From positions 1 to 64,000 of the forward strand of contig CALKOT010000084.1 in NCBI GenBank assembly GCA_938092015.1: a stretch of DNA of 64,000 nt. The letters are read 5' to 3'. The position numbers were made by a program, and so were the translations under genes. Below, one piece after another: positions 1 to 64,000 of the stretch. Numbering within the stretch: the first letter of the stretch is position 1; every line of letters begins with the position of its first letter. The DNA is from an uncultured Paracoccaceae bacterium (lineage in GTDB: Bacteria > Pseudomonadota > Alphaproteobacteria > Rhodobacterales > Rhodobacteraceae). The notes beneath the pieces are model-generated. The model was given only the letters and a program-made list of their open reading frames with translations. It did not search any database and had not been told where the DNA came from.

Positions 1-423
1 CGCCCGCATTCCGCGCTTGATCGGCAAACACCGGACGACGCATATTGGGCGGGCTTGAAAGACAAGAAAGCAGCATGAAACCTAAACCCGATACACCTTA
101 AAAACGCTACAAAACTGTCCGAAAAGATGGGACCACTTCACCTTCAAAACTGACAGCCCTGTCACACGCACACATCGCTTCAACTACAAGCCAAACCAAT
201 TTTCTTCAAATTGCTTCTAAATTCGAGAAAAATTCCAATGGAATCTGAAAGTTAGAGGAAGCCCTGTGCAAAAAAAATTCACCTGACCTGGCCGAAGGCT
301 CAGCAAATTTGCGGGCTGTATTCGCCTCACTGAGGGGCGTTAGGAATTGAAAACGAATGATTATCGGCTCTGAGTTGTGGTGCTGATGCTAGGGTTGATG
401 GCTTAGTTAACGGCCCGAGAGGG
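1..423. other. Non-coding stretch, nothing recognised
   Basis: I see no convincing gene, RNA or repeat in this stretch, which lies downstream of the minus-strand VWA gene. It is AT-rich in the middle. A weak inverted repeat (CCTCA-C-TGAGG, near 326-340) could be part of a transcription end for that gene but has no T-run on the right side. Confidence 0.4.
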
Positions 424-1608
424 TCACCTCGTTAACTCTCGCATCGCCCCTTCGATTCCCTGCAAAGTCATAGAATACATCCGATCTGCAAAAATTTGCT
501 GGATCAGCGAAGTTGAATGCGAATACTGCCAGCGGACTTCGGGGATCGGATTGATCCACACAGATGATGTCCATTGATCCAGCGCACGGCGCAGCCAAAC
601 TTCGCCGGATTCTTGGTTCCAGTGTTCGACTGCCCCCCCTGGCTGGACGATTTCGTAGGGTGACATCGCGGCATCGCCGACGAAGACACATTTATAGTCT
701 GAACCAAAGGTGCGAATGACTTCCCAAGTCGGAGTTTGTGCGTCCCAGCGGCGGGCATTGTCTTTCCAGACGCCTTCGTAAAGGCAGTTGTGGAAATAGA
801 AATGTTCCATATGCTTGAACTCTGTCGAAGCGGCTGAAAACAGCTCCTCCACAAGTTTTACATGCCCATCCATTGAACCACCGATGTCGAGGAACAGCAG
901 TACCTTGACCGCGTTGCGGCGCTCTGGCCTTGTTTTTACGTCCAGATACCCGTTTTCAGCTGTCGAACGGATAGTGTGGTCCAGATCCAATTCTTCTACC
1001 GCGCCGTCCCGCGCCCAACGACGTAGCCTTCGCAATGCGACCTTGATGTTGCGCGTGCCGATCTCGACGCTGTCATCTAGGTTGCGATACTCGCGTTTGT
1101 CCCAGACTTTTACAGCGCGGCCGTGGCGGTCTTCCTTCTGGCCAATACGAACGCCTTCAGGGTTGTATCCATAGGCCCCAAACGGGGAAGTGCCAGCAGT
1201 TCCTACCCATTTCGAGCCACCTTGGTGACGCTTTTCCTGCTCTTCGAGACGTTTCTTCAACGTCTCCATCAACTTTTCCCAACCCCCGAGTGCTTCGATC
1301 TCTTTCTTCTCTTCTTCGGTCAGCATTTTTTCGGCTAACTTGCGAAGCCACTCTTCAGGCAGATCCATTGCATCGACGCCGTTTTCACCACCAACAGTCT
1401 CTATGCCTTTGAAGCAGTGCCCAAAAACCTGATCGAATTTGTCCAGGTGGCGTTCATCTTTCACCAGGGCCGAACGGGATAGGAAATAAAACTCCTCAAT
1501 GTCATACATCGCAACGCCCTTATCCATCGCTTCTAACAGCGTTAGATACTCCCGCAGAGTGACGGGCACTTTTGCGTCTCGCAAAGTCAGAAAAAAGCTG
1601 TTGAACAT
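424..1608 (-). CDS. VWA domain protein (CoxE-like)
   Basis: Soluble 394-residue protein with a C-terminal von Willebrand factor A domain of the CoxE/YehP-like group. The metal-site motif is seen as FLDIGGSMDGH near residue 240, with Gly in place of the first Ser of the classical DxSxS, a form I believe is usual in this group. The N-terminal half is charged and helical. In such systems the VWA protein works with a MoxR AAA+ ATPase to insert metals or remodel a partner protein; the partner here is unknown. A MoxR gene lies on the same strand at 4562-5431, four genes upstream, rather than directly adjacent. The ATG at 1608 is the first in frame. This gene appears to be the last of the minus-strand group. 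The family call is firm; the biological target is not known. Confidence 0.88.
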   Translation of the reverse strand: MFNSFFLTLRDAKVPVTLREYLTLLEAMDKGVAMYDIEEFYFLSRSALVKDERHLDKFDQVFGHCFKGIETVGGENGVDAMDLPEEWLRKLAEKMLTEEEKKEIEALGGWEKLMETLKKRLEEQEKRHQGGSKWVGTAGTSPFGAYGYNPEGVRIGQKEDRHGRAVKVWDKREYRNLDDSVEIGTRNIKVALRRLRRWARDGAVEELDLDHTIRSTAENGYLDVKTRPERRNAVKVLLFLDIGGSMDGHVKLVEELFSAASTEFKHMEHFYFHNCLYEGVWKDNARRWDAQTPTWEVIRTFGSDYKCVFVGDAAMSPYEIVQPGGAVEHWNQESGEVWLRRALDQWTSSVWINPIPEVRWQYSHSTSLIQQIFADRMYSMTLQGIEGAMRELTR

Positions 1609-1630
1609 AGCGTCGTCCTTGGATCGGGCC

Positions 1631-1816
1631 TCAGAAAGGCGCTGGCGGCATCAAGCCAAAGCGCACCAATACGAGGGTTACAAAGAAGGCTAATAACGCA
1701 AAACCAACCGCATGTGCGATGGCGAATTGCCATTTATCGGCCTGTTCGCCGCCACGTCGCGCAGCGCGTCGCCAACCTGTGAAAAATCCTGCGAACAGGG
1801 CGATGATGGGGATCAT
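1631..1816 (-). CDS. Small membrane protein, unknown function
   Basis: A 61-residue protein with two hydrophobic segments, roughly residues 1-14 and 33-54, separated by a basic, charged loop (GWRRAARRGGEQADKW). I do not recognise a family. The ATG at 1816 is preceded by GGAG at a spacing of about 8 bases, which supports translation. It lies 12 bases after the DUF2927 lipoprotein gene and 22 bases before the VWA gene, so it is probably co-transcribed with both. It may be a membrane accessory to one of them, but that is only inferred from position. Confidence 0.6.
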   Translation of the reverse strand: MIPIIALFAGFFTGWRRAARRGGEQADKWQFAIAHAVGFALLAFFVTLVLVRFGLMPPAPF

Positions 1817-1828
1817 GGTTTACTCCGG

Positions 1829-3202
1829 TCAGCCCGATGCGGGGATCAGGCCAATATCAACAAATTCTTGACGCCAGCTCGCAACTGCACGGCTGCCGCC
1901 GCCGTATACATAGCGCGCCCAGTCCAAGGCCTCCAGCGCCGTTCCGCTCGCCTCAGCCCATCTTCCGAGCTGGCTTAGGGCAATGGCCCGCCAGCGTAAG
2001 GCGTGCGTAAGCTGCCAGTCCGATCCATTTGCTGCAAATACCGGCTCTGCGAGCTCCAGCAAAGCAAGCCCGGTGTCATGGTTTTCGAGATTGATCAGGT
2101 TAATCGCCAGTTCAGACCTGACGCGTGCAAGGTGCACTGAATTCGCTGCCAAAGCGCGTGCATGCGCCAGTTCCGCTTTTGAGAGATAGTCGACAACCCG
2201 ATCTGGATCGTTTGCTTCGAAAGCAACAAAGGCCGCTGTCTTATAAGCCTCACCTAACCTGTGTGGTGCTGCGCCTTGTGTTTTAGCTAACGAGATAGCT
2301 GTTTGCAGCGCCTGTTTCCGCAAAACGAAATCTGTTTCATTTTCGGCAATCATCAACGCGGTGTCATACTTTGACCCGATGAGATCAATCGTCCGGGTCA
2401 ATCCACCAAGCGGTTCAGACCGGAGGACGCTTCGCGCTTCAAGAGTGGCCTCATCACTATTTAACCCGTTTCTAAGAGTATCGTTGTAAAGCGTTCTTAA
2501 GATTAGAAGATCAAAGCCCGTTGGCCAGACGTGGGCGTTGTCATCATTAAAGATAGAATCGTTAAGATACCGCAAGTCATTCCCGGGCCCCAGCGCCTGA
2601 GTTACTTCTTCCAAGATACAGGATCTGATTTCATGTGGCGCCGCGAATGCCGGAATGAAAACTGTGATCTTGTCGAGTTTACTGATCTGACTCCAACCCG
2701 CGGCGTCGCGCGCGTCCAGGCTTTTGAACTCAGCCCAAGTGACATCATGAGGGATAAAGAAGCACAGCGCATTTGCGGCGATTTCATCCATCTCAGTACG
2801 CGGCGCGCTTCTAAGCGTAATATCGGCGTTGGGTCCGCCAGTGGCAGACACATCAAGGCCGGGCGCAGCGTTTCTGATCCGAGTTACAAGATCATCAAGA
2901 AAAGGGCGGTACGAAGCAAGTTCTGGTGTTGAGAGCGATATGGTTGCAGGTTTTTCCCATTTCAGAAGGCGGGGAACACTTTCACCCCATTCAGTCTGAA
3001 ACATCAGGCGATCAAAGTCCCGGGCGATGCTGCGAGCCGTCCAATGAACGGGCTGCACACCGATTGCTTCACCATAACCACTATAAAACGGACGTTCGGT
3101 AAGAGACTGTGGCTGCGACCGGCTTTCCTCTTTATAGACGGATTGTGGCGGCGTTGTTGCGCAGCCGGCCAACAGGGAAAAGATCGCAAATGCCGCTCGC
3201 AT
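1829..3202 (-). CDS. DUF2927 domain lipoprotein
   Basis: A 457-residue protein with a lipoprotein signal: a hydrophobic N-terminus ending in the lipobox LLAGC near residue 14, so it is likely anchored to a membrane facing the periplasm. The middle part (about residues 60-250) resembles the DUF2927 family, with the stretch LEEVTQALGPGNDL near residue 198. The C-terminal third is alpha-helical and repeat-like, reminiscent of tetratricopeptide repeats (for example YKTAAFVAFEANDPDRVVDYLSKA split over two helices). No enzymatic activity is established for the family. Its start codon overlaps the stop of the upstream GNAT gene as TAATG, which suggests translational coupling. The family call is fairly sure; the function is unknown. 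Confidence 0.75.
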   Translation of the reverse strand: MRAAFAIFSLLAGCATTPPQSVYKEESRSQPQSLTERPFYSGYGEAIGVQPVHWTARSIARDFDRLMFQTEWGESVPRLLKWEKPATISLSTPELASYRPFLDDLVTRIRNAAPGLDVSATGGPNADITLRSAPRTEMDEIAANALCFFIPHDVTWAEFKSLDARDAAGWSQISKLDKITVFIPAFAAPHEIRSCILEEVTQALGPGNDLRYLNDSIFNDDNAHVWPTGFDLLILRTLYNDTLRNGLNSDEATLEARSVLRSEPLGGLTRTIDLIGSKYDTALMIAENETDFVLRKQALQTAISLAKTQGAAPHRLGEAYKTAAFVAFEANDPDRVVDYLSKAELAHARALAANSVHLARVRSELAINLINLENHDTGLALLELAEPVFAANGSDWQLTHALRWRAIALSQLGRWAEASGTALEALDWARYVYGGGSRAVASWRQEFVDIGLIPASG

Positions 3203-3639
3203 TAACGGTTGTACCGTATAAATGGTGTTTTCTTAGCTATGCGGTCGTAAAGTTGACGTGCAGCGTGATTAAAATCCTGCGTCAACCAGTATACTGACGG
3301 CGCGCCTGCTTCATCAGCGATTGCGTAAACAGCCTCAATCAAGGCCCGTCCTGCGCCGGTGCCGCGCACATCAGGATCAACATAGAGATCCTGGAGATAG
3401 CAGCAGTTTTCAACTTTCCAGCCATGGCGGTGGAAAAGGTAGTGGGTCAAGCCAACTGGCTTTCCATCAACTTCAGCGATCAGACCGCTGAATTCATGTG
3501 GATCGTCTGAGTGAAGGCGGTTCCAAAGTGTTTCATAGACGTCTTCGGAAACTGAGGTTTCGTAGAATTCCAAATATGCAGTCCACATGCGCCGCCATTC
3601 GGCGTGATCATCTTTTCGGATTGGACGAACGATTGTCAT
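3202..3639 (-). CDS. GNAT family N-acetyltransferase (paralogue 1)
   Basis: A 145-residue single-domain acetyltransferase of the GNAT fold, expected to move an acetyl group from acetyl-CoA to an amine; the substrate is unknown. The acetyl-CoA binding motif A is visible as the DLYVDPDVRGTGAGRALIE stretch (about residues 88-106), matching the V-x-x-x-x-R-G-x-G-x-G/A pattern. A second copy lies at 16094-16540 and shares an identical block WRRMWTAYLEFYETSVSEDV and the C-terminal pattern of a KTPFI motif, so the two are paralogues. It sits between the AEC permease and the DUF2927 gene on the minus strand, with a one-base stop/start overlap to the latter. Confidence 0.88.
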   Translation of the reverse strand: MTIVRPIRKDDHAEWRRMWTAYLEFYETSVSEDVYETLWNRLHSDDPHEFSGLIAEVDGKPVGLTHYLFHRHGWKVENCCYLQDLYVDPDVRGTGAGRALIEAVYAIADEAGAPSVYWLTQDFNHAARQLYDRIAKKTPFIRYNR

Positions 3640-3646
3640 AGATGCC

Positions 3647-4561
3647 TCATGCCAGGGTCGTCGCTGTCAGGATCGACAGGGCCGTCGATATGATGACCGC
3701 CTTGGCGATGGATTCAACCTTCACCCCGTATTTCAGGCCGAGAACGAACGCCAAGACGCCGCTGGGTGCGCCATACATCAACAATGATGGCGCTTCCCAG
3801 GCGGGTGAGGGGGCAAGGAACGTGCCCAGCATGATTACCGCAAGCAGTGGCATCAGAAAGTTCTTGAACCCGACAACCGCCCAAACCGGCCCGCCAATCG
3901 ATTGCAGACTTTGACCAGACAAAATCACGCCAAGCGAAAACAATGCGACCGGTGTGGCAGAGGCAGTAGCCATATCCAAAAAGAACGAAAAGCCATCGTG
4001 CAGCGCCAGCCCGCTGAAGTTCCATGCAAACCCCAGTGCGATGACGACGATCAATCGATTAGTAGCTATGTCTTTCAAAACTGCCAGCGGTCCCTGTTCG
4101 CCTTTGATCGCTTCCATGATCATGATCGTGCCTCCGAACATAAGAACGATGTCAAAGACAATGACCGAGGCGACAGGGTCGATGCTTTCAGGGCCATAAA
4201 GCCGCTCTGCAATCGGCAGAACGACATATACATGGTTGGGGAAAGCCGCCGTCATCGCCAAAAGCACAGATTCGCGCGGTCCGACGCGAAACCCGTAACG
4301 CATGACCAGAAAACCGAACCCGTAGATTGAGAATTCCACCGCCAGATATGCGGCGATCATATCCCATTCGACGGCGTCAAAATTGACGCCTGATATCAGC
4401 CGGAATTGTAGGGCAGGAACCGCGATACCTACCATGAATTGATTGGCGCCCTCAGCCGCCTGTCGCGAAAATTCGCCCACGCGTCCAAGGACGAAACCAA
4501 GGATTGCGAAGCCGAAGACCGGTAGAATCGCGTACTGAAGAGGTGCGAGTAGCGCCTCCAA
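3647..4561 (-). CDS. AEC family transporter
   Basis: A 304-residue inner-membrane carrier of the auxin efflux carrier family, with about ten hydrophobic segments in two halves and the small-residue kinks typical of the bile/arsenite/riboflavin transporter fold. Bacterial members export or import organic acids, but the substrate cannot be read from sequence. The frame opens with TTG at 4561, directly after the TAA of the MoxR gene; no ATG is available nearby and an AGGG lies about 9 bases upstream, so TTG is the likely start. Its position between moxR and the other genes of the minus-strand group suggests co-transcription rather than a shared function. Confidence 0.85.
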   Translation of the reverse strand: MEALLAPLQYAILPVFGFAILGFVLGRVGEFSRQAAEGANQFMVGIAVPALQFRLISGVNFDAVEWDMIAAYLAVEFSIYGFGFLVMRYGFRVGPRESVLLAMTAAFPNHVYVVLPIAERLYGPESIDPVASVIVFDIVLMFGGTIMIMEAIKGEQGPLAVLKDIATNRLIVVIALGFAWNFSGLALHDGFSFFLDMATASATPVALFSLGVILSGQSLQSIGGPVWAVVGFKNFLMPLLAVIMLGTFLAPSPAWEAPSLLMYGAPSGVLAFVLGLKYGVKVESIAKAVIISTALSILTATTLA

Positions 4562-5431
4562 TTACTGGCCCTGCCGCCTCCGATTCATGAAAGCGATTCT
4601 CTCAAGCATGTGCACGTCCTGCTCATTTTTCAGCAGGGCGCCATGAAGACGGGGCAGGGCATCGTTCGCGTCGGCTTTCAAATCAGCGGCGCTTAGATCC
4701 TCTGACATCAGCAACTTCAGCCAATCCAGAACCTCAGAAGTCGACGGCTTTTTCTTTAGTCCAGTAGTGTCACGCAAATCGTAGAACTGGGTCAGTGCTT
4801 CACGCACCAGCGACTTCCTGATGTCAGGGAAGTGCACGTTGACGATCTGTTGCATCGTGTCGGCATCCGGGAACTGTATGTAGTGGAAGAAACAACGGCG
4901 CAAAAATGCGTCCGGCAGTTCCTTTTCATTGTTCGACGTGATGATGACGATGGGGCGTTGCTTGGCTTTGATGACCTCACCAGTCTCATAGACAAAGAAC
5001 GACATCTGATCGAGTTCCTGCAGCAAGTCGTTCGGGAATTCGATATCAGCTTTGTCGATTTCATCGATCAGCAGAACAACTTTGCCGTCTGCATCAAAGG
5101 CGTCCCAAAGCTTGCCCTTTTTGATGTAATTCGCAACGTCCTTAACGCGCTCATCGCCCAACTGGCTGTCGCGCAAGCGGCTGACAGCGTCATATTCATA
5201 AAGGCCTTGTTGCGCGCGAGTGGTCGATTTCACCGACCATTCCAGCAATGGTAAGTCCAACGCCCCGGCGATCTGGCGGGCAAGTTCAGTTTTCCCTGTT
5301 CCAGGCTCACCCTTCACAAGAAGTGGTCGCTCAAGCGTGATTGCGGCGTTAACCGCGACTGTCAGGTCTTCTGTCGCTACGTAATCTTTCGTCCCGTCAA
5401 AACGCATCAAATTTGCCTTTCGTTTCATCAC
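4562..5431 (-). CDS. MoxR family AAA+ ATPase
   Basis: A 289-residue cytoplasmic ATPase. It shows a Walker A motif GEPGTGKTE near residue 41, a Walker B VVLLIDEIDKAD near residue 118, and the sensor-1 stretch PIVIITSNNEKELPDAF near residue 160, followed by the FLRRCFFHY arginine-finger region. MoxR proteins act as chaperones that help assemble or metallate partner proteins together with a VWA protein, here most likely the product of 424-1608. Two starts are possible: ATG at 5431 with AGGATGAGG upstream, and ATG at 5407 (MRFDGT) with AAAGG upstream; family alignment favours the shorter form. It is the first gene of the minus-strand group, divergent from dksA, so the shared promoters must lie in 5432-5587. 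Confidence 0.9.
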   Translation of the reverse strand: MMKRKANLMRFDGTKDYVATEDLTVAVNAAITLERPLLVKGEPGTGKTELARQIAGALDLPLLEWSVKSTTRAQQGLYEYDAVSRLRDSQLGDERVKDVANYIKKGKLWDAFDADGKVVLLIDEIDKADIEFPNDLLQELDQMSFFVYETGEVIKAKQRPIVIITSNNEKELPDAFLRRCFFHYIQFPDADTMQQIVNVHFPDIRKSLVREALTQFYDLRDTTGLKKKPSTSEVLDWLKLLMSEDLSAADLKADANDALPRLHGALLKNEQDVHMLERIAFMNRRRQGQ

Positions 5432-5587
5432 TATGCCTCATCCTGGCACAGGTGCGCGGGCATTCCCGCAAGGGGAATCAGGATCGTGAGAGATTTACGT
5501 GACATTGCCCGCATTTACACCCTATAAGACGCGCGTCTTGGGGGCGAGGCGACTCGTCGTTGGGTAAACGTGGAGCGGGAAAAGCAG

Positions 5588-6010
5588 ATGAACACTCACA
5601 CCACTGTCGAAGCCGACTATTTTCCGTCGGAAGATGAACCGTTCATGAATGATCGGCAGAAAGAATATTTCCGGCAGAAATTGCTCGATTGGAAAGATTC
5701 GATTCTCGATGAAAATAAGGAAACGGTCAGCCAGATGCAGGAAGATGCGCGCAGCATCCCCGATGTCGCCGACCGTGCTTCTGAAGAAACTGACCGGGCG
5801 CTGGAACTGCGTACCCGTGATCGTCAGCGCAAACTGGTCATCAAGATCGACGCGGCGCTGCGCCGGATCGAGACGGATGAATACGGCTACTGCAATGACA
5901 CCGGCAATCCGATCAGCTTGAAACGATTGGACGCGCGGCCAATTGCGACGCTTAGTCTTGAAGCGCAGGAACGTCATGAACGCCGTGAAAAAGTCTATCG
6001 GGACGACTGA
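5588..6010 (+). CDS. dksA: RNA polymerase-binding transcription factor DksA
   Basis: A DksA/TraR family protein of 140 residues that binds the secondary channel of RNA polymerase and, with ppGpp, adjusts promoter choice. The coiled-coil tip shows DVADRASEETD, matching the DxxDxA pattern needed for activity in the family. The C-terminal zinc-finger region keeps one cysteine only: the four metal positions read C (GYCNDT), T, S and A. This single-cysteine form is known from Rhodobacter-type DksA and suggests that zinc is not bound in the standard way. I chose the ATG at 5588 (MNTHTT), with GGAG and GGGA 7-17 bases upstream; a GTG at 5570 would add six residues. It is divergent from the MoxR gene. 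Confidence 0.92.
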   Translation: MNTHTTVEADYFPSEDEPFMNDRQKEYFRQKLLDWKDSILDENKETVSQMQEDARSIPDVADRASEETDRALELRTRDRQRKLVIKIDAALRRIETDEYGYCNDTGNPISLKRLDARPIATLSLEAQERHERREKVYRDD

Positions 6011-6039
6011 TCTGGCCTACCAATACTCGAAAGGTTCAA

Positions 6040-6762
6040 GTGCTGCTCAATGGTTTGTCTTTAGTGGGTCGGTTTTTGAGCACCGAACAAAAGCTTCAGT
6101 TTCTGGGTTTTTTGAAAGAGGTTACTTTTGGCGAGTTAAGGCGGAAGGCTCTTTTGCGCTACTATAGGCTTCATCGAAAACAAAATCGCATTGGTCCTGA
6201 GGCTTTCGTTAGCAGATCAGTCGCAGTTATTTTCGATCTTGGGGCAAACGCCGGCGAATTCACGAAAGTGGCTGCCGGCATTGCCGATGAAGTTCATGCA
6301 TACGAACCAGATCCGGTGACATTCGAAATCCTGAAAATGAATATGGCGCATTTATCCAACGTTCATGTTCATTAGGCTGCAGTCGGTACGGAAAACGGCG
6401 AGTGTCGACTGTTTCGTAGGCCTGATTTCGAAGTTAATCATGCTGTTGCGTCCGAAGGTTCATCTGTTTTCGCATCGCATAAGGGCGTCACCGAAAATGA
6501 CTTTGTCGTCACTCCGCAAGTCAGTATTGAGACGCTGCTTAAACAGATTGGTCGCCCGGTCGATATCATGAAGGTTGATATTGAGGGCGCTGAAGTTCTT
6601 GTGCTGGAGCGCTTGTTTGCTTCGCCACTCGTTTCGAACGTGCGCGAATTATATGTCGAAACCCACGAATTCGCTCTTCCCGAACTGGCTGAACGCACAG
6701 AAACGTTGCGCAAACGCGCTCGCAAGATCAAAGGGCTAACAGCCTCTTTCGACTGGCACTGA
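6040..6762 (+). pseudogene. FkbM family methyltransferase, interrupted by one in-frame TAG
   Basis: The frame starts at GTG 6040 (AAAGG seven bases upstream) and runs to 6762 with a single stop, TAG at 6373-6375, in an otherwise continuous frame. Before the stop is the SAM-binding motif VIFDLGANAGEFT and YEPDP; directly after it, in the same frame, comes AAVGTENGECRLF, then MKVDIEGAEVLVLERL, all typical of FkbM SAM-dependent methyltransferases, which often modify sugars or polyketides. The residue at the stop is usually Asn or Gln, so CAG to TAG is a simple origin. The region is AT-richer than its neighbours and probably acquired. Without readthrough the product stops at 111 residues and lacks the second half of the fold. 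It could also be a sequence error. Confidence 0.8.
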
Positions 6763-6790
6763 CCTTATCCCGTTCTCAAACATCACTTGC

Positions 6791-6818
6791 TTGACTGTGC
6801 ATGCTGGTTTGCTAACGT
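6791..6818 (+). promoter_or_regulatory. Candidate sigma-70-type promoter of the pyrimidine operon
   Basis: TTGACT at 6791-6796 and TAACGT at 6813-6818 are separated by 16 bases and sit just upstream of the palindromic operator at 6824-6839. Transcription would begin near 6825, inside the operator, a layout suited to repression. This is a prediction from pattern only. Confidence 0.5.
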
Positions 6819-6823
6819 AAAAT

Positions 6824-6839
6824 CTGACCAACTGGTCAA
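6824..6839 (+). promoter_or_regulatory. RutR-like operator upstream of the pyrimidine operon
   Basis: The 16-base palindrome CTGACCA-AC-TGGTCAA matches the E. coli RutR consensus TTGACCA-nn-TGGTCAA at 13 of 14 fixed positions. RutR is a TetR-family repressor that senses uracil and thymine. The site overlaps the predicted transcription start and lies 24 bases before the start codon at 6863. A second site of the same type lies at 19192-19207 before the transporter binding-protein gene. Confidence 0.75.
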
Positions 6840-6862
6840 GAATTTATATGAGGGAACCTGAC

Positions 6863-8113
6863 ATGGCCGCGCCAGCAGCAAACATGAAGATCGACGCCGA
6901 CCGGCTGTGGGACAGCCTGATGGACATGGCCAAGATCGGCCCCGGCGTTGCGGGCGGCAATAATCGCCAGACCCTGACGGATGAGGATAGCGAGGGTCGC
7001 CACCTGTTCCAGAACTGGTGCAAGGCGGCCGGCATGACCATGGGCCTCGACACCATGGGCAACATGTTCGCCCGGCGAGAGGGGACGGACCCTGACGCAC
7101 TGCCTGTCTATGTTGGTAGTCATCTCGACACCCAGCCGACCGGCGGCAAATACGACGGCGTTCTGGGTGTGCTGAGCGGCCTCGAACTGATCCGGACCCT
7201 CAACGACCTGAACGTCAAAACCAAGCATCCCATCGTGCTCACCAACTGGACCAACGAAGAGGGCACCCGCTACGCCCCCGCGATGCTGTCATCGGGCGTA
7301 TTCGCAGGCATCCACGACGAACAGTGGGCCTATGATCGGGAAGATGCGGAGGGCAAAAAATTCGGCGACGAACTTCAGCGCATCGGTTGGCGCGGTGAGG
7401 AAGCCGTTGGCGACCGCAAGATGCACGCCTTCTTTGAGCTGCACATCGAACAGGGCCCGATCCTTGAAGCGGAAGGCATCGATGTCGGCGTCGTCACCCA
7501 CGGTCAGGGCCTCAGCTGGATGCAGCTGACGATTGAGGGCAGGGACGCCCACACCGGCTCCACTCCCATGCCGATGCGCAGGAACGCAGGCCTCAGCATG
7601 GCGAGGGTACTGGAACTGGTCGACGAGATCGCCCTCTCCCACGCGCCCGATGCGGTCGGCGCGGCGGGGCATATCGATGTCTACCCAAACTCTCGCAACG
7701 TGATCCCGGGTAAGGTAGTTTTCACTGTCGATTTCCGCTCTCCAAACCTTTCGACCATTGAGGATATGGAGGCGCGGCTGAAGGTCGGCGCGCAGAAGAT
7801 CTGCGACGACATGGGCCTGACCGTTGAGTTCGAAAAGGTCGGCGGGTTTGATCCGGTCGAGTTCGACGAAGGTTGCGTGACAGCTGTCCGCAGCGCGGCA
7901 GAGCGCCTCGGCTACACCCACCGCAACCTCGTCAGCGGGGCAGGGCACGACGCCTGCTGGATCAACCGCGTCGCACCGACGGCTATGGTGATGTGCCCTT
8001 GCGTGGATGGGCTGAGCCACAATGAGGAGGAAGAGATTTCGAAGGACTGGGCCGCAGCGGGGACGAATGTGCTGTTCCATGCAGTTGTGGAGACGGCGGA
8101 GATTGTGGGGTGA
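6863..8113 (+). CDS. M20 family amidase, probable beta-ureidopropionase (PydC/HyuC type)
   Basis: A 416-residue zinc-dependent hydrolase of the M20/allantoate amidohydrolase group, predicted to hydrolyse N-carbamoyl-beta-alanine to beta-alanine, CO2 and ammonia as the last step of reductive pyrimidine breakdown. Metal-ligand motifs are visible: GSHLDT near residue 85, TNEEGTRY near residue 129, FELHIEQGP near residue 195 and GAGHDA near residue 361. The dimerisation domain sits between about 210 and 325. The ATG at 6863 is chosen because AGGGA lies seven bases upstream; the ATG at 6848 has no ribosome binding site. It is the first gene of an operon with dihydropyrimidinase and an ABC transporter, which supports the pyrimidine role over a general N-carbamoyl-L-amino acid hydrolase. 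Confidence 0.9.
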   Translation: MAAPAANMKIDADRLWDSLMDMAKIGPGVAGGNNRQTLTDEDSEGRHLFQNWCKAAGMTMGLDTMGNMFARREGTDPDALPVYVGSHLDTQPTGGKYDGVLGVLSGLELIRTLNDLNVKTKHPIVLTNWTNEEGTRYAPAMLSSGVFAGIHDEQWAYDREDAEGKKFGDELQRIGWRGEEAVGDRKMHAFFELHIEQGPILEAEGIDVGVVTHGQGLSWMQLTIEGRDAHTGSTPMPMRRNAGLSMARVLELVDEIALSHAPDAVGAAGHIDVYPNSRNVIPGKVVFTVDFRSPNLSTIEDMEARLKVGAQKICDDMGLTVEFEKVGGFDPVEFDEGCVTAVRSAAERLGYTHRNLVSGAGHDACWINRVAPTAMVMCPCVDGLSHNEEEEISKDWAAAGTNVLFHAVVETAEIVG

Positions 8114-8122
8114 GGAAACGGC

Positions 8123-8152
8123 CAAGCACGGTCCCAGACTTGATCCGGGACC
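8123..8152 (+). repeat. Left inverted palindromic repeat of the GIY-YIG element
   Basis: This 30-base unit (CAAGCACGGTCCC, then the rest to GGGACC) is itself an imperfect palindrome (GGTCCC...GGGACC, 8130-8152) and is an inverted copy, with only three mismatches, of 8475-8504. It begins 9 bases after the stop codon of the M20 amidase gene. Confidence 0.85.
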
Positions 8153-8173
8153 TCGACCATCAAGGCGAACCCG

Positions 8174-8461
8174 ATGCCTTTCTACACCTACATTCTCGCC
8201 TTGCGACCTGGAGGCGCGCTCTATACCGGCGCCGCCAACAATTTGAGTCGCCGAATAGAACAACACAAAGCAGGCGTCGTTCGGGGCTACACCAAAACCT
8301 ACGGCATCAAGACGCTCGTCTGGTTCGAAACGCACGAGACACTCGAAGCTGCATTGCTCCGCGAAAAGCAGATCAAACGCTGGCGCCGCGCATGGAAAGA
8401 CGCGCTGATCATGGAAGCGAACCCGGATTGGCGGGATATCTCTTCAGAAATACAATTCTAA
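8174..8461 (+). CDS. Small GIY-YIG nuclease family protein
   Basis: A 95-residue single-domain protein of the GIY-YIG superfamily (UvrC-N/YhbQ-like). The core shows YTYIL near residue 4 and LYTGAANNLSRRIEQH (residues 16-31), with the catalytic Tyr and Arg, and the metal-binding Glu in ALLREKQIKRW near residue 62. Members are nucleases that cut DNA or structured nucleic acid; the native substrate of the small stand-alone type is not established. The gene lies between two functionally linked pyrimidine genes and is flanked on both sides by inverted palindromic repeats, one of which ends just before the ribosome binding site of hydA. Those palindromes are plausible substrates, but this is inference. 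Confidence 0.88.
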   Translation: MPFYTYILALRPGGALYTGAANNLSRRIEQHKAGVVRGYTKTYGIKTLVWFETHETLEAALLREKQIKRWRRAWKDALIMEANPDWRDISSEIQF

Positions 8462-8474
8462 GCCAACTCATCGG

Positions 8475-8504
8475 GGTCCCGGGTCAAGCCCGGGACCGTG
8501 CTTG
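8475..8504 (-). repeat. Right inverted palindromic repeat of the GIY-YIG element
   Basis: Inverted copy of 8123-8152, here with a perfect outer palindrome (GGTCCCGGG with CCCGGGACC around a TCAAG core). It ends three bases before the AAAGGA ribosome binding site of hydA (8508-8513), so folding of this repeat could influence hydA translation. Confidence 0.85.
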
Positions 8505-8522
8505 CTGAAAGGACATCCCGAA

Positions 8523-9977
8523 ATGACCACCATCATCAAAAACGGAACCATCGTCACCGCCGATCTGACCTACAAGGCAGACGTCGCCATCGACGGCGGC
8601 AAGATCACCGAAATCGGCGAGAACCTCCAAGGCGACAAAAACCTCGACGCCACCGGCTGCTACGTCATGCCCGGCGGCATCGATCCGCACACCCATCTCG
8701 AAATGCCGTTCATGGGCACTTATTCCTCCGATAATTTCGATTCAGGCACCCGCGCCGCCCTCGCTGGCGGCACCACGATGGTGATGGATTTCGCCCTGCC
8801 GAACCCCGAAGAATCTCTCCTCGCCGCGCTCGACCGCTGGCACAACAAATCGACCATTGCGCATTGCGACTATTCCTTCCACATGGCGATCACCTGGTGG
8901 GGGGAGCAGGTCTTTGACGACATGAAAACCGTCGTGCAGGACAAGGGCATCACCTCGTTCAAGCACTTCCTTGCCTACAAAGGCGCGTTGATGGTGAACG
9001 ATGATGAGCTGTTCGCGTCCTTCAACCGCTGCGCCGAACTGGGCGCCATGCCCATGGTCCATGCCGAAAACGGCGACATCGTCGCCGACATGACTGCGAA
9101 ATTGCTGGCGGAGGGGAACAATGGCCCCGAAGGCCACGCCTATTCTCGCCCTCCGCAGGTCGAGGGTGAGGCGACCAACCGCGCGATCATGATCGCTGAC
9201 ATGGCGGGCGTGCCGCTTTATGTCGTCCATACGAGTTGCGAGGAAAGCCACGAAGCCATCCGCCGCGCGCTGCAGAATGGCAAGCGGGTCTACGGCGAGC
9301 CGCTGATCCAGCACCTGACGCTGGATGAAAGCGAGTATTTCAACAAAGATTGGGACCACGCAGCACGCCGCGTGATGTCCCCGCCGTTCCGCAACCAAAA
9401 GCATCAAGACAGCCTTTGGGCCGGTCTGGCCGCTGGCACGCTGCAGGTCGTCGCAACTGACCACTGCGCCTTCACGACTGAGCAGAAACGCTATGGCGTC
9501 GGCGACTTTTCCAAGATCCCGAACGGGACGGGGGGGCTTGAAGATCGGATGCCGATGCTCTGGACCCATGGCGTCGCGACGGGCCGGATCACGATTAATG
9601 AGTTTGTCGCCGTCACATCAACAAACTGCGCCAAGATCATGAATATGTATCCGAAAAAGGGTGCAGTGCTTGTTGGTGCAGACGCCGACCTGGTCGTCTG
9701 GGACCCGGAAAAGGGCAAGACCATCACCGCCGGATCGCAGCAATCAGCCATCGACTATAATGTCTTTGAGGGCAAAGAGGTGAAGGGCCTGCCGCGCTAT
9801 ACCCTGACCCGAGGCCGCGTCGCGGTTGAGGACGGAACGCTGAAGCCGAAAGAGGGCCACGGCGAGTTCGTGAAACGTGAACCAGTGAACGCCGTCAACA
9901 AAGCGTTATCGACGTGGAAAGAACTGACCTCGCCCCGGAAGGTGGAGCGGACGGGCATTCCGGCGAGTGGGGTTTGA
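8523..9977 (+). CDS. hydA: Dihydropyrimidinase (D-hydantoinase)
   Basis: A 484-residue amidohydrolase-superfamily enzyme that opens the ring of dihydrouracil or dihydrothymine (and hydantoins). The binuclear metal site is visible: GGIDPHTHLE near residue 54, the lysine to be carboxylated in FKHFLAYKGALM near residue 150, MVHAENGD near residue 179, VVHTSC near residue 236, and the Asp in VVATDHCAF near residue 315. The start at ATG 8523 is set by AAAGGA nine bases upstream; a TTG at 8502 lies inside the inverted repeat and is unlikely. It makes the substrate of the M20 amidase encoded upstream. Dihydropyrimidine dehydrogenase is not in the window. Confidence 0.95.
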   Translation: MTTIIKNGTIVTADLTYKADVAIDGGKITEIGENLQGDKNLDATGCYVMPGGIDPHTHLEMPFMGTYSSDNFDSGTRAALAGGTTMVMDFALPNPEESLLAALDRWHNKSTIAHCDYSFHMAITWWGEQVFDDMKTVVQDKGITSFKHFLAYKGALMVNDDELFASFNRCAELGAMPMVHAENGDIVADMTAKLLAEGNNGPEGHAYSRPPQVEGEATNRAIMIADMAGVPLYVVHTSCEESHEAIRRALQNGKRVYGEPLIQHLTLDESEYFNKDWDHAARRVMSPPFRNQKHQDSLWAGLAAGTLQVVATDHCAFTTEQKRYGVGDFSKIPNGTGGLEDRMPMLWTHGVATGRITINEFVAVTSTNCAKIMNMYPKKGAVLVGADADLVVWDPEKGKTITAGSQQSAIDYNVFEGKEVKGLPRYTLTRGRVAVEDGTLKPKEGHGEFVKREPVNAVNKALSTWKELTSPRKVERTGIPASGV

Positions 9978-10178
9978 GTGGCGCAAAAATTATATAGAAT
10001 GTTCGGGCCATTAGGGGATTCGCGTTTCTGGCAGATGCTGCTGGTCGGATATGCTTTTAAGTACTGCATTCTTTTCATCTTTCCAGCAGTTTTTCTATCA
10101 ATGGTTCAGTTTTCAATTGAACCATTGTTTCTGATCGTTTTTGGCTTTTTTTCTTTAGTGGCACGCCAATCGCAATGA
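9978..10178 (+). CDS. Small membrane protein, probable first half of a split gene
   Basis: A 66-residue frame with GTG directly after the hydA stop and two strongly hydrophobic segments (about residues 19-39 and 43-60). No family recognised. Its last residues (VARQSQ) are not membrane-like, whereas the frame of the next gene read upstream gives FFFSGTPIA running into MIFPVAI, which reads naturally. Adding one T to the run of seven T at 10146-10152 joins both frames into one product of about 161 residues. The region is AT-rich compared with the flanking operon genes. It may thus be one gene split by a deletion, a slippage-dependent gene, or two coupled genes (ATGA overlap). Confidence 0.45.
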   Translation: MAQKLYRMFGPLGDSRFWQMLLVGYAFKYCILFIFPAVFLSMVQFSIEPLFLIVFGFFSLVARQSQ

Positions 10179-10462
10179 TCTTCCCCGTTGCAATAATTAG
10201 TGCTCCAATATTTAGATTGTTTTTTAACTGGCGCATCGGGAGTGGCGATCTTGAACATCGAGCAGCCATGGTAGGTGCTGTGGTCAGTGCTATCGTGCTG
10301 GCTACTTTATTTTACCTAGACTGTTGGGAGCTAGAGGCTTTATCCAAAAAAGTAGGGAATCTGGAACATACCATCTACTCAGAGGCCTTTATATTTGGTG
10401 CAATTGTTTTACTTGCGTCGGCGATTTTCGCTCCAATTGCTGCTTGGTTCGCGTACAGATGA
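10175..10462 (+). CDS. Small membrane protein, probable second half of a split gene
   Basis: A 95-residue product with hydrophobic segments near residues 1-17, 31-48 and 69-93, and a short polar stretch with NWRIGSGDLEHRAA between them. No family is recognised. Its ATG overlaps the stop of the preceding frame (ATGA), and its own stop overlaps the ATG of the next gene in the same way, so the set is translationally coupled inside the pyrimidine operon. See the preceding entry: a one-base change in the T-run at 10146-10152 would fuse the two. Base composition is AT-rich relative to the transporter genes, which suggests separate acquisition. Confidence 0.5.
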   Translation: MIFPVAIISAPIFRLFFNWRIGSGDLEHRAAMVGAVVSAIVLATLFYLDCWELEALSKKVGNLEHTIYSEAFIFGAIVLLASAIFAPIAAWFAYR

Positions 10463-10725
10463 ACATCGACCCCCGCACCATAATCCTGGCCATCATCGCG
10501 GCGGCCGTCATCTACCTCCTCCTGAAACGCCAGAAGGAACGGCAGAAAGACGCGCCCCCACGCCTCCACCTCCATACACTGCCGCAGGACGCGCGGGCTG
10601 AGATGCAGACGCATCTCAACAATGGCCGCAAGGTGGACGCGACCAGAGTGATCAGTCAGAAAGCCGGTGTTTCGCTGAAAGAGGCGAAGAACTTTGTCGA
10701 AGCCGTAAAAGATGGACGGGCCTGA
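10459..10725 (+). CDS. Membrane-anchored protein with L7/L12 C-terminal-like motif
   Basis: An 88-residue protein starting at ATG 10459, which overlaps the upstream stop (ATGA). Residues 6-22 form a single hydrophobic anchor (TIILAIIAAAVIYLLL), followed by a basic linker. The C-terminal 25 residues, ending in GVSLKEAKNFVEAVKDG, closely resemble the C-terminal helix pair of ribosomal protein L7/L12 (LKEAKxxVE). Stand-alone proteins with this motif exist in bacteria, but their function is not established. The gene ends three bases before the ABC ATPase start and is probably co-expressed with the transporter. The motif is clear; any role in transport or translation is speculation. Confidence 0.7.
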   Translation: MNIDPRTIILAIIAAAVIYLLLKRQKERQKDAPPRLHLHTLPQDARAEMQTHLNNGRKVDATRVISQKAGVSLKEAKNFVEAVKDGRA

Positions 10726-10728
10726 AGA

Positions 10729-11505
10729 ATGAGTGTTGTTTCCGCGTCAGACCTGTCGCTGACTTTTGAGACGAATGATGGCCCGGTCCACGCGCTGTCG
10801 GACGTAAACCTGTCGATTGAGGCGGGCGATTTCGTGTCCTTCATCGGCCCATCCGGCTGCGGCAAGACCACGTTCCTGCGGGTGATCGCCGACCTCGAAC
10901 AGCCGACGGGCGGAGAGATCACTGTAAACTGCGTCTCGCCCGAAGAAGCCCGCCTGAAACGCGCCTATGGCTACGTCTTCCAAGCGGCGGGCCTCTACCC
11001 CTGGCGCACGATTGGCGGCAATATCCGCCTGCCGCTAGAGATTATGGGGATCAGCAAGGCTGAGCAGGCCGACCGCGTCTCTCGCGTGCTAGAATTGGTC
11101 GAGTTGGCCGGGTTCGAGAAGAAATTCCCATGGCAGCTATCCGGCGGTATGCAGCAACGTGCCTCCATCGCCCGTGCGCTGGCGTTTGATGCGGATCTGT
11201 TGTTGATGGATGAGCCGTTTGGCGCCCTTGACGAGATCGTCCGCGACCACCTGAACGAACAGCTTTTGGCCCTCTGGGCGCGGACGGAAAAGACGATTTG
11301 CTTTGTCACGCACTCCATCCCTGAGGCCGTCTATCTCAGCACCAAGATCGTGGTGATGAGCCCGCGTCCGGGCCGCATCATCGACGTCATCGACAGCCCT
11401 CTGCCAAAGGAACGCCTCCTCGATATTCGCGAAAGCGCTGAGTTTCTGGAGGTCGCCGCGCGGGTGCGCGAGGGACTGAGGGCAGGGCACAGCTATGAAG
11501 ATTAA
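10729..11505 (+). CDS. ABC transporter ATP-binding protein (SsuB/TauB type)
   Basis: A 258-residue ATPase of the nitrate/sulfonate/taurine import group. Walker A GPSGCGKTT lies near residue 40, the signature LSGGMQQR near residue 137, Walker B LLLMDEPFGALDE near residue 156, and the H-loop FVTHSIPEA near residue 193. It should energise the two permeases encoded at 12243-13106 and 13103-13942. In Rhodobacteraceae this transporter next to pyrimidine catabolism genes probably imports a pyrimidine or a breakdown product; the link is supported here by the shared operator with the binding-protein gene at 19282-20289. The small membrane gene that follows overlaps its end by 11 bases. Confidence 0.92.
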   Translation: MSVVSASDLSLTFETNDGPVHALSDVNLSIEAGDFVSFIGPSGCGKTTFLRVIADLEQPTGGEITVNCVSPEEARLKRAYGYVFQAAGLYPWRTIGGNIRLPLEIMGISKAEQADRVSRVLELVELAGFEKKFPWQLSGGMQQRASIARALAFDADLLLMDEPFGALDEIVRDHLNEQLLALWARTEKTICFVTHSIPEAVYLSTKIVVMSPRPGRIIDVIDSPLPKERLLDIRESAEFLEVAARVREGLRAGHSYED

Positions 11506-11746
11506 TCTCAGACCCATCATCGAGCCATTCCACATCTTCACCCTTCAGGCGCGGATCATCTTGGCGACATGGGCGAAGTTGATCTGGGGCGCGTCCGTTT
11601 TTTTCTTCCTCTTCGTCCGCATCAGCCCTCTCATCTATTCCTCGGTCCTGTTCACATTGGCGCTGCCGGTTGTCTTGCTGACATTGTGGGGCTGTTCGCT
11701 GGATCAGGAGTTGCGGTGGAGTGAGCAGGATGAAGAGCCGCTGTGA
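11495..11746 (+). CDS. Small membrane protein, unknown function
   Basis: An 83-residue protein with two hydrophobic segments (about residues 20-42 and 49-68) and an acidic C-terminus. No family is recognised. It begins inside the last codons of the ABC ATPase gene and its TGA overlaps the GTG/ATG of the next gene, so translation is coupled on both sides. It interrupts the usual ATPase-permease order of this transporter type and may be an accessory of the transporter, although nothing in the sequence shows that directly. Confidence 0.6.
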   Translation: MKINLRPIIEPFHIFTLQARIILATWAKLIWGASVFFFLFVRISPLIYSSVLFTLALPVVLLTLWGCSLDQELRWSEQDEEPL

Positions 11747-12246
11747 TGGGGCCTGCAACTCTAAACGTGACGCGTCGCCTGCTCATTCCCGCTCTAACCA
11801 TGTTGGGGCTGATAATCTCCGGATCGCACTTAGCTGCAAATCAGAGCGGCGGATGTTCTCTGAGAGTTAATTTCTTCCTCGTCTCAAAGTCAGAATGGCT
11901 TCGAGCCTTTCAGGCAGGACGATATGACTTTTCTGCATTGAAGAAGCTGAATTCGATCACGAGTGGAGACAGATATCACCTACTAGCGCACATTTATGAT
12001 GAACCAGCAGCTCTCAACTTCGCATGCGTTGTTGAGATGAAATATGTTGCTGGTGAAACCCTCACGATCGGCAAACATTGTGAGGAATTTTGCCATGAAG
12101 GATGGGGCAATTCCTCGGTTATGGTGCCAAAGATGAAAACCTATCATTTGGGTTCAAACGGTGCTGGGATCTCAGTCCTGATTGATGAACTGCAATTCGA
12201 CTTCGATAGACCATTAGCATTCGATGACCCAGAGGCGAACGAATGA
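11746..12246 (+). CDS. Exported protein of unknown function
   Basis: A 166-residue protein with a signal peptide-like N-terminus (LLIPALTMLGLIISGSHLAA, residues 12-31) and a soluble part with five cysteines after it, including CEEFC near residue 112, which suggests disulfide bonds in the periplasm. I do not recognise a family. The ATG at 11746 overlaps the upstream stop (TGATG); a GTG at 11743 is in frame. Its end overlaps the first permease start by four bases (ATGA). It is AT-richer than the permeases. A location within the transporter operon and likely export would fit an accessory in the periplasm, but this is inference. Confidence 0.65.
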   Translation: MGPATLNVTRRLLIPALTMLGLIISGSHLAANQSGGCSLRVNFFLVSKSEWLRAFQAGRYDFSALKKLNSITSGDRYHLLAHIYDEPAALNFACVVEMKYVAGETLTIGKHCEEFCHEGWGNSSVMVPKMKTYHLGSNGAGISVLIDELQFDFDRPLAFDDPEANE

Positions 12247-13106
12247 CCCGCCTCCTATCCATCCTCACCATAGTAATCGCCATCATCGTCATCTGGTACG
12301 CAGGCGCTGCGCGGATGAACGCGCAGTGGGAGTATGATCAGGCCGAACGGGCCGACAAAACCGTCACGTTCATGGAAATCCTGCCCAACACCATGGCGCA
12401 GGAACGACCGATCCTCCCCGCCCCGCATCAGGTGGCCGAAGAGCTTTGGAAAACCACGGTTGAAAAGAAAGTCACCTCAAAGCGCAGCCTGCTCTACCAC
12501 ACCTGGATCACGTTCAACGCGACCTTCCTTGGGTTCATCTTCGGCGCCGGCCTCGGCATTCTGTTAGCCGTCGGCATCGTCCATAACCGGGCGATGGACA
12601 TGTCGGTGATGCCCTGGGTGATCGCGTCCCAAACCATCCCGGTCCTCGCGCTCGCGCCGATGATGATCGTCGTGCTGAACGCGCTGAATATGGAGGGCGT
12701 CGTGGCGAAGGCGATGATCTCGACGTACCTTAGTTTCTTCGCGGTCGTTGTGGGCATGGTTAAAGGCCTGCGATCCCCCGACGCGATGCAGTTGGATCTG
12801 ATGCGCACCTACAACGCCTCTGGCTGGCAGGCGTTCTGGCGGCTGCGGTTGCCATCATCCTTGCCCTTCCTCTTTCCCAGCCTGAAGATCGCCGCCGCTG
12901 CATCCCTGATCGGTGCGGTCGTGGCTGAGATGACGCTGTCGCAGGACGGAGGCCTCGGCGCCCGGCTTTTGAACGGCAGTTATTATGGCCAGACAATGAT
13001 GATCTGGGCCGCGCTGATCGGCGCCTCGGTGCTGGCGGGCGTGCTGGTGGCCGCTGTTGGGCTGACCGGGCAGATCACATTGAAACGCATGGGGTTTACG
13101 CGATGA
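12243..13106 (+). CDS. ABC transporter permease (SsuC/TauC type), first copy
   Basis: A 287-residue inner-membrane permease of the binding-protein-dependent transport family. It has an N-terminal hydrophobic helix (residues 3-20), a polar stretch up to about residue 90, and then five to six membrane segments. The EAA-type cytoplasmic loop is visible as DLMRTYNASGWQAFWRLRLP near residue 183. It pairs with the next gene to form a heterodimeric channel. Start overlaps the upstream stop as ATGA, and its own end overlaps the next start in the same manner. The extra polar N-terminal stretch is longer than in plain SsuC proteins. Confidence 0.92.
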   Translation: MTRLLSILTIVIAIIVIWYAGAARMNAQWEYDQAERADKTVTFMEILPNTMAQERPILPAPHQVAEELWKTTVEKKVTSKRSLLYHTWITFNATFLGFIFGAGLGILLAVGIVHNRAMDMSVMPWVIASQTIPVLALAPMMIVVLNALNMEGVVAKAMISTYLSFFAVVVGMVKGLRSPDAMQLDLMRTYNASGWQAFWRLRLPSSLPFLFPSLKIAAAASLIGAVVAEMTLSQDGGLGARLLNGSYYGQTMMIWAALIGASVLAGVLVAAVGLTGQITLKRMGFTR

Positions 13107-13942
13107 CAGGAACCTTCGGCATCGCCGCCATCTTTGCCGTTTGGGGCATCGGATGGTTCATCAACACGCGCATTGCAAAAGCGCGGGGCAAAGGTCTTGG
13201 CTTGATCGCAGCGATTATCTTTGGCCTGACGCTATTACTGATGTGGGAGCTGGCGGTCATCGCGCTGGAAGTTTCCCGCGTCCTCCTACCCCCGCCATCA
13301 GCCATCGCGGCGCGGTTTGCGACGTCCACAGACATCCTTTGGGCCGATTTTCTGCAAACCTTCAAGGGCGTCGTCATGGGCTACATGCTTGGTTGCGGCG
13401 CGGCCTTCCTGACCGCCATCGCCATCGACCGGAGCGATTTTCTGAAGGCGGGCCTTCTACCCATCGGCAACCTTGTCGCCGCCCTGCCTATCGTCGGCAT
13501 TGCCCCGATCATGGTCATGTGGTATGGGTTCGACTGGCATTCAAAGGCCGCCGTGGTCATCGTGATGTGCTTTTTCCCGATGCTGGTGAATACGGTTGAA
13601 GGGCTTCAGGCCGCCGACAAGATGCAGAAGGATCTGATGCGGACCTATGCGGCGTCCTACTGGCAATCGCTTTTGAAACTGCGCCTGCCTGCTGCCGGAC
13701 CATTCATCTTCAATGGCCTCAAAATCTGCTCCACCCTCGCCCTGATCGGCGCCATCGTGGCGGAGTTCTTTGGTACTCCGATTGTGGGCATGGGGTTCCG
13801 TATCTCAACCGAAGTGGGCCGGATGAATGTCGATATGGTCTGGGCCGAAATTACCGTCGCGGCCATTGCGGGTTCTGCATTCTACGGCCTCGTCGCGCTG
13901 ATCGAACGCCGCGCTACGTTTTGGCATCCGTCGCAGCGTTAA
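13103..13942 (+). CDS. ABC transporter permease (SsuC/TauC type), second copy
   Basis: A 279-residue permease homologous to the preceding one, with about six membrane segments and the same EAA-type loop, DLMRTYAASYWQSLLKLRLP, near residue 177. Two different permeases next to each other indicate a heterodimeric importer. It is the last gene of the operon that begins at 6863. The cognate binding protein is not here but most likely encoded at 19282-20289, which carries the same type of operator. About 140 bases with palindromes separate it from the P450 gene. Confidence 0.92.
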   Translation: MTGTFGIAAIFAVWGIGWFINTRIAKARGKGLGLIAAIIFGLTLLLMWELAVIALEVSRVLLPPPSAIAARFATSTDILWADFLQTFKGVVMGYMLGCGAAFLTAIAIDRSDFLKAGLLPIGNLVAALPIVGIAPIMVMWYGFDWHSKAAVVIVMCFFPMLVNTVEGLQAADKMQKDLMRTYAASYWQSLLKLRLPAAGPFIFNGLKICSTLALIGAIVAEFFGTPIVGMGFRISTEVGRMNVDMVWAEITVAAIAGSAFYGLVALIERRATFWHPSQR

Positions 13943-13952
13943 GGTGGTAACG

Positions 13953-13984
13953 GTGTGAAACTACGAAGGTTTCACGCGTGAAGC
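13953..13984. repeat. Palindromes between the permease and P450 genes
   Basis: Two overlapping dyads: GTGAAAC-n7-GTTTCAC (a perfect 7-base stem, about 13955-13975) and TTTCAC-GC-GTGAAG (13970-13983). The second resembles sites at 34080-34095 and 48992-49007 (CTTTCAC-nn-GTGAAAG). The first could act as a weak terminator for the transporter operon, but no T-run follows. Confidence 0.45.
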
Positions 13985-14085
13985 TGTGCCTATGTATTTG
14001 TAGTTGCTAGATATTAATAGTTTGTTAACCTTTGCTCTTACAGGGTTTTACACAAGGCCCACAGCAATCGGGGAAGGGCAAAGCG

Positions 14086-15306
14086 ATGACGCTGACAGAA
14101 GGCCACCTGACGATCGACCCGCCCGCAGGCGTGCCTGTATGGAACGTCGATCCGTATGCGCCGGATATCCAGACTGATCCGATCCCGTTTTTCGCTGACC
14201 TGCGCGCCAAAGGTCCGTTCGCCTACCTGCCAAAATACTCCATGTTGATCTGCGGCGGGTATGAAGTTACGAAAGAGGTGTTCTCGGACCACGAACGCTT
14301 TGTTTCTTCCCGGGGCGTCGGCCTTCAGGACTTTTCTATGGGAGAGCCGTGGCGCCCGCCCTCAATCGTTCTCGAAGTTGATCCTCCAGATCATAATCGC
14401 ACCCGCCGCGCCATCATGCGTGCGCTCAGCCCCAAGGTCGTTGCTGACCTGAAGCCGTTGTTCAAGGCGGATGCCGATGCGCTGGTTGCTTCGCTGATCG
14501 GGCGGGACATCGACGGTGTTGCAGACCTGGCTGAGGTGTTTCCCTGTACGGTCTTTCCCAAAGCTGTCGGTCTGAAGAACCCAGATCGTAAAATGCTGCT
14601 GAGTTACGGCCTGATGGTCTTCAACGCCCTTGGCCCGGACAATGCGCAGCGTCAGGCCGCCATGGCCAACGCACCCGTCGTCGGCCCGTGGATTGCCGAA
14701 CAATGTTTGCGCGAAAACCTGACTGAGGGTGGCATAGGCGCCGCGATCTATGCCTCGGCTGATGACGGCGTGCTGACCGAAGATGAGGCGGGGATGCTTG
14801 TCCGATCGCTTCTTTCCGCTGGGGTGGATACGACCGTCACGGCCGTGGGAAGCGCATTGTGGAGCTTTGCGAAGGCGCCTGAACAGTTTGCAGTATTGCG
14901 CGATGATCCGCAGGGTAGGGCGCTGGCGGCGTTTGAAGAGACGATCCGCTACACATCCCCAGTCAACGCGTTCTGCCGCACAACGAATGTCGATACAGAA
15001 GTAGCGGGTGTCAGCATTGCTGCAGGAACGAAAATCCTGTGCGTTCTGGGCGCAGCTAATCTGGATGATGCGCACTGGCTGGAAGCAGACAGGTTCGACA
15101 TCAGTCGCAGAACCATAGGCCACCTCGGACTTGGGGCAGGGGTTCACACATGCGTTGGCCAAAATATCGCCCGTGCAGAAGGACAGGCAGTTCTGCAGGC
15201 GTTGGGTGAGCAGGTCAGCGCGATCAAGCAGACAGGTCCCGCCGTATGGCGCGCCAACAATGCGATCCGCGCGCTTGATAGCTTACCTTTGCGACTTGAG
15301 GCGTGA
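14086..15306 (+). CDS. Cytochrome P450
   Basis: A 406-residue soluble bacterial P450 monooxygenase. The I-helix motif SAGVDTT lies near residue 244, the K-helix EETIR near residue 285, and the haem-ligand loop GLGAGVHTCVG with its cysteine near residue 356. The loop starts with Leu-Gly rather than the usual Phe-Gly, a tolerated variation. The substrate is unknown and no ferredoxin or reductase gene is adjacent, so it must borrow redox partners. ATG 14086 is chosen because GGGGAAGGG lies directly upstream; a TTG 54 bases earlier lacks a site. Cytochrome b561 follows 65 bases downstream. Confidence 0.93.
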   Translation: MTLTEGHLTIDPPAGVPVWNVDPYAPDIQTDPIPFFADLRAKGPFAYLPKYSMLICGGYEVTKEVFSDHERFVSSRGVGLQDFSMGEPWRPPSIVLEVDPPDHNRTRRAIMRALSPKVVADLKPLFKADADALVASLIGRDIDGVADLAEVFPCTVFPKAVGLKNPDRKMLLSYGLMVFNALGPDNAQRQAAMANAPVVGPWIAEQCLRENLTEGGIGAAIYASADDGVLTEDEAGMLVRSLLSAGVDTTVTAVGSALWSFAKAPEQFAVLRDDPQGRALAAFEETIRYTSPVNAFCRTTNVDTEVAGVSIAAGTKILCVLGAANLDDAHWLEADRFDISRRTIGHLGLGAGVHTCVGQNIARAEGQAVLQALGEQVSAIKQTGPAVWRANNAIRALDSLPLRLEA

Positions 15307-15371
15307 GGGATCGGCGTTAAAGTCTGAAACTAAATGTGGATGCAGAACGAAGAAGGACAAAAGGGAAAACC

Positions 15372-15896
15372 ATGCCAACCCGCCGCGTCTTTCTGAAAAT
15401 CATTCATTGGACCATGTTACCGCTGCTGATCTGGTTCGTGATCATGCAGCCATCAGATGTCGTGCCGCTGGGCATCTTTCAGTTCCATTCAGTGTTGGCG
15501 TTGATCTTTGTCTCGATCACATTGATCTGGACAGCAATGCATATGCGAAAAGGCCTAGCCAGCCGGCCCGGCCCAAAGCTGCCGAACTGGGCGCGTAGGG
15601 TTCATCAGATCATGCATAAGACCATCGTTTGGGGGCTGTTCTGTGTGGCCATTACCGGGTTCTTGCTGGGGCTGTCGTCCGCCGTTCTGTTAAAGGCAGG
15701 CGGGTTTCTGCCTATTGCGCCACCGCAAAACTGGCCAATGATCAATGACTGGGTTGGCACGTTTCATATCGTCCAGTTTTACGCGCTTGCTGGGGTCGTT
15801 GCGTTTCATGCTGGCTTCCATATCTGGCGGCATGTGAAATTGCGGGACAATGCGCTTCGGATCATGGCGCCGAGGTATTTTCATCGATGGTTGTGA
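15372..15896 (+). CDS. Cytochrome b561 family protein
   Basis: A 174-residue inner-membrane di-haem protein with four to five hydrophobic segments. Candidate haem-ligand histidines lie in IIHW (near residue 11), FQFHS (near residue 37), VHQIMHK (near residue 84) and at FHAGFHIWRH near the C-terminus. Such proteins pass electrons between quinol and a soluble partner, in some cases superoxide. The ATG at 15372 is supported by AAAGGGA eight bases upstream. It may give electrons to a neighbouring haem protein, but there is no direct evidence. Confidence 0.85.
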   Translation: MPTRRVFLKIIHWTMLPLLIWFVIMQPSDVVPLGIFQFHSVLALIFVSITLIWTAMHMRKGLASRPGPKLPNWARRVHQIMHKTIVWGLFCVAITGFLLGLSSAVLLKAGGFLPIAPPQNWPMINDWVGTFHIVQFYALAGVVAFHAGFHIWRHVKLRDNALRIMAPRYFHRWL

Positions 15897-16093
15897 TCTA
15901 GGCGTTCGATCAGAGGGTTTTACGTCGGCGTTTTCTGGTCAGCCTTTTGCCGACAGTTCGTAGGCGATGGAACACGTGCTTACCCTGCCCATTGAGCCGC
16001 CCAAGCAATGCAATCAGAAATTCACGCGCAGTTTTCGTTGACGCAAGCCAACGACCTGCCCTCAATGGCATCGAACCTTTGAGGGGAAAATCG

Positions 16094-16540
16094 ATGACAA
16101 TTGCGATCCGACCGCTGCAAAGTGCAGATAAAACAGAATGGCGTCGGATGTGGACCGCCTATCTGGAGTTCTACGAAACATCTGTTAGCGAAGACGTCTA
16201 CCAAACATCATTTGCACGTCTGTTGTCAGATGACGCTGGCGAATACCGGTGCCTGATCGCAGAAATCGATGGAAGGCCTGTCGGCCTGACCCATTTCCTG
16301 TTTCATCGGTTCATGTGGTCAATCGAAGATACCTGTTACCTGATGGATTTGTTCTGCGATGTCGCCGCCCGTGGATCGGGCGTTGGTCGCGCCTTGATTG
16401 AAGCGGTGCATGCAGAAGCGAAAAAAGCAGGCGTGCCGAGTACATATTGGATGACGCAGGAATTCAACTATAAGGGCCGCATGCTTTACGATCAGGTCGC
16501 AAGCAAAACCCCATTTATCATGTATGCGAAAAGCGACTGA
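16094..16540 (+). CDS. GNAT family N-acetyltransferase (paralogue 2)
   Basis: A 148-residue acetyltransferase clearly paralogous to the product of 3202-3639: it shares WRRMWTAYLEFYETSVSEDV near residue 15 and the same overall length. The acetyl-CoA loop is seen as AARGSGVGRALIEAVHAEA near residue 96. The ATG at 16094 follows GAGGGGAAAA. Its TGA overlaps the ATG of the interrupted glutamine amidotransferase that follows (TGATG), so the two were made as a coupled pair. The substrate is unknown. Confidence 0.88.
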   Translation: MTIAIRPLQSADKTEWRRMWTAYLEFYETSVSEDVYQTSFARLLSDDAGEYRCLIAEIDGRPVGLTHFLFHRFMWSIEDTCYLMDLFCDVAARGSGVGRALIEAVHAEAKKAGVPSTYWMTQEFNYKGRMLYDQVASKTPFIMYAKSD

Positions 16541-17229
16541 TGATGCGCATTGGCATTCTGGACTGTTCTACCCTTTCAGGTACGTCCCTGGAGGCTTATG
16601 GCAGCGTTGGTGAGTTAGTCATCAATTAGCTGTCGTCACACTTTCCGGGCGCCGAATTTCACAGGATCAGCGTTTCAGGTGGGGATGCGTTGCCGGCTGC
16701 CGGTGGATTTGACGCTTTTATCTTACCGGGCTCGGAAAAGGGCGTTTACGACGACACCGAATGGATGGCGCCGCTTCAGGCCTTGCTGCTTGAGATACGC
16801 ACAAACAGAACGCCCCTTGTTGGCATTTGTTTTGGCCATCAGTTGATGGCCCATACGTTTGGCGGGCGCGCGGAAAAAGCCGATTTGGGTATGTGTGTGG
16901 GAACGAAGGAATATCTGGTCGATGGCGAACGCTTGAAAGGCCACGTACTGCATCAGGATCAGGTCGTTGAGGCCCCGCCGGGCGCAACTGTATTCGGATC
17001 AGCGGATTATTGCCCGATAGGCGCGCTGCAATATGATTTTCCAGCGATCAGCATCCAGTTTCATCCGGAATATACACCAGAGTTCATGCAGGATGTAGTT
17101 GGCTATTTCCGGGCGGAAGGTCTGTCGGCAGACGATGCAGCGGATGTGGAGGCGTCATTGAAGACAGTTCCGCCAAAAGACCTTTATGCCGCAAAAATCG
17201 TAGAGTTTTTCGACGGAGCTTTGGTTTGA
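16540..17229 (+). pseudogene. Class I glutamine amidotransferase, interrupted by one in-frame TAG
   Basis: The frame from ATG 16540 (or 16543) to 17229 carries a single stop, TAG at 16627-16629 (codon 30). Before it comes MMRIGILDCSTLSGTS and after it, in the same frame, SSHFPGAEFHRISVSGG. The catalytic cysteine lies in GICFGHQLMAH, and the His-Glu pair in IQFHPEY. These are features of stand-alone class I amidotransferases of the GuaA-like type. If translation restarts at an internal codon near 16690, a 179-residue protein keeps the catalytic triad but lacks the first beta strand and helix. Whether the gene is dead, read through or mis-sequenced cannot be decided from sequence. Confidence 0.78.
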
Positions 17230-17241
17230 TGATACTTTGAT

Positions 17242-19062
17242 CTAGCAGTTCGACTTCGTCTTTAGATACTCCAGTAGCGATGCTTTCTCTTCTTCTGGCA
17301 GGTTCGTTCCAAACAGGTGACCTGTGTTCGATGATCCGCTATCGCGTTCGGTATTCACCGGGTAGCGCCATTCCGTTTCTGGAAGGTCTGTGCGGTATCC
17401 AATCTTAACTGGGTCATACTCGCGATGGCCCAAAGGAAAGCGTTTGATCCGCTGATCCGGCGGCGTCAGCAGATCGCGTAGCGTAGGAACTGAGCCAATG
17501 TGAAGATACGGCGCCGCCGCCCAGATTCCGTGCAATGGACGGGCTGCAAAAGGTTTTCCGTCGTCCAGCAGCGTATCGCGCCAGTAAACTCCGCCGCGCC
17601 GTTTCACGTCTTCAAAATAGGCCTGCTCTTCCGCTGTTATGCCATCGGCGGCGTAGGCTTTCGCCTTGATGGCGGCCACGGCGGTCTGCACCACATCTGA
17701 AAATGCGTAGCCTTCAAAAGGCTCACCCGCGACAACGCCTTTACAGTGTTTCAGCATAACGGCGTCCTCGGCCGAATAGCTGGTCGTCACCACATCCAGA
17801 TCGCCGACATTCGGCACGGGGCAGGCGACACGTGAAGTGGCGGTAGGATCCACGCCGATCTGGCGTTGCGAAAACCTGCGCAGCGGCAGGATGCCGTTCG
17901 CCTTGTAATCGGCCACTGTATATTCGTGGCACACCGCGCATCGCTGGTTGTAGATCGCTTCTCCTGCGGCGGTGAGGGTGCGGTCAATCTCACCCAACAC
18001 ATGTTCAGGCCAGACAGGGGCGGCGATCGTATAGGCCAGTTCTTCTAGCCGATGCATGTTGCGGGCAAGGATCGATGTGGAAAAGCGGTCGCGCGATCCA
18101 GGTTCAAGTTGCACAGTCGCGCCAGCACCGAGGGTTTCGGTAAAGTTCCGCTCCCTTGTCGAATTGGTGTTCTGGCTCCATTCCACCCATTCGAAATCCT
18201 TGAACCCCCAGACCGGCGGGAATTTTACCGGTGCGTCCAGTTCCACCAGATCGTCTTCCGACAGCCTCGCCAGCAGGAAATTGCGTGTGCCGTTAAACGC
18301 ATCCAACCGGCCTGGGCCAGAGGTGCATTTGACCCTTGGATCAGAACAATCCTTGCTCTCGTCCCGGCGTTTGATGGCTTTCTTGATCACATCCGCCAGA
18401 TCATTGCGCGCCTGAATGCTGTCCCAGTTCAGGCTGACATTCACCAGATCAGCCATAAGGTCCAATGGGCGGAGGAGGGGGGCGAAGGCGCCGTATTCCG
18501 CATAACTTTGTGCAAACAGGCGCTGGCCAACCCGGCGCCGGATCTCACGGCTGCTTTTGGCGTGCTCTACGGCTGCAAACATGTCGGCGTAGAATTTCTG
18601 CATGTCGAACATGCTTGGCGCACCATCGACGCGCACGCCTTTGCCACTATGCCTGATTTCAGCAACATGGCAGGCGGCGCACGTGATCCCGATAACCTCA
18701 ATATCCGCTGAGTGCTTTGTCTTCGCCAGCGTCAGCCCCACTGCGATTCCATCGTTGCGGTTGGGGTTCGGCAACAAACCGAACCGTTCCATATTCTCCA
18801 TGAACGGGGCGCCGGTTTCCGGGTTCTCAAGCGAGCGCAGTAAACGTATCGGGAAAATCTCAGATCCCTGACTCAAGTGGTGATATTCAGCCTGTTCATT
18901 ATCGAAAAGACCATTGGAGTAGGTGAAATCAATCACTTCAGGATCGGCCTGATCATAATTGATTTCGGTCAGCTCGGCGTTTGGCCAGAAATAGATGGTC
19001 GCCAACCCGTACGCGATGAAAACAAAACAAATGAGGTAAATGACGATTTTGCGTATGGTCAC
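17242..19062 (-). CDS. Di-haem cytochrome c (RoxA / cytochrome c peroxidase-like)
   Basis: A protein of about 606 residues with one N-terminal membrane helix (IVIYLICFVFIAYGLATIYF) and two haem c motifs, CAACH near residue 128 and CAVCH near residue 373, so it lies in or faces the periplasm. The order, spacing and the late PLHGIWAAAPYLHIGSVPTL stretch resemble the di-haem cytochrome c peroxidase superfamily that includes the rubber oxygenase RoxA. The exact reaction is unknown. GTG 19062 is preceded by GGGGGA at eight bases and fits better than the ATG at 19080. It is convergent with the amidotransferase gene, with 12 bases between. Confidence 0.8.
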   Translation of the reverse strand: MTIRKIVIYLICFVFIAYGLATIYFWPNAELTEINYDQADPEVIDFTYSNGLFDNEQAEYHHLSQGSEIFPIRLLRSLENPETGAPFMENMERFGLLPNPNRNDGIAVGLTLAKTKHSADIEVIGITCAACHVAEIRHSGKGVRVDGAPSMFDMQKFYADMFAAVEHAKSSREIRRRVGQRLFAQSYAEYGAFAPLLRPLDLMADLVNVSLNWDSIQARNDLADVIKKAIKRRDESKDCSDPRVKCTSGPGRLDAFNGTRNFLLARLSEDDLVELDAPVKFPPVWGFKDFEWVEWSQNTNSTRERNFTETLGAGATVQLEPGSRDRFSTSILARNMHRLEELAYTIAAPVWPEHVLGEIDRTLTAAGEAIYNQRCAVCHEYTVADYKANGILPLRRFSQRQIGVDPTATSRVACPVPNVGDLDVVTTSYSAEDAVMLKHCKGVVAGEPFEGYAFSDVVQTAVAAIKAKAYAADGITAEEQAYFEDVKRRGGVYWRDTLLDDGKPFAARPLHGIWAAAPYLHIGSVPTLRDLLTPPDQRIKRFPLGHREYDPVKIGYRTDLPETEWRYPVNTERDSGSSNTGHLFGTNLPEEEKASLLEYLKTKSNC

Positions 19063-19191
19063 GGTATGTCCCCCAGGCATCCTGCGCTGGTCCGAAAACG
19101 GGTTGAGCGCTGTTGAATGAATGCAATCATAGCGAAAAGTGCGCCTTTCGCCAATTCAATGGGGCCGTTTTCGCAGATTGATTGCGATAAC

Positions 19192-19207
19192 TTGACCAAT
19201 TGGACAA
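19192..19207 (+). promoter_or_regulatory. RutR-like operator upstream of the binding-protein gene
   Basis: The palindrome TTGACCA-AT-TGGACAA differs from the RutR consensus TTGACCA-nn-TGGTCAA at one fixed position. It lies 74 bases before the GTG start at 19282. With the near-identical site at 6824-6839 it indicates shared control of the pyrimidine operon and this transporter component. Confidence 0.72.
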
Positions 19208-19281
19208 GTTTTGCTCGACAGCCGCCCGAAATTAATGCTGAATTTCGGCCACAAGAGAAAAACACTGACTAGGAGGTCACA

Positions 19282-20289
19282 GTGATCGGTAAACGCACGT
19301 TCCTCGCCGCCGCAGCCGCAAGCGCAATGGCGCTGTCCGGCGGCTATGCACTTGCAGCAGGGCACGCCAACAAAGTGGTGTTGCAGCTGAAATGGGTCAC
19401 CCAGGCGCAATTCGCTGGATACTACGTCGCCCAGGACAAAGGCTTTTACAAAGAAGAAGGCCTGGATGTTGAGATCAAGCCAGGCGGTCCAGACGTATCC
19501 CCGCCACAGGTGATTGCAGGCGGTGGCGCAGATGTTGTGCTTGACTGGATGCCATCTGCTTTGGCGTCTCGCGAAAAAGGCCTGTCGCTGGTTAATATCG
19601 CGCAGCCATTCAAATCGTCTGGCATGATGCTGACGTGCCGCAAAGACACCGGCATCGCATCACCTGCTGACTTTAAGGACAAGACGCTGGGCGTTTGGTT
19701 CTTTGGCAACGAATACCCGTTCCTCAGCTGGATGAGCACGCTTGGCATCGCGACAGACGGCTCAGCAGGTGGCGTCACCGTCCTGAAACAGGGCTTCAAC
19801 GTTGATCCAATTCTGAACAAACAGGCCGATTGTGTGTCGACGATGACGTACAACGAATACTGGCAGATCATCGATGCGGGCCTCAGCCCAGACGATCTGA
19901 TCGTCTTCAAATACGAAGATGAAGGCGTCTCAACGCTGGAAGACGGCATGTATGTGCTGGAAGAAAACCTCAACGATCCGGTCTTTGTCGACAAGATGGT
20001 CCGCTTTGTGCGCGCCTCTATGAAGGGCTGGAAGTATGCTGAGGAAAACTCGGATGAGGCCGCTGAAATCGTTCTGGATAACGATGCTACTGGCGCTCAG
20101 ACCGAAAAGCACCAGAAGCGGATGATGGGCGAAGTCGCCAAGCTGACCGCAGGCTCAAACGGCGCGCTTGATGTTGCTGACTATGAGCGGACGGTGCAGA
20201 CGCTGCTGAACGGCGGTTCTGACCCTGTGATCACCAAGGCCCCGGAAGGCGCCTGGACACATGCGATCACGGATAGAGCGCTTAACTAA
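19282..20289 (+). CDS. ABC transporter substrate-binding protein (THI5/NMT1-like)
   Basis: A 335-residue periplasmic binding protein. Residues 1-25 form an export signal (FLAAAAASAMALSGGYALA), followed by VVLQLKWVTQAQFAGYYVAQ, typical of the NMT1/THI5 group that binds pyrimidine-like ligands such as thiamine precursors. The start is GTG 19282 with an excellent AGGAGG six bases upstream. It has no ATPase or permease beside it; the matching parts are probably at 10729-13942, since both regions carry a RutR-like operator. A hairpin terminator follows at 20311. The family is clear; a uracil- or dihydropyrimidine-type ligand is inferred from the regulon. Confidence 0.9.
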   Translation: MIGKRTFLAAAAASAMALSGGYALAAGHANKVVLQLKWVTQAQFAGYYVAQDKGFYKEEGLDVEIKPGGPDVSPPQVIAGGGADVVLDWMPSALASREKGLSLVNIAQPFKSSGMMLTCRKDTGIASPADFKDKTLGVWFFGNEYPFLSWMSTLGIATDGSAGGVTVLKQGFNVDPILNKQADCVSTMTYNEYWQIIDAGLSPDDLIVFKYEDEGVSTLEDGMYVLEENLNDPVFVDKMVRFVRASMKGWKYAEENSDEAAEIVLDNDATGAQTEKHQKRMMGEVAKLTAGSNGALDVADYERTVQTLLNGGSDPVITKAPEGAWTHAITDRALN

Positions 20290-20310
20290 AAGCGTCCTAA
20301 TCAATGATTT

Positions 20311-20336
20311 GAAAGGCGGCCCTAGGGTCGCCTTTC
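20311..20336 (+). terminator. Hairpin terminator after the binding-protein gene
   Basis: GAAAGGCGGCCC and GGGTCGCCTTTC pair over 12 bases with one G-T pair around a minimal TA centre, 21 bases after the stop codon. Only a short T-rich tail follows (TGCGTTTAT), so strength is uncertain. Confidence 0.65.
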
Positions 20337-20393
20337 TGCGTTTATAAAGACAATGTGAACCGCAGCTCGGCGTGATCATGCTACGCTAACGCC

Positions 20394-21227
20394 ATGAGAA
20401 ATTTCTTTTTGGCGATGATGATCCTCGCCGCGCCGGCCGCCTTCGCCGCTGAAACGCCTTGCACCAAAGATGCGCCCTGCGAAGTCGCAAACGGTGAATA
20501 CTTTCTCGCGTTTCCAGACAGTTGGGATGGAGCGTCAGCCATGCCCGCGATCATTTTCTATCATGGCCACAATTCATCCGGTCTTAGCCCCCTTCGGTCA
20601 CGGGGCCTGCGGGAAAGCTTTCTTGATCGCGGTTATCTACTGATATCCCCGAACGGCGCTGCGCGTCCCAGTGGAGTGCGCGCGTGGCCTGCGCGCCCGG
20701 GTCATGGTGGCGGGCGGGACGATGTCGAATTTTCGCTTGCGGTGTTAGAGGATGCAGCAACCAAGGCGCCTATCGACCCGCAAAAGGTCATTGTGTCGGG
20801 GTTCTCCGCTGGTGGATCAATGGCGTGGATGATGGGCTGTTATGCTGGCGGCAAGTTCGCGGCGATCATCTCTGTCGCAGGCGCGATGCGCCGTCCGCAC
20901 CCTGAGGGTATCTGCCCCAATCCAACCCGACGCGCGTTGCAGGTGCATGGGTTTTCCGACAAACAGGTGCCTTTCGAAGGTCGGAGCATTCGCGAATGGC
21001 ATCAAGGCGATGCGCATGAGACGCTTTCGTTACATCGACGTTCAAACCAATGCCGCAGCAATCCCGATGAGATCATTGTCGGTCAAAAATGGCGGACGCG
21101 GCACTGGCGATCCTGCGAAGTCGGCGATCTGGCGTATGTGGAGCATGACGGTGGCCATGGTTTACCGCGTGGCTGGACGAGTCTTGCAGTCGGTTGGTTT
21201 GAGGAAGGCGTGGTGGCGGCGGACTAA
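20394..21227 (+). CDS. Exported alpha/beta hydrolase, PHB depolymerase/esterase-like
   Basis: A 277-residue protein with a signal peptide (residues 1-18, cut after AAFA) and an alpha/beta hydrolase domain of the polyhydroxybutyrate depolymerase/CE1 (LpqC-like) group. The nucleophile elbow is GFSAGGSM near residue 140, the oxyanion region IIFYHGHNSSG near residue 53, the acid is probably the Asp in HGFSDKQVPF near residue 185, and the catalytic His lies in EHDGGHG near residue 256. It probably cleaves ester bonds outside the cytoplasm; the substrate is not known. It is a single gene with terminator-like and AT-rich sequences around it. Confidence 0.82.
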   Translation: MRNFFLAMMILAAPAAFAAETPCTKDAPCEVANGEYFLAFPDSWDGASAMPAIIFYHGHNSSGLSPLRSRGLRESFLDRGYLLISPNGAARPSGVRAWPARPGHGGGRDDVEFSLAVLEDAATKAPIDPQKVIVSGFSAGGSMAWMMGCYAGGKFAAIISVAGAMRRPHPEGICPNPTRRALQVHGFSDKQVPFEGRSIREWHQGDAHETLSLHRRSNQCRSNPDEIIVGQKWRTRHWRSCEVGDLAYVEHDGGHGLPRGWTSLAVGWFEEGVVAAD

Positions 21228-21394
21228 ACGGCGCCGCCTACCAGAAACTTCTGGTTGCTATAGGAAACCACTGCGCGCTATGCGCACGCAATTTTTGATA
21301 ATATATTGAAAATATTGGATCTGTGGTGGTTTTTGGTTTGTGATTGGGCATAGGGGAATTAGGTATCGTCGAAATCATTCCAGAGGAGAATCCG

Positions 21395-22525
21395 ATGAAC
21401 GCTTTGCTTCCAGACGTCGATCCAGATGGCCTGCTTGAATTCTCGGTCGTGTTTACGGATCGGTCCCTGAATCACATGTCCGGCGCATTTCAGGACGTGA
21501 TGCGCGACATCTCTCGTATCCTGAAAGGCGTATATAACGCTGACAGCGTCGCACTGGTTCCCGGCGGTGGCACCTTTGCGATGGAGGCTGTCGCCCGGCA
21601 ATTTGCTAACGGAAAAGATGCTATGGTCATCCGCAACGGGTGGTTTTCGTATCGGTGGAGCCAGATTTTCGAAGCGGGCGGCATTCCATCGAATGAGATC
21701 GTGATGAAGGCTCGCCGAGGCGACGCCAACCATCAGGAACCTTTCTCCCCAGCTCCAATCGAAGAAGTTGTCGCGCAAATTCGTGCAGCGCGCCCCGCCG
21801 CCGTGTTTGCGCCGCATGTCGAAACATCATCTGGCATGATCCTGCCCGATGACTACATGGCCGCTGTCGCCGAGGCCGCGCATGACGTGGGCGGCCTTTT
21901 CATCCTCGATTGCATCGCATCAGGCGCAATGTGGGTCGACATGAAAGCAGTTGGCGTCGATGTGCTGATATCCGCCCCGCAAAAAGGGTGGAGCGCGTCG
22001 CCATGCGCTGGTCTGGTCATGATGTCTGAAAAGGCGCGTGAAGTGTGTGAAGCTACGGCCTCATCCAGTTTCGCAGCGGACCTGAAGACCTGGACCAAGA
22101 TCATGGAAGCCTACGAGCACGGCGGTCACGCCTACCATGCAACCATGCCCACCGACGCGCTGCGCGTATTTCGGAATGTGATGGTTGAAACGGAAAAGTT
22201 TGGCTTTGATCAGCTGAAGGCCGCACAGGCCGATTTAGGAGCCAAAGTCCGGGCGGCGTTGAAGGCCCGCGATATTCGATCTGTCGCTGCTGAAGGCTTT
22301 GGCGCGCCGGGCGTGGTGGTGAGCTACACGGATGACCCCGATGTGAAAACCGGGGCAAAGTTCGCAAAGGAAGGCGTGCAGATCGCGGCAGGCGTCCCGT
22401 TGATGTGCGATGAGCCGAGCGACTATTCCAGCTTCCGGTTGGGGTTGTTTGGTTTGGACAAACTTTACGATGTCGATGCTGCAGTCGCCCGTTTGGAATC
22501 TGCGTTGGATAAGGCGCTGGCGTAA
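21395..22525 (+). CDS. Class V aminotransferase (alanine/serine-glyoxylate type)
   Basis: A 376-residue PLP enzyme. The PLP-binding lysine is in ISAPQKGWS near residue 199, the glycine-rich cofactor loop in LVPGGGTFAMEA near residue 53, and a conserved ETSSG near residue 150. Class V members of this type move amino groups from alanine or serine to glyoxylate, or cleave related amino acids. ATG 21395 is supported by GAGGAGA upstream; an in-frame TTG/GTG 51 bases earlier has no site. It is convergent with nusB. Confidence 0.88.
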   Translation: MNALLPDVDPDGLLEFSVVFTDRSLNHMSGAFQDVMRDISRILKGVYNADSVALVPGGGTFAMEAVARQFANGKDAMVIRNGWFSYRWSQIFEAGGIPSNEIVMKARRGDANHQEPFSPAPIEEVVAQIRAARPAAVFAPHVETSSGMILPDDYMAAVAEAAHDVGGLFILDCIASGAMWVDMKAVGVDVLISAPQKGWSASPCAGLVMMSEKAREVCEATASSSFAADLKTWTKIMEAYEHGGHAYHATMPTDALRVFRNVMVETEKFGFDQLKAAQADLGAKVRAALKARDIRSVAAEGFGAPGVVVSYTDDPDVKTGAKFAKEGVQIAAGVPLMCDEPSDYSSFRLGLFGLDKLYDVDAAVARLESALDKALA

Positions 22526-22628
22526 AGAGGAGCAGGGTGGACCTTAAGGCCCAGCATTAAGATCTGTGCGATGGTCCTGAGGCAATGGGCCCGAAGGCTT
22601 GCCCTGGCTTGGCGATGCAGTAACTGGT

Positions 22629-23117
22629 TTAGCTAAATGCCTCAGGCCGTAGATCGCGCGCAATAATATCCAGAACTGCGTTAACAAGGCCGGGTTCTTT
22701 ACTCTCTGGCCAGAACGCCCGTGCAACGTCGATATATTCCGAGATGATCACCTTTGGCGGCGCACCGTTCTGATCTTGCAGTTCAGCGCAGGCAGCCCGA
22801 AACAGGGCGCGCAGGGTGCTGTCGATACGGCCCAGCGGCCAACGGTCGACCAGCGCCTTGTCAGTCATCTGGTCTATGAACGCTTGGCGTGCAATCACGT
22901 CGTCGAGGATTGAACGGAACAGGTCGACGTCGGCTTCCTGCAGTTGTTCGCCGTCAATTTCCATCCCAAAGCGATGGGTTTCAAATTCAGCGCGCACCTT
23001 GTCGACCGGCTCTTTCGCGATTTCCATCTGATAAAGCGCCTGAACTGCAGCCAGCCGGGCGGCAGATCTCATTTGACGTTTTTCGGCGCCTTGGGTGTAG
23101 GGATTGGGACGGGGCAT
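22629..23117 (-). CDS. nusB: Transcription antitermination factor NusB
   Basis: A 162-residue RNA-binding antitermination factor that acts with NusE (S10) at boxA of rRNA operons. It shows the family features RSAARLAAVQALYQME near residue 17 and VIISEYIDVARAFW near residue 125. The N-terminus carries the short basic stretch seen in alphaproteobacteria. It overlaps the ribH stop by one base, and the ribH-nusB order is a conserved arrangement. It ends the minus-strand riboflavin operon. Confidence 0.96.
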   Translation of the reverse strand: MPRPNPYTQGAEKRQMRSAARLAAVQALYQMEIAKEPVDKVRAEFETHRFGMEIDGEQLQEADVDLFRSILDDVIARQAFIDQMTDKALVDRWPLGRIDSTLRALFRAACAELQDQNGAPPKVIISEYIDVARAFWPESKEPGLVNAVLDIIARDLRPEAFS

Positions 23118-23641
23118 CAGACGAGGTCTCCACCAGTGGCCATCTGGATAGCGTCGCCGGATGCAGCGCCACGAAAGCGACGTGATAGCGCCATCAGATG
23201 CAACGCCGCTTCTGCTGCGCCGCCACCTTTGTTCATCTCTGCGGGATTAGCGCGGACCTCAGCTTGCGCGCGGTTTTCGACGGTAAGGATGCCATTGCCG
23301 AGGCAGATTCTGCGTTCAATCCCCAAGAGGGTCAGCGCCCGGCTGGAGTCGTTGCAAACCGTTTCATAGTGCGTCGTTTCACCTCGGATCACGCAGCCGA
23401 GTGCGACAAAGCCATCGTAATGGCCTTCCGCCAGCCGGATCGCGGTGGGAATTTCCAACGCGCCGGGAACTTCGATAAGCTCATGGCTGCATCCGCCCGC
23501 TTCAAGCGCCGCGCGGGCGCCAGAAATCAGATTGTCGGCGATATCACGGTAGAACGGCGCCGCGACGATCAACACCTTAGGTGCATCAGTGAATGTTGGG
23601 GGCGTCGGGCCGGGGCCGTGTTCAGCAGAAGCCATGATCAA
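23117..23641 (-). CDS. ribH: 6,7-dimethyl-8-ribityllumazine synthase
   Basis: A 174-residue enzyme that condenses 3,4-dihydroxy-2-butanone 4-phosphate with the pyrimidine intermediate to form lumazine. Visible motifs are EVPGALEIPTAI near residue 58 and VALGCVIRGETTHYE near residue 79 with the catalytic His. The N-terminus (MIMASAEHGPGP) is longer than the E. coli form; ATG starts at 23641 and 23635 are both possible. It overlaps ribBA by four bases. Confidence 0.97.
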   Translation of the reverse strand: MIMASAEHGPGPTPPTFTDAPKVLIVAAPFYRDIADNLISGARAALEAGGCSHELIEVPGALEIPTAIRLAEGHYDGFVALGCVIRGETTHYETVCNDSSRALTLLGIERRICLGNGILTVENRAQAEVRANPAEMNKGGGAAEAALHLMALSRRFRGAASGDAIQMATGGDLV

Positions 23642-24747
23642 GCCTCCCGTATCTTGCGCGAGCCAACGATGGACAGGCCATATGCATCGAGACCGACAAC
23701 CGAAGGGGTGGGGGAGTTCGACAGCAGAACCATCTCAGTCACGCCAAGCGACGCGAGGATCTGCGCACCGATGCCATACTGGCGTAATTGCTTTGGTGCG
23801 TCTGCGTCTTCGTCCAGCCGCGCTGAAATCAGGTTCGGCGCCATATCGCGCAGCAGAACGACAACCCCGCGACCTTCTTCTGCAATCACGTTCATCGCAT
23901 TTGGGACCTGCTGCCAGCGGTCTTCGCTAAGCGCGATGATATCCTCTAGCGGGTCAAGCTGATGCATGCGCACCAATACAGGCTCTCTATCAGTGATGTC
24001 GCCTTTGATCAGCGCCAGATGCTCACTATCTGACGGCGTGTCGCGAAAGACTTTAACCTGCCATTCTCCGCCATTGATCGACGTGATCGTCCGTTCCACC
24101 ACGCCGCGTACTAGATTGTCATTGCGGCGGCGCCACGCGATCAGGTCGCTGATCGTGCCGATCTTCAGGCCGTGCAACTGAGCAAAGGAAACCAGATCAG
24201 GCAAGCGGGCCATCGATCCGTCATCTTTCATTATCTCGCAGATCACGCCAGACGGGTTTAACCCAGCGAGGCGCGATACATCGACGGCCGCCTCTGTATG
24301 CCCTGCACGTACCAGAACGCCGCCCTGTTTTGCGCGCAGCGGAAAGACGTGGCCCGGCGTTGCGATATCGTCGGCGCCGTGCGCGCTGTCGATCGCCACT
24401 GCGACGGTGCGCGCGCGGTCATGGGCGGAAATACCGGTGGTGACGCCTTCCTTGGCTTCAATTGACACGGTGAACGCGGTTTCATGGCGCGACAGGTTGT
24501 TCGTCGACATCAGATCAAGGCCCAGATCATCAAGACGATCCGCCGTCATCGCCAGGCAAATCAGGCCCTTGCCGTGCGTGGCCATGAAGTTGATCGCATC
24601 GGGCGTCGCCATCTGGCCGGGGATGATCAGGTCACCCTCATTCTCACGATCCTCGTGGTCCACCAGAATGAACATCCGGCCATTACGGGCCTCTTCGATG
24701 ATTTCTTCGGTTGGTGAGATGAACTGACTGTAATGTGTCTCGGTCAT
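23638..24747 (-). CDS. ribBA: RibBA with active DHBP synthase half and degenerate cyclohydrolase half
   Basis: A 369-residue fusion. The N-terminal DHBP synthase half is intact: DHEDRENEGDL near residue 30, ARTVAVAID with the substrate loop, and GHTEAAVDVSRLAG near residue 169. It makes 3,4-dihydroxy-2-butanone 4-phosphate from ribulose 5-phosphate. The C-terminal half is recognisably GTP cyclohydrolase II-like but lacks the three zinc cysteines: the position of the usual HSECLTGD...RCDCG block reads RMHQLDPLEDIIALSEDR. It should therefore not convert GTP, as known for RibBX-type proteins of alphaproteobacteria. A true RibA must be encoded elsewhere. Confidence 0.93.
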   Translation of the reverse strand: MTETHYSQFISPTEEIIEEARNGRMFILVDHEDRENEGDLIIPGQMATPDAINFMATHGKGLICLAMTADRLDDLGLDLMSTNNLSRHETAFTVSIEAKEGVTTGISAHDRARTVAVAIDSAHGADDIATPGHVFPLRAKQGGVLVRAGHTEAAVDVSRLAGLNPSGVICEIMKDDGSMARLPDLVSFAQLHGLKIGTISDLIAWRRRNDNLVRGVVERTITSINGGEWQVKVFRDTPSDSEHLALIKGDITDREPVLVRMHQLDPLEDIIALSEDRWQQVPNAMNVIAEEGRGVVVLLRDMAPNLISARLDEDADAPKQLRQYGIGAQILASLGVTEMVLLSNSPTPSVVGLDAYGLSIVGSRKIREA

Positions 24748-24821
24748 ACGCCTGGCGCTCAGCTATAGTTGATCCTTGCCACTTAACGCGCGCGTCAGCC
24801 GAATACTAGAGGTCGGCGTCG

Positions 24822-25955
24822 TTACGTGGCGGAGAATTTCTTGCCGCCACGCACGACACCCGCGCTGGTCAAGCGTTGGTTTGAGGTGACCGTTTCGCCG
24901 ACAACATCGGTCAACTCAAATGCACCGTCGTCCAGCGACATGACAGAGATGTCGGCCGTCGATCCAACAGATAGATCTGCAAGGTCAGGTCGCGACAGAA
25001 TCTTCGCCGCTGTCTCGGTTGAGCCTTTGACGACATCATTCATCGACATGCCTAGATGCAGGAATTTCGACATCGTCGTAACCTGATCAAACGCAGGCCC
25101 TTCAGCACATAACGCATGGACGTCAGAAGATATCGTATCTGGCGGAAAGCCTGTCGCCAGCATCTTGCGTGCTGTCTCAAACGCAAACGAGCCTTTGCCG
25201 TGGCCGATATCGAAGAACGCGCCACGATCCCGCGCCGCCTGAACCTCTGGCCGCACGCCGCCGTCGCCATCCAGCGGCGTATTCGGGAAAGGCCGGAAAC
25301 AGTGGGTCAGAACATCGCCGGGGCGAAGCTGCTCAACCACCTCGACATATGTGGGCGGCGGCTCATCAATGTGGACCATCAGGGGCAGCGCGGTCTCTTC
25401 GGCAACCTGCATGGCGTAGGACAGCGGCGTCATGCCGTGAATACCAGAGGCATGACGCCCAAGACGAACCTTGATGCCGACGATGACGCCGGGATGGGCG
25501 TTCGCGACCTCAACTGCCGTGATCGGGTCCATCAAGCGAATGTCTTCGCTTTCGCCGACCATCACGCGGTTGGAAAAGCCGTAAATGCCCGCATGACTGA
25601 CGTGCAGATAGGCGAGGATGCGCGCTTCGGCAGGCTCAATCACATGTTTCAAAAAGCCCGGAAAATTCCCAGGCCCAGCAGAGCCTGTGTCGACGGATGT
25701 CGTCACCGCGCTCGACACCATATAGTCGTCAGGGTCGACCCCTAGCGAGGTGCCGCCCCAGTACACATGGGTGTGCATGTCGATCAGGCCTGGTGTGACA
25801 ATCTTGCCGGATACATCCCAGGTTTCAGCCGCTTGAAGATCAGGCCCAACCGCCGCGATCTTGCCGCCAGCAACGGCAACATCAGTGATTTCGTCGCGCC
25901 CCGCAGCCGGATCAATGACCCGTCCGCCTCTCAGAACCAGGTCAAAATCGGCCAT
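24822..25955 (-). CDS. Amidohydrolase/deacetylase family metallohydrolase
   Basis: A 377-residue amidohydrolase-superfamily protein of the EF_0837/AHA_3915 group. Metal-site motifs: LIDMHTHVY near residue 59, VGIKVRLGR near residue 155 with the bridging lysine, PLMVHIDEPP near residue 192, LTHCFRPF near residue 217, and SSDVHA near residue 277 with the conserved Asp. The substrate is unknown; the group has been linked to hydrolysis of N-acyl or carbamoyl amines. It is placed between ribE and ribBA, with ribE abutting directly, so it is probably expressed with riboflavin genes although no biosynthetic role is known. Confidence 0.82.
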   Translation of the reverse strand: MADFDLVLRGGRVIDPAAGRDEITDVAVAGGKIAAVGPDLQAAETWDVSGKIVTPGLIDMHTHVYWGGTSLGVDPDDYMVSSAVTTSVDTGSAGPGNFPGFLKHVIEPAEARILAYLHVSHAGIYGFSNRVMVGESEDIRLMDPITAVEVANAHPGVIVGIKVRLGRHASGIHGMTPLSYAMQVAEETALPLMVHIDEPPPTYVEVVEQLRPGDVLTHCFRPFPNTPLDGDGGVRPEVQAARDRGAFFDIGHGKGSFAFETARKMLATGFPPDTISSDVHALCAEGPAFDQVTTMSKFLHLGMSMNDVVKGSTETAAKILSRPDLADLSVGSTADISVMSLDDGAFELTDVVGETVTSNQRLTSAGVVRGGKKFSAT

Positions 25956-26558
25956 TTATCCCTCCATGTCCCGCATACGTTTTACGTAGCGGGCGAGCAC
26001 GTCAATCTCCAGATTGATTGTCTGCCCCTCGGTCAGTTCTCCAAAGGTCGTGACCTGCCGCGTGTGCGGGATCAGGTTCACGCCGAATGTCGCGCCATCA
26101 ACCTCGTTCACAGTCAGCGAAGCCCCATCCAAAGCCATGGAACCTTTGGCTGCGATATACGCCGCCAACGCATCCGGCGCCTTGATTGACACCCGCAGGC
26201 TGTCGCCGTCATTGGCGAGGCGCGTAATCTCACCGACGCCATCGACATGGCCGGTGACGATATGGCCGCCCAGTTCATCGCCGACCTTCAGTGACCGCTC
26301 AAGATTGATCCGCCGCCCGACTTTCCAGTCGCCCAGTACCGTTTTCGACAGTGTTTCAGCCGAAACATCGGCGGTGAACCAAGCGCCCCGATCATGCGCG
26401 CCGCTGTCCGTCACTGTCAGGCAACAGCCAGAACAGGCGATGGAGGCGCCAAGTGCGATAGCTTCCGGGCGATAGTCGCTGGAAATGCGGATTGTCAGGT
26501 CGTGATCGCCTGAGATCGCCTCAATTTCACCTATAGAGGTGACGATACCTGTGAACAT
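25956..26558 (-). CDS. ribE: Riboflavin synthase alpha chain
   Basis: A 200-residue enzyme that dismutates two lumazines to riboflavin and the pyrimidine intermediate. It has the typical N-terminus MFTGIVTSIGEIEAI and two homologous lumazine-binding repeats, with CSGCCLTV near residue 43 and MALDGASLTVNEVDG near residue 140. The stop adjoins the start of the amidohydrolase gene. No FMN riboswitch is seen in 26559-26849, which it shares with the divergent kpsS gene. Confidence 0.97.
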   Translation of the reverse strand: MFTGIVTSIGEIEAISGDHDLTIRISSDYRPEAIALGASIACSGCCLTVTDSGAHDRGAWFTADVSAETLSKTVLGDWKVGRRINLERSLKVGDELGGHIVTGHVDGVGEITRLANDGDSLRVSIKAPDALAAYIAAKGSMALDGASLTVNEVDGATFGVNLIPHTRQVTTFGELTEGQTINLEIDVLARYVKRMRDMEG

Positions 26559-26888
26559 GTGTTAATCCTTAACCGTCTCTCGACCAATAGGATGAATGAT
26601 CATCCTGAACAAGAGATGTGAGTCAAAGTGAAGTGTGGATTGTTGTTTTTGGGTTTGCAGAATGAATGCCATAGGCTAAAAATGGCTTTTGCGATCAGGG
26701 CGCACTGCATCCTATCAGATCTTCGAATAGTTTGATGTGATCGGTGCGTCAAAGCCTCTGCCCTTCGGATTTCTGGTTAAACATCTCCGACAGGATAATG
26801 AGCCACTCACGCGCAGTTCACTGGCCCCGTTCGCTGTAATATGCTCTAAGTGAACCGTAAGATTATGAAAAGAAAGGGATTGTCCGCC

Positions 26889-28187
26889 GTGGGGCGTCAG
26901 TTCTTGTTCCTTCAGGGGCCACATGGGCCCTTCTTCAGCCAGCTAGCGCGGCATTTGCGCAAGCAGAGCGTCACTGTATTGAAAGTTGGGTTTAATCGCG
27001 CCGATGACCGTGAGTGGGCAGGCGCCGGACCCTACCAGCCCTTCGCGGAACCTTTCGAAAACTGGAAAACCTGGCTGACGTCGCTGATGTCAGAACGCGA
27101 TGTTCCCGATGTTTGCCCATACGGCGACACGCGCGCCCATCATGCCAAAGCGATCGAGGTTGCTCACCAGCTGGGCGCAACGGTTCACGTGTTTGAGGAA
27201 GGCTACCTTCGCCCGTTTTGGGTCACGTATGAAAGGGGCGGCTCAAACGGTCATTCTCGTCTGATGGAGATTGATCTCAATGAAATGCGCCGCGCCTGTG
27301 ACGTGGAAAACTATGAACAGGAAGAGGCGCCGCCACATTGGGGCGCCGCATGGCGACACGCATTGCATGGGTTCCGGCATCATTTTGACGTTCTGCTTCG
27401 CAATGGGGCCTATCCGAATTTTATGCCCCATCGCCCAACATCGACCTGGGCTGAACTGGGATATTACGCCAAGCGCATGCTTCTGTTGCCCTTGCTGACG
27501 CCCGAATGCAAAATGCGCGAGGCAAAGTTGCTGAAAGGCGGAAAAACCTATCATCTGGTGCTTCTGCAGATGGCTATCGATGCCTCAATGCGCGATCACA
27601 GCCCTTACAAATCCGTTACCCTATTCATGGAAGATTACCTCGAAACTTTTGCAAAAGGCGGGCCAGCCGACCACCATCTGGTAATGAAATCGCACCCATT
27701 TGAAGATGGTCGTGAACGGCTTGAGGCTGCGATGAAACGCTGTGCTGCACGCCTTGGCGTTTCCGATCGGGTTGTGTTTCTGCATGGCGGAAAGCTTGGC
27801 CCACTGCTTGATCGCGCGCGTTCGGCAGTCACAGTGAACTCAACCGCCGGGCAACAAGCGCTGTGGCGTGGGCTGCCCATCGCCGTTCTTGATTCTGCGG
27901 TCTATGAAAAACCTGAATTTACGCAAAAGGGTGATCTGGAAAGCTTTTTCCGCCACCCCGCCGCCCCCGATGCGGCGGCCTATCGCGATTATCGCCAGTT
28001 CCTGTTGATGAGCAGTCAGGTCAGGGGCAGTTTCTATACCCGTGCCGGGCGGCGGAATGCCGTTGAGCAGATCACGCCCAAAATGCTGGATGTTCTAGAC
28101 CCATATGACAGCGCTTGGCGGCAGGCCGACGTGTTGCGCGAAAAGGCGAATGTCACGCATTTGCCTATCGCGGCGAAACTGGGTTGA
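26889..28187 (+). CDS. kpsS: Capsular polysaccharide biosynthesis protein KpsS
   Basis: A cytoplasmic glycosyltransferase of the capsule KpsS family that adds Kdo residues to the phospholipid anchor of exported capsule. The family start FLFLQGPHGPFFSQLARHL is near residue 5; HVFEEGYLRPFWVTYE lies near residue 103, and the late NSTAGQQALWRGLPI near residue 318 matches the conserved region. GTG 26889 is chosen because AAAGGGA lies nine bases upstream; ATG 26865 and GTG 26850 are in frame but lack a site. It is the first of three plus-strand capsule genes inserted between ribE and ribD. Confidence 0.88.
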   Translation: MGRQFLFLQGPHGPFFSQLARHLRKQSVTVLKVGFNRADDREWAGAGPYQPFAEPFENWKTWLTSLMSERDVPDVCPYGDTRAHHAKAIEVAHQLGATVHVFEEGYLRPFWVTYERGGSNGHSRLMEIDLNEMRRACDVENYEQEEAPPHWGAAWRHALHGFRHHFDVLLRNGAYPNFMPHRPTSTWAELGYYAKRMLLLPLLTPECKMREAKLLKGGKTYHLVLLQMAIDASMRDHSPYKSVTLFMEDYLETFAKGGPADHHLVMKSHPFEDGRERLEAAMKRCAARLGVSDRVVFLHGGKLGPLLDRARSAVTVNSTAGQQALWRGLPIAVLDSAVYEKPEFTQKGDLESFFRHPAAPDAAAYRDYRQFLLMSSQVRGSFYTRAGRRNAVEQITPKMLDVLDPYDSAWRQADVLREKANVTHLPIAAKLG

Positions 28188-28355
28188 TCGGTGGCGTCAG
28201 CGTGAAAAGTATCGGTTTTCTGTATTAATAGACACTGAGGCAGTCGTGTTTTCATGCATTTGGCGCATTGTATTGTCCCGTCACACTAATTGATGGGGTA
28301 ATGTTACGCAAATTCACGCTGAAAACAGCGGAACGAGCGAGAACAGGAGCATTTC

Positions 28356-29376
28356 ATGACCCTGAATCGTATTGCGATAGGACGCGCCGCTTTGGCCGCA
28401 GTTCTGGCGCTGGCGGTGGCTGCCTGTGGTTTGCCTCGATCTGGGCCCTACTATGAGGATATCGCGGGGTCGCCCGGCGAAGCGCCTACAGATCGTGGGT
28501 TCGATCTGGTTCCAGTCACATCTGGGGTCATTGGCATTGCCAATCTCGATGAATCCCGCGGCTTTTCGATGAGCCTGATAGAGGCGAAGGCGGAACGCAC
28601 CGCCATCCTCGGTATTGGCAATGTGCGGGCTTCTGGCCGCACGGCGGATGGACTGCGCCGGGCGACTGTCACCCGCCTAAGCGAAAAAACGCTGGATCCA
28701 CAGGTTGAGGTCAAGCGCGAAACCGGCGACAGCAAATCGATCATTATTACAGGTACCGCAGGCGTCGCAGGCGTCGTTCCGATTGATCGGACGACGCGCA
28801 GTCTGATTGGCATCCTGGCCAAGACCGGGTTCTCTGTCCCGGATCCTGAAGTTGTCCTGGTGAAGGTTCGCCGCGGCGAACTGGAAGGCGAAATCTGGAT
28901 GCGCGAGCTGTTTGAAAGCCCAGAGAATGACATTCCGGTGCGTGCCGGCGATATCATCTTCCTGAACAACGACACCCGCAATTTCCGCTCTCTTGGCGCG
29001 GTGGGGCAGGCGCGTGTGCCATTCCTCGACGCGCGATATCTTTGTTTTGGACGCGATCGCACTGGTTGGTGGTCTGAACGCTACCGTTTCTGATCCTTCA
29101 GGCATCTTCCTGTTCCGGAAAGAACCGCCAGAAGTTGCAGTGCAGCTTTCCGAGAAAGCCATAGTCGATCAGCCGCGCAATGTCGTTTACCTGTTCGACA
29201 TCACCGAAGGATCTGGAATGTTCCTCGCGGATCAGATGAAGATGCGGGATGACGATATTCTGTATGTGACCGATGCGCCGTTTGCGCGGTTCCAGAAGGT
29301 CGCTGGCGTTCTTGCGTCGACCATCGGCTTTGCCGGGTCCGTATCATCCATTCAACAGACAGCTTCAGGGTTCTGA
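28356..29376 (+). pseudogene. Polysaccharide export outer-membrane lipoprotein (KpsD/Wza type), frameshifted
   Basis: Starting at ATG 28356 (AGGAG six bases upstream), the first frame encodes a lipoprotein signal with lipobox AVAAC near residue 23 and GLPRSGPYYEDI, typical of capsule export proteins, but runs into an unrelated tail after ARVPF and stops at 29093. The correct continuation, STRDIFVLDAIALVGGL and the soluble-ligand-binding beta-grasp part to 29376, lies one frame away. Removing one C at 29024-29025 restores a single frame of 339 codons. It should form the outer-membrane channel for capsule made by KpsS/KpsC. The indel is either a real frameshift or a sequence error. Confidence 0.85.
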
Positions 29377-29388
29377 TCGGTTGAACCG

Positions 29389-31350
29389 ATGACAGACGAC
29401 GCGGCGCAAATGATGCGCCGGCTCGGCGTCTACTCTCTGGGATTTCTCTGGCAATCCGCTTTGCGTCGTGCGCTGCGTGATGCTGGTTGGGATGTGCGCG
29501 CTGGGTCCATTGGCGCAGATGCAATCGGCGTTTGGGGCAGGCGGGGCGTCGCATGGCGCGGGGCCGCGATGTCGCGGCGATCGGGAAAACGACTGGTGAC
29601 GCTGGAGGATGGCTTTGTCCGCTCTATCGACCCAGGCAGCGGCTCACCCATCATCAGTCTGATCATCGACGACATCGGTATCTACTATGACGCCAGCGCA
29701 CCTTCGCGGTTAGAACGTTTGATCCTGAACGGCGGCGGCGATGTCGATAGGGCGAAGGCAGGGATAGCAAAGCTCCGCACCGCGCGCATTTCCAAGTACA
29801 ATCATGCACCAGATATGCCTGATCCGCCCAAAGGTCATATCCTCGTCGTCGATCAGACCCAAGGCGATGCGTCGGTCACCTGGGGCGGCGCAAGCGCGGA
29901 CAGTTTCACGCGGATGCTTGATGCAGCTCGGGCGAAACACCCAGGTGCCGAGATCATCATCAAACGCCATCCCGAAACATCGTCTGGCGCCAAGGGCGGG
30001 TATTTCACTGCTGATCGCTATGATGACGCCAGGATCATCTCAGATGCGGTTAACCCCTGGGACCTGATTGAAGGCGCAAAGGCTGTCTACACCGTCAGCT
30101 CTCAACTGGGTTTTGAGGCGCTGATGGCGGGCAAATCTGTTCGCTGTTTCGGATCGCCGTTCTATGCCGGCTGGGGTGTAACCGAGGATGAAATGACGTT
30201 TGACCGTCGCGAAGCGCCAAGAACGGTCGAGCAAATCTTTGCCGCCGCCTATCTTGAGTATCCGGTTTATTTTGATCCCTGGCGTGGTGGGCTGTCCAGT
30301 TTTGAGACCTCGATCGACGCGCTGCGAACGTTACGGACGGCACATAGGCGCAACCTGCAACCCACTGTCTGTTCTGGCGTGCGCCTCTGGAAACGCAAAT
30401 ACGTTTCGGCCTTTCTGCAAGGCAAAGACGCACCCGTGCGGTATGAGGATAACGCAGCCAAGGCGCAGGTGTTGGCCGAGCAAAAGAACGCCCGACATGT
30501 TGTCTGGGGCGCTAGCAGTGGGTCGGCGAACACTCGTCAATTAGAGGACGGGTTTCTTCGATCTGTTGGATTAGGCGCTTCGCTGACGCCACCACTTTCA
30601 TTGGCTTTGGATGATGAGGGGATTTATTATGATCCCCATCACCCCAGTCGGTTGGAGCATTTGATCGCCCGGGCGCCGGTCGATCAGTCAGCGTTGACCT
30701 GCGCAGGATCGCTAAAGCACAAGCTGATCGAACTGGGTCTTAGCAAATATAACCTTTGCGGTCAGCCGTTTCGCAGGCCAGAACACCCCGGCGTTATTCT
30801 CGCGGTTGGGCAGGTGGAGGATGATGCATCCATTCGCCTTGGCGCTTCTCACGTAAAAACCAATCTCGGCCTTCTGGAAGCGATCAAACAGGCCGCGTCT
30901 GAGGCTTACATCATCTACAAACCCCATCCAGATGTTGAGGCTGGCCTGCGACCCGGCGCGGTCGATGCAGAGGGGCTGGCTGACGAAGTTGCGGTCAATA
31001 TTAGCGCAAACGACATTCTGCAGGTGGTGGACGAGGTTTGGACCATTACCTCTTTGCTTGGTTTTGAGGCGCTTATTCGTGGCGTGAAGGTCATTACGCT
31101 GAGCGCGCCATTCTATGCCGGTTGGGGGCTGACGACAGATCGTGGCGACATTCCAACCCGTCGCACTGCACGGCCATCGTTAGACCAACTTATCCACGCT
31201 ACCCTGATCGATTATCCGATGTACCGCGACCCGATATCCGGTATGGCATGTGAGGTTGAAGTGATCGTTGAACGTCTGGCCGCAGGCGACGGGCAGGCGG
31301 GTGCTGGTGGGCGCTTGCTGTCAAAGGCGCAGGGGCTGGCCACCAGCTAA
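29389..31350 (+). CDS. kpsC: Capsular polysaccharide biosynthesis protein KpsC
   Basis: A 653-residue cytoplasmic enzyme made of two homologous halves. Each carries an EDGFxRS motif (EDGFVRSIDPG near residue 72, EDGFLRSVGLG near residue 385), a DDIGIYYD or DDEGIYYDP motif, and FYAGWG-LTxD late in the half. This duplicated layout is that of KpsC, a dual beta-Kdo transferase that, with KpsS, builds the poly-Kdo linker for capsule export. The ATG at 29389 is 12 bases after the export gene. Its last codons overlap those of ribD on the other strand by four bases. Confidence 0.92.
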   Translation: MTDDAAQMMRRLGVYSLGFLWQSALRRALRDAGWDVRAGSIGADAIGVWGRRGVAWRGAAMSRRSGKRLVTLEDGFVRSIDPGSGSPIISLIIDDIGIYYDASAPSRLERLILNGGGDVDRAKAGIAKLRTARISKYNHAPDMPDPPKGHILVVDQTQGDASVTWGGASADSFTRMLDAARAKHPGAEIIIKRHPETSSGAKGGYFTADRYDDARIISDAVNPWDLIEGAKAVYTVSSQLGFEALMAGKSVRCFGSPFYAGWGVTEDEMTFDRREAPRTVEQIFAAAYLEYPVYFDPWRGGLSSFETSIDALRTLRTAHRRNLQPTVCSGVRLWKRKYVSAFLQGKDAPVRYEDNAAKAQVLAEQKNARHVVWGASSGSANTRQLEDGFLRSVGLGASLTPPLSLALDDEGIYYDPHHPSRLEHLIARAPVDQSALTCAGSLKHKLIELGLSKYNLCGQPFRRPEHPGVILAVGQVEDDASIRLGASHVKTNLGLLEAIKQAASEAYIIYKPHPDVEAGLRPGAVDAEGLADEVAVNISANDILQVVDEVWTITSLLGFEALIRGVKVITLSAPFYAGWGLTTDRGDIPTRRTARPSLDQLIHATLIDYPMYRDPISGMACEVEVIVERLAAGDGQAGAGGRLLSKAQGLATS

Positions 31351-32435
31351 GCCTGGCTTTGGCGCTGAGGGCGCCAGACACTCAGGCAATCAACGCCGAT
31401 CTGTTCTAAATGGGTAAGGGTAAAGCGGGGCGCATTGTCCAGTCGGTCGAACCCCAGATCAGAAACTGCACTGCGGCCGTCTGCGCCAAGCGTCAATCCG
31501 GCGGTCATCCAGACGATTTCATCGACAAGGTCGTTCTTGATCAGACTGGCCGCGATTGCGCCGCCGCCTTCGGACAAAACCCGTGTGACACCCCGCGCGC
31601 CCAGCGTTTGCATCAGGTCGCTTAGATCCAGACCATCGGGGCCACGACGGGCGCCGATCACGTCGACGCCTTCAGGACCGTTGTCATCGCCCGCATCACG
31701 CACATGCCAGACTGGTCGGTGGGGCAGGGTTGCCGTCAGTTTTGCAGGTAGATCGCCTGCCTTGCCGCCAACGATCACAGGCAATGGGTCGCAACCTTCA
31801 AACCCGGCGAGGCGCACATCCAACCCCGGATCATCTGCGCGGGCGGTGCCTGCGCCAACCATGATGACGTCGGCTTGCGCCCGCATCAGGTGCACCCGTT
31901 GCCGTGCTTCAGGCCCGGTAATCCACCTGCTTTCACCGCTGGCGGTGGCGATCCCGCCATCGAGGGATGAGGCGAGCTTAAGCGTAACCTTCGGTCTTCC
32001 CAGCCTTTGACGCATCAGAAAGCCTTCATTCGCGGCAAAGGCTTCATCCGCCAGCAGGCCGACTTCTACTGCCAATCCCATTGATCGCATACGCGCAAAA
32101 CCCCGTCCGGCGACGCGGTGGTCCGGATCTTCCATCGGCGAAACAACGCGTGTGATTCCGGCGGCGATCAAAGCATCGCAGCAGGGCGGCGTTTTTCCGT
32201 GGTGGGCGCAGGGTTCCAGGCTGACATACGCTGTCGCGCCATTTGCATCACCGCCCGCCTGCGCCAGGGCCATAGTCTCTGCATGCGGTCTTCCGCCGGG
32301 CTGGGTCCAGCCGCGGCCTACAAGACGGCCATTTCGAACGATAACGCAGCCCACTGCGGGGTTTGGCCAGACACGGCCAAGCCCCCTTTGCGCCAGGGCA
32401 AGCGCCGCCCGCATCCAACGCAGGTCGGCGGTCAC
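31347..32435 (-). CDS. ribD: Bifunctional riboflavin deaminase/reductase RibD
   Basis: A 362-residue two-domain enzyme. The N-terminal cytidine-deaminase-like domain shows HAETMAL near residue 51 and SLEPCAHHGKTPPC near residue 71, the zinc ligands. The C-terminal reductase starts near residue 147 (VTLKLASSLDGGIA) and ends with the LSEGGGAIAASLI region. It performs the second and third steps of riboflavin synthesis. It follows nrdR by three bases, the common alphaproteobacterial order. Its stop is TAG, and it overlaps kpsC convergently by four bases. Confidence 0.96.
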   Translation of the reverse strand: MTADLRWMRAALALAQRGLGRVWPNPAVGCVIVRNGRLVGRGWTQPGGRPHAETMALAQAGGDANGATAYVSLEPCAHHGKTPPCCDALIAAGITRVVSPMEDPDHRVAGRGFARMRSMGLAVEVGLLADEAFAANEGFLMRQRLGRPKVTLKLASSLDGGIATASGESRWITGPEARQRVHLMRAQADVIMVGAGTARADDPGLDVRLAGFEGCDPLPVIVGGKAGDLPAKLTATLPHRPVWHVRDAGDDNGPEGVDVIGARRGPDGLDLSDLMQTLGARGVTRVLSEGGGAIAASLIKNDLVDEIVWMTAGLTLGADGRSAVSDLGFDRLDNAPRFTLTHLEQIGVDCLSVWRPQRQSQA

Positions 32436-32438
32436 TGC

Positions 32439-32906
32439 TTAATCCTCGTCAGGAAGTTTGGGACGCAGCTCAGCCACAAAGTCCTCAAAATCGTCAGCTT
32501 CCTGAAAATTCTTGTAGACAGAAGCAAAGCGGACATAGGCGACGGTGTCGATCCGCGCCAACGTTTCCATCACGATTTCACCAATGCTTTCAGACCGAAC
32601 GTCACTGTCGCCCATGCTTTCAAGCCGGCGCACAATGCCAGAAATCATCTGATCTACGCGTTCGCCTTCTATCGGGCGTTTCTGCAAAGCGATGCGGATG
32701 GATCGCGCAAGTTTATCCCGGTCGAAACTTTCACGTCGTCCGTTCTTTTTCAGAACGGTAAGATCACGCAGCTGAACCCGTTCATAAGTCGTAAACCGCC
32801 CGCCGCACGCCTGGCAGAACCTGCGGCGACGGATCGTGACATGATCTTCCGCTGGCCTGCTGTCTTTGACCTGTGTTTCGGTATCGCCGCAAAATGGACA
32901 GCGCAT
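32439..32906 (-). CDS. nrdR: Transcriptional repressor NrdR
   Basis: A 155-residue repressor of ribonucleotide reductase genes. It has the N-terminal zinc ribbon MRCPFCGD ... [13 protein letters not shown] and an ATP-cone (about residues 48-138, with [16 protein letters not shown]). ATP/dATP binding controls its oligomeric state and binding to NrdR boxes. Located directly upstream of ribD. In most relatives it also follows glyA directly; here about 1.25 kb of decayed and non-coding DNA lies between. Confidence 0.97.
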
Positions 32907-33106
32907 GTAGCCCCTCCGAACTTCTGATTTGGCGCCAGTATAGGTTGCCTACGAAGGATTGGGTAGGGCTTCAGCGCCAAACCTATATCTTGTCACATCA
33001 CGGCTTGATATCGCCTGGTCACAAAGCTGTGGTGATGGTCAGGTGCTGACTGATCCGGCCCTTGGTTAGATCCGAAGATCTAGGAAGACTTAACATCGGA
33101 GGATAC

Positions 33107-33486
33107 ATTTTACGTCTCAAAGCATCACTCGCCGCCGCCCTGATCGCCCTGGGCGGCGCTGGCGTTGCAAGCGCAGACGGTCACAGCTGGGCAGGGTGTT
33201 AACCGGCCTGCCTAGCCATGTAACCACAGCCGGTATTGCCGTCATCAAGACAGATGCTGGCGTATACGAATTCTAACTTTCCGAAGATTTCGTCTTCGAT
33301 GGCGCACCAGATCTAAGAATCGGTTTTGGGAAAGACGAAAAATCTGTCGAATTGACTGATTTTTTGGGCCGTTGATGAAAAACACGGGCACCCAGACTAA
33401 CGTCGTGCCTGCGAGCATAGATGCAGCTGAGTTTGATACAATCATTGTTTGGTGTCGGAAATTCTCAGCTCCACTTGGATCAGACG
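33107..33486 (+). pseudogene. Decayed DM13-domain exported protein
   Basis: After a clear GGAGGA (33098-33103) an ATT stands where a start codon would be, followed by a signal peptide (LKASLAAALIALGGAGVASA) and DGHSWAG. A frameshift then leads to LPSHVTTAGIAVIKTDAGVY, a TAA at 33274-33276, LSEDFVFDGAPDLRIGFGKD, a second frame change near 33370, and KNTGTQTNVVPASIDAAEFD ... VWCRKFSAPLG. This order matches DM13 domain proteins, thought to take part in electron transfer or cell-surface redox chemistry. With a lost start, a stop and two frameshifts it is a dead gene. Confidence 0.8.
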
Positions 33487-33492
33487 CTGGTA

Positions 33493-33539
33493 ATTACCTT
33501 AACGTATGCGTTAAATGATTACGCAAACGTTAAGGTAAT
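33493..33539. repeat. Long hairpin, 18 paired bases of 19
   Basis: Arms ATTACCTTAACGT (33493-33505) and ACGTTAAGGTAAT (33527-33539) pair perfectly; after one A-A mismatch TGCGT and ACGCA extend the stem around a nine-base loop. It lies at the end of the DM13 remnant. It could be an old terminator, a regulator site or the footprint of an element. Confidence 0.8.
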
Positions 33540-33703
33540 GTTTTCAGCGGCTTAGGCAGAGTGGCATGAAACTTCGATTTCGCGCCATGATTGTATCTTG
33601 TTTCAGAAAATCGAAAAAAACGGTGTATTTTGAGGCGAAAACGGCCGTCACAAGTAAGGCTCAGTTGCCTCAATCGTTCTTTTAATCACCTTAAGGTAGT
33701 CCT

Positions 33704-33955
33704 TTGGCAACCAAAATGGGTATGCATATAGGACCTGTCGGCGGCGCTTGAAGCGTGTGCTCGCTGAAAGTTCGGTTGATCAGGTCAATGCCCAAAATAG
33801 GGCCTATCAAATCAGCACGTCGATGGTGTCGCCTGTGGAGGGTCGGCACCGTACCTTTTGCGTAAACAGTTGTAACTTAAGTAGCAAAAATTGGTGGGGT
33901 CTTCGGGCCTCCGGTGCAGCCCTCTTCGCCGCAACGAAGGGGGTTGCGCCTTTTT
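33704..33955 (+). ncRNA. Possible small RNA with promoter and terminator-like hairpin
   Basis: TTGGCA (33704-33709) and TATAGG (33727-33732) with a 17-base spacer make a good promoter match. About 190 bases later CCCTCTTCG (33920-33928) and CGAAGGGGG (33935-33943) form a nine-base stem, followed by TTGCGCCTTTTT. An alternative hairpin (CAACGAA with TTCGTTG, 33932-33962) is mutually exclusive with it. No open reading frame of note or known RNA family was recognised. The call rests on pattern only. Confidence 0.3.
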
Positions 33956-34079
33956 CGTTGTAGCTTGGGCTTTGTTGGCGACAAATAATTCGCGGATATC
34001 AGAGTAGATCCAAGGCCAAACAGAGAACGAAATGTGGCGGTGGTTTCTGATTTACAACTAAAACAATGGGTTATGCCTA

Positions 34080-34095
34080 CTTTCACATGTGAGAG
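34080..34095. repeat. CTTTCAC-nn-GTGAAAG type dyad downstream of glyA
   Basis: Reads CTTTCAC-AT-GTGAGAG. On the minus strand it continues as GTGAAAGTAGGCATAA, which closely matches GTGAAAGTAGGGATAA at the dnaE-proximal site (48992-49016). A repeated intergenic motif of unknown function. Confidence 0.6.
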
Positions 34096-34116
34096 AAAAC
34101 CAACTTACTTTTTGTA

Positions 34117-34142
34117 GGCCCGGGCCAATAGCGGCCCGGACC
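34117..34142 (-). terminator. Stem-loop after glyA
   Basis: GGTCCGGGCC and GGCCCGGGCC (minus strand) pair over 10 bases with one G-T around a six-base loop, 17 bases beyond the glyA stop. No T-run follows on the minus strand, so it may be a Rho-assisted end or a stabilising hairpin. Confidence 0.55.
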
Positions 34143-34158
34143 TCTTAATCCCGAAAGA

Positions 34159-35454
34159 TCAGAGTGTTTCGTAGATAGGGAAGCGGGCGCACAGCGCCTC
34201 CACCTTGACTTTGACGGCCATCTCAACAGCGCCGTTGCCGTCTTCGCCATTCGCGGCCAATCCGTCCACGACCTCAACAATCATATCGGCAATGGCGCGA
34301 AACTCAGCTTCGCCAAACCCACGGGTCGTTCCTGCCGGTGTGCCCAGACGAACGCCAGACGTCACCATCGGCTTTTCAGGATCAAACGGGATGCCGTTTT
34401 TGTTGCAGGTGATATGGGCGCGGCCCAGCGCCTTTTCGGTCGCGTTGCCTTTAACGGCTTTGGGGCGAAGGTCGACCAGCATTACATGTGTGTCTGTGCC
34501 GCCAGTAACGATATCCAGCCCACCTTTCATCAACTGGTCGGCCAGCGCCTGTGCATTGACTACGACCTGCTGCTGATAAGCTTTGAACTCTGGCCGCAAG
34601 GCTTCGCCAAATGCAACGGCCTTGCCAGCGATGACATGCATCAGCGGTCCGCCCTGAATACCCGGGAAGATGGCGGAATTGAACTTTTTCGCCAATGCCT
34701 CATCATTCGTCAGGATCATCCCACCACGTGGACCGCGCAGTGTCTTGTGGGTCGTGGTGGTCGCGACGTCGGCATATTCGAGGGGGGTTGGATGCTCACC
34801 GGCCGCCACCAAGCCAGCAAAATGCGCCATATCGACATGCAGGTGCGCGCCGACGCTATCGGCGATCTCACGAAATTTCTTGAAGTCGATCTGACGAGGG
34901 ATGGCTGAGCCGCCCGCAACGATTACCTTCGGCTTATGCTCTTCCGCCTTCGCTGCGACATCATCGTAGTCAAGGCGGCTGTCTTGTGTGCGAACGCCGT
35001 AGTGCACCGCGTTGAACCACTTGCCGGACTGGTTGACCTTTGCGCCGTGGGTCAGGTGGCCACCCGATGACAGATCCATTCCCAGGAACGTATCGCCGGG
35101 CTGCATCAGCGCCATGAACACCGCCTGGTTGGCTTGCGAGCCTGAGTTTGGCTGCACATTCGCGAAACCGCAGTTGAACAGCTGCTTGGCGCGGTCAATC
35201 GCCAGTTCTTCCATTACATCTACGTGCTGGCAGCCGCCATAATACCGCCGTCCGGGATAGCCTTCGGCATATTTGTTAGTGGCGACAGATCCCTGCGCTT
35301 CCATCACCGCGCGAGAAACTATGTTTTCCGATGCGATCAGTTCGATCTCATCACGTTGGCGGCCAAGCTCATTGGTGATGGCGCCGAAAACTTCAGCGTC
35401 GCGCTCAGCAAGCGTATCTGTGAAAAATCCTGCGTCTTGGGTGGCGGCGTTCAT
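34159..35454 (-). CDS. glyA: Serine hydroxymethyltransferase
   Basis: A 431-residue PLP enzyme that interconverts serine and glycine and loads tetrahydrofolate with one-carbon units. The PLP lysine is in [16 protein letters not shown] near residue 233, the N-terminal [13 protein letters not shown] near residue 37, and [14 protein letters not shown] near residue 66 is conserved. It is of normal length. It sits upstream of nrdR-ribD as in relatives, but with an unusual 1.25-kb gap. No glycine riboswitch is recognised in 35455-35725. Confidence 0.98.
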
Positions 35455-35725
35455 TGCGTATGTTCCTCATTTAGTCGCGCTTTGGCCTCCAATATTGAAC
35501 TTCCGGCGAAGATCAACCTGTATTTGCGACTATTGCGCTATGCCAAACGTCTTTTCACTATCGGAGTGAGCGCTGGGGCCGTCTCATCGCGACATGAAAC
35601 ATTGCGCAAGGTGAACGTGATTGATCGCACCGTTTGATGTCGTCAGGGGAATATCAAGGTTGTGAACGCGGGCATGTGTCGTCAGGGTAGCAGCAGTACA
35701 AGCGCACCGACCGGGGGATACGGGC

Positions 35726-36499
35726 ATGAACTTCAAGACAATTCACTTCGCCGCCAGTAATTCGCAGGCTGCGCAGACCGCCTTTCCGGTCCTGACCGAA
35801 AGATATGGTCAAGCGCCTGTGGCGCAGGCTGATGTGATTGTCGCCTTGGGCGGCGATGGTTTCATGCTTCACATGCTGCACGATACGATGCACCTTCCTG
35901 CGCCGGTTTACGGTATGAATCGTGGATCTGTCGGTTTCATGATGAACGACTACCATGAGGAAGATCTGCTGGAGCGTCTGAACGCTGCTGAGGCAACCAA
36001 GATCAATCCCCTCCGCATGAAAGCGACAACGGTGAACGGCCTGACGACCGAAGCCTTGGCGATCAACGAAGTTTCCATGCTGCGCCAAACCTATCAGGCG
36101 GCAAAACTTCGGATCAGCATAGATGGGCGTGAGCGATTGGAAGAATTGATCTGTGACGGGGCCCTGATCGCCACGCCAGCTGGTTCAACCGCTTACAATC
36201 TATCTGCACATGGCCCGATCCTGCCTATCGAAAGCGACCTAATGGCCTTAACGCCAATCTCCGCCTTCCGTCCCCGGCGTTGGCGTGGGGCGTTGCTTCC
36301 CCACGATGCGACGGTAAAGATCGAAGTGTTGGAAGAAAGCAAACGCCCGGTTCTGGCTGTTGCTGACAGTACCGAGGTGCGACAGGTATCAACCGTTGAG
36401 GTCGCCTTTCACAACGACATTGAAATCCAGTTCCTTTTCGACCCGGGGCACGGCCTGAATGAGCGCATTCTGAAGGAACAGTTTCTTTCAGAAGGTTGA
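35726..36499 (+). CDS. nadK: NAD kinase
   Basis: A 257-residue enzyme that phosphorylates NAD to NADP. The nucleotide-binding GGDG motif is in [15 protein letters not shown] near residue 38, with the second conserved region NEVSMLR near residue 116 and [16 protein letters not shown] near residue 150. It is shorter at the N-terminus than the E. coli enzyme, a form common in alphaproteobacteria. It is divergent from glyA and followed after about 47 bases by the AI-2E family permease. Confidence 0.96.
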
Positions 36500-36546
36500 C
36501 CTCATCCTGTTTCGCCCGCATCTAAGCGGGACGTTCAGGAGGCGAT

Positions 36547-37620
36547 ATGACACTGGGAGAACAAGCACGTTGGTGGGGTGTAGGGCTGATCGCCCTTGCG
36601 ATTGTCCTGCTGTTGCTCGCCGATGTCCTGGCCCCTTTCGTGATGGGCGCGGCGATCGCCTACTTTACCGACCCTTTGGCGGACAGGCTGCAAAAGCGAG
36701 GCGTTTCGCGCGTTCTCGCGACTGTCATCATTACATTCAGTGCGCTGATCGCATTCATACTGCTCGTCGCCATTGTGACGCCACTGGCGGCAAATCAGAT
36801 ACGGCTGGCCGTTACCGCAGCACCCGGAATTATCGACGCTATTCGTGCGTTCGTTGATCAGACATTGTTGCCCATGCTGCCGATCGACACGTCCGGCGGC
36901 AATATTCTGAGCGAAGCTTTGACGCGCTTTGAAAATCAGGTTCGCGATATTTCGGTCAAGATCCTTGCAAGCGCCTGGTCTCTTGGTCTCGCCGGGGTCA
37001 ATTTCATCACGCTTGCGGTGATCACACCCGTCGTTGCGTTCTATCTGCTGCTCGACTGGGACAATATGGTTGAGCGGATCGATGATCTTCTGCCGCGCCA
37101 TCACCGCGATACACTTCGCGAGTTGGCAAAGCGCGTGGATCGCGTATTGGCGGGGTTTGTTCGTGGTCAGCTGACGGTGTGCCTGATCCTTGGCGTTTTC
37201 TATGCTGCCGGTTTGATCATCGTCCAACTACCGTTTGGCCTGCTTGTTGGCATGTTCGCCGGCCTGATTTCTTTCATACCGTTTGTGGGATCGATCCTTG
37301 GCGGCGCGCTGTCTATCGGGATCGCACTGTTCCATTTCTGGGACTCGCCCGAATGGATCGTTGCAGTCTTTGTCATTTTTGCCATTGGGCAGGTCGTTGA
37401 AGGCAATTTCCTGTCCCCGAAGCTTGTCGGCGGTAGTGTTGGCCTTCATCCGGTTTGGTTGATGTTCTCACTTAGCGCGTTTGGCGGTCTGTTCGGGTTC
37501 ACCGGGTTGCTTATTGCAGTGCCGACCGCCGCCGTGATCGGCGTGTTCCTGCGGTTCTCGATTGAGCAATACAAAACCGGACGCCTCTATAATGGGGTGG
37601 ATCAGCCTGAAGATGGCTGA
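36547..37620 (+). CDS. AI-2E family transporter (PerM-like)
   Basis: A 357-residue inner-membrane protein with about eight hydrophobic segments and the conserved tail region EGNFLSPKLVGGSVGLHPV near residue 295, typical of the AI-2E/PerM family. Members export signals, ions or other small molecules; the substrate is not defined. ATG 36547 has AGGAGG six bases upstream. Its end overlaps the start of hdaA by eight bases, a linkage (PerM-hda) seen widely in proteobacteria. Confidence 0.92.
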   Translation: MTLGEQARWWGVGLIALAIVLLLLADVLAPFVMGAAIAYFTDPLADRLQKRGVSRVLATVIITFSALIAFILLVAIVTPLAANQIRLAVTAAPGIIDAIRAFVDQTLLPMLPIDTSGGNILSEALTRFENQVRDISVKILASAWSLGLAGVNFITLAVITPVVAFYLLLDWDNMVERIDDLLPRHHRDTLRELAKRVDRVLAGFVRGQLTVCLILGVFYAAGLIIVQLPFGLLVGMFAGLISFIPFVGSILGGALSIGIALFHFWDSPEWIVAVFVIFAIGQVVEGNFLSPKLVGGSVGLHPVWLMFSLSAFGGLFGFTGLLIAVPTAAVIGVFLRFSIEQYKTGRLYNGVDQPEDG

Positions 37621-38284
37621 ACAGCAGATTCTGGACATTTCGCTGCCCCGTCGGAGGGCATTTGAACGCGACGATTTTTACGTGTCCGCATCCAATGCAA
37701 CGGCCTTGGCGATGATAGAGGCGGAAGATCGGTGGCCAAATCGACAGCTTTTGCTTACCGGCCCAGAGGGCGCCGGAAAAACCCATCTTGCCCAAGTATG
37801 GATGGAAAGGACCGGCGCCGAACGTGTTCTTGCCGCGAACCTTCGTGAAGATGATGTGGCGGCTTTGGCGTCAATTGGCGCAATCGTCATTGAAGATTTT
37901 GACCAGAATCTGGCTGTTCCAAACGAAGTGGCGCTGTTTCACCTCATGAACATGGCTAGGGCCGAAGGTGCAACGCTTTTGCTTACAGCCCGAAAAGGGC
38001 CATCAAACGTATCTTTGACTATCCGGGATTTGGCTTCTCGACTGGCTAGTCTAGCCCATGTGCAGATCGAGGCCCCTGATAATGCTTTGATGCAGGATAT
38101 GATCATCAAGCAGTTTCGTGATCGCCATCTTATCGTCGCCAAGCCTGTTGTGGCATACCTTGCCCGACGAATTGAAAGATCGGCAAAGGCCGCAAGAAAC
38201 ATCGTTGATCAGTTAGATCGCATTTCCAGATCAGAGGCGCATGGCATCACCATCCCGCTTATTCGCGAGCATGTTAAGTTCTAG
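37613..38284 (+). CDS. hdaA: DnaA-homologous regulatory protein HdaA
   Basis: A 223-residue Hda/DnaA-like AAA+ protein. It has an N-terminal clamp-binding-like segment (QQILDISLP), a P-loop GPEGAGKTHL near residue 52, and VIEDFDQNLA as Walker B. It lacks the DnaA DNA-binding domain IV. It promotes conversion of DnaA-ATP to DnaA-ADP and thereby limits replication initiation. Its start lies in the last codons of the upstream permease gene, and its stop is TAG. In relatives ppk and ppx follow; here ppk is missing. Confidence 0.93.
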   Translation: MAEQQILDISLPRRRAFERDDFYVSASNATALAMIEAEDRWPNRQLLLTGPEGAGKTHLAQVWMERTGAERVLAANLREDDVAALASIGAIVIEDFDQNLAVPNEVALFHLMNMARAEGATLLLTARKGPSNVSLTIRDLASRLASLAHVQIEAPDNALMQDMIIKQFRDRHLIVAKPVVAYLARRIERSAKAARNIVDQLDRISRSEAHGITIPLIREHVKF

Positions 38285-38708
38285 CTAAAGCCCTGCTGCG
38301 CACTCAACCTTGCGAAGCACAGCAATGCCGAGCGGTTGATAGGTGACCGAAAATTGGCTGATTAGCTGGTTTAGCATGGCGCAGATACCCTGCAGATAAT
38401 CTAAGCTCTCACCGTGGCTTAGGGTGAAACCGAACTGAACTGCCGGATTGGGTAGGCCAATCTCGCGGCGGAACTCACAGAAGAATGTCGTGACCAAATG
38501 GAGACACTTATCAAACAGCGACGCCCACGATCTTGCCCCATTCGACTGTCATCAGTTCTTTCTCGACAATCCGTCGCATTCTAAGCGGCGAAGGGCTGGT
38601 GCCAGCGACGCGCCAAGGCTAATCAGAAGTTGGACGGCGACGTGACGCTTAAGAATCACGCGGCGGCGAGAGAGAGTTTAAGGGCAGGCGGCGACGCCTG
38701 AAGTCAGT
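38285..38708. other. Gap between hdaA and ppx, possible gene remnant
   Basis: No intact gene. On the minus strand a 70-codon frame (38285-38497, extendable to LFDKCLHLVTTFF at its beginning) and a 22-codon frame (38511-38579, MRRIVEKELMTVEWGKIVG) could be two parts of a decayed gene joined by a frameshift, but I do not recognise either. Polyphosphate kinase usually lies here in relatives; I see no trace of it. Confidence 0.3.
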
Positions 38709-40196
38709 TTGCTACAGACCGCCCCGAAGGACCTGCACCCGTCAACGCTGCCCCTGGTTGGGGTAATCGATGTTGGTTCCAACTCAATTCGTCTTGTGAT
38801 TTTCGAAGATGATGCCCGTAGCCCTGACTATTTCTTCAACGAGAAGACGATTTGCCGTTTGGGTGAAGGCTTGTCCGCGACGGGAAAGCTGAACCCCCGC
38901 GGTAAGGAACGCGCCCTTGCGGCTTTGCAGCGGTTTGTCGGCATTGCGCGTGGAATGGGGGTTCGGGAACTGATTGGCGTTGGCACTGCTGCGATGCGCG
39001 AAGCGGCTGATGCGCCTGCTTTTCGCGATGAGATTGCGCGTGAAACTGGCCTCGAAATCCGTGTCGCCACCGGATTAGAAGAAGCGCGCCTGTCATCCTG
39101 CGGTGTAATGCTGGGCTGGCCTAATGCACAGGGGCTGATCGCCGACATCGGCGGATCGTCACTTGAACTGGCCAAAGTCGAAGATGGTGAGATTTTGGGT
39201 GCTGTTTCAACCAATGCCGGGCACCTGAGGCTGGCGGACGCGTCGATTGATGAAAGCGCGTCAATATTGGAACAGCTCCGAGATGAAGCAAGCAAATTTG
39301 CCCCTATCAAAGGCCCGCTTGTCTTGATTGGCGGCGCTTGGCGAGCGCTGGCGAAAGCTGAGATGAGCCGACAGAAATACCCGCTTAATGTCCTCATGGG
39401 GTACGAAGTGACCCCAGATGCGATCAGGGCGCTATGTGAGTGGGCGATTTCAGTGGATCCGCAGCAATTGAAAAAGGCTGCAGGTGCATCTTCTTCTCGC
39501 GTTGCGTCAATTGCCGCGGGTGCGCGGGCCCTTGGATGCTTGATGGATGCGCTAAAGCCGGAAAACGTTGCAGTTTCAGCCTTTGGGTTAAGAGAAGGGC
39601 TGATATTTGATCGCATGCCTAAAGCGCAGCGATGCGAAGATCCTTTGCTTGCAGCAGCTTTGGCGATGGAAGTTCGCTCTGCTCGCAGTCCTGGGTTCGG
39701 ACAGGAAGTTTATGATTGGCTATCCCCAATCATCTCTGGATTTCCTGCAGATCAACAACGCCTGGCGCTGGCCACATGCCATCTTCATGACGTCAACTGG
39801 CGTCAGCATCCCGATTTCCGCGCCGCCGCTTGTTTCACAACAGTGACGCGCGCCAATCTGAGTGGTCTTGGCCATGGTGGTCGGATATTCATCGGCGCTG
39901 CACTTCTACACCGATATAAAACGACGGAATTGGGTGCGGATGTTAGCGCATCTCTGAAACTCTTGCCCGACGAAAAGCGCAATTCGGCGGAAGCTCTCGG
40001 CCGCGCATTACGATTGGGTGCTATGCTTACCGGCTCAGTCAAAGGCATGTTGAACAAAACTCGTATCGAAATTGCTGATGGCGAATTGGCGCTGATACTG
40101 GAACCCAGTGTCGCCCATCTGGCGGGGGAACGGGTTGAACGACGCCTGAATGCACTGGGTGATTGCCTTGGCCTGGCCTCGCGGATGATAGCCTGA
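38709..40196 (+). CDS. ppx: Ppx/GppA family exopolyphosphatase
   Basis: A protein of about 495 residues of the ASKHA phosphatase superfamily. It has GVIDVGSNSIRLVIFED near residue 18 (phosphate loop), the second loop IADIGGSSLELAK near residue 140, and a C-terminal helical HD-like region from about residue 310 (ATCHLHDVNW). It releases phosphate from polyphosphate or the pppGpp 5'-phosphate. The frame opens with TTG at 38709 and no ATG precedes the phosphate loop; the ribosome binding site is poor, so the true start is uncertain. The usual partner ppk is absent upstream. Confidence 0.88.
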   Translation: MLQTAPKDLHPSTLPLVGVIDVGSNSIRLVIFEDDARSPDYFFNEKTICRLGEGLSATGKLNPRGKERALAALQRFVGIARGMGVRELIGVGTAAMREAADAPAFRDEIARETGLEIRVATGLEEARLSSCGVMLGWPNAQGLIADIGGSSLELAKVEDGEILGAVSTNAGHLRLADASIDESASILEQLRDEASKFAPIKGPLVLIGGAWRALAKAEMSRQKYPLNVLMGYEVTPDAIRALCEWAISVDPQQLKKAAGASSSRVASIAAGARALGCLMDALKPENVAVSAFGLREGLIFDRMPKAQRCEDPLLAAALAMEVRSARSPGFGQEVYDWLSPIISGFPADQQRLALATCHLHDVNWRQHPDFRAAACFTTVTRANLSGLGHGGRIFIGAALLHRYKTTELGADVSASLKLLPDEKRNSAEALGRALRLGAMLTGSVKGMLNKTRIEIADGELALILEPSVAHLAGERVERRLNALGDCLGLASRMIA

Positions 40197-40269
40197 GGCG
40201 GATTTGCCGGATTGCGCGTTAGCCGCCCTTCGCCTAAACCCGATCAGCTGTTGATCAGAGAGAACCACG

Positions 40270-41601
40270 ATGCGCCTGTCCCGATACTTCCTGCCTATCC
40301 TGAAAGAAACGCCCGCTGAGGCGCAAATTGTCAGTCACCGTCTGATGCTGCGTGCGGGGATGATCAAGCAGGCGAGCGCCGGGATCTATTCTTGGTTGCC
40401 AATGGGTTTCAAAGTGTTGCGCAAGCTGGAAAATATTGTTCACGAAGAACAACAGCGCGCCGGTCATCACCCGATGCTTATGCCGACGCTGCAATCTGCG
40501 GATCTGTGGCGCGAAAGTGGTCGGTATGACGACTATGGCGAAGAAATGCTGCGCATAACGGATCGCCATGGGCGTGATATGCTGTATGGCCCCACGAACG
40601 AAGAACTGATCACGGACATCTTTCGTTCTTATGGTGGGTCGTACAAGCAGCTGCCACTGACCGTTTATCATATCCAATGGAAATTCCGCGATGAAGTGCG
40701 CCCTCGTTTCGGCGTGATGCGCGGTCGCGAGTTCCTTATGAAAGACGGCTACAACTTCGACCTGACCAAGGAAGATGCGCTGCATTCCTATAACCGTCAT
40801 TTGGTAACCTATCTGCGCACTTATGAGCGGATGGGCCTGAAGGCGATCCCAATGCGCGCTGACGGTGGGCCAATTGGCGGCGACTATACACATGAATTTC
40901 TTGTGCTGGCCGAAACAGGAGAGTCAGAGGTGTTTTATGACAGCGCCGTCACTGACCTGAGTTTCGATGACCGTGATATCGACTATAATGACAAGGCCCA
41001 GTGCGGCGCCATTCTGGAAGAGTTTACATCCAAATACGCCCGCACCGACGAAACGCATGAAGAAGCACTGTTTAACGAAATTCCGGAAGAACGCCGGATG
41101 ACCGCGCGGGGCATCGAAGTTGGGCAGATCTTCTACTTCGGCACGAAGTATTCCGATGCGTTGGGCGCGACGGTGACAGATGGTGAAGGAAACAAGACAG
41201 CTGTCCATATGGGGAGCCATGGCATCGGCGTCAGCCGCCTGATCGGCGCAATCATTGAGGCGAGCCATGATGACAAAGGCATCATCTGGCCAGAGCAGGT
41301 GACGCCGTTCGGTGCTGGTATTGTGAACCTACGTCAGGGTGACGATGCGACCGACGCAGCCTGCGAAGACCTCTACGCCAAACTTACTGCTGCTGGTGTT
41401 GATCCCTTATATGATGACCGGGAAGAACGGGCAGGAGGAAAATTTGCCAGCATGGACCTGATTGGTCTGCCGTGGCGCATTACCGTCGGGCCACGTGGCC
41501 TGAAAGAAGGCAAGGTTGAATTGACGCGCCGCAAAGATGGCGAGACAATTGAGATGTCGCCTGATGATGCAGTCGCCCGTCTGGCTGAGATCTACGGTTG
41601 A
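40270..41601 (+). CDS. proS: Prolyl-tRNA synthetase, short form
   Basis: A 443-residue class II aminoacyl-tRNA synthetase charging proline tRNA. Motif 2 is visible as [20 protein letters not shown] (about residues 136-155), with the proline loop TNEE near residue 114; the anticodon-binding domain starts near residue 345. The inserted editing domain of the E. coli enzyme is missing, as is usual for alphaproteobacterial ProRS, so mischarged alanine must be removed by separate proteins. Its stop overlaps the lolC start (TGATG). Confidence 0.97.
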
Positions 41602-42860
41602 TGTCGACACCCGCCTTTGCAGGATATGAATGGATGATCGCGGGCCGCTATCTGCGAGCCCGCCGAAAAGAACGTGCGATTTCAGCAATTACTGGCTTCT
41701 CTCTGGTTGGTATCATGCTTGGCGTCGCGACACTGATCATCGTCATGTCTGTGATGAATGGTTTCCGGTTTGAACTTGTTAACCGCATCCTTGGAACTAA
41801 TGGCCATGTCTTGATCTTGCCTCAGGCTGTGGATTTGGGGGACTATGAGGCTATGGCGGCGCGCGCGGCCACTGTTCCAGGTGTGACACGCGCCGCGCCA
41901 ATTATCGAAGATCGCGTTATGGCTACAGCCCGCGGCGGGCGGTCGTTCATTTTGGTCAGGGGTGTAAGCCCAAAGGACGCCGCTACGCTCTCCGCTCTTG
42001 CCGAACCAGAAGAGGCGCAAGGTGACCTTGCAGACTTTGGCAAAGTTGGCATTGCAATCGGCGCTGGCATCGCGGACGAGCTAAATCTGCGTGTTGGGGA
42101 TAGTCTTAAACTAGTCTCGCCCAAAGGGTTGCGCACTGTCCTTGGCCCTGCGCCAGTGACGGTGCGATCCTTTTCTATCGCGTATATCTTCAAGATCGGC
42201 ATGTCCGAATATGACAAGCTGCTTGTCTACATGCCGTTGGACGAAGCACAGAAGTTTTTCCTGAAGCAGGGCCGCGTCGACATGATCGAAGTTATGGTGG
42301 ATCGCCCTGATCTGATTGAAGAAATTGTGCCGGGGCTTCGTGCGGCCGTCGAAACGCCTGTTCGGCTATGGACATGGAAAGATCAGAATGGCGGCTATCT
42401 AAAAGCGCTCAGAACTGAAAGGGTCGTGATGTTCCTGATCCTCAGTCTAATAATTCTGGTAGCTGCTTTGAACATCATTTCCGGCTTGATCATGCTGGTG
42501 AAGGACAAAGGGCGTGACATCGGTATTCTGCGCACCCTTGGGCTGACGCGTGGTGCGATTATGCGAGTGTTTTTCATCTGTGGCGCTTCTATCGGCGTTA
42601 TCGGAACGATACTTGGTGTAGCTTTGGGTGTTCTCTTTTCCCTGAATATCAAGGCAATTCAGGGTGTCGTTGAAGCTGTCGTCGGTGGCTCCGTCTGGGA
42701 CCCGTCGGTTCGCTTCCTGACTGAAATCCCTGCACAAATGCATTGGTCTGATGTAGGCGTCACGGTCGCCATCGCCCTTTGCCTTGCGTTCATCGCGACA
42801 CTTTATCCAGCCTGGCGTGCGGCCCGAATGAACCCGGTTGAGGCGCTTCGATATGAGTGA
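41601..42860 (+). CDS. lolC: Lipoprotein-releasing ABC transporter permease LolC/E
   Basis: A 419-residue inner-membrane permease (MacB/FtsX-like fold): one membrane helix near residue 25-50, a large periplasmic domain to about residue 270, then three helices (around 275, 320 and 380). The segment [16 protein letters not shown] and the end [12 protein letters not shown]...[12 protein letters not shown] fit LolC/E. With LolD it extracts outer-membrane lipoproteins from the inner membrane. As in many alphaproteobacteria only one permease gene is present, so it may act as a LolF-like homodimer. It overlaps lolD by eight bases. Confidence 0.93.
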
Positions 42861-43524
42861 AATTTTGCGTCTTTCTGGCGTTTCGAAGACCTATGGTGGT
42901 GGCGAAACAGCAATCGAAGTGCTGAATGAAGCTGATCTGACAATTGACCGGGGCGAGATCGTTGCGCTGGCGGCGCCTTCTGGGTCGGGCAAGTCAACGC
43001 TCCTCCACATAGCTGGCCTTTTGGACAATGCCGACGCCGGGCGGATTGAAGTTGGCGGTTCTGACGTAAGTGGGTTGGATGATCGGGGTCGGACTGCTGC
43101 GCGGCGGGCTGAAATCGGTTTCGTCTATCAGTTTCACCATCTGCTGCCCGAGTTTTCCGCTGTTGAGAATGTTGTGCTGCCTCAGCTCGCTTCTGGTGTT
43201 GGTGCGAAACCAGCAGGTAAGAGGGCTGAAGAACTTCTTGCCTCAGTCGGGTTGGCTGGTCGGGCAGGCCATAGACCGGCAGAGCTGTCGGGCGGTGAAC
43301 AGCAACGCGTGGCAATGTGCCGTGCGTTGGCAAATCGGCCCGGGTTATTGTTAGCTGATGAGCCGACAGGAAACCTGGATGTCGAGACATCAGAAAGCGT
43401 GTTTGAGATGTTACTGGGGCTTGTTCGAAACGAAGGGCTGGGCGCACTGATTGCAACCCATAACCCCGAATTGGCAGGCCGGATGGATCGTACAGTAACC
43501 TTGTCAGGCGGTAAGATTGTCTGA
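42853..43524 (+). CDS. lolD: Lipoprotein-releasing ABC transporter ATPase LolD
   Basis: A 223-residue ATPase. Walker A is APSGSGKST near residue 41 (Ala instead of the usual Gly at the first position), the LolD-typical [12 protein letters not shown] near residue 92, the signature [15 protein letters not shown] near residue 145, and Walker [13 protein letters not shown] near residue 168. It powers LolC encoded upstream. ATG 42853 lies inside the end of lolC; an upstream in-frame start at 42838 is less likely. It is convergent with the agmatinase gene. Confidence 0.94.
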
Positions 43525-43553
43525 GCTGTTTGCAATCAGCTCAGACAGTTTCC

Positions 43554-44495
43554 TTACTTTGCCATCACACAAAGCAGCTCAAACATCATCGTGGCGCCGT
43601 TTAGCGCTGTAACGCCGGAATTGTCGAACGGTGGGGACACTTCAACCATGTCCGCCCCCATGATTTCCTGTCCGGCGAGCATGCGAACCATGCCCTGTGC
43701 TTCGCGCATTGTTAAGCCGCCGGCCTCTGGCGTACCTGTGCCTGGTGCGAAACTGGGGTCAAGGCAATCAATGTCGAACGAGACATAGATTGGGCCCGGT
43801 CCGACAAACTCAAGCGCTTCAGCCATTGCTGCGCGCCAGCCTTTTTCTTCAACCTCTTCCATCAACATGACGCGCATGCCGCTATCGTAAGAAAACTTCC
43901 ACATGTCCGGGCTGTAGAGCGTTCCTCGAATGCCGATTTGCGCTGTGCGTTTGGGGTCTAGCAGGCCTTCGTCTACAGCGACCTTAAAGGGTGCGCCGTG
44001 GTGAAAACGTGACCCACCATAATCGTCGCCCGTATCAGCATGGGCGTCGATATGGATCATGCCAACCGGACCATCTTTCGCCAAAGCGCGAAGGATAGGA
44101 AGAGAAACTGAATGATCGCCACCGCAAGTTAAAGGGCGGATGCCAGCGGATTTCACACGCTCGAAATATGCCTGAATTTCATTGTGTGCGCCGACCAATT
44201 CGAATGGCTTTTCAATCCACGCGTCGCCGATATCCGCAACTTTCATACGCTCAAAGGGCGCGGCGCCAGTCGCTTGATTGATCCCACGGATCAGAGAGGA
44301 TTGGTTGCGGACCTCGCGTGGGCCGTGCCGTGGGCCGGGTCGGTTGGTGACGCCGCCGTCGTAGGGAACGCCGCATACGCCTATATCAAGGCCGGATCCT
44401 TCAAAATCTTCGACGTAAGGCATTCGAAAGAAGGTCGCGAGGCCAGTAAAACGGGGGCGTTGGCGGGGGTCATCGAAGTTGAGCGTTTCGGTCAT
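43554..44495 (-). CDS. speB: Agmatinase (ureohydrolase family)
   Basis: A 313-residue manganese enzyme that hydrolyses agmatine to putrescine and urea. The metal ligands are visible: CGGDHSVSLP near residue 124, MIHIDAHADTGDDYG near residue 146, and YVSFDIDCLDPSFAPG near residue 238. Some family members act on guanidinobutyrate or related guanidines, so the exact substrate is not certain. It is a single gene, convergent with lolD. Confidence 0.9.
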   Translation of the reverse strand: MTETLNFDDPRQRPRFTGLATFFRMPYVEDFEGSGLDIGVCGVPYDGGVTNRPGPRHGPREVRNQSSLIRGINQATGAAPFERMKVADIGDAWIEKPFELVGAHNEIQAYFERVKSAGIRPLTCGGDHSVSLPILRALAKDGPVGMIHIDAHADTGDDYGGSRFHHGAPFKVAVDEGLLDPKRTAQIGIRGTLYSPDMWKFSYDSGMRVMLMEEVEEKGWRAAMAEALEFVGPGPIYVSFDIDCLDPSFAPGTGTPEAGGLTMREAQGMVRMLAGQEIMGADMVEVSPPFDNSGVTALNGATMMFELLCVMAK

Positions 44496-44711
44496 GTCCT
44501 GTCCTCTAGAATGCTAATATCGGCCACTTTGGTAAGGGCGCCACCTGCGGAAGCATTTGTGGATCAAACGACCGTGAATGTCTTCTGAAATGTTGTTGGT
44601 AGAACAAGGTTCACCGCTAATGTATCAGCAAACACCTGAGGTGGCGGTCGGATCATAAGCACGGAACTGTTAAGCAGTCTCGTTTGCGATCATAGCTGTC
44701 GCACCGGCTAA

Positions 44712-45467
44712 CTATTTGACTGGTGTATGGTCGGGGTTTTCACCACGCACTTTGACCGTTTCATCGTAGGTTGGGTGGATTGTTCCACAGAGACGATCCC
44801 AGAAACTGAAAAAGTTCGCGTAGTTATAGTCAAAATGCTCATGGTGCTGGTCGTGGAATGTCACGCACACCATTGGGCTAGGGAAGCGTGTTGTGCGATC
44901 TGCGAAATATTCAAACCCGGAATGGCCGATTTGGCCGTTGATGTGGTCCCAAAGGCGATGCAGGCAAAGGACTGCTGCGGGAATGGGCAGGAAAATCGGC
45001 GCAACAAGGTAATACGATTGCATAGCAAACGCGTCGGCAAGCGTGTCTGAATAATTCGACCAAACTGTCGGGGCAACGGACCGATGGTGCCAGAAATGAT
45101 GTTTGTAGAGAGGGCGCCAATGCATCAGACGGTGGCCCCAATAAAACCAGGCATCGTACAGGAATATTGAGACGACGAACATTATCACGCCGTTCAGCCA
45201 TGTCAGTTCCAGGGGTGACCAGATTGTCCAGCCCATCCATTGCAGCCATATTCCGCCGGCCATGCAGCCACATGTGACGATCAGAGACTTGAGAGACTGG
45301 ATAATCTCAAGTCGTGCGCGATCTTCGCCATGGCGGTTTTTTTGAATGCGCCGTTCGGGGTGTCGGTTGTTGATCCAGATCAGGAAATAGCCCTGGCCGA
45401 AATACATCGCCACGGTTGCTGCATAGATTGCAGCCCAGATCGCCAGAAACACGCCCAATTCGTACAT
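44712..45467 (-). CDS. Sterol desaturase / fatty acid hydroxylase family protein
   Basis: A membrane di-iron enzyme of about 251 residues with four hydrophobic segments. The histidine boxes are present: WGHRLMHW near residue 110, KHHFWHH near residue 122, and HDQHHEHF near residue 206, as expected for a non-haem di-iron site. Members hydroxylate or desaturate lipids, sterols, carotenoids or ornithine lipids; the substrate here is unknown. The start is taken as the ATG at 45467 (MYELGVFL); an ATG at 45518 would add 17 basic residues and come within 30 bases of the divergent dnaE. Confidence 0.85.
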   Translation of the reverse strand: MYELGVFLAIWAAIYAATVAMYFGQGYFLIWINNRHPERRIQKNRHGEDRARLEIIQSLKSLIVTCGCMAGGIWLQWMGWTIWSPLELTWLNGVIMFVVSIFLYDAWFYWGHRLMHWRPLYKHHFWHHRSVAPTVWSNYSDTLADAFAMQSYYLVAPIFLPIPAAVLCLHRLWDHINGQIGHSGFEYFADRTTRFPSPMVCVTFHDQHHEHFDYNYANFFSFWDRLCGTIHPTYDETVKVRGENPDHTPVK

Positions 45468-45546
45468 ATTATCAACATGGGGGTTTGAGCGTCTTTGGCC
45501 AATGCGGCGCCTTCGCATGGGCGCGCGGCTGGGATAGCGTGCTGGG

Positions 45547-48500
45547 ATGAGCGACTCATTTATCCACCTCCGCCTTCATTCGATCTATTCGCTACTTGAA
45601 GGCGCCATGCTGATCAAAGCCTTGCCGGGGCTGTGCGCTGACCAGGGCATGCCTGCATGCGCTGTGACCGACACCAATAACCTTTTTGGGGCGTTGGAAT
45701 TCTCCGAGACGGCGAAGAAGGCTGGCGTGCAACCAATAATCGGCTGCCAGCTTGATCTGACTTACGCCAAGGCTTCACGGCCCGATGAACGTGTGCCAAA
45801 TCCGCTTGCGCTCGTCTGTATCGCGATGAGCGAGGTTGGCTATCGTAACCTGATGGCGTTGTCATCCCGGTCATACCTTGAAGCAGGCGATGCGCCACAT
45901 CATGTGACGCGTGAAGACCTTCAAGAATGCTCGACCGACGTTATCTGCCTGACAGGCGGATCTCTTGGTCCATTAGGCCAACTGGTGCGAGACAGCCAGC
46001 TTGAAGCAGCTTCAGCATTGCTCGATGAGCTGCAAGCAATCTATGGCGATCGCCTTTACGTCGAGTTGCAGCGCCATGGCACAGATGGCGCTGCGCGGAC
46101 AGTGGAGGAAGACCAAACAGAACGTTGGTTCGTTGAGCAGGCCTATGCGCGTGAGTTGCCGCTGGTCGCTACCAACGATGTCTACTTCAAAGACGCAGAC
46201 ATGTATGAGGCGCATGACGCCTTCCTCTGTATTGGTCAGGGCGCATATCTTAGCCAGGAAGAACGTCGCCGGATTACGGTTGAGCACAGGTTCAAGTCGC
46301 ATGCGGAGATGGCCGAGCGATTTGCAGACCTGCCGGAATGCATTTCGAACACTGTTGAAATTGCGAGGCGCTGTCATTGGCGGCCAACAGTCATCGACCC
46401 GATTCTGCCCAAATTTGCCGACGATGAAATCGAAGAACTGCGCCGACAATCCAACGAAGGCCTGCAGGCGCGGCTTGCAGTTATTCCGCACGCCGCGAGT
46501 GTTGAGGAGTACCAGAAGCGCCTCGATTTCGAATTGGAAATTATCGAAGGGATGGGGTTTCCCGGCTATTTCCTGATCGTCGCCGACTTCATCAAATGGG
46601 CCAAAGATCACGACATTCCAGTCGGGCCGGGCAGGGGGTCAGGCGCCGGGTCTTTGGTCGCGTATGCACTGACCGTCACCGACCTTGATCCGTTACGCTA
46701 TGGCCTGCTGTTTGAGCGCTTTCTCAATCCTGAACGTGTCTCAATGCCGGATTTCGACATCGATTTCTGCATGGATCGCCGGGAAGAGGTGATCACCTAC
46801 GTTCAGAAGAAATACGGGCGTGACCGCGTCGCCCAGATCATCACCTTCGGTGCGATGCTCTCGAAAGCTGCAGTCCGCGATGTTGGTCGCGTTCTACAGA
46901 TGCCCTATGGCCAAGTGGACCGTTTATCCAAGCTGATACCGGTCGAAGGCGTCAAGCCAATGTCGGTGACAAAAGCGCGGGCGGAAGAGCCTCGCTTACA
47001 GGAAGAGGCCAAGCAGGAACCCATTGTAGGCCAACTGTTGGATACGGCGGAAAAGGTTGAGGGGCTGCTCAGAAACGCTTCGACCCATGCTGCTGGCGTT
47101 GTGATTGGCGATCGGCCCTTGCAGCAGCTTGTGGCGCTCTACCAGGACCCGCGGTCAGATATGCCGGCCACTCAGTTCAACATGAAGTGGGTGGAGCAGG
47201 CCGGGCTGGTCAAGTTTGACTTTCTTGGCTTGAAAACACTTACTGTCATCCAAGGCGCGCTGAACTTGCTAAAAGAGCGGGATATCGACATCGACATCGG
47301 CGCGATCCCTCTCGATGATCAGAAATCTTACGACCTTTATGGCTCGGCTAATACTGTTGCGGTGTTCCAGGTTGAGAGTAGTGGCATGCGCGACGCGCTT
47401 CGTCAGCTGCAACCCACCTGCATCGAGGATATCGTGGCGTTGGTGGCACTCTACCGCCCTGGCCCGATGGAGAACATCCCGAAATATTGCAACGTTAAGA
47501 ATGATCGCGAGCCTCGCGATAAGCTTCACCCACTAATCGACGACATCTTGGACGAAACTCAGGGCATCATCGTCTATCAGGAACAGGTGATGGAGATTGC
47601 CCGAAAGATGGCGGGCTATTCCCTTGGCGGCGCTGATCTGCTGCGCCGGGCGATGGGTAAGAAAATCCAGGAAGCGATGGATGCGGAGCGTCCGAAGTTT
47701 CTGGCCGGGTCCGCTGAAAATGGCGTCGACAAGGCCAAAGCGCAGGAAGTTTGGGACCTTCTAGATAAGTTCGCAAACTACGGTTTCAACAAATCCCATG
47801 CCGCAGCTTACGGCGTGGTCAGTTATCAGACAGCGTGGCTAAAAGCGAACTATCCGGTTGAATTCATGGCCGCCGTGATGAACTGCGACCTTCACTTGAC
47901 GGACAAGCTGGCGGTCTACAAGCGTGAGGTTGACCGGCTGCAGATTGAAACGATCTCCCCCGACATCAACCGGTCAATGGCGACCTTCGCGGTTGAAGAT
48001 GGCAGGATCCTCTACGGTTTGGGTGCGCTCAAGAACGTTGGCGTCGAAGCGATGAAATTGATTGTCGCAGCGCGCGAAGAAGGGGGCGTTTTCAAGAATG
48101 TTTTCGATTTCGCCAAGCGTGTTGATCTGAAACGCGTCGGCAAAAGACCGCTTGAAATGCTTGCAAGGGCAGGGGCCTTCGATGGGCTCGAACCGAACCG
48201 GCAGCGGGCTTATGAAAGCATCGATACCCTTGTCGGGTTTTCTGCGGCGAGTGTAGAGGCCGAAAAATCAGCCCAGGTTTCGCTGTTTGGTGAGGCTGAA
48301 GGCGGGCTGCCGAACCCGCGTTTGCCTGCCCCGGATGATTGGCTTCCAACTGCACGGTTAGCAGAAGAACATGCTGCGGTTGGTTTCTACCTATCAGGCC
48401 ATCCGCTGGATGACTATGCCGGACCGCTAAAGCGCAAGAGGGTGCAAACCTATTCCGAGATCGTTGCAGGCGGGCGCAGCGGGATATCGACCCGCATCGC

Positions 48501-48975
48501 CGGATCGGTAATGTCAAAACAGGAACGCAAGTCTGCGCGGGGCAACCGTTTTGCCTTTGTTCAATTGTCCGATCCGACGGGTATGTATGAGGTGACGGTG
48601 TTTTCGGATGTGCTGATGGCGCATCGCGATGACCTGAACCCGGGGTGCAATGTGGTCCTTACTGTTGAGCCTGAGATTGACGGCGAACAGGTCAAGATGC
48701 TGGCCCGGGCAGTGCAACCGATCGATAGCGCTGTCAAAGATGCGGCGCCTGCCGGGTTACGGATCTTCGTATCTGAACCACGCGCCCTGGAAAGCATTAA
48801 GGCGCGGCTGGATGCTGTTGGCCCGGGGCGTGGTGGGCCGGTCAATCTGGTGTTCACCCTACCGGAAATGGATCGCGAGGTTGAGGTCGCCTTGCCCGAT
48901 GATTATCCGGTGTCGCCGCAAGTCAAAGGGGCGATTAAAGCGGCGAATGGGGTCGTGCATTTGGAAGAGTTTTAA
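45547..48975 (+). CDS. dnaE: DNA polymerase III alpha subunit
   Basis: A 1142-residue replicative polymerase. It has the PHP domain at the N-terminus (FIHLRLHSIYSLLEGA), the polymerase catalytic acidic residues in MPDFDIDFCMDRREEV near residue 400, VGPGRGSGAGSLVAYAL near residue 359, and a C-terminal OB-fold (about residue 980 onward). In place of the classical LHxHS start the PHP motif reads LRLHS. The length is normal for the replicative DnaE1 type. The ribosome binding site is weak (GCTGGG). Confidence 0.97.
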   Translation: MSDSFIHLRLHSIYSLLEGAMLIKALPGLCADQGMPACAVTDTNNLFGALEFSETAKKAGVQPIIGCQLDLTYAKASRPDERVPNPLALVCIAMSEVGYRNLMALSSRSYLEAGDAPHHVTREDLQECSTDVICLTGGSLGPLGQLVRDSQLEAASALLDELQAIYGDRLYVELQRHGTDGAARTVEEDQTERWFVEQAYARELPLVATNDVYFKDADMYEAHDAFLCIGQGAYLSQEERRRITVEHRFKSHAEMAERFADLPECISNTVEIARRCHWRPTVIDPILPKFADDEIEELRRQSNEGLQARLAVIPHAASVEEYQKRLDFELEIIEGMGFPGYFLIVADFIKWAKDHDIPVGPGRGSGAGSLVAYALTVTDLDPLRYGLLFERFLNPERVSMPDFDIDFCMDRREEVITYVQKKYGRDRVAQIITFGAMLSKAAVRDVGRVLQMPYGQVDRLSKLIPVEGVKPMSVTKARAEEPRLQEEAKQEPIVGQLLDTAEKVEGLLRNASTHAAGVVIGDRPLQQLVALYQDPRSDMPATQFNMKWVEQAGLVKFDFLGLKTLTVIQGALNLLKERDIDIDIGAIPLDDQKSYDLYGSANTVAVFQVESSGMRDALRQLQPTCIEDIVALVALYRPGPMENIPKYCNVKNDREPRDKLHPLIDDILDETQGIIVYQEQVMEIARKMAGYSLGGADLLRRAMGKKIQEAMDAERPKFLAGSAENGVDKAKAQEVWDLLDKFANYGFNKSHAAAYGVVSYQTAWLKANYPVEFMAAVMNCDLHLTDKLAVYKREVDRLQIETISPDINRSMATFAVEDGRILYGLGALKNVGVEAMKLIVAAREEGGVFKNVFDFAKRVDLKRVGKRPLEMLARAGAFDGLEPNRQRAYESIDTLVGFSAASVEAEKSAQVSLFGEAEGGLPNPRLPAPDDWLPTARLAEEHAAVGFYLSGHPLDDYAGPLKRKRVQTYSEIVAGGRSGISTRIAGSVMSKQERKSARGNRFAFVQLSDPTGMYEVTVFSDVLMAHRDDLNPGCNVVLTVEPEIDGEQVKMLARAVQPIDSAVKDAAPAGLRIFVSEPRALESIKARLDAVGPGRGGPVNLVFTLPEMDREVEVALPDDYPVSPQVKGAIKAANGVVHLEEF

Positions 48976-48991
48976 GGTCAGCCCAAAAAAC

Positions 48992-49007
48992 CTTTCACGT
49001 GTGAAAG
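48992..49007. repeat. CTTTCAC-nn-GTGAAAG dyad downstream of dnaE
   Basis: A perfect 7+7 palindrome with a GT spacer, 17 bases after the dnaE stop; it continues as TAGGGATAAG-CGTTG, nearly the same as the extension of the dyad next to glyA (minus strand). A TATATAAGG follows at about 49026-49034. Function unknown. Confidence 0.65.
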
Positions 49008-49147
49008 TAGGGATAAGTCGTTGAATTATATAAGGAGAGAGTGTGATCGCCACAATTCGTTCATGCTTTGATCTTGCGGCTTAGACCTGAAACCATTCAT
49101 TTGGTAACCGGCGTGATGAATGACCCTGCGCCCGAAAGGGCTTGCCG

Positions 49148-49169
49148 GGACGCGTCTCAACACGCGTCC
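49148..49169. terminator. Stem-loop between dnaE and the Hint gene
   Basis: GGACGCGT and ACGCGTCC pair perfectly over eight bases around a six-base loop, between two convergent genes. It lacks a T-run but could act as a transcription end for either strand. Confidence 0.5.
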
Positions 49170-49177
49170 GACCTAGG

Positions 49178-50212
49178 TCAGCCCATAGAGGACGCCAGCG
49201 CCTCTGCTTCATAGGGTTTCAGTGTATGGGCGGCGGTGGGGCCATAGTCTGCCTGATCCTGAAGCTCAGGGAACAGGCCCATCAATTCATCCCGTACAGC
49301 ATCGTCCAATGTGTTGAGGGCAGTCGCGCCGGGGAAGAAGCTTTCAGACAGGGCGCCATCGCTTTCGACGATGCGATGAGCATCGAACATGATGTGATGG
49401 TAGGTGACGGTCGCGCCTTCGGCAATCCGCGCGCCATCAAGCTGGGTCAGGCTTTGGGTGGGGGCCAGAACCTCTTCCGCGCCGAACATGACGTTGGCTT
49501 CTGCATTGCGCAGCAGGACCCGATGTTGTTGCGAGATAATCAGGGGGCTTGTGTTGCCGATGGCCCTAGTCTCGAACACCACTGGCGCAGCATCGCCTGT
49601 TGCGAAAACCGTTTTTGATCCGACCCACTTAACAACTGCAGCCGGATCATCGGTTGTCCAGACTTTGTCACTGGGGCGGATGTTTTCAACTGGCACAACG
49701 CCATCTGGCGTTCGGATAAGGGCGCCGCGAGCAAAGCAAACGAAATCGACGAAAAGCGAGTCGCCGTTGTTGCTGCCGGCGACTTTTTGGTACTGAACGC
49801 CTGACGTCAACGTAGCGTCTGTTGCGAAGCCCCATACATCTTCGAAGTCACCGCCTTGCGAGAAGACATAGAGGTCAATTACCGGACCGACGAGGTTACC
49901 ATTGCCATCCAGCGCTTGAATCTGAATCAGAGATTCTGATTCAACGGACTGACCGTTGGCGATAAGGCCAGCGCCGTCTGTGACGGTGTGGTTGCCGGTG
50001 TCATCATCATCGAAGACATCCTCGCCTCCGCCGGTATTCGTATCATCGATGGTGACGACACTTGCGCCCAACCCAGATTGATACGTGAACACAGTACCAT
50101 CCGGCGTCGAAGAGTTATTGATGATGGACGAACCAATGGCAGGACCGCCATTAGGATTGGCCGTAACAAGTAGTGCTTTGGAATCGAAAGCCAGTACAGT
50201 ACGCGCAACCAT
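49178..50212 (-). CDS. Hint (Hedgehog/intein) domain protein
   Basis: A protein of about 344 residues. The C-terminal half is a Hint domain: the nucleophile-type FVCFARGALIRTPDG with its Cys near residue 162, NIRPSDKVWT, and QQHRVLLRNAE with the conserved His near residue 234. The N-terminal half (residues 1-150) is acidic and rich in Asp, Asn and Gly, like surface or calcium-binding proteins. Such proteins are frequent in Rhodobacteraceae; self-processing is possible but the function is unknown. ATG 50212 (MVARTV) has AAAGGG seven bases upstream. There is no signal peptide, so a type I export route is possible. Confidence 0.85.
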   Translation of the reverse strand: MVARTVLAFDSKALLVTANPNGGPAIGSSIINNSSTPDGTVFTYQSGLGASVVTIDDTNTGGGEDVFDDDDTGNHTVTDGAGLIANGQSVESESLIQIQALDGNGNLVGPVIDLYVFSQGGDFEDVWGFATDATLTSGVQYQKVAGSNNGDSLFVDFVCFARGALIRTPDGVVPVENIRPSDKVWTTDDPAAVVKWVGSKTVFATGDAAPVVFETRAIGNTSPLIISQQHRVLLRNAEANVMFGAEEVLAPTQSLTQLDGARIAEGATVTYHHIMFDAHRIVESDGALSESFFPGATALNTLDDAVRDELMGLFPELQDQADYGPTAAHTLKPYEAEALASSMG

Positions 50213-50522
50213 CACAAACCCTTTCAACAGATATTCCTAGGCCAGGAACTCAACTCACAGATGACGTTGTAGGGCGCTTGCCGGAATAGCGTAATTACAC
50301 ATCATGATCACATATGTGTGAATATTGTGGGGTATAATTTAATGTAATCACTGATAGTTGTGTGTTCTGTGGTGGCGAACTCAACCTTTTGGATCATCGG
50401 GTGCGCTACTGATGCTTCTTGTTTATACACAGCCTAGGGGAACCCAAGCACATAGAAATGTGTGCTGTTGATGCTGGCGTGGATGCGCTTAGTACCACAA
50501 TTTCTGACTGAGGAATGATGCA

Positions 50523-50978
50523 GTGTTGAGAAATTTCCTGATCGCTCTGTCCCTGACTATAACTTCGCCAATGTCAGTGCTGGCTGAAGAGGTGGGCGAA
50601 GTATCCACAGCCTTCAAACTACTGGGTGCAAACCATAAAATTGTAGTTGAGGCATTTGACGATCCGGACGTTCCGGGCGTGTCCTGCTTTGTCAGCCGTG
50701 CCAAAACTGGCGGCATCAAAGGGTCTCTGGGGTTGGCCGAAGATACCTCCGACGCGTCCATCGCCTGTCGCCAAACCGGTGAAATAACTCTGCCACCAGA
50801 CCTTGAAGAGGGTGAACAGGTGTTTCGTCAGCGCACGTAGATCTTGTTCAAGAAAATCCAGGTCGTTCGGTTCTATAACAAGACGCGGAACACGCTCGTC
50901 TATCTCAGCTATTCCGACAAATTGATTGACGGCAGTCCCAAGAACTCACTTTCTGCAGTCGTGATCCGCCCTTGGTAA
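50523..50978 (+). pseudogene. creA: CreA family protein, interrupted by one in-frame TAG
   Basis: The frame from GTG 50523 (GAGGAA upstream) to the TAA at 50976 encodes 151 codons with one TAG at 50838-50840. Before it are a signal peptide (FLIALSLTITSPMSVLA), KIVVEAFDDPDVPGVSCFVS and TGGIKGSLGLAEDTSDASIAC, all diagnostic of CreA; after it, in the same frame, [20 protein letters not shown] and [19 protein letters not shown] follow. E. coli CreA has Ser near the stop position, so TCG to TAG is a simple change. CreA is a periplasmic protein of unclear function. It is dead, read through, or mis-sequenced. Confidence 0.85.
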
Positions 50979-51651
50979 AGGCGCAAGGTGGATAATGGCG
51001 CACTGGTCGCGCCGAACTACAACCTAACAGCTTGACTTGTAGACGCCGTATTCAACTGCGTAGGATTGAACTGCCGGCATGTACGATCAGCACGGCCTGC
51101 GTGGCTGCTGGAAAACATCTGAAACTCCTCAACCATTCTGATTTGTTTCAAGTCGTTGACCTAAACGTCAATGTCACTTGATTGTATCGTAGCTTCGACA
51201 TCCACACCTCATAAACACACCCGCCGCGCATCGGGTTCGGACGATCAGAACCGCGAGCGGCCCCCTGCCACCACCGCGCCCCAAAAGGCGCCGGGACCGT
51301 TAGGAGACAACTCATGAATGCCATCTATGGAATAGCTTTCGCTGCAATCAGCTTGACGCTGGTAGCCGTCGCAACACCGAGCCTTGCTACTGTTATCGGT
51401 AGTTAGCCGCTGAGACGGGTCACAGGTGGGTTCGTTGCGTACCTGCCTGTGATCCTGCCGGGATTGGTGGCTGAGCTCCCTACTCTGGTCGGCCGCTTGT
51501 CACCATCTCGCAAGCAGTTGCGCTTGATACGTTCGGCTGCATGCGATCTGACAGATGGTGGCTGGAAACCGTCCAATTCGCCAATCCCGGCTTGCCCCGA
51601 CCATGGCGCCGCTTTATCTGAACCTCATACAAAGTGAGGAGAAGATACGCC
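50979..51651. other. Stretch with one possible tiny exported peptide
   Basis: Between creA and mce only one small frame (51314-51406) has a ribosome binding site. The part 51225-51300 is GC-rich with short repeats (GGCGCC context) and may be a leader. No RNA family or other gene is recognised. Confidence 0.35.
51314..51406 (+). CDS. Possible 30-residue hydrophobic peptide
   Basis: ATG 51314 has AGGAG seven bases upstream. The product is a near-complete signal-peptide-like sequence (AFAAISLTLVAVATPSLA) ending at TAG after TVIGS. It may be a small membrane peptide or the beginning of a gene cut by the stop; the following codons to about 51630 remain open but are not recognisable. Confidence 0.3.
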   Translation: MNAIYGIAFAAISLTLVAVATPSLATVIGS

Positions 51652-52059
51652 ATGATTGGACGACTGAACCATGTCGCCATTGCCGTTCCTGATCTTGAGG
51701 CTGCAGCGGCGCAATACCGCAACACCCTTGGAGCCAAGGTTGGGCCGCCTCAGGATGAGCCGGATCATGGTGTGACGGTAATTTTTGTCGAATTGCCGAA
51801 CACTAAGATCGAATTTCTTTATCCACTGGGTGAGAATTCTCCCATTGCTGGATTTCTGGAAAAGAACCCCGCAGGCGGCATTCACCATGTTTGTTATGAA
51901 GTGACAGACATTCTGGCCGCCCGAGACAAATTAAAGGCTGACGGCGCGCGTGTTCTGGGAAGTGGTGAACCGAAGATCGGCGCCCATGGCAACCCGGTTC
52001 TGTTCCTACATCCCAAGGATTTTAACGGCACACTCGTTGAGCTTGAGGAAGTCGAATGA
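51652..52059 (+). CDS. mce: Methylmalonyl-CoA epimerase
   Basis: A 135-residue enzyme of the vicinal oxygen chelate (glyoxalase) superfamily, which interconverts the R and S forms of methylmalonyl-CoA in propionate breakdown. Metal ligands are visible in GRLNHVAIAVPDL (His near residue 7), AGGIHHVCYEV near residue 77 and TLVELEEVE at the C-terminus. ATG 51652 is preceded by AGGAGA at about nine bases; an in-frame GTG at 51634 is less likely. Its end overlaps the DUF1467 gene by four bases (ATGA). Confidence 0.94.
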   Translation: MIGRLNHVAIAVPDLEAAAAQYRNTLGAKVGPPQDEPDHGVTVIFVELPNTKIEFLYPLGENSPIAGFLEKNPAGGIHHVCYEVTDILAARDKLKADGARVLGSGEPKIGAHGNPVLFLHPKDFNGTLVELEEVE

Positions 52060-52325
52060 CCATCACCGGCGCTATCGTTCTTTTCGCGGTTTTCTGGTTT
52101 CTTGCCCTCTACATGATCCTGCCGCTGTTTGTACGCAGCCAGGAAGAAGCTGGCGAAGTTGAGCCGGGCACATCCGCCGGCGCGCCGGACCAGTCCTTGA
52201 TGAAGAAAAAGCTGATCTGGACGACGATTGCGGCGACCGGTTTGTGGATCATAGCGTTCACAATCATCGAAAGCGGTGTGATCTCAGTTGAGGATATCAG
52301 CTTTCTGACCCGGCCTGAAAGTTAA
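52056..52325 (+). CDS. DUF1467 family membrane protein
   Basis: An 89-residue protein with two membrane helices (about residues 4-27 and 54-74) and a short loop between them, ending in SFLTRPES. It belongs to the DUF1467 family, which in alphaproteobacteria almost always follows mce. Its function is unknown. The start overlaps the mce stop, so the two are translated together. Confidence 0.88.
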   Translation: MTITGAIVLFAVFWFLALYMILPLFVRSQEEAGEVEPGTSAGAPDQSLMKKKLIWTTIAATGLWIIAFTIIESGVISVEDISFLTRPES

Positions 52326-52416
52326 CAACGCTCACGGGCTTGTGAATTTTTCCGCTTCGGCCACAGCAGAATTTGACATAGCCTGGCTTTGTTGACCTTT
52401 GAAAAGGAAAGACATC

Positions 52417-52551
52417 ATGAAGGCACTAACGATTGCTGTTGCGGTCATTGGCGCGCTTAGCTTTGCGACTGCGGCTTCTGCTTGCCCGTTCATGTCCAAG
52501 ACCAAGGACAAACAGGTCGAAGCACCAATTCTGAAGCCAAAGACGTCTTGA
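52417..52551 (+). CDS. Tiny exported peptide
   Basis: A 44-residue frame from ATG 52417 with AGGAAA about eight bases upstream. It has a clear signal peptide (IAVAVIGALSFATAASA) and leaves a mature part of about 20 residues that begins CPFMSKTKDKQ. The strong ribosome binding site, signal peptide and following hairpin at 52560-52585 support a real gene. The function is unknown. Confidence 0.6.
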   Translation: MKALTIAVAVIGALSFATAASACPFMSKTKDKQVEAPILKPKTS

Positions 52552-52559
52552 TGGAATAG

Positions 52560-52585
52560 GCGCGGGCGGATCTTTCCGCCCGCGC
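52560..52585 (+). terminator. Strong hairpin after the tiny exported peptide gene
   Basis: GCGCGGGCGGA and TCCGCCCGCGC pair perfectly over 11 bases around a TCTT loop, nine bases after the stop. There is no T-run beyond an ATTTC. Confidence 0.6.
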
Positions 52586-52830
52586 ATTTCAGCGCTTAAT
52601 GGATTGTGCGCTAGGTGAACTCACTATCATCTACAGATTTTTCTGTGATTTGGCGCGTGGCTGTTCGCTGTACGCGTTGTTCTGCGCTGTGTCCGACTGG
52701 TGCCATTAGCGGCTGATCACGCCCCCTCTCGCAAATGCTCTACCTCGTGATTTGAGTGTGCGACCGCGCGTCCCCATCTCTGTGTAAGAGCCGACCATCC
52801 GGCTTGCTCAACCATAGAGGAGATGTCGCA

Positions 52831-52968
52831 ATGGCTCTTAAGTGTACCAAAACCATCACCCTGTTTTCAGCCCTGATTTTTGCCGTCGCTGCGTGTAGCT
52901 CCGTCAACATAGACGCGCCGACCGGCGTCGATAGCGGACGTCAATATGATGGCGCAGGCGCTCAGTAA
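52831..52968 (+). CDS. Small lipoprotein of 45 residues
   Basis: ATG 52831 follows GAGGAGAT. The product has a signal peptide with a lipobox (FAVAAC near residue 22) and a short mature part of about 24 residues. It may be an entericidin-like peptide or a truncated lipoprotein. About 280 bases of non-coding DNA lie upstream. It is convergent with the CysZ-like gene. Confidence 0.5.
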   Translation: MALKCTKTITLFSALIFAVAACSSVNIDAPTGVDSGRQYDGAGAQ

Positions 52969-52972
52969 CCCT

Positions 52973-53671
52973 TCAAACGCCGCTGGCGCGGGACTTGCGA
53001 TGATACAGATGTACAAAGGCGGCGACGCCAATCACCGGCGCAAGCACGTTGAGGATGGGTATCGACAAGGGCACGGCGATCAAGGCGCCCGCCATCCAGA
53101 TCGAGAAGAAATGTTTCTGGCGCAGCGATTTGGCGTCGCGCTTGTCGATCCGACGCATGGCGACGACTTCAAAATACTCGCGGCCCAGAAGATAGCCGTT
53201 TACTAGCCAGAAGATTACCGGCGCCAGGAATGCTGAGAGAAGATAGATGATCAAGGCGACCACGTTCGCGCCGATCAGCACAAACATGAACTCAATGCTT
53301 TGCGTCAGCACCTCGCCCCAGCTTTGGCGACGAGGTTCGGGCAGGGAAGGATAATGGCGCGCCTCAACAGCGTCAGCGATTTCATCCAAAAACAGCCCGA
53401 CAAACAACGCTGCGACAGGAAACATCAGAAAACTGGATAGGATCAGGATCAGCCCGAATGAGGCAGTTTCAGCCAGTTCTTCAAGAAACGTAACTTCATA
53501 ACCGATCAGTGGGATTGTGAAGCTCATCGAAGGGATGAAGCTGACCAAATACATCAGCAGCATCGTCAGACCGATCAGCAGGGCCAGTGTAAGTGCGATA
53601 GATTTGATCAGGACAGTGATGAAGCGCCGGTCAAAGACCTGGCTGATGGCGCGGCTGTAGTCAGACAACAT
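52973..53671 (-). CDS. EI24 / CysZ-like membrane protein
   Basis: A 232-residue inner-membrane protein with about four to five hydrophobic segments, of the EI24 domain family that includes the sulfate permease CysZ. Visible family features are NGYLLGREYFEVVAMRR near residue 165 and the C-terminal PVIGVAAFVHLYH. A sulfate role is possible but not shown. The ATG at 53671 (MLSDYS) is chosen because the longer frame upstream overlaps the nitroreductase gene. It follows that gene by one base. Confidence 0.82.
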   Translation of the reverse strand: MLSDYSRAISQVFDRRFITVLIKSIALTLALLIGLTMLLMYLVSFIPSMSFTIPLIGYEVTFLEELAETASFGLILILSSFLMFPVAALFVGLFLDEIADAVEARHYPSLPEPRRQSWGEVLTQSIEFMFVLIGANVVALIIYLLSAFLAPVIFWLVNGYLLGREYFEVVAMRRIDKRDAKSLRQKHFFSIWMAGALIAVPLSIPILNVLAPVIGVAAFVHLYHRKSRASGV

Positions 53672-53672
53672 A

Positions 53673-54251
53673 TCAGGCGTCGATCCATGTGGTGAGATTA
53701 TCGAGGTCTGGGCGGGGCCGATCTGATGGCGCAATGGTTTCTTGCCCCAGATGAATGAAGCCTGCCACAAATTCATCTTCCGAAAGGCCGAGTTGGGTAT
53801 CCATGAACCATCGACTCTGCGCCGCCCAGCCCGTAAGCCAGTTTGCGCCCCAGCCAGAAGCCAGCGCTGCATTCAAAAGCGCAAGGCATGCGCCGCCTGC
53901 CGCAAGATGTTGTTCCCAGGCCGGGATCTTCTCTGACGCCTTTGGCTGGCAAATGACGGCTATGATGACAGCGCCGAAAGTCATTGCGCGGCTTTGTTTT
54001 TCAATTTTGTCAGCGTCTTCGCCATCATGTGTCATCTGATCGTTGACAGCGTTCGACATACGCGTCTGGGCATCGCCCGAGATGACGAGAAAGCGAAACG
54101 GTTCCAGCTTGCCATGATCCGGCGTGCGCGCAGCTGCGGTCAGGATGACTTCAAGTTCCGAACGGTCAGGCCCAACTTTGCCTAGCGTTTTGGCAGGCCG
54201 CGACCGACGGTTCAGCAGGAAATTTAGTGCGGGGACGTTGGCTGCGGGCAT
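53673..54251 (-). CDS. Nitroreductase family protein
   Basis: A 192-residue flavoprotein of the nitroreductase family, with the FMN-binding start NRRSRPAKTL near residue 14, AARTPDHGKLEPFRF near residue 40, and the late GWGANWLTGW region near residue 133. It is of the short single-domain YdjA-like type. It probably reduces nitro or quinone-like compounds with NAD(P)H. It is likely in one operon with Vsr and the CysZ-like gene. Confidence 0.9.
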   Translation of the reverse strand: MPAANVPALNFLLNRRSRPAKTLGKVGPDRSELEVILTAAARTPDHGKLEPFRFLVISGDAQTRMSNAVNDQMTHDGEDADKIEKQSRAMTFGAVIIAVICQPKASEKIPAWEQHLAAGGACLALLNAALASGWGANWLTGWAAQSRWFMDTQLGLSEDEFVAGFIHLGQETIAPSDRPRPDLDNLTTWIDA

Positions 54252-54302
54252 AGGGTGTCCTTAAACTTGATCAGGCTCATGTCAGGGGCGAGGGGGGTGA
54301 TG

Positions 54303-54701
54303 TCAAGATGTCGGGGTCAGGAAGTCGCTAAGGCGTTTGTTCATCGCAGTTTTGTCCTTCAGCTCACATTCCCAAACCACCAGTACATTCCACCCAAGAT
54401 CGGACAGTGTAGCCATCGAAGCTGCGTCTCGCGCCATGTTGCGTGCGATCTTGGCGCGCCAGTAATCGGTGTTGGTTTTGGGAACCCGCGCGCCCCGCTT
54501 GCAGTCATGTCCGTGCCAAAAGCAACCATGGACGAAGATCGCGATGCGCCTGCCGATAAAGGCGATGTCGGGTCTGCCGGGAAGGTCCTTGCGATCAAGT
54601 CGATAGCCTGTGTGGCCAAGGCCGCGCAAAAGGCGGCGCACTGTTATCTCTGGCCCGTTATCACGCGCCATGACGCGACGCATGATGCCAGCGCGTTCCA
54701 T
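54303..54701 (-). CDS. vsr: Very short patch repair endonuclease (Vsr)
   Basis: A 132-residue mismatch nuclease that nicks next to T:G mismatches produced by deamination of 5-methylcytosine. The catalytic Asp is in LPGRPDIAF near residue 45, the zinc region HGCFWHGHDC near residue 58, and VLVVWECEL near residue 107. Vsr genes usually sit beside a cytosine-5 methyltransferase gene; none is nearby, so it is an orphan. The alternative start MRRVMAR (54683) is also possible. It follows the GNAT gene by three bases. Confidence 0.92.
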   Translation of the reverse strand: MERAGIMRRVMARDNGPEITVRRLLRGLGHTGYRLDRKDLPGRPDIAFIGRRIAIFVHGCFWHGHDCKRGARVPKTNTDYWRAKIARNMARDAASMATLSDLGWNVLVVWECELKDKTAMNKRLSDFLTPTS

Positions 54702-54704
54702 TGT

Positions 54705-55409
54705 TCAGCCGATATTGATCAGCAAAGGTGCCGTCAGACTGGAGAGGCTGACTTTTTGCATTCCTTCGGCGTCAAAATTTGCCGGATCAAGCCATTTGGT
54801 GAATGCGCTGTCGATGTTTGGCCAATCTTTGTCGATGGCGGCATACCATGCCGTATCGCGGTTGCGGCCTTTAACGATTGCGGCCTGACGAAACACGCCC
54901 TCAAATGACATCCCCAGGCGCATCGCCAGGCGACGCGACGGTTGGTTCAGCGCATTGCACTTCCACTCATAGCGACGATAACCAAGCGCAAACGCCTGTC
55001 GCATCATCAGGATCATCGCCTCTGTTCCGGCGCGCGTACGTTGCAAGGCTGGGGAGTAGGTGATGAAGCCAACTTCAATCGCCCCCGCAGCAGGGGTGAT
55101 CCTGAGATAGGTCGCAACGCCTTCAGCCCGCCCTGTTTCATGATTGACGATGGTGTGAAACATGGGGTCGGTCCCAAGCGCGTTTTCCGCCATCCAATCG
55201 TGATACGCCTGAAAGCTGTCGAACGGCCCTTGAGGCATGTAGTCCCAGATTGCGTCGTCTGAGCTGTTCAGGTCGTACAACTGGCGGCTATGGGCTTTTA
55301 GGTCGAACGGAACGACGCTGGCGTAGCGGCCTACCAAGTCCACTGACGGGGGCAGGGGTGGCTGCGTCCAGTTTTCGATAAGGGGGCCAACTGGTCTTTC
55401 GTTTTTCAT
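54705..55409 (-). CDS. GNAT family N-acetyltransferase (RimL-like)
   Basis: A 234-residue GNAT protein of the RimJ/RimL type. The acetyl-CoA loop is less canonical (LQRTRAGTEAMIL near residue 135), followed by WKCNALNQPSRRLAMRLGM, a hallmark of the group, and GVFRQAAIVKGRNRDTAWY. It likely acetylates a protein N-terminus, amino acid or antibiotic. ATG 55409 (MKNERP) is chosen since the longer frame would overlap the DUF1501 gene. Confidence 0.88.
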   Translation of the reverse strand: MKNERPVGPLIENWTQPPLPPSVDLVGRYASVVPFDLKAHSRQLYDLNSSDDAIWDYMPQGPFDSFQAYHDWMAENALGTDPMFHTIVNHETGRAEGVATYLRITPAAGAIEVGFITYSPALQRTRAGTEAMILMMRQAFALGYRRYEWKCNALNQPSRRLAMRLGMSFEGVFRQAAIVKGRNRDTAWYAAIDKDWPNIDSAFTKWLDPANFDAEGMQKVSLSSLTAPLLINIG

Positions 55410-55440
55410 GCGATAAGCCTGTCTTGAGCTGGCAATTGCG

Positions 55441-56604
55441 TCAAGCGATGAAACGGCGATTGGCGCCCATGGAGAGGCCCGGAAAAACGTCGCGTACAAT
55501 CGCTGACTTTTCGATTCCGAACATCGTGTGTAAGGCCCAGGCGGGATAATGGCGCACATCCTCTGTAGGGGTCAGATCGCGCCCCTTGTAGAGGTCATTT
55601 TGGCCAAGACCGGGCCAGTCCGCATAGATGCGTCCGCCTCTTAGCGCGCCGCCAGCCAACAGCGCTGCGCCGCCAGTGCCATGGTCGGTGCCTTTTGAAC
55701 CGTTTTCGCGGGCAGTTCGGCCAAACTCAGTCATTGCGACGACCAGCGTGCGTGACCAGTTGCCGCCAAGCTTGTCTTTTAGCGTTGTGATGGCCGACGC
55801 CAGGCGAATGACCGGGCGGTTCAGGGCTGCTGGCTGCGCAACATGGGTGTCCCAACCGCCGATTGAAAAGGCTGCGATGCGGGCCTGTTCATTCAATCGT
55901 TCAGCGGCGTACTTTGCCAGAACCTCAGCTTCTTTTGCGCCTTGCGCCTTTCGCTTGCCGCTGGTTAGCGAAAGATCGGCCGCTGCGGCGGCAGCCTCGG
56001 CGAACAGCGGATCCTTGGCGTAAATCATCTGCAGAAGGGCGCGTTCATCTTCGCCCAGTGGCAGCTTTGCGCCCGGCGCCCAGGATCGTGCTGGATTGGG
56101 GCCTGTCGTGATCAGCATGTTTTCACGTCCAACCGAATAGGCGGTGTCGATAGAGGTGCCGGTCATGTGCGACAGGGCGCGATTGATCCAGCCATTGTCC
56201 GCGCTGGCGATACCTGCGGTGCCGGCTTCAAGGATATCCTGCCCATCAAAATGGCTGCGTTTGTCCCGATAGGGGGTGGAAACCGCGTGGGCGAAGCTGA
56301 CTTCGCCTGCCTGCCATAAAGGCGCAAGGGGGGCGAGTTTTGGGTGCATGCCGAACCGCCCATCCATGTCGATCAGGCCGCCCTCCGGATCTCGTCCGAT
56401 TTTGGGTCGAAGGGCTGCATAGTCAGGATCGCCGTAAGGCGCGGCGACGCCCAGCCCATCCATGGCGCCGCGCAGTATGATGACAACCAATCGGTTCTCA
56501 CCGGGGGTTGCTGCAACGGTGACCGGCGTAAGCAAGGGGGACGCTGCGGCGCAGCACCCGATGCTTAGCGCCCCTTTGAGAAAATCACGTTTTGTCTGGG
56601 CCAT
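55441..56604 (-). CDS. DUF1501 domain exported protein
   Basis: A 387-residue protein of the DUF1501 family, related to the alkaline phosphatase/sulfatase fold. The N-terminus has a twin-arginine-like signal (TKRDFLKGALSIGCCAAASP). Family motifs are RLVVIILRGAMDGL near residue 37, GPNPARSW near residue 165, and the region TEFGRTARENGSKGTDHG near residue 293. The product is probably exported; the reaction is unknown. It pairs with the DUF1800 gene directly upstream, a constant pairing in many bacteria. Confidence 0.9.
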   Translation of the reverse strand: MAQTKRDFLKGALSIGCCAAASPLLTPVTVAATPGENRLVVIILRGAMDGLGVAAPYGDPDYAALRPKIGRDPEGGLIDMDGRFGMHPKLAPLAPLWQAGEVSFAHAVSTPYRDKRSHFDGQDILEAGTAGIASADNGWINRALSHMTGTSIDTAYSVGRENMLITTGPNPARSWAPGAKLPLGEDERALLQMIYAKDPLFAEAAAAAADLSLTSGKRKAQGAKEAEVLAKYAAERLNEQARIAAFSIGGWDTHVAQPAALNRPVIRLASAITTLKDKLGGNWSRTLVVAMTEFGRTARENGSKGTDHGTGGAALLAGGALRGGRIYADWPGLGQNDLYKGRDLTPTEDVRHYPAWALHTMFGIEKSAIVRDVFPGLSMGANRRFIA

Positions 56605-56614
56605 GGTCCGGTCC

Positions 56615-57976
56615 TCAGCGTCTGTTAAATTCCGGGGAGGCGAGGATCAGGGCGATCCCTTCCCATTTTTCTGCCGCGCGTGTCGCAGCGAAAGTGACTT
56701 CAGGGCTGGCGCGGTCCGCCAACGCGACAGATAGGAAATCGCGCGGGTCCGCCCTTGCTTCCAGTTCACGGCCCAGTCTTGTCGCCCATTGCAGTCGCGC
56801 GGCGAGGCCTTGCGCTGTAATCCAGCGTTCAGCTTCTTCTGGCCAGCCATCCGGGCCCGGCGCCTGCATCATTGGCTGGTTCAGATCGCGCAAGGCGCGG
56901 GGCGCAGACAGCCTGCCCTTCGGTTTTAGAAACGGTTCGACGGCGGCAGCGCCAACGCCCGCGGCGCGAATGGATGAGACGAGATAGTCAAACGGCTGCT
57001 TGACCTTTCGCGGTTCAGATCCCCAGCTTTCCGGGTGTTCTAGCAGCGCTTGATAGACGGCGATCAGGCGACCGTCGGTGCGATTATATGCCGATTCAAT
57101 ATGCGTAATCAGCCCCTCGCTAGGCGTATCTGAGATAAAATGCGTGGCCAGCTTTATCGCAATGTGCCGCCCAGTGCGCGGGTGCAACGCCAGATCATCC
57201 AACGCTTCGACAATGTCGCCAAAGTCAGCGCTTTTATCACCGTAGATCGTTCCCAAAACTTTTTCTGCGCCGGGTTCAGCTTGCTGCTTTTTGAACTGAG
57301 GTGATCCGGTTCTGCGGTTTACCGTCATACCTGTCAGCAATTCGGCGAACTGGCGAACATCGCCCTGATCATAAGGACCGCCCACGCCAATGGTATGAAG
57401 TTCAATGATCTCGCGCGCGAGGTTTTCGTTCAGCCCCCGTCCAGTTCGCTTCCCTACTCTCGAAGTAGGGCCAACCGACTGATGCTGCCCAAGATAGACG
57501 ATCATCGCCGGGTGGGTGACGACCGCCTTCAGCATGTCCCGAAATGTACCAGTGATGTGCGGGCGAATTGCATCGCCTTCCAGCCGTGGGGTGAAGGATT
57601 TGGTGATCAGATTGCGGGCCGCCGTGGTGAAATGATCAGTCCAAAACCATGAAAGCCGCTCAAAAAAGCCCCGATCAGATAGCACTGGCGCACTTATTCG
57701 GGCCGCGATATCTGCCTGAAACTGGCGATTTACGCTTCGCTGGAAACCCTGCATGACCGGCGTCAGCGATATGTCTTTGCGTCGGGCCTTCCGTGCCTCG
57801 ATAAATTGTGAATACAGGGCAGCCCGTTTCGCCATCGATGGCCCGCCAATGTCAGGGATTGCTGGGCTGGCGGACCCAAGCTCTGACAGCAGTCCGTCGA
57901 CATCTGACGCCAGCGCCTGATCGGGATGGAACCCGTATCCGAACCGTGTAGCTGCGATGGTAGCATTGGATGGCAC
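56615..57976 (-). CDS. DUF1800 domain protein
   Basis: A 453-residue protein of the DUF1800 family. Features are ATRFGYGFHPDQ near residue 9, LSWFWTDHFTTAARN near residue 106, GLNENLAREIIELHTIGVGG near residue 180 and LATHFISDTPSE near residue 276. The function is unknown; it always occurs with DUF1501 proteins. The two genes are 10 bases apart and form an operon on the minus strand. Confidence 0.9.
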   Translation of the reverse strand: MPSNATIAATRFGYGFHPDQALASDVDGLLSELGSASPAIPDIGGPSMAKRAALYSQFIEARKARRKDISLTPVMQGFQRSVNRQFQADIAARISAPVLSDRGFFERLSWFWTDHFTTAARNLITKSFTPRLEGDAIRPHITGTFRDMLKAVVTHPAMIVYLGQHQSVGPTSRVGKRTGRGLNENLAREIIELHTIGVGGPYDQGDVRQFAELLTGMTVNRRTGSPQFKKQQAEPGAEKVLGTIYGDKSADFGDIVEALDDLALHPRTGRHIAIKLATHFISDTPSEGLITHIESAYNRTDGRLIAVYQALLEHPESWGSEPRKVKQPFDYLVSSIRAAGVGAAAVEPFLKPKGRLSAPRALRDLNQPMMQAPGPDGWPEEAERWITAQGLAARLQWATRLGRELEARADPRDFLSVALADRASPEVTFAATRAAEKWEGIALILASPEFNRR

Positions 57977-58070
57977 TGCAAAGCCTCACCTAAACTGTCA
58001 TTCGATACACACTACGAATGAAATGAGACGATCCAGCGGCCTGTTCACGGCGATGTTAGCTAAGCGGAGC

Positions 58071-58099
58071 AAAAAAGGGGAAAGGCGTGAACCTTTCCC
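58071..58099 (-). terminator. Rho-independent terminator after aspS
   Basis: On the minus strand GGGAAAGG and CCTTTCCC pair over eight bases around a six-base loop, followed by C and a run of six T. It lies about 50 bases beyond the aspS stop. Confidence 0.85.
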
Positions 58100-58146
58100 T
58101 TCTTAGTTCTTCAAGCGTTTTGATCGCAGGCGTTCCAGCCCGACGC

Positions 58147-59925
58147 TTATTCCTGTGGGATGACCCGCAATCCCAGATCGCGCAGCTGCTCGTTCGTTGG
58201 AACGCTTGGCGCGCCCATCATCAGATCTTCAGCGCGCTGGTTCATCGGGAACATGATGACTTCACGGATGTTTTCGGCATCCGCCAGCAGCATCACCATG
58301 CGGTCGATGCCAGGTGCGATGCCGCCATGGGGCGGGGCGCCGAATTTGAATGCATCCAGCATGCCGCCAAAGTTCTCGTCGACGAATTCTTTCGAATGGC
58401 CGACTTTTTCGAACGCCGCGTACATGATTTCTGGCTGGTGGTTCCGAATGGCGCCGGAAGATAGCTCAACACCGTTGCAAACGATGTCGTACTGATAGCC
58501 GAGAACACCAAGCGGGTCTTCGTTTTGCAGCGCTTCGAGGCCGCCCTGAGGCATCGAGAATGGGTTATGCGAGAAGTCCATTTCGCCGCTATCCGGGTCC
58601 TGCTCGTACATCGGGAAGTCGACGATCCAACAGAAGTCGAACCGGTCCTTTGCGGTCAGATCCAGCGCATTGCCGATTTCGACACGGGCGCGGCCCGCAA
58701 CGTCGATGAACTTGTGAGGCTCGCCACCCAGGAAGAAAGCCGCATCGCCGACGCCAAGGCCCAACTGCTGACGGATCGCTTCTGTGCGCTCTGGGCCGAT
58801 GTTTTTGGCGAGGGGGCCTGCAGCCTCCATCGCGCCATCGGTTTCGCGCCAGAAGATATAGCCCATGCCAGGCAGACCTTCTTTCTGCGCCCATGAATTC
58901 ATCCGGTCACAGAATTTACGACTGCCGCCTTTTGGCGCGGGAATGGCGCGGATCTGGTTGCCGGGTTTTTCCAGCATTGAGGCGAAGATCTTGAAGCCAG
59001 ATCCAGCGAAATGGTCCGAAACGATCTGCATCTCAATCGGGTTGCGCAGGTCTGGTTTGTCCGAGCCATATTTCAGCATAGCTTCGCGGTATGGAATACG
59101 CGGGAATTCTGGCGTCACAGGGCGGCCGCCGCCGAATTCTTCAAAGACGCCGCGCATCAGGGGTTCAATCGCCTGAAAGACGTCTTCCTGCTCAACAAAG
59201 CTCATCTCAACATCAAGCTGATAGAACTCGCCCGGTGAGCGGTCGGCGCGGGGGTCTTCATCGCGGAAGCAGGGCGCAATTTGAAAGTAGCGGTCAAAGC
59301 CTGCGACCATGATCAGCTGTTTGAACTGCTGCGGCGCCTGGGGCAGGGCGTACATTTTGCCGGGATGGAGGCGCGATGGCACGAGGAAGTCGCGCGCGCC
59401 TTCCGGTGACGATGCGGTCAGGATCGGCGTCTGAAACTCCATGAACCCAAGATCAACCATGCGCGACCGGATCGAAGATATAACTTTGGACCGCAGAATG
59501 ATGTTTTCGTGCAGGCTTTCGCGGCGCAGGTCGAGGAAGCGGTACTTCAGGCGGGTTTCTTCAGGGTATTCGACATCACCGAAGACGGGCAGGGGCAGTT
59601 CTTCAGCCGCGCCAAGGACTTCCATGTCGCGAATGAAAACCTCTACTTCGCCAGTTGGGATTTTGCTGTTCACCAGTTCTGGATCGCGGGCTTTGACGTT
59701 GCCGTCGATGCGGATTACCCATTCAGAACGGACTTTCTCAACTTCAGAGAAAACCGGGCTGTCAGGGTCGCACATGATCTGTGTTACGCCGTAGTGATCG
59801 CGCAGATCGATGAACAGCAAGCCGCCATGATCGCGAACACGGTGCACCCAGCCAGACAGGCGGATATTTTCACCGACATGGTCCGCGCGAAGATCGGCGC
59901 AGGTGTGGCTGCGGTAAGCGTGCAT
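58147..59925 (-). CDS. aspS: Aspartyl-tRNA synthetase
   Basis: A 592-residue class IIb synthetase of bacterial type. The N-terminal anticodon-binding OB fold has [20 protein letters not shown] near residue 25; motif 2 is [19 protein letters not shown] near residue 217, and motif 3 [13 protein letters not shown] near residue 545, with the GAD insertion between. The His in [10 protein letters not shown] is typical of non-discriminating enzymes that also charge tRNA-Asn and rely on GatCAB. I chose ATG 59925 (MHAYRSH); ATG 59940 is in frame. A terminator follows. Confidence 0.97.
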
Positions 59926-60021
59926 GATTGGCATCCTCAAACGTCAAAAGGCGCGAGGCTTAGCGCCCGCGCAGGTCAGCGCCGATACACAACGATGGGG
60001 GCGTCAAGTCAAGGCGTCGGA

Positions 60022-60678
60022 TTAGGGGGCAGAGCCAACAGCGCCATGGTAGAAATAGATGCCCAAGCCCACGGTGAAGATGATCTGGCCGGCAAGTGAG
60101 TGTAGCACCCATGCCAGCAAGACCGACCGGTTACGCAAATAAGCCCACGCCATGATCGTGCCGCCACAGCCGGTCATCGCGATAGTGATCCAGTTTTCGT
60201 AGAAAAGATGCCCAAACCCGAAGGCGGCCCCATTAACGATAATCCCGACCCAGGCGTTGGGAAACAGAACGCCATACCGTTCAAAGAACAATGATCTGAA
60301 GATGATTTCCTGCGGATAAGCCGAAACCAACGGGTAAAGGACCATGATCATGACCCAAAGTGCCGTTCGGTTCAGCGGTATCTCAAGAAATCGTTCTGGT
60401 ATGTTGATAAAGACAACCGCCAGACATGTCGCCAGCGTGGCCAGTACATACAGGAGAATAATCCGCCATTCACCCAACACTGGCCCGGCCCGCAGCATTT
60501 TCCATTCCCATCCGGGTGTTATGTGCAGGAGGATGCAGGAAAGGCCCGCAAGTCCGATGATCACCGGGAAAAGCGGATACATTCCGAAGGTCGCAGTCAT
60601 CAGAAGCGGCACGCTAACAAAAAGTGCGGCGAATTCAACCAAAAGACGGGCGCGGTTTGGGGAGGCTGCGATTGTCAT
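60022..60678 (-). CDS. CPBP family intramembrane protease
   Basis: A 218-residue membrane protein with about six to seven hydrophobic segments. CPBP (Abi) motifs: SAYPQEIIFRSLFF near residue 115 (QExxxR in place of EExxxR), FGFGHLF near residue 158, and VLHSLAG near residue 195. The core Glu, Arg and His residues are present although one glutamate is Gln. These proteases cleave within membranes. A second, more degenerate CPBP protein is encoded at 61552-62274. Confidence 0.85.
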   Translation of the reverse strand: MTIAASPNRARLLVEFAALFVSVPLLMTATFGMYPLFPVIIGLAGLSCILLHITPGWEWKMLRAGPVLGEWRIILLYVLATLATCLAVVFINIPERFLEIPLNRTALWVMIMVLYPLVSAYPQEIIFRSLFFERYGVLFPNAWVGIIVNGAAFGFGHLFYENWITIAMTGCGGTIMAWAYLRNRSVLLAWVLHSLAGQIIFTVGLGIYFYHGAVGSAP

Positions 60679-60771
60679 GGATTATCCAGATGGCGCAACG
60701 CCCCGGACGCGGCAAGGCCCGGGGCGTTGAATTCTATGTCATGTCGCCAAGGTCGGCGAAAAGAACGGTCC

Positions 60772-61428
60772 TTAAGACGTTTCTTCCGTGATCGGTGTGA
60801 TGATCAGCTCTACACGGCGATTTTCCGCGCGGCCAAAATCAGTATCGTTCGAGGCGATAGGCGCGGCTTCGCCCCGGCCATAGGATACGATCCGGTCTCT
60901 TAATACGCCCCGGCCGGTCAGGAAGTTGTCAACTGAGCTTGCCCGACGTTCGCTGAGCGACTGGTTGTAGGCGTCAGAACCAATACTGTCGGTGTGGCCG
61001 ATTACGTCGATCAGGAAGCTTGGGTATTTGTTCAGAGTGGTCGCAACCTCAGCCAAGGGATCAAAGAACTCTGGCTTCAGATCCGCCCGGTCAAAGTCAA
61101 ACGAGACTGAGGAAGGGAGGTTAACCAACAACTGTTCACCTGTGTTGGTCACCGTCGCGCCAGTGCCTTCTAGGTTTTTCGCAAGTTCGACCTGCTGTTC
61201 ATCCAATTGGTTGCCGATCGCTGCGCCGGTTAGGGCGCCAAGACCGGCGCCGATCAGTATGCCTGCGCGGTCGTCCTTAGCGATGACGGCGCCAAGAACG
61301 CCGCCAATAACGGTGCCGATTGCGGCGCCTGCGCCTGTGCGCTGGCCAATCTGCGGGCCGTCGCCGTTATTTGCGCAACCAGCGACAATACCAACGGCAG
61401 CAAGGGCGATGAGAGGGGTTTTGATCAT
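60772..61428 (-). CDS. OmpA family lipoprotein
   Basis: A 218-residue outer-membrane lipoprotein. It has a signal with lipobox GIVAGC near residue 18, a glycine-zipper region (residues 32-72, GAGAAIGTVIGGVLGAVIA and similar) and a C-terminal OmpA peptidoglycan-binding domain (about residues 100-210, with IGHTDSIGSDAYNQSLSERR near residue 146). It probably fixes the outer membrane to peptidoglycan (YiaD-like). Genes for two CPBP proteins flank it on the same strand. Confidence 0.92.
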   Translation of the reverse strand: MIKTPLIALAAVGIVAGCANNGDGPQIGQRTGAGAAIGTVIGGVLGAVIAKDDRAGILIGAGLGALTGAAIGNQLDEQQVELAKNLEGTGATVTNTGEQLLVNLPSSVSFDFDRADLKPEFFDPLAEVATTLNKYPSFLIDVIGHTDSIGSDAYNQSLSERRASSVDNFLTGRGVLRDRIVSYGRGEAAPIASNDTDFGRAENRRVELIITPITEETS

Positions 61429-61551
61429 CTTGATCTCCGGGAAAAGAACTCTGCGCCCGATATGGGGCTTATCTATGGATATATAGAAGATGGGGGCGAA
61501 TTTGCGGCGGTTCTGGGTGGTTCGCGCACAAGAGCGTGATTAAGAAGGCGC

Positions 61552-62274
61552 TCAGAGTATCCCCGGACCTATCAGGTAAAGCGCTGCAGCGGCGGCCCAG
61601 TGCAATACGACTGAAACAGCGAAATTCCCGGTCTTAAGATACGCCCAGCCTAAAACACCGCCTAAAGCAATCCCAAAGATAACACCACCGATGTTGCCCG
61701 AAAGCACGGCATATCCAAGCGATGTCGCGGCCGCACCAAGGATAATAGCCGCGGTTTCACCCTGGATCAGGTGGCCATAGCGGCGGAAGAAAAGGGCGCG
61801 ATACACCAGTTCCATGGGTAATGCTGTCAGAATGGGAAACCCAATCAGCATCACGGCAATTTCAGGCGGCGCGGAAAATAGCTGAGAAGGCCAGTAAAGT
61901 GACGTGACTGTAAAGGCGATCAGGGCAAACGCAGCGCTGCAGCCAACCATCAGACGCCATTCTGACCAGAACTCAACCGGCAGGAGGTCAGACCAATGAA
62001 AGCTTTTCGTCGCCGACAATAGGATTGCTGTGGATGAAAGCATCATCATCATGATCAACGGGATCGTCAAACCGCCAGCGGAGTTTATCGCTAGCAGGGG
62101 AAGTCCAACGAAGACGAATCCAGATTCGAACAGCGCCAAGACAAAACGGCGAGTGCGCAAGCGGGGCATGCCCCAAGCAAACAAGCCAGACGACCGCTCA
62201 GCCCGTTCGGGCAGCGCATCTTCAACAATCGCCCCATCTATCGGCGCCACATACACCAAATTAGTCTCTCTCAC
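61552..62274 (-). CDS. CPBP family protein with degenerate motifs
   Basis: A 240-residue membrane protein with the CPBP layout: PMELVYRALFFRRYG near residue 150 (ME instead of EE, Arg kept) and LHWAAAAALY at the C-terminus. The second motif region reads LGAAATSLGYAV, without the usual FGxxH. It therefore may lack protease activity. The first 45 residues are polar. It is related to the intact-looking protein of 60022-60678, two genes away. Confidence 0.8.
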   Translation of the reverse strand: MRETNLVYVAPIDGAIVEDALPERAERSSGLFAWGMPRLRTRRFVLALFESGFVFVGLPLLAINSAGGLTIPLIMMMMLSSTAILLSATKSFHWSDLLPVEFWSEWRLMVGCSAAFALIAFTVTSLYWPSQLFSAPPEIAVMLIGFPILTALPMELVYRALFFRRYGHLIQGETAAIILGAAATSLGYAVLSGNIGGVIFGIALGGVLGWAYLKTGNFAVSVVLHWAAAAALYLIGPGIL

Positions 62275-62453
62275 AGCTCTTTGCGTCTTCTAAACGCTAG
62301 ACGTAAACCAGTTATGGATTTACCCCTGTCTCTCACTTGGCGAACGTGCCCACACTGCCATTTACGCTTAGCTACTCCGTAGCGGTAATTTTGCGTACAA
62401 TGAATAGAAAAATGTAGTTAATCGGGCGCAGAAGAGACAAAGATAAGGGCCGC

Positions 62454-63644
62454 ATGCATTTAATCACGAATCAAGACGAGTTGAATTCAGCCTGTGATAT
62501 ACTTGCTGAAGCTCCTTACATCACGATCGACACGGAATTCATGCGCGAGCGCACGTATTGGCCTAAGTTGTGCTTGTTGCAGTTTGCCCGTGCAGCGGGT
62601 AGTTGGGGTGAAGAAGCAGTCTTTTTGGTTGATCCGATGGCTGACATCGATCTCGAACCTGTTTTCACGTTGATGGCGGACACATCAACGCTGAAAGTGT
62701 TCCACGCTGCGCGTCAGGACATCGAGATCTTTGTTAACCTGGCTGGTGTCGTACCCATACCGATTTTTGACACTCAGGTAGCCGCCATGGTGTGTGGGTA
62801 TGGCGATCAGGTTGGCTATGAGACGCTGGTCAAGCGGATTGCCAATGCTCAATTGGACAAGTCCTCTCGTTTCACCGATTGGGCGCGCCGTCCGCTGTCA
62901 TCCAAACAGCTGAACTATGCCGCTGGTGACGTTACCCATCTGCGTGTTGTCTATGAAAGCCTTGGGGATCAGCTGGAAAAAAGCGGCCGGTCATCTTGGG
63001 TTGAGGCGGAAATGGCGGTTCTTCGGGCTCTTTCAACCTATGTCGTTGATCCAGATGAGGCTTGGCGGCGGGTCAAAACGCGCTCAAACGATTCACGGTT
63101 TTTGGCTGTGGTCAAAAGCCTTGCAAAATGGCGCGAAGATGAAGCGCGAAAGCGTGATGTGCCGCGCGGCCGTATCCTTAAGGATGATGCAGTTCTGGAA
63201 ATCGCTGCGAACAGGCCCAAAACCCGGGAACAGTTGCTAGGGTCCCGTTCCTTGCAGCGAGAAGGGCGCAAGCCAGAAGTATGCGATGCAATTCTTGCCG
63301 CTGTGGTGGCAGGTGAGGAAGCGCCACCAGAACAGCCGCCGCACAACCCGCGTCATCATATGCCCCCTAGACCAGGTGCGCAGGCATTGTCAGATTTGCT
63401 GAAGGTACTTCTGAAAGCCAAGGCGGATAAACTGGGCGTGGCGCAGCGGCTGATAGCGTCTTCTTCTGAGCTTGAAGATCTGGCGCAGGGACTACGAGAT
63501 GGCGTCAAAGCATTGGAAGGCTGGCGGATGGAAGCTTTTGGTCAGGAAGCGTTGCGCCTGATCAATGGTGAGATTGCGCTTTCCGCTGGACCGTCTGGCG
63601 TAGAAATTGTGGAACTCACTAACGGTCAGGCAGCAGGCGACTAA
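62454..63644 (+). CDS. rnd: Ribonuclease D
   Basis: A 396-residue 3'-5' exoribonuclease for tRNA maturation. The DEDD nuclease motifs are seen: TIDTEFMRERTYWPKLCLLQ near residue 23 (Exo I), VFHAARQDIEIF near residue 82 (Exo II), and LNYAAGDVTHLR (Exo III) near residue 153. HRDC domains fill the C-terminal half (about 200-380). It is divergent from the CPBP gene. The length is normal. Confidence 0.96.
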   Translation: MHLITNQDELNSACDILAEAPYITIDTEFMRERTYWPKLCLLQFARAAGSWGEEAVFLVDPMADIDLEPVFTLMADTSTLKVFHAARQDIEIFVNLAGVVPIPIFDTQVAAMVCGYGDQVGYETLVKRIANAQLDKSSRFTDWARRPLSSKQLNYAAGDVTHLRVVYESLGDQLEKSGRSSWVEAEMAVLRALSTYVVDPDEAWRRVKTRSNDSRFLAVVKSLAKWREDEARKRDVPRGRILKDDAVLEIAANRPKTREQLLGSRSLQREGRKPEVCDAILAAVVAGEEAPPEQPPHNPRHHMPPRPGAQALSDLLKVLLKAKADKLGVAQRLIASSSELEDLAQGLRDGVKALEGWRMEAFGQEALRLINGEIALSAGPSGVEIVELTNGQAAGD

Positions 63645-63663
63645 GCGCCTGCCGGCGTCCCGA

Positions 63664-64000
63664 TCAGAACCGACCTTCTACGCTATCGCGCGAAGACCAA
63701 ACTCGTACGCCTCTGGCTGAGCGTAGCTTAAGGGGCGACAATTCGAAGTCACCCCTAAGCAGACGCGCCGTAACCGGCGCATCGGAACCCTGGTTCGGGT
63801 TTTCCGGCGCCGCTGCGACGAAATCGAATTCGTAGAACCCGTCTGGGCCAAGTTCGCCGCCATACCGGATGCGAAGTTCGGGTAGATAATAGCCCGTTCC
63901 AGGCGCGACGCCGTTTGCGATCAGCATATAGCCGCGAAACAATCGCCCCAGTTCCAGCGATTCGATCCTGACAACCGGCGTTTTTTCGATTTCAGGCGCT
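63664..64000 (-). CDS. Unknown protein, start lies beyond the window
   Basis: The frame stays open from 63664 to the window end, so at least 111 residues are visible and the start is missing. The visible part includes IESLELGRLFRGY, GTGYYLPELRIRYG and FYEFDFVAAAPENPNQG, a beta-rich pattern without membrane segments. I do not recognise a family. It is convergent with rnd, with about 19 bases between. Confidence 0.6.
   Translation of the reverse strand, partial: APEIEKTPVVRIESLELGRLFRGYMLIANGVAPGTGYYLPELRIRYGGELGPDGFYEFDFVAAAPENPNQGSDAPVTARLLRGDFELSPLKLRSARGVRVWSSRDSVEGRF

Follow-up and report, generated by a model that had tools for sequence, protein, structure and literature searches.

A short GIY-YIG nuclease gene and its flanking inverted palindromes as a probable gene-bearing member of a REP system

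Between the genes of an amidase and a dihydropyrimidinase, an uncultured Paracoccaceae bacterium carries a short GIY-YIG nuclease gene bracketed by two inverted copies of a palindromic repeat, raising the question whether enzyme and repeat belong together, in the way REPs and their RAYT enzymes do, or share this intergene by chance. The window analyzed here, i.e., the whole stretch of 64,000 nucleotides, contains the following features at this site:

6848..8113, + strand: hydantoinase/carbamoylase-family amidase (M20), upstream host gene, left edge of the site
8123..8156, + strand: left arm of the palindromic repeat, with its core palindrome at 8130-8152, CAAGCACGGTC at the outer and ACCTCGA at the inner edge; partly decayed as a hairpin
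8174..8461, + strand: GIY-YIG nuclease gene, 95 aa, ATG at 8174 to stop at 8461 (ORF list, PF01541)
8471..8504, - strand: right arm of the palindromic repeat in inverted orientation, with its core palindrome at 8475-8497; folds as a strong hairpin
8523..9977, + strand: dihydropyrimidinase (hydA), downstream host gene, right edge of the site; ribosome binding site likely AAAGGA at 8508-8513

The layout put forward in the original prediction, a 95-residue GIY-YIG gene between inverted palindromes, was borne out at these coordinates, and a recount of the two 30-nt copies named there returned the same 27 of 30 equal bases. The flanking inverted repeat measures 34 nt per arm (88% complementary, separation 314 nt). 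Both arms are palindromic around TCCCGG-CTTGA-CCGGGA and stand in the order left-plus, right-minus, with the inner edges ACCTCGA and TCGGGGT. DNA folding assigned a hairpin of -12.8 kcal/mol (z -3.6) to the right copy and a worn one (-5.6, z -0.5) to the left copy. Searching the 64 kb with a 23-nt pattern for the palindrome, three mismatches being tolerated, gave only the two arms, and none of 100 shuffles contained a match. The hydA gene was recognized by TIGR02033 (607 bits) within an ORF spanning 8502-9977, its start likely being the ATG at 8523; the right arm ends at 8504 and AAAGGA follows 3 nt on, in agreement with the predicted abutment of the right copy on the hydA ribosome binding site.

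Profile searches placed the window nuclease in the GIY-YIG family PF01541 (51.4 bits, E 1.4e-13) and detected no DNA-binding domain beyond it in the 95-aa protein. The protein is a minimal GIY-YIG domain that has kept the conserved residues Y17, R27, and E64, all three invariant in a 29-row alignment. The nearest solved proteins by profile are the UPF0213 members 1zg2 (E 2.5e-15) and 1ywl (E 3.5e-11), followed by UvrC and Slx1. Dunin-Horkawicz 2006 (PMC1564403) placed both UPF0213 structures in a prokaryotic Slx1 family; the accessible part of this work also describes Alphaproteobacteria as being without GIY-YIG homing enzymes and poses the question whether other GIY-YIG members are molecular parasites. 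The own genome holds one short stand-alone GIY-YIG gene, the sole other GIY-YIG match lying within a 647-aa frame that was taken for UvrC. By protein search, a homologue was found in 17 of 61 genomes (the own and 60 others), including 7 of 37 family members. Across 289 alphaproteobacterial genomes, 133 gave a profile match at E <= 0.001, weak matches counted.

Recurrence of the arrangement was examined on pooled loci, comprising 30 homologue loci, 41 loci from many phyla, the loci of the class scan (133 of 289 genomes positive), and further regions. For each ORF the score was defined as the best ungapped inverted repeat between the 250 bp upstream and the 250 bp downstream. A score of at least 18 was reached by 70 of 158 GIY-YIG genes, the window's included, versus 1 of 920 other ORFs of the same loci (Fisher 3e-64) and none of the 303 ORFs of 150 aa or less; at a score of at least 14, the counts were 97 of 158 and 9 of 920. 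An absence of co-occurrence between repeat and GIY-YIG genes, named in the original prediction as the outcome that would speak against it, is not what these figures (70 of 158 versus 1 of 920) depict. The 61 of 158 GIY-YIG genes at which this ungapped 250-bp test detected no inverted repeat at a score of at least 14 count against a REP-system reading. The same holds for one of six loci picked from 35 plasmid-collection records with a homologue: five have strong inverted repeats, and the GIY-YIG gene of R. tumorigenes (L266) has none.

As control genes, drawn from two families of small genes with patchy occurrence, we used the longest ORF across the centre of ParE and DUF559 loci, leaving out 1 of 30 and 9 of 30 loci, respectively (contig ends, long frames, or short flanks). 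ParE genes scored at least 14 in 0 of 29 cases. DUF559 genes did so in 3 of 21 cases, and 2 of 21 reached at least 18, with other palindromes, showing that inverted palindromes are not unique to the GIY-YIG family. These DUF559 (Vsr-like nuclease) genes at L313, L319, and L321 are flanked by inverted palindromes of the types CCCTCTCCC..GGGAGAGGG and CCTCCCCCTC..GAGGGGGAGG and maybe represent a second nuclease/REP pair.

The GIY-YIG family loci with inverted palindromes stem from Alpha-, Beta-, and Deltaproteobacteria, Omnitrophota, and Bacteroidetes. Stem and loop vary between genes and match between the two sides of one gene; the arms at many loci share a loop of CTTGA/CTTGT or GNAN and a tail of CCA(G). 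Hairpins preceded by GTC occur at 2.34 per kb within 300 bp of the gene versus 0.166 beyond 1500 bp, a 14-fold difference, with the density ratios of other tags being 1.3-2.1-fold (GCT, GAC, TCG, CAG) and 6.6-fold (CTG), the latter fitting the complement of the CCAG tail. A GTC directly before a stem of at least 8 bp was found within 300 bp at 92 of 159 loci, at 58 on both sides, the commonest loops having 4-5 nt, and in 99 of 150 cases the tag of the nearest GTC hairpin on a side faces outward. The repeat form of the window would escape this GTC-hairpin scan. Presence of the repeat is not clade-bound (40 changes versus 43.2, sd 2.5, when shuffled), which counts against a REP-system reading. 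Two further types of repeat surroundings were noted: a gonococcal GIY-YIG gene (L269) lies within a cluster of CGTCATTCCCGCGCAGGCGGGAATC repeats, which we take to be dRS3-like repeats of Neisseria, and family f6 GIY-YIG genes at L029 and L184 are flanked by long hairpins with arms of 68 and 82 nt, resembling Rickettsia palindromic elements.

At the window's own place, the junction between amidase and hydA was read in 30 genomes, all of the same family, with the loci taken from an amidase search. The gene is present in six of them (G000, the own genome, as well as G001, G006, G012, G023, and G029). The remaining 24 junctions are gene-free, seven with a gap of only 37-86 bp. In a scan of up to 600 bp, all six junctions with the gene contain the repeat core with no more than 2 of 21 mismatches, whereas none of the 24 gene-free ones does, their best match having 7 mismatches; 5 of the 24 were covered over their first 600 bp only. 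Consequently, gene and repeats go together, at an orthologous place in part of the family, and the empty site suggested for comparison in relatives was found, in 24 of 30 genomes, without gene and without repeat. Two of the filled junctions count against a REP-system reading: downstream of the gene up to hydA, G006 shows no repeat (best 7 of 21 mismatches), and the right copy of G012 is poor at the orthologous locus.

A conserved operon gene with chance repeats was rejected on the basis of the controls (1 of 920 ORFs, ParE 0 of 29, junctions 6 of 6 versus 0 of 24). In a passenger relation, the gene of an ordinary Slx1-like repair nuclease would merely happen to reside in a REP-rich intergene, its flanking repeats serving to terminate transcription or as insulators. 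The near absence of such flanks at other genes (neighboring ORFs 1 of 920, ParE 0 of 29), the loop and stem following the gene, and the joint absence of gene and repeats render it highly improbable, even considering the same position in six family genomes, the diverged paralogues described below, and the right repeat just ahead of the hydA ribosome binding site, all of which would suit it.

Extension of the search to the 4.59-Mb own genome gave 11 matches of the palindrome pattern versus 0 for a reversed control pattern; with two of them in the window, nine copies lie elsewhere. Contigs C66 and C87 of this genome (L012, L013) end inside or beside repeat copies, so that assembly breaks may lead to an underestimated copy number. 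Gene and repeats at this place in all relatives and no copies elsewhere, the second outcome held to contradict the original prediction, is likewise not the picture observed, with 24 of 30 relatives lacking both and nine copies present elsewhere. Exact copies of the core CCCGGRCYTGAYCCGGG number 12 in G000, 14 in G001, 14 in G006, 8 in G012, 42 in G023, and 6 in G029. At least six core copies are found in 6 of 6 family genomes with the orthologue versus 2 of 31 without it (37 genomes; Fisher p 1.2e-5), these two being G013 (52) and G003 (9; 66% complete). G028, hosting a homologue at another place with a different palindrome at its flanks, has 0 copies of the window core. Against a REP-system reading stands G013, in which 52 core copies are accompanied neither by a nuclease homologue (protein search) nor by a short GIY-YIG match; its other GIY-YIG matches lie in a frame of 623 aa and in a protein of 293 aa, the latter, between genes taken by eye for ruvA and ruvB, having been considered as a candidate for the missing enzyme.

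Dispersed copies also occur as short inverted pairs (REPINs). One such pair on contig C4 of the own genome measures 41 nt start to start, has the same outer edge GCACGGTC as the left arm of the window, and shows the orientation that brackets the window gene. G013 represents an orphan REPIN population with many regular inverted pairs 41 nt apart. Ten of them, selected because they are pairs, all measure 41 nt start to start and enclose a 14-nt spacer of varied sequence. All ten have CGTC at the left outer edge, nine have GACG at the right one, and GACCTC and GAGGTC are each seen at the inner edge in nine; the flanks are mostly unrelated by eye, with an upstream stretch common to L343, L345, and L346. 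Three pairs of G023 have the same inner edges and spacers of 16-22 nt. All gene-free REPINs read in the own genome, G013, and G023 thus consist of a left repeat, a 14-22 nt spacer, and an inverted repeat, and as their orientation equals that of the repeats bracketing the gene, the gene occupies the place of the spacer. At some loci (G029 L018, Shinella L268), a whole REPIN is located on each side of the gene.

In the copies compared, outer tags show a tendency to be particular to each genome. G013 and part of the copies in G012 and G029 carry CGTC, the window unit GGTC, G006 TGTC/TGCC, and G023 AGTC. An outward run of at least 5 nt is shared in 42 of 81 same-genome versus 29 of 735 cross-genome comparisons, which are not independent of each other. 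G023 supplies 21 of the 42 matches (21/21), the others coming from G006 (7/14), G012 (7/18), G000 (6/18), and G029 (1/4); G001, with 0 of 6 same-genome versus 10 of 92 cross-genome matches, speaks against a tag match. On the level of single tags, CGCAGTC is present in 7 of 7 sampled dispersed copies of G023 and 2 of 3 at its gene, and GCTGYC in 5 of 7 dispersed copies of G006 and 2 of 2 at its gene. For G039, hosting five paralogues, a search pattern built from its gene-flanking arms revealed 16 copies, of which 10 lie away from GIY-YIG genes; six of the ten have the exact sequence of an arm at one of the genome's own GIY-YIG genes. Mapped on the protein tree, the loop class required 14 changes versus 22.4 (sd 2.0, minimum 17) in 500 shuffles of 70 labelled rows, a comparison that is confounded by taxonomy and builds on few columns, with 77 of 150 inner branches unresolved and no label given to loci that contain several GIY-YIG ORFs. 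Taken together, the joint presence or absence of gene and repeat, their recurrence and co-occurrence, the partly matching tags, and the paralogue-specific repeats strongly support the core idea of the original prediction, a REP/RAYT-like pair with another enzyme class.

Gain or loss among near relatives could be followed at two further places. In the fnrL intergene of Sphingobium plasmids, the unit is present in 7 records (4 identical) and the gene is absent in 4 (86-92% similar); 3 filled and 4 gene-free junctions were read. The gene-free junctions of TYG64 and TYG74 (L272 1129-1157; L273) each host one palindrome with a GTC tag at either end, its two sides corresponding to the outer half of the left and of the right repeat. 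It represents either an insertion target or the scar of a deletion between direct repeats of 8 nt. The junctions of TYG72 and TYG65 have kept no such composite palindrome. Shinella contributed 3 filled records (2 identical) and three empty sites, the latter examined without any repeat match better than shuffles. A precise target duplication was sought at the Sphingobium and Shinella junctions, where intergenic divergence blurs the edges.

A rival reading is homing into a landing pad, whereby REPs spread otherwise and a separate selfish GIY-YIG gene cuts REP palindromes and inserts into them. The doubly tagged palindrome of TYG64 and TYG74 could be the target of such an event, but is also explained as a scar, the stems containing direct repeats of 8 nt between which a deletion may have occurred. 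A short stand-alone GIY-YIG match is likewise lacking in the repeat-bearing genomes that have no homologue (0 of 6, some being incomplete drafts), which would suit this route. However, no repeat awaits the gene at any of the 24 gene-free amidase-hydA junctions (5 part-scanned) or the three Shinella empty sites, and in 4 of 6 genomes the dispersed copies share the gene-flank tags well above the cross-genome level, making this route distinctly unlikely.

The original prediction had gone further in regarding the whole 382-base unit as self-spreading. This part was not supported, with the gene being found at the same place in six relatives (the own genome included) and within-genome paralogues being at most 69% identical (10 genomes). 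In one paralogue pair (L033/L043), local identity is as low as 24 of 67 columns, and the comparison of these 10 genomes revealed no near-identical gene copies at two places in one genome, a further point against a REP-system reading. The multicopy part is the short repeat, not the gene. Given the paralogue divergence and its constant position in 6 of 30 family members, the gene does not look freely self-spreading. A freely jumping insertion sequence consisting of the whole unit was likewise not supported, the within-genome paralogues being at most 69% identical. RAYTs are known for low copy number and mostly vertical inheritance, and the diverged within-genome paralogues recall this low-copy behavior.

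Usually single or few diverged copies and orthologous placement would also be compatible with domestication, i.e., REPs kept by host and nuclease as regulatory hairpins and processed by the nuclease to control the chromosome or expression, any mobility being a relic; for comparison, the RAYT enzyme is termed a domesticated transposase in the accessible text of PMC8266576. Considering the patchy presence in 17 of 61 genomes (protein search), the gain or loss among near relatives, and the regular, alike REPIN sets of G013 and G023, we regard this as rather unlikely.

The physical pairing, the co-occurrence, the matched repeat types, and the joint gain or loss are direct observations. In our view, the GIY-YIG gene and its flanking palindromes are probably a gene-bearing member of a REP system. 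The best reading of the enzyme is that of a REP-associated Slx1-like nuclease, RAYT-like in role and with unrelated chemistry, for which we infer recognition of the repeat, cutting, and mobilization with the resulting spread of REPINs. At the replication fork, the Slx1-like nuclease would recognize its own repeat once this has folded into a hairpin, either single-stranded or as part of a cruciform, and would cut beside or within this REP hairpin. Host repair or replication could then copy or delete the cut pair, whereby non-autonomous REPINs would spread and be homogenized, with the gene itself presumably remaining mostly single-copy and being passed on by inheritance, now and then gained or lost. 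As hydrolytic nucleases, GIY-YIG enzymes do not form the covalent intermediate of an HUH enzyme; consequently, strand joining would need host enzymes.

Generalizing from this proposal, Slx1-like GIY-YIG nucleases combined with joining by host repair would constitute a new class of mobile DNA, as the dedicated enzymes of CGTC-type REPs and possibly of the Neisseria dRS3 type, driving some of the commonest dispersed repeats of proteobacteria; we give this broader claim an even chance. A paper linking GIY-YIG enzymes to REPs was not found in the open PMC literature, with subscription journals and bioRxiv being mostly outside this scope and an earlier report therefore possible; PMC9465073 mentions both GIY-YIG and repetitive extragenic palindromes, the accessible content being unrelated to the link. 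The pairing provides a directly testable candidate for the missing enzyme of CGTC REPs and adds to the candidate origins of REPIN-type repeats a second one of unrelated chemistry. In addition, it suggests a role for a small nuclease family that is widespread (133 of 289 alphaproteobacterial genomes).

In comparison with known systems, the protein itself resembles the UPF0213 or prokaryotic Slx1-like proteins, being a stand-alone minimal GIY-YIG domain related to them by profile; unlike the unit described here, these are grouped with Slx1-type repair enzymes in the literature, the accessible part of PMC1564403 mentioning no link to repeats. GIY-YIG homing endonucleases likewise are small GIY-YIG enzymes tied to a possibly mobile stretch, whereas the window gene has only PF01541 and no NUMOD-type DNA-binding part, and is found outside any intron or intein, between two host genes and with its own repeat on both sides. 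Classical insertion sequences combine terminal inverted repeats and a transposase with near-identical copies and a target duplication; the window gene has inverted repeats at its flanks, and the within-genome paralogues compared in 10 genomes are at most 69% identical.

The REPtrons and REPINs of REP/RAYT systems share with our unit short non-autonomous inverted pairs as well as a nuclease gene bracketed by two opposed palindromes of a kind that is also dispersed in the genome. In contrast, a RAYT is an HUH/Y1 tyrosine transposase and not a PF01541 GIY-YIG enzyme, and its REPs are GTAG-tagged, compared with NGTC or NGCC edges here and GTC-type tags at other loci. A search for the Y1/HUH transposase (PF01797) detected none in nine repeat-bearing genomes (the own and eight others, one being 66% complete), the same search giving matches in 5 of 14 control genomes; a RAYT as the driver was rejected on this absence. 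Repeat-specific enzymes in the presence of several repeat families, described for REP/RAYT systems in the accessible text of Di Nocera et al. 2013 (PMC3733652), are a further shared trait in this comparison.

Another related system is the CGTC REP superfamily, defined in the same work by an unpaired CGTC (or TGTC/CCTC) tag, a stem of 8-9 bp, a loop of 4-5 nt, and a CCA tail, and described there as having no apparent dedicated transposase, a question deferred to later work. The window family has drifted from this form, showing NGTC/NGCC edges, a GTC paired within the stem, and ACCTC in place of the CCA tail, and, in contrast to the superfamily as presented in the accessible part of PMC3733652, which names no associated enzyme, it comes with a GIY-YIG gene. 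Many arms at the loci of its relatives display the GTC tag, the 8-9 bp stem, the 4-5 nt loop, and the CCA tail, and the dispersed copies, inverted pairs, and alphaproteobacterial bias are common to both.
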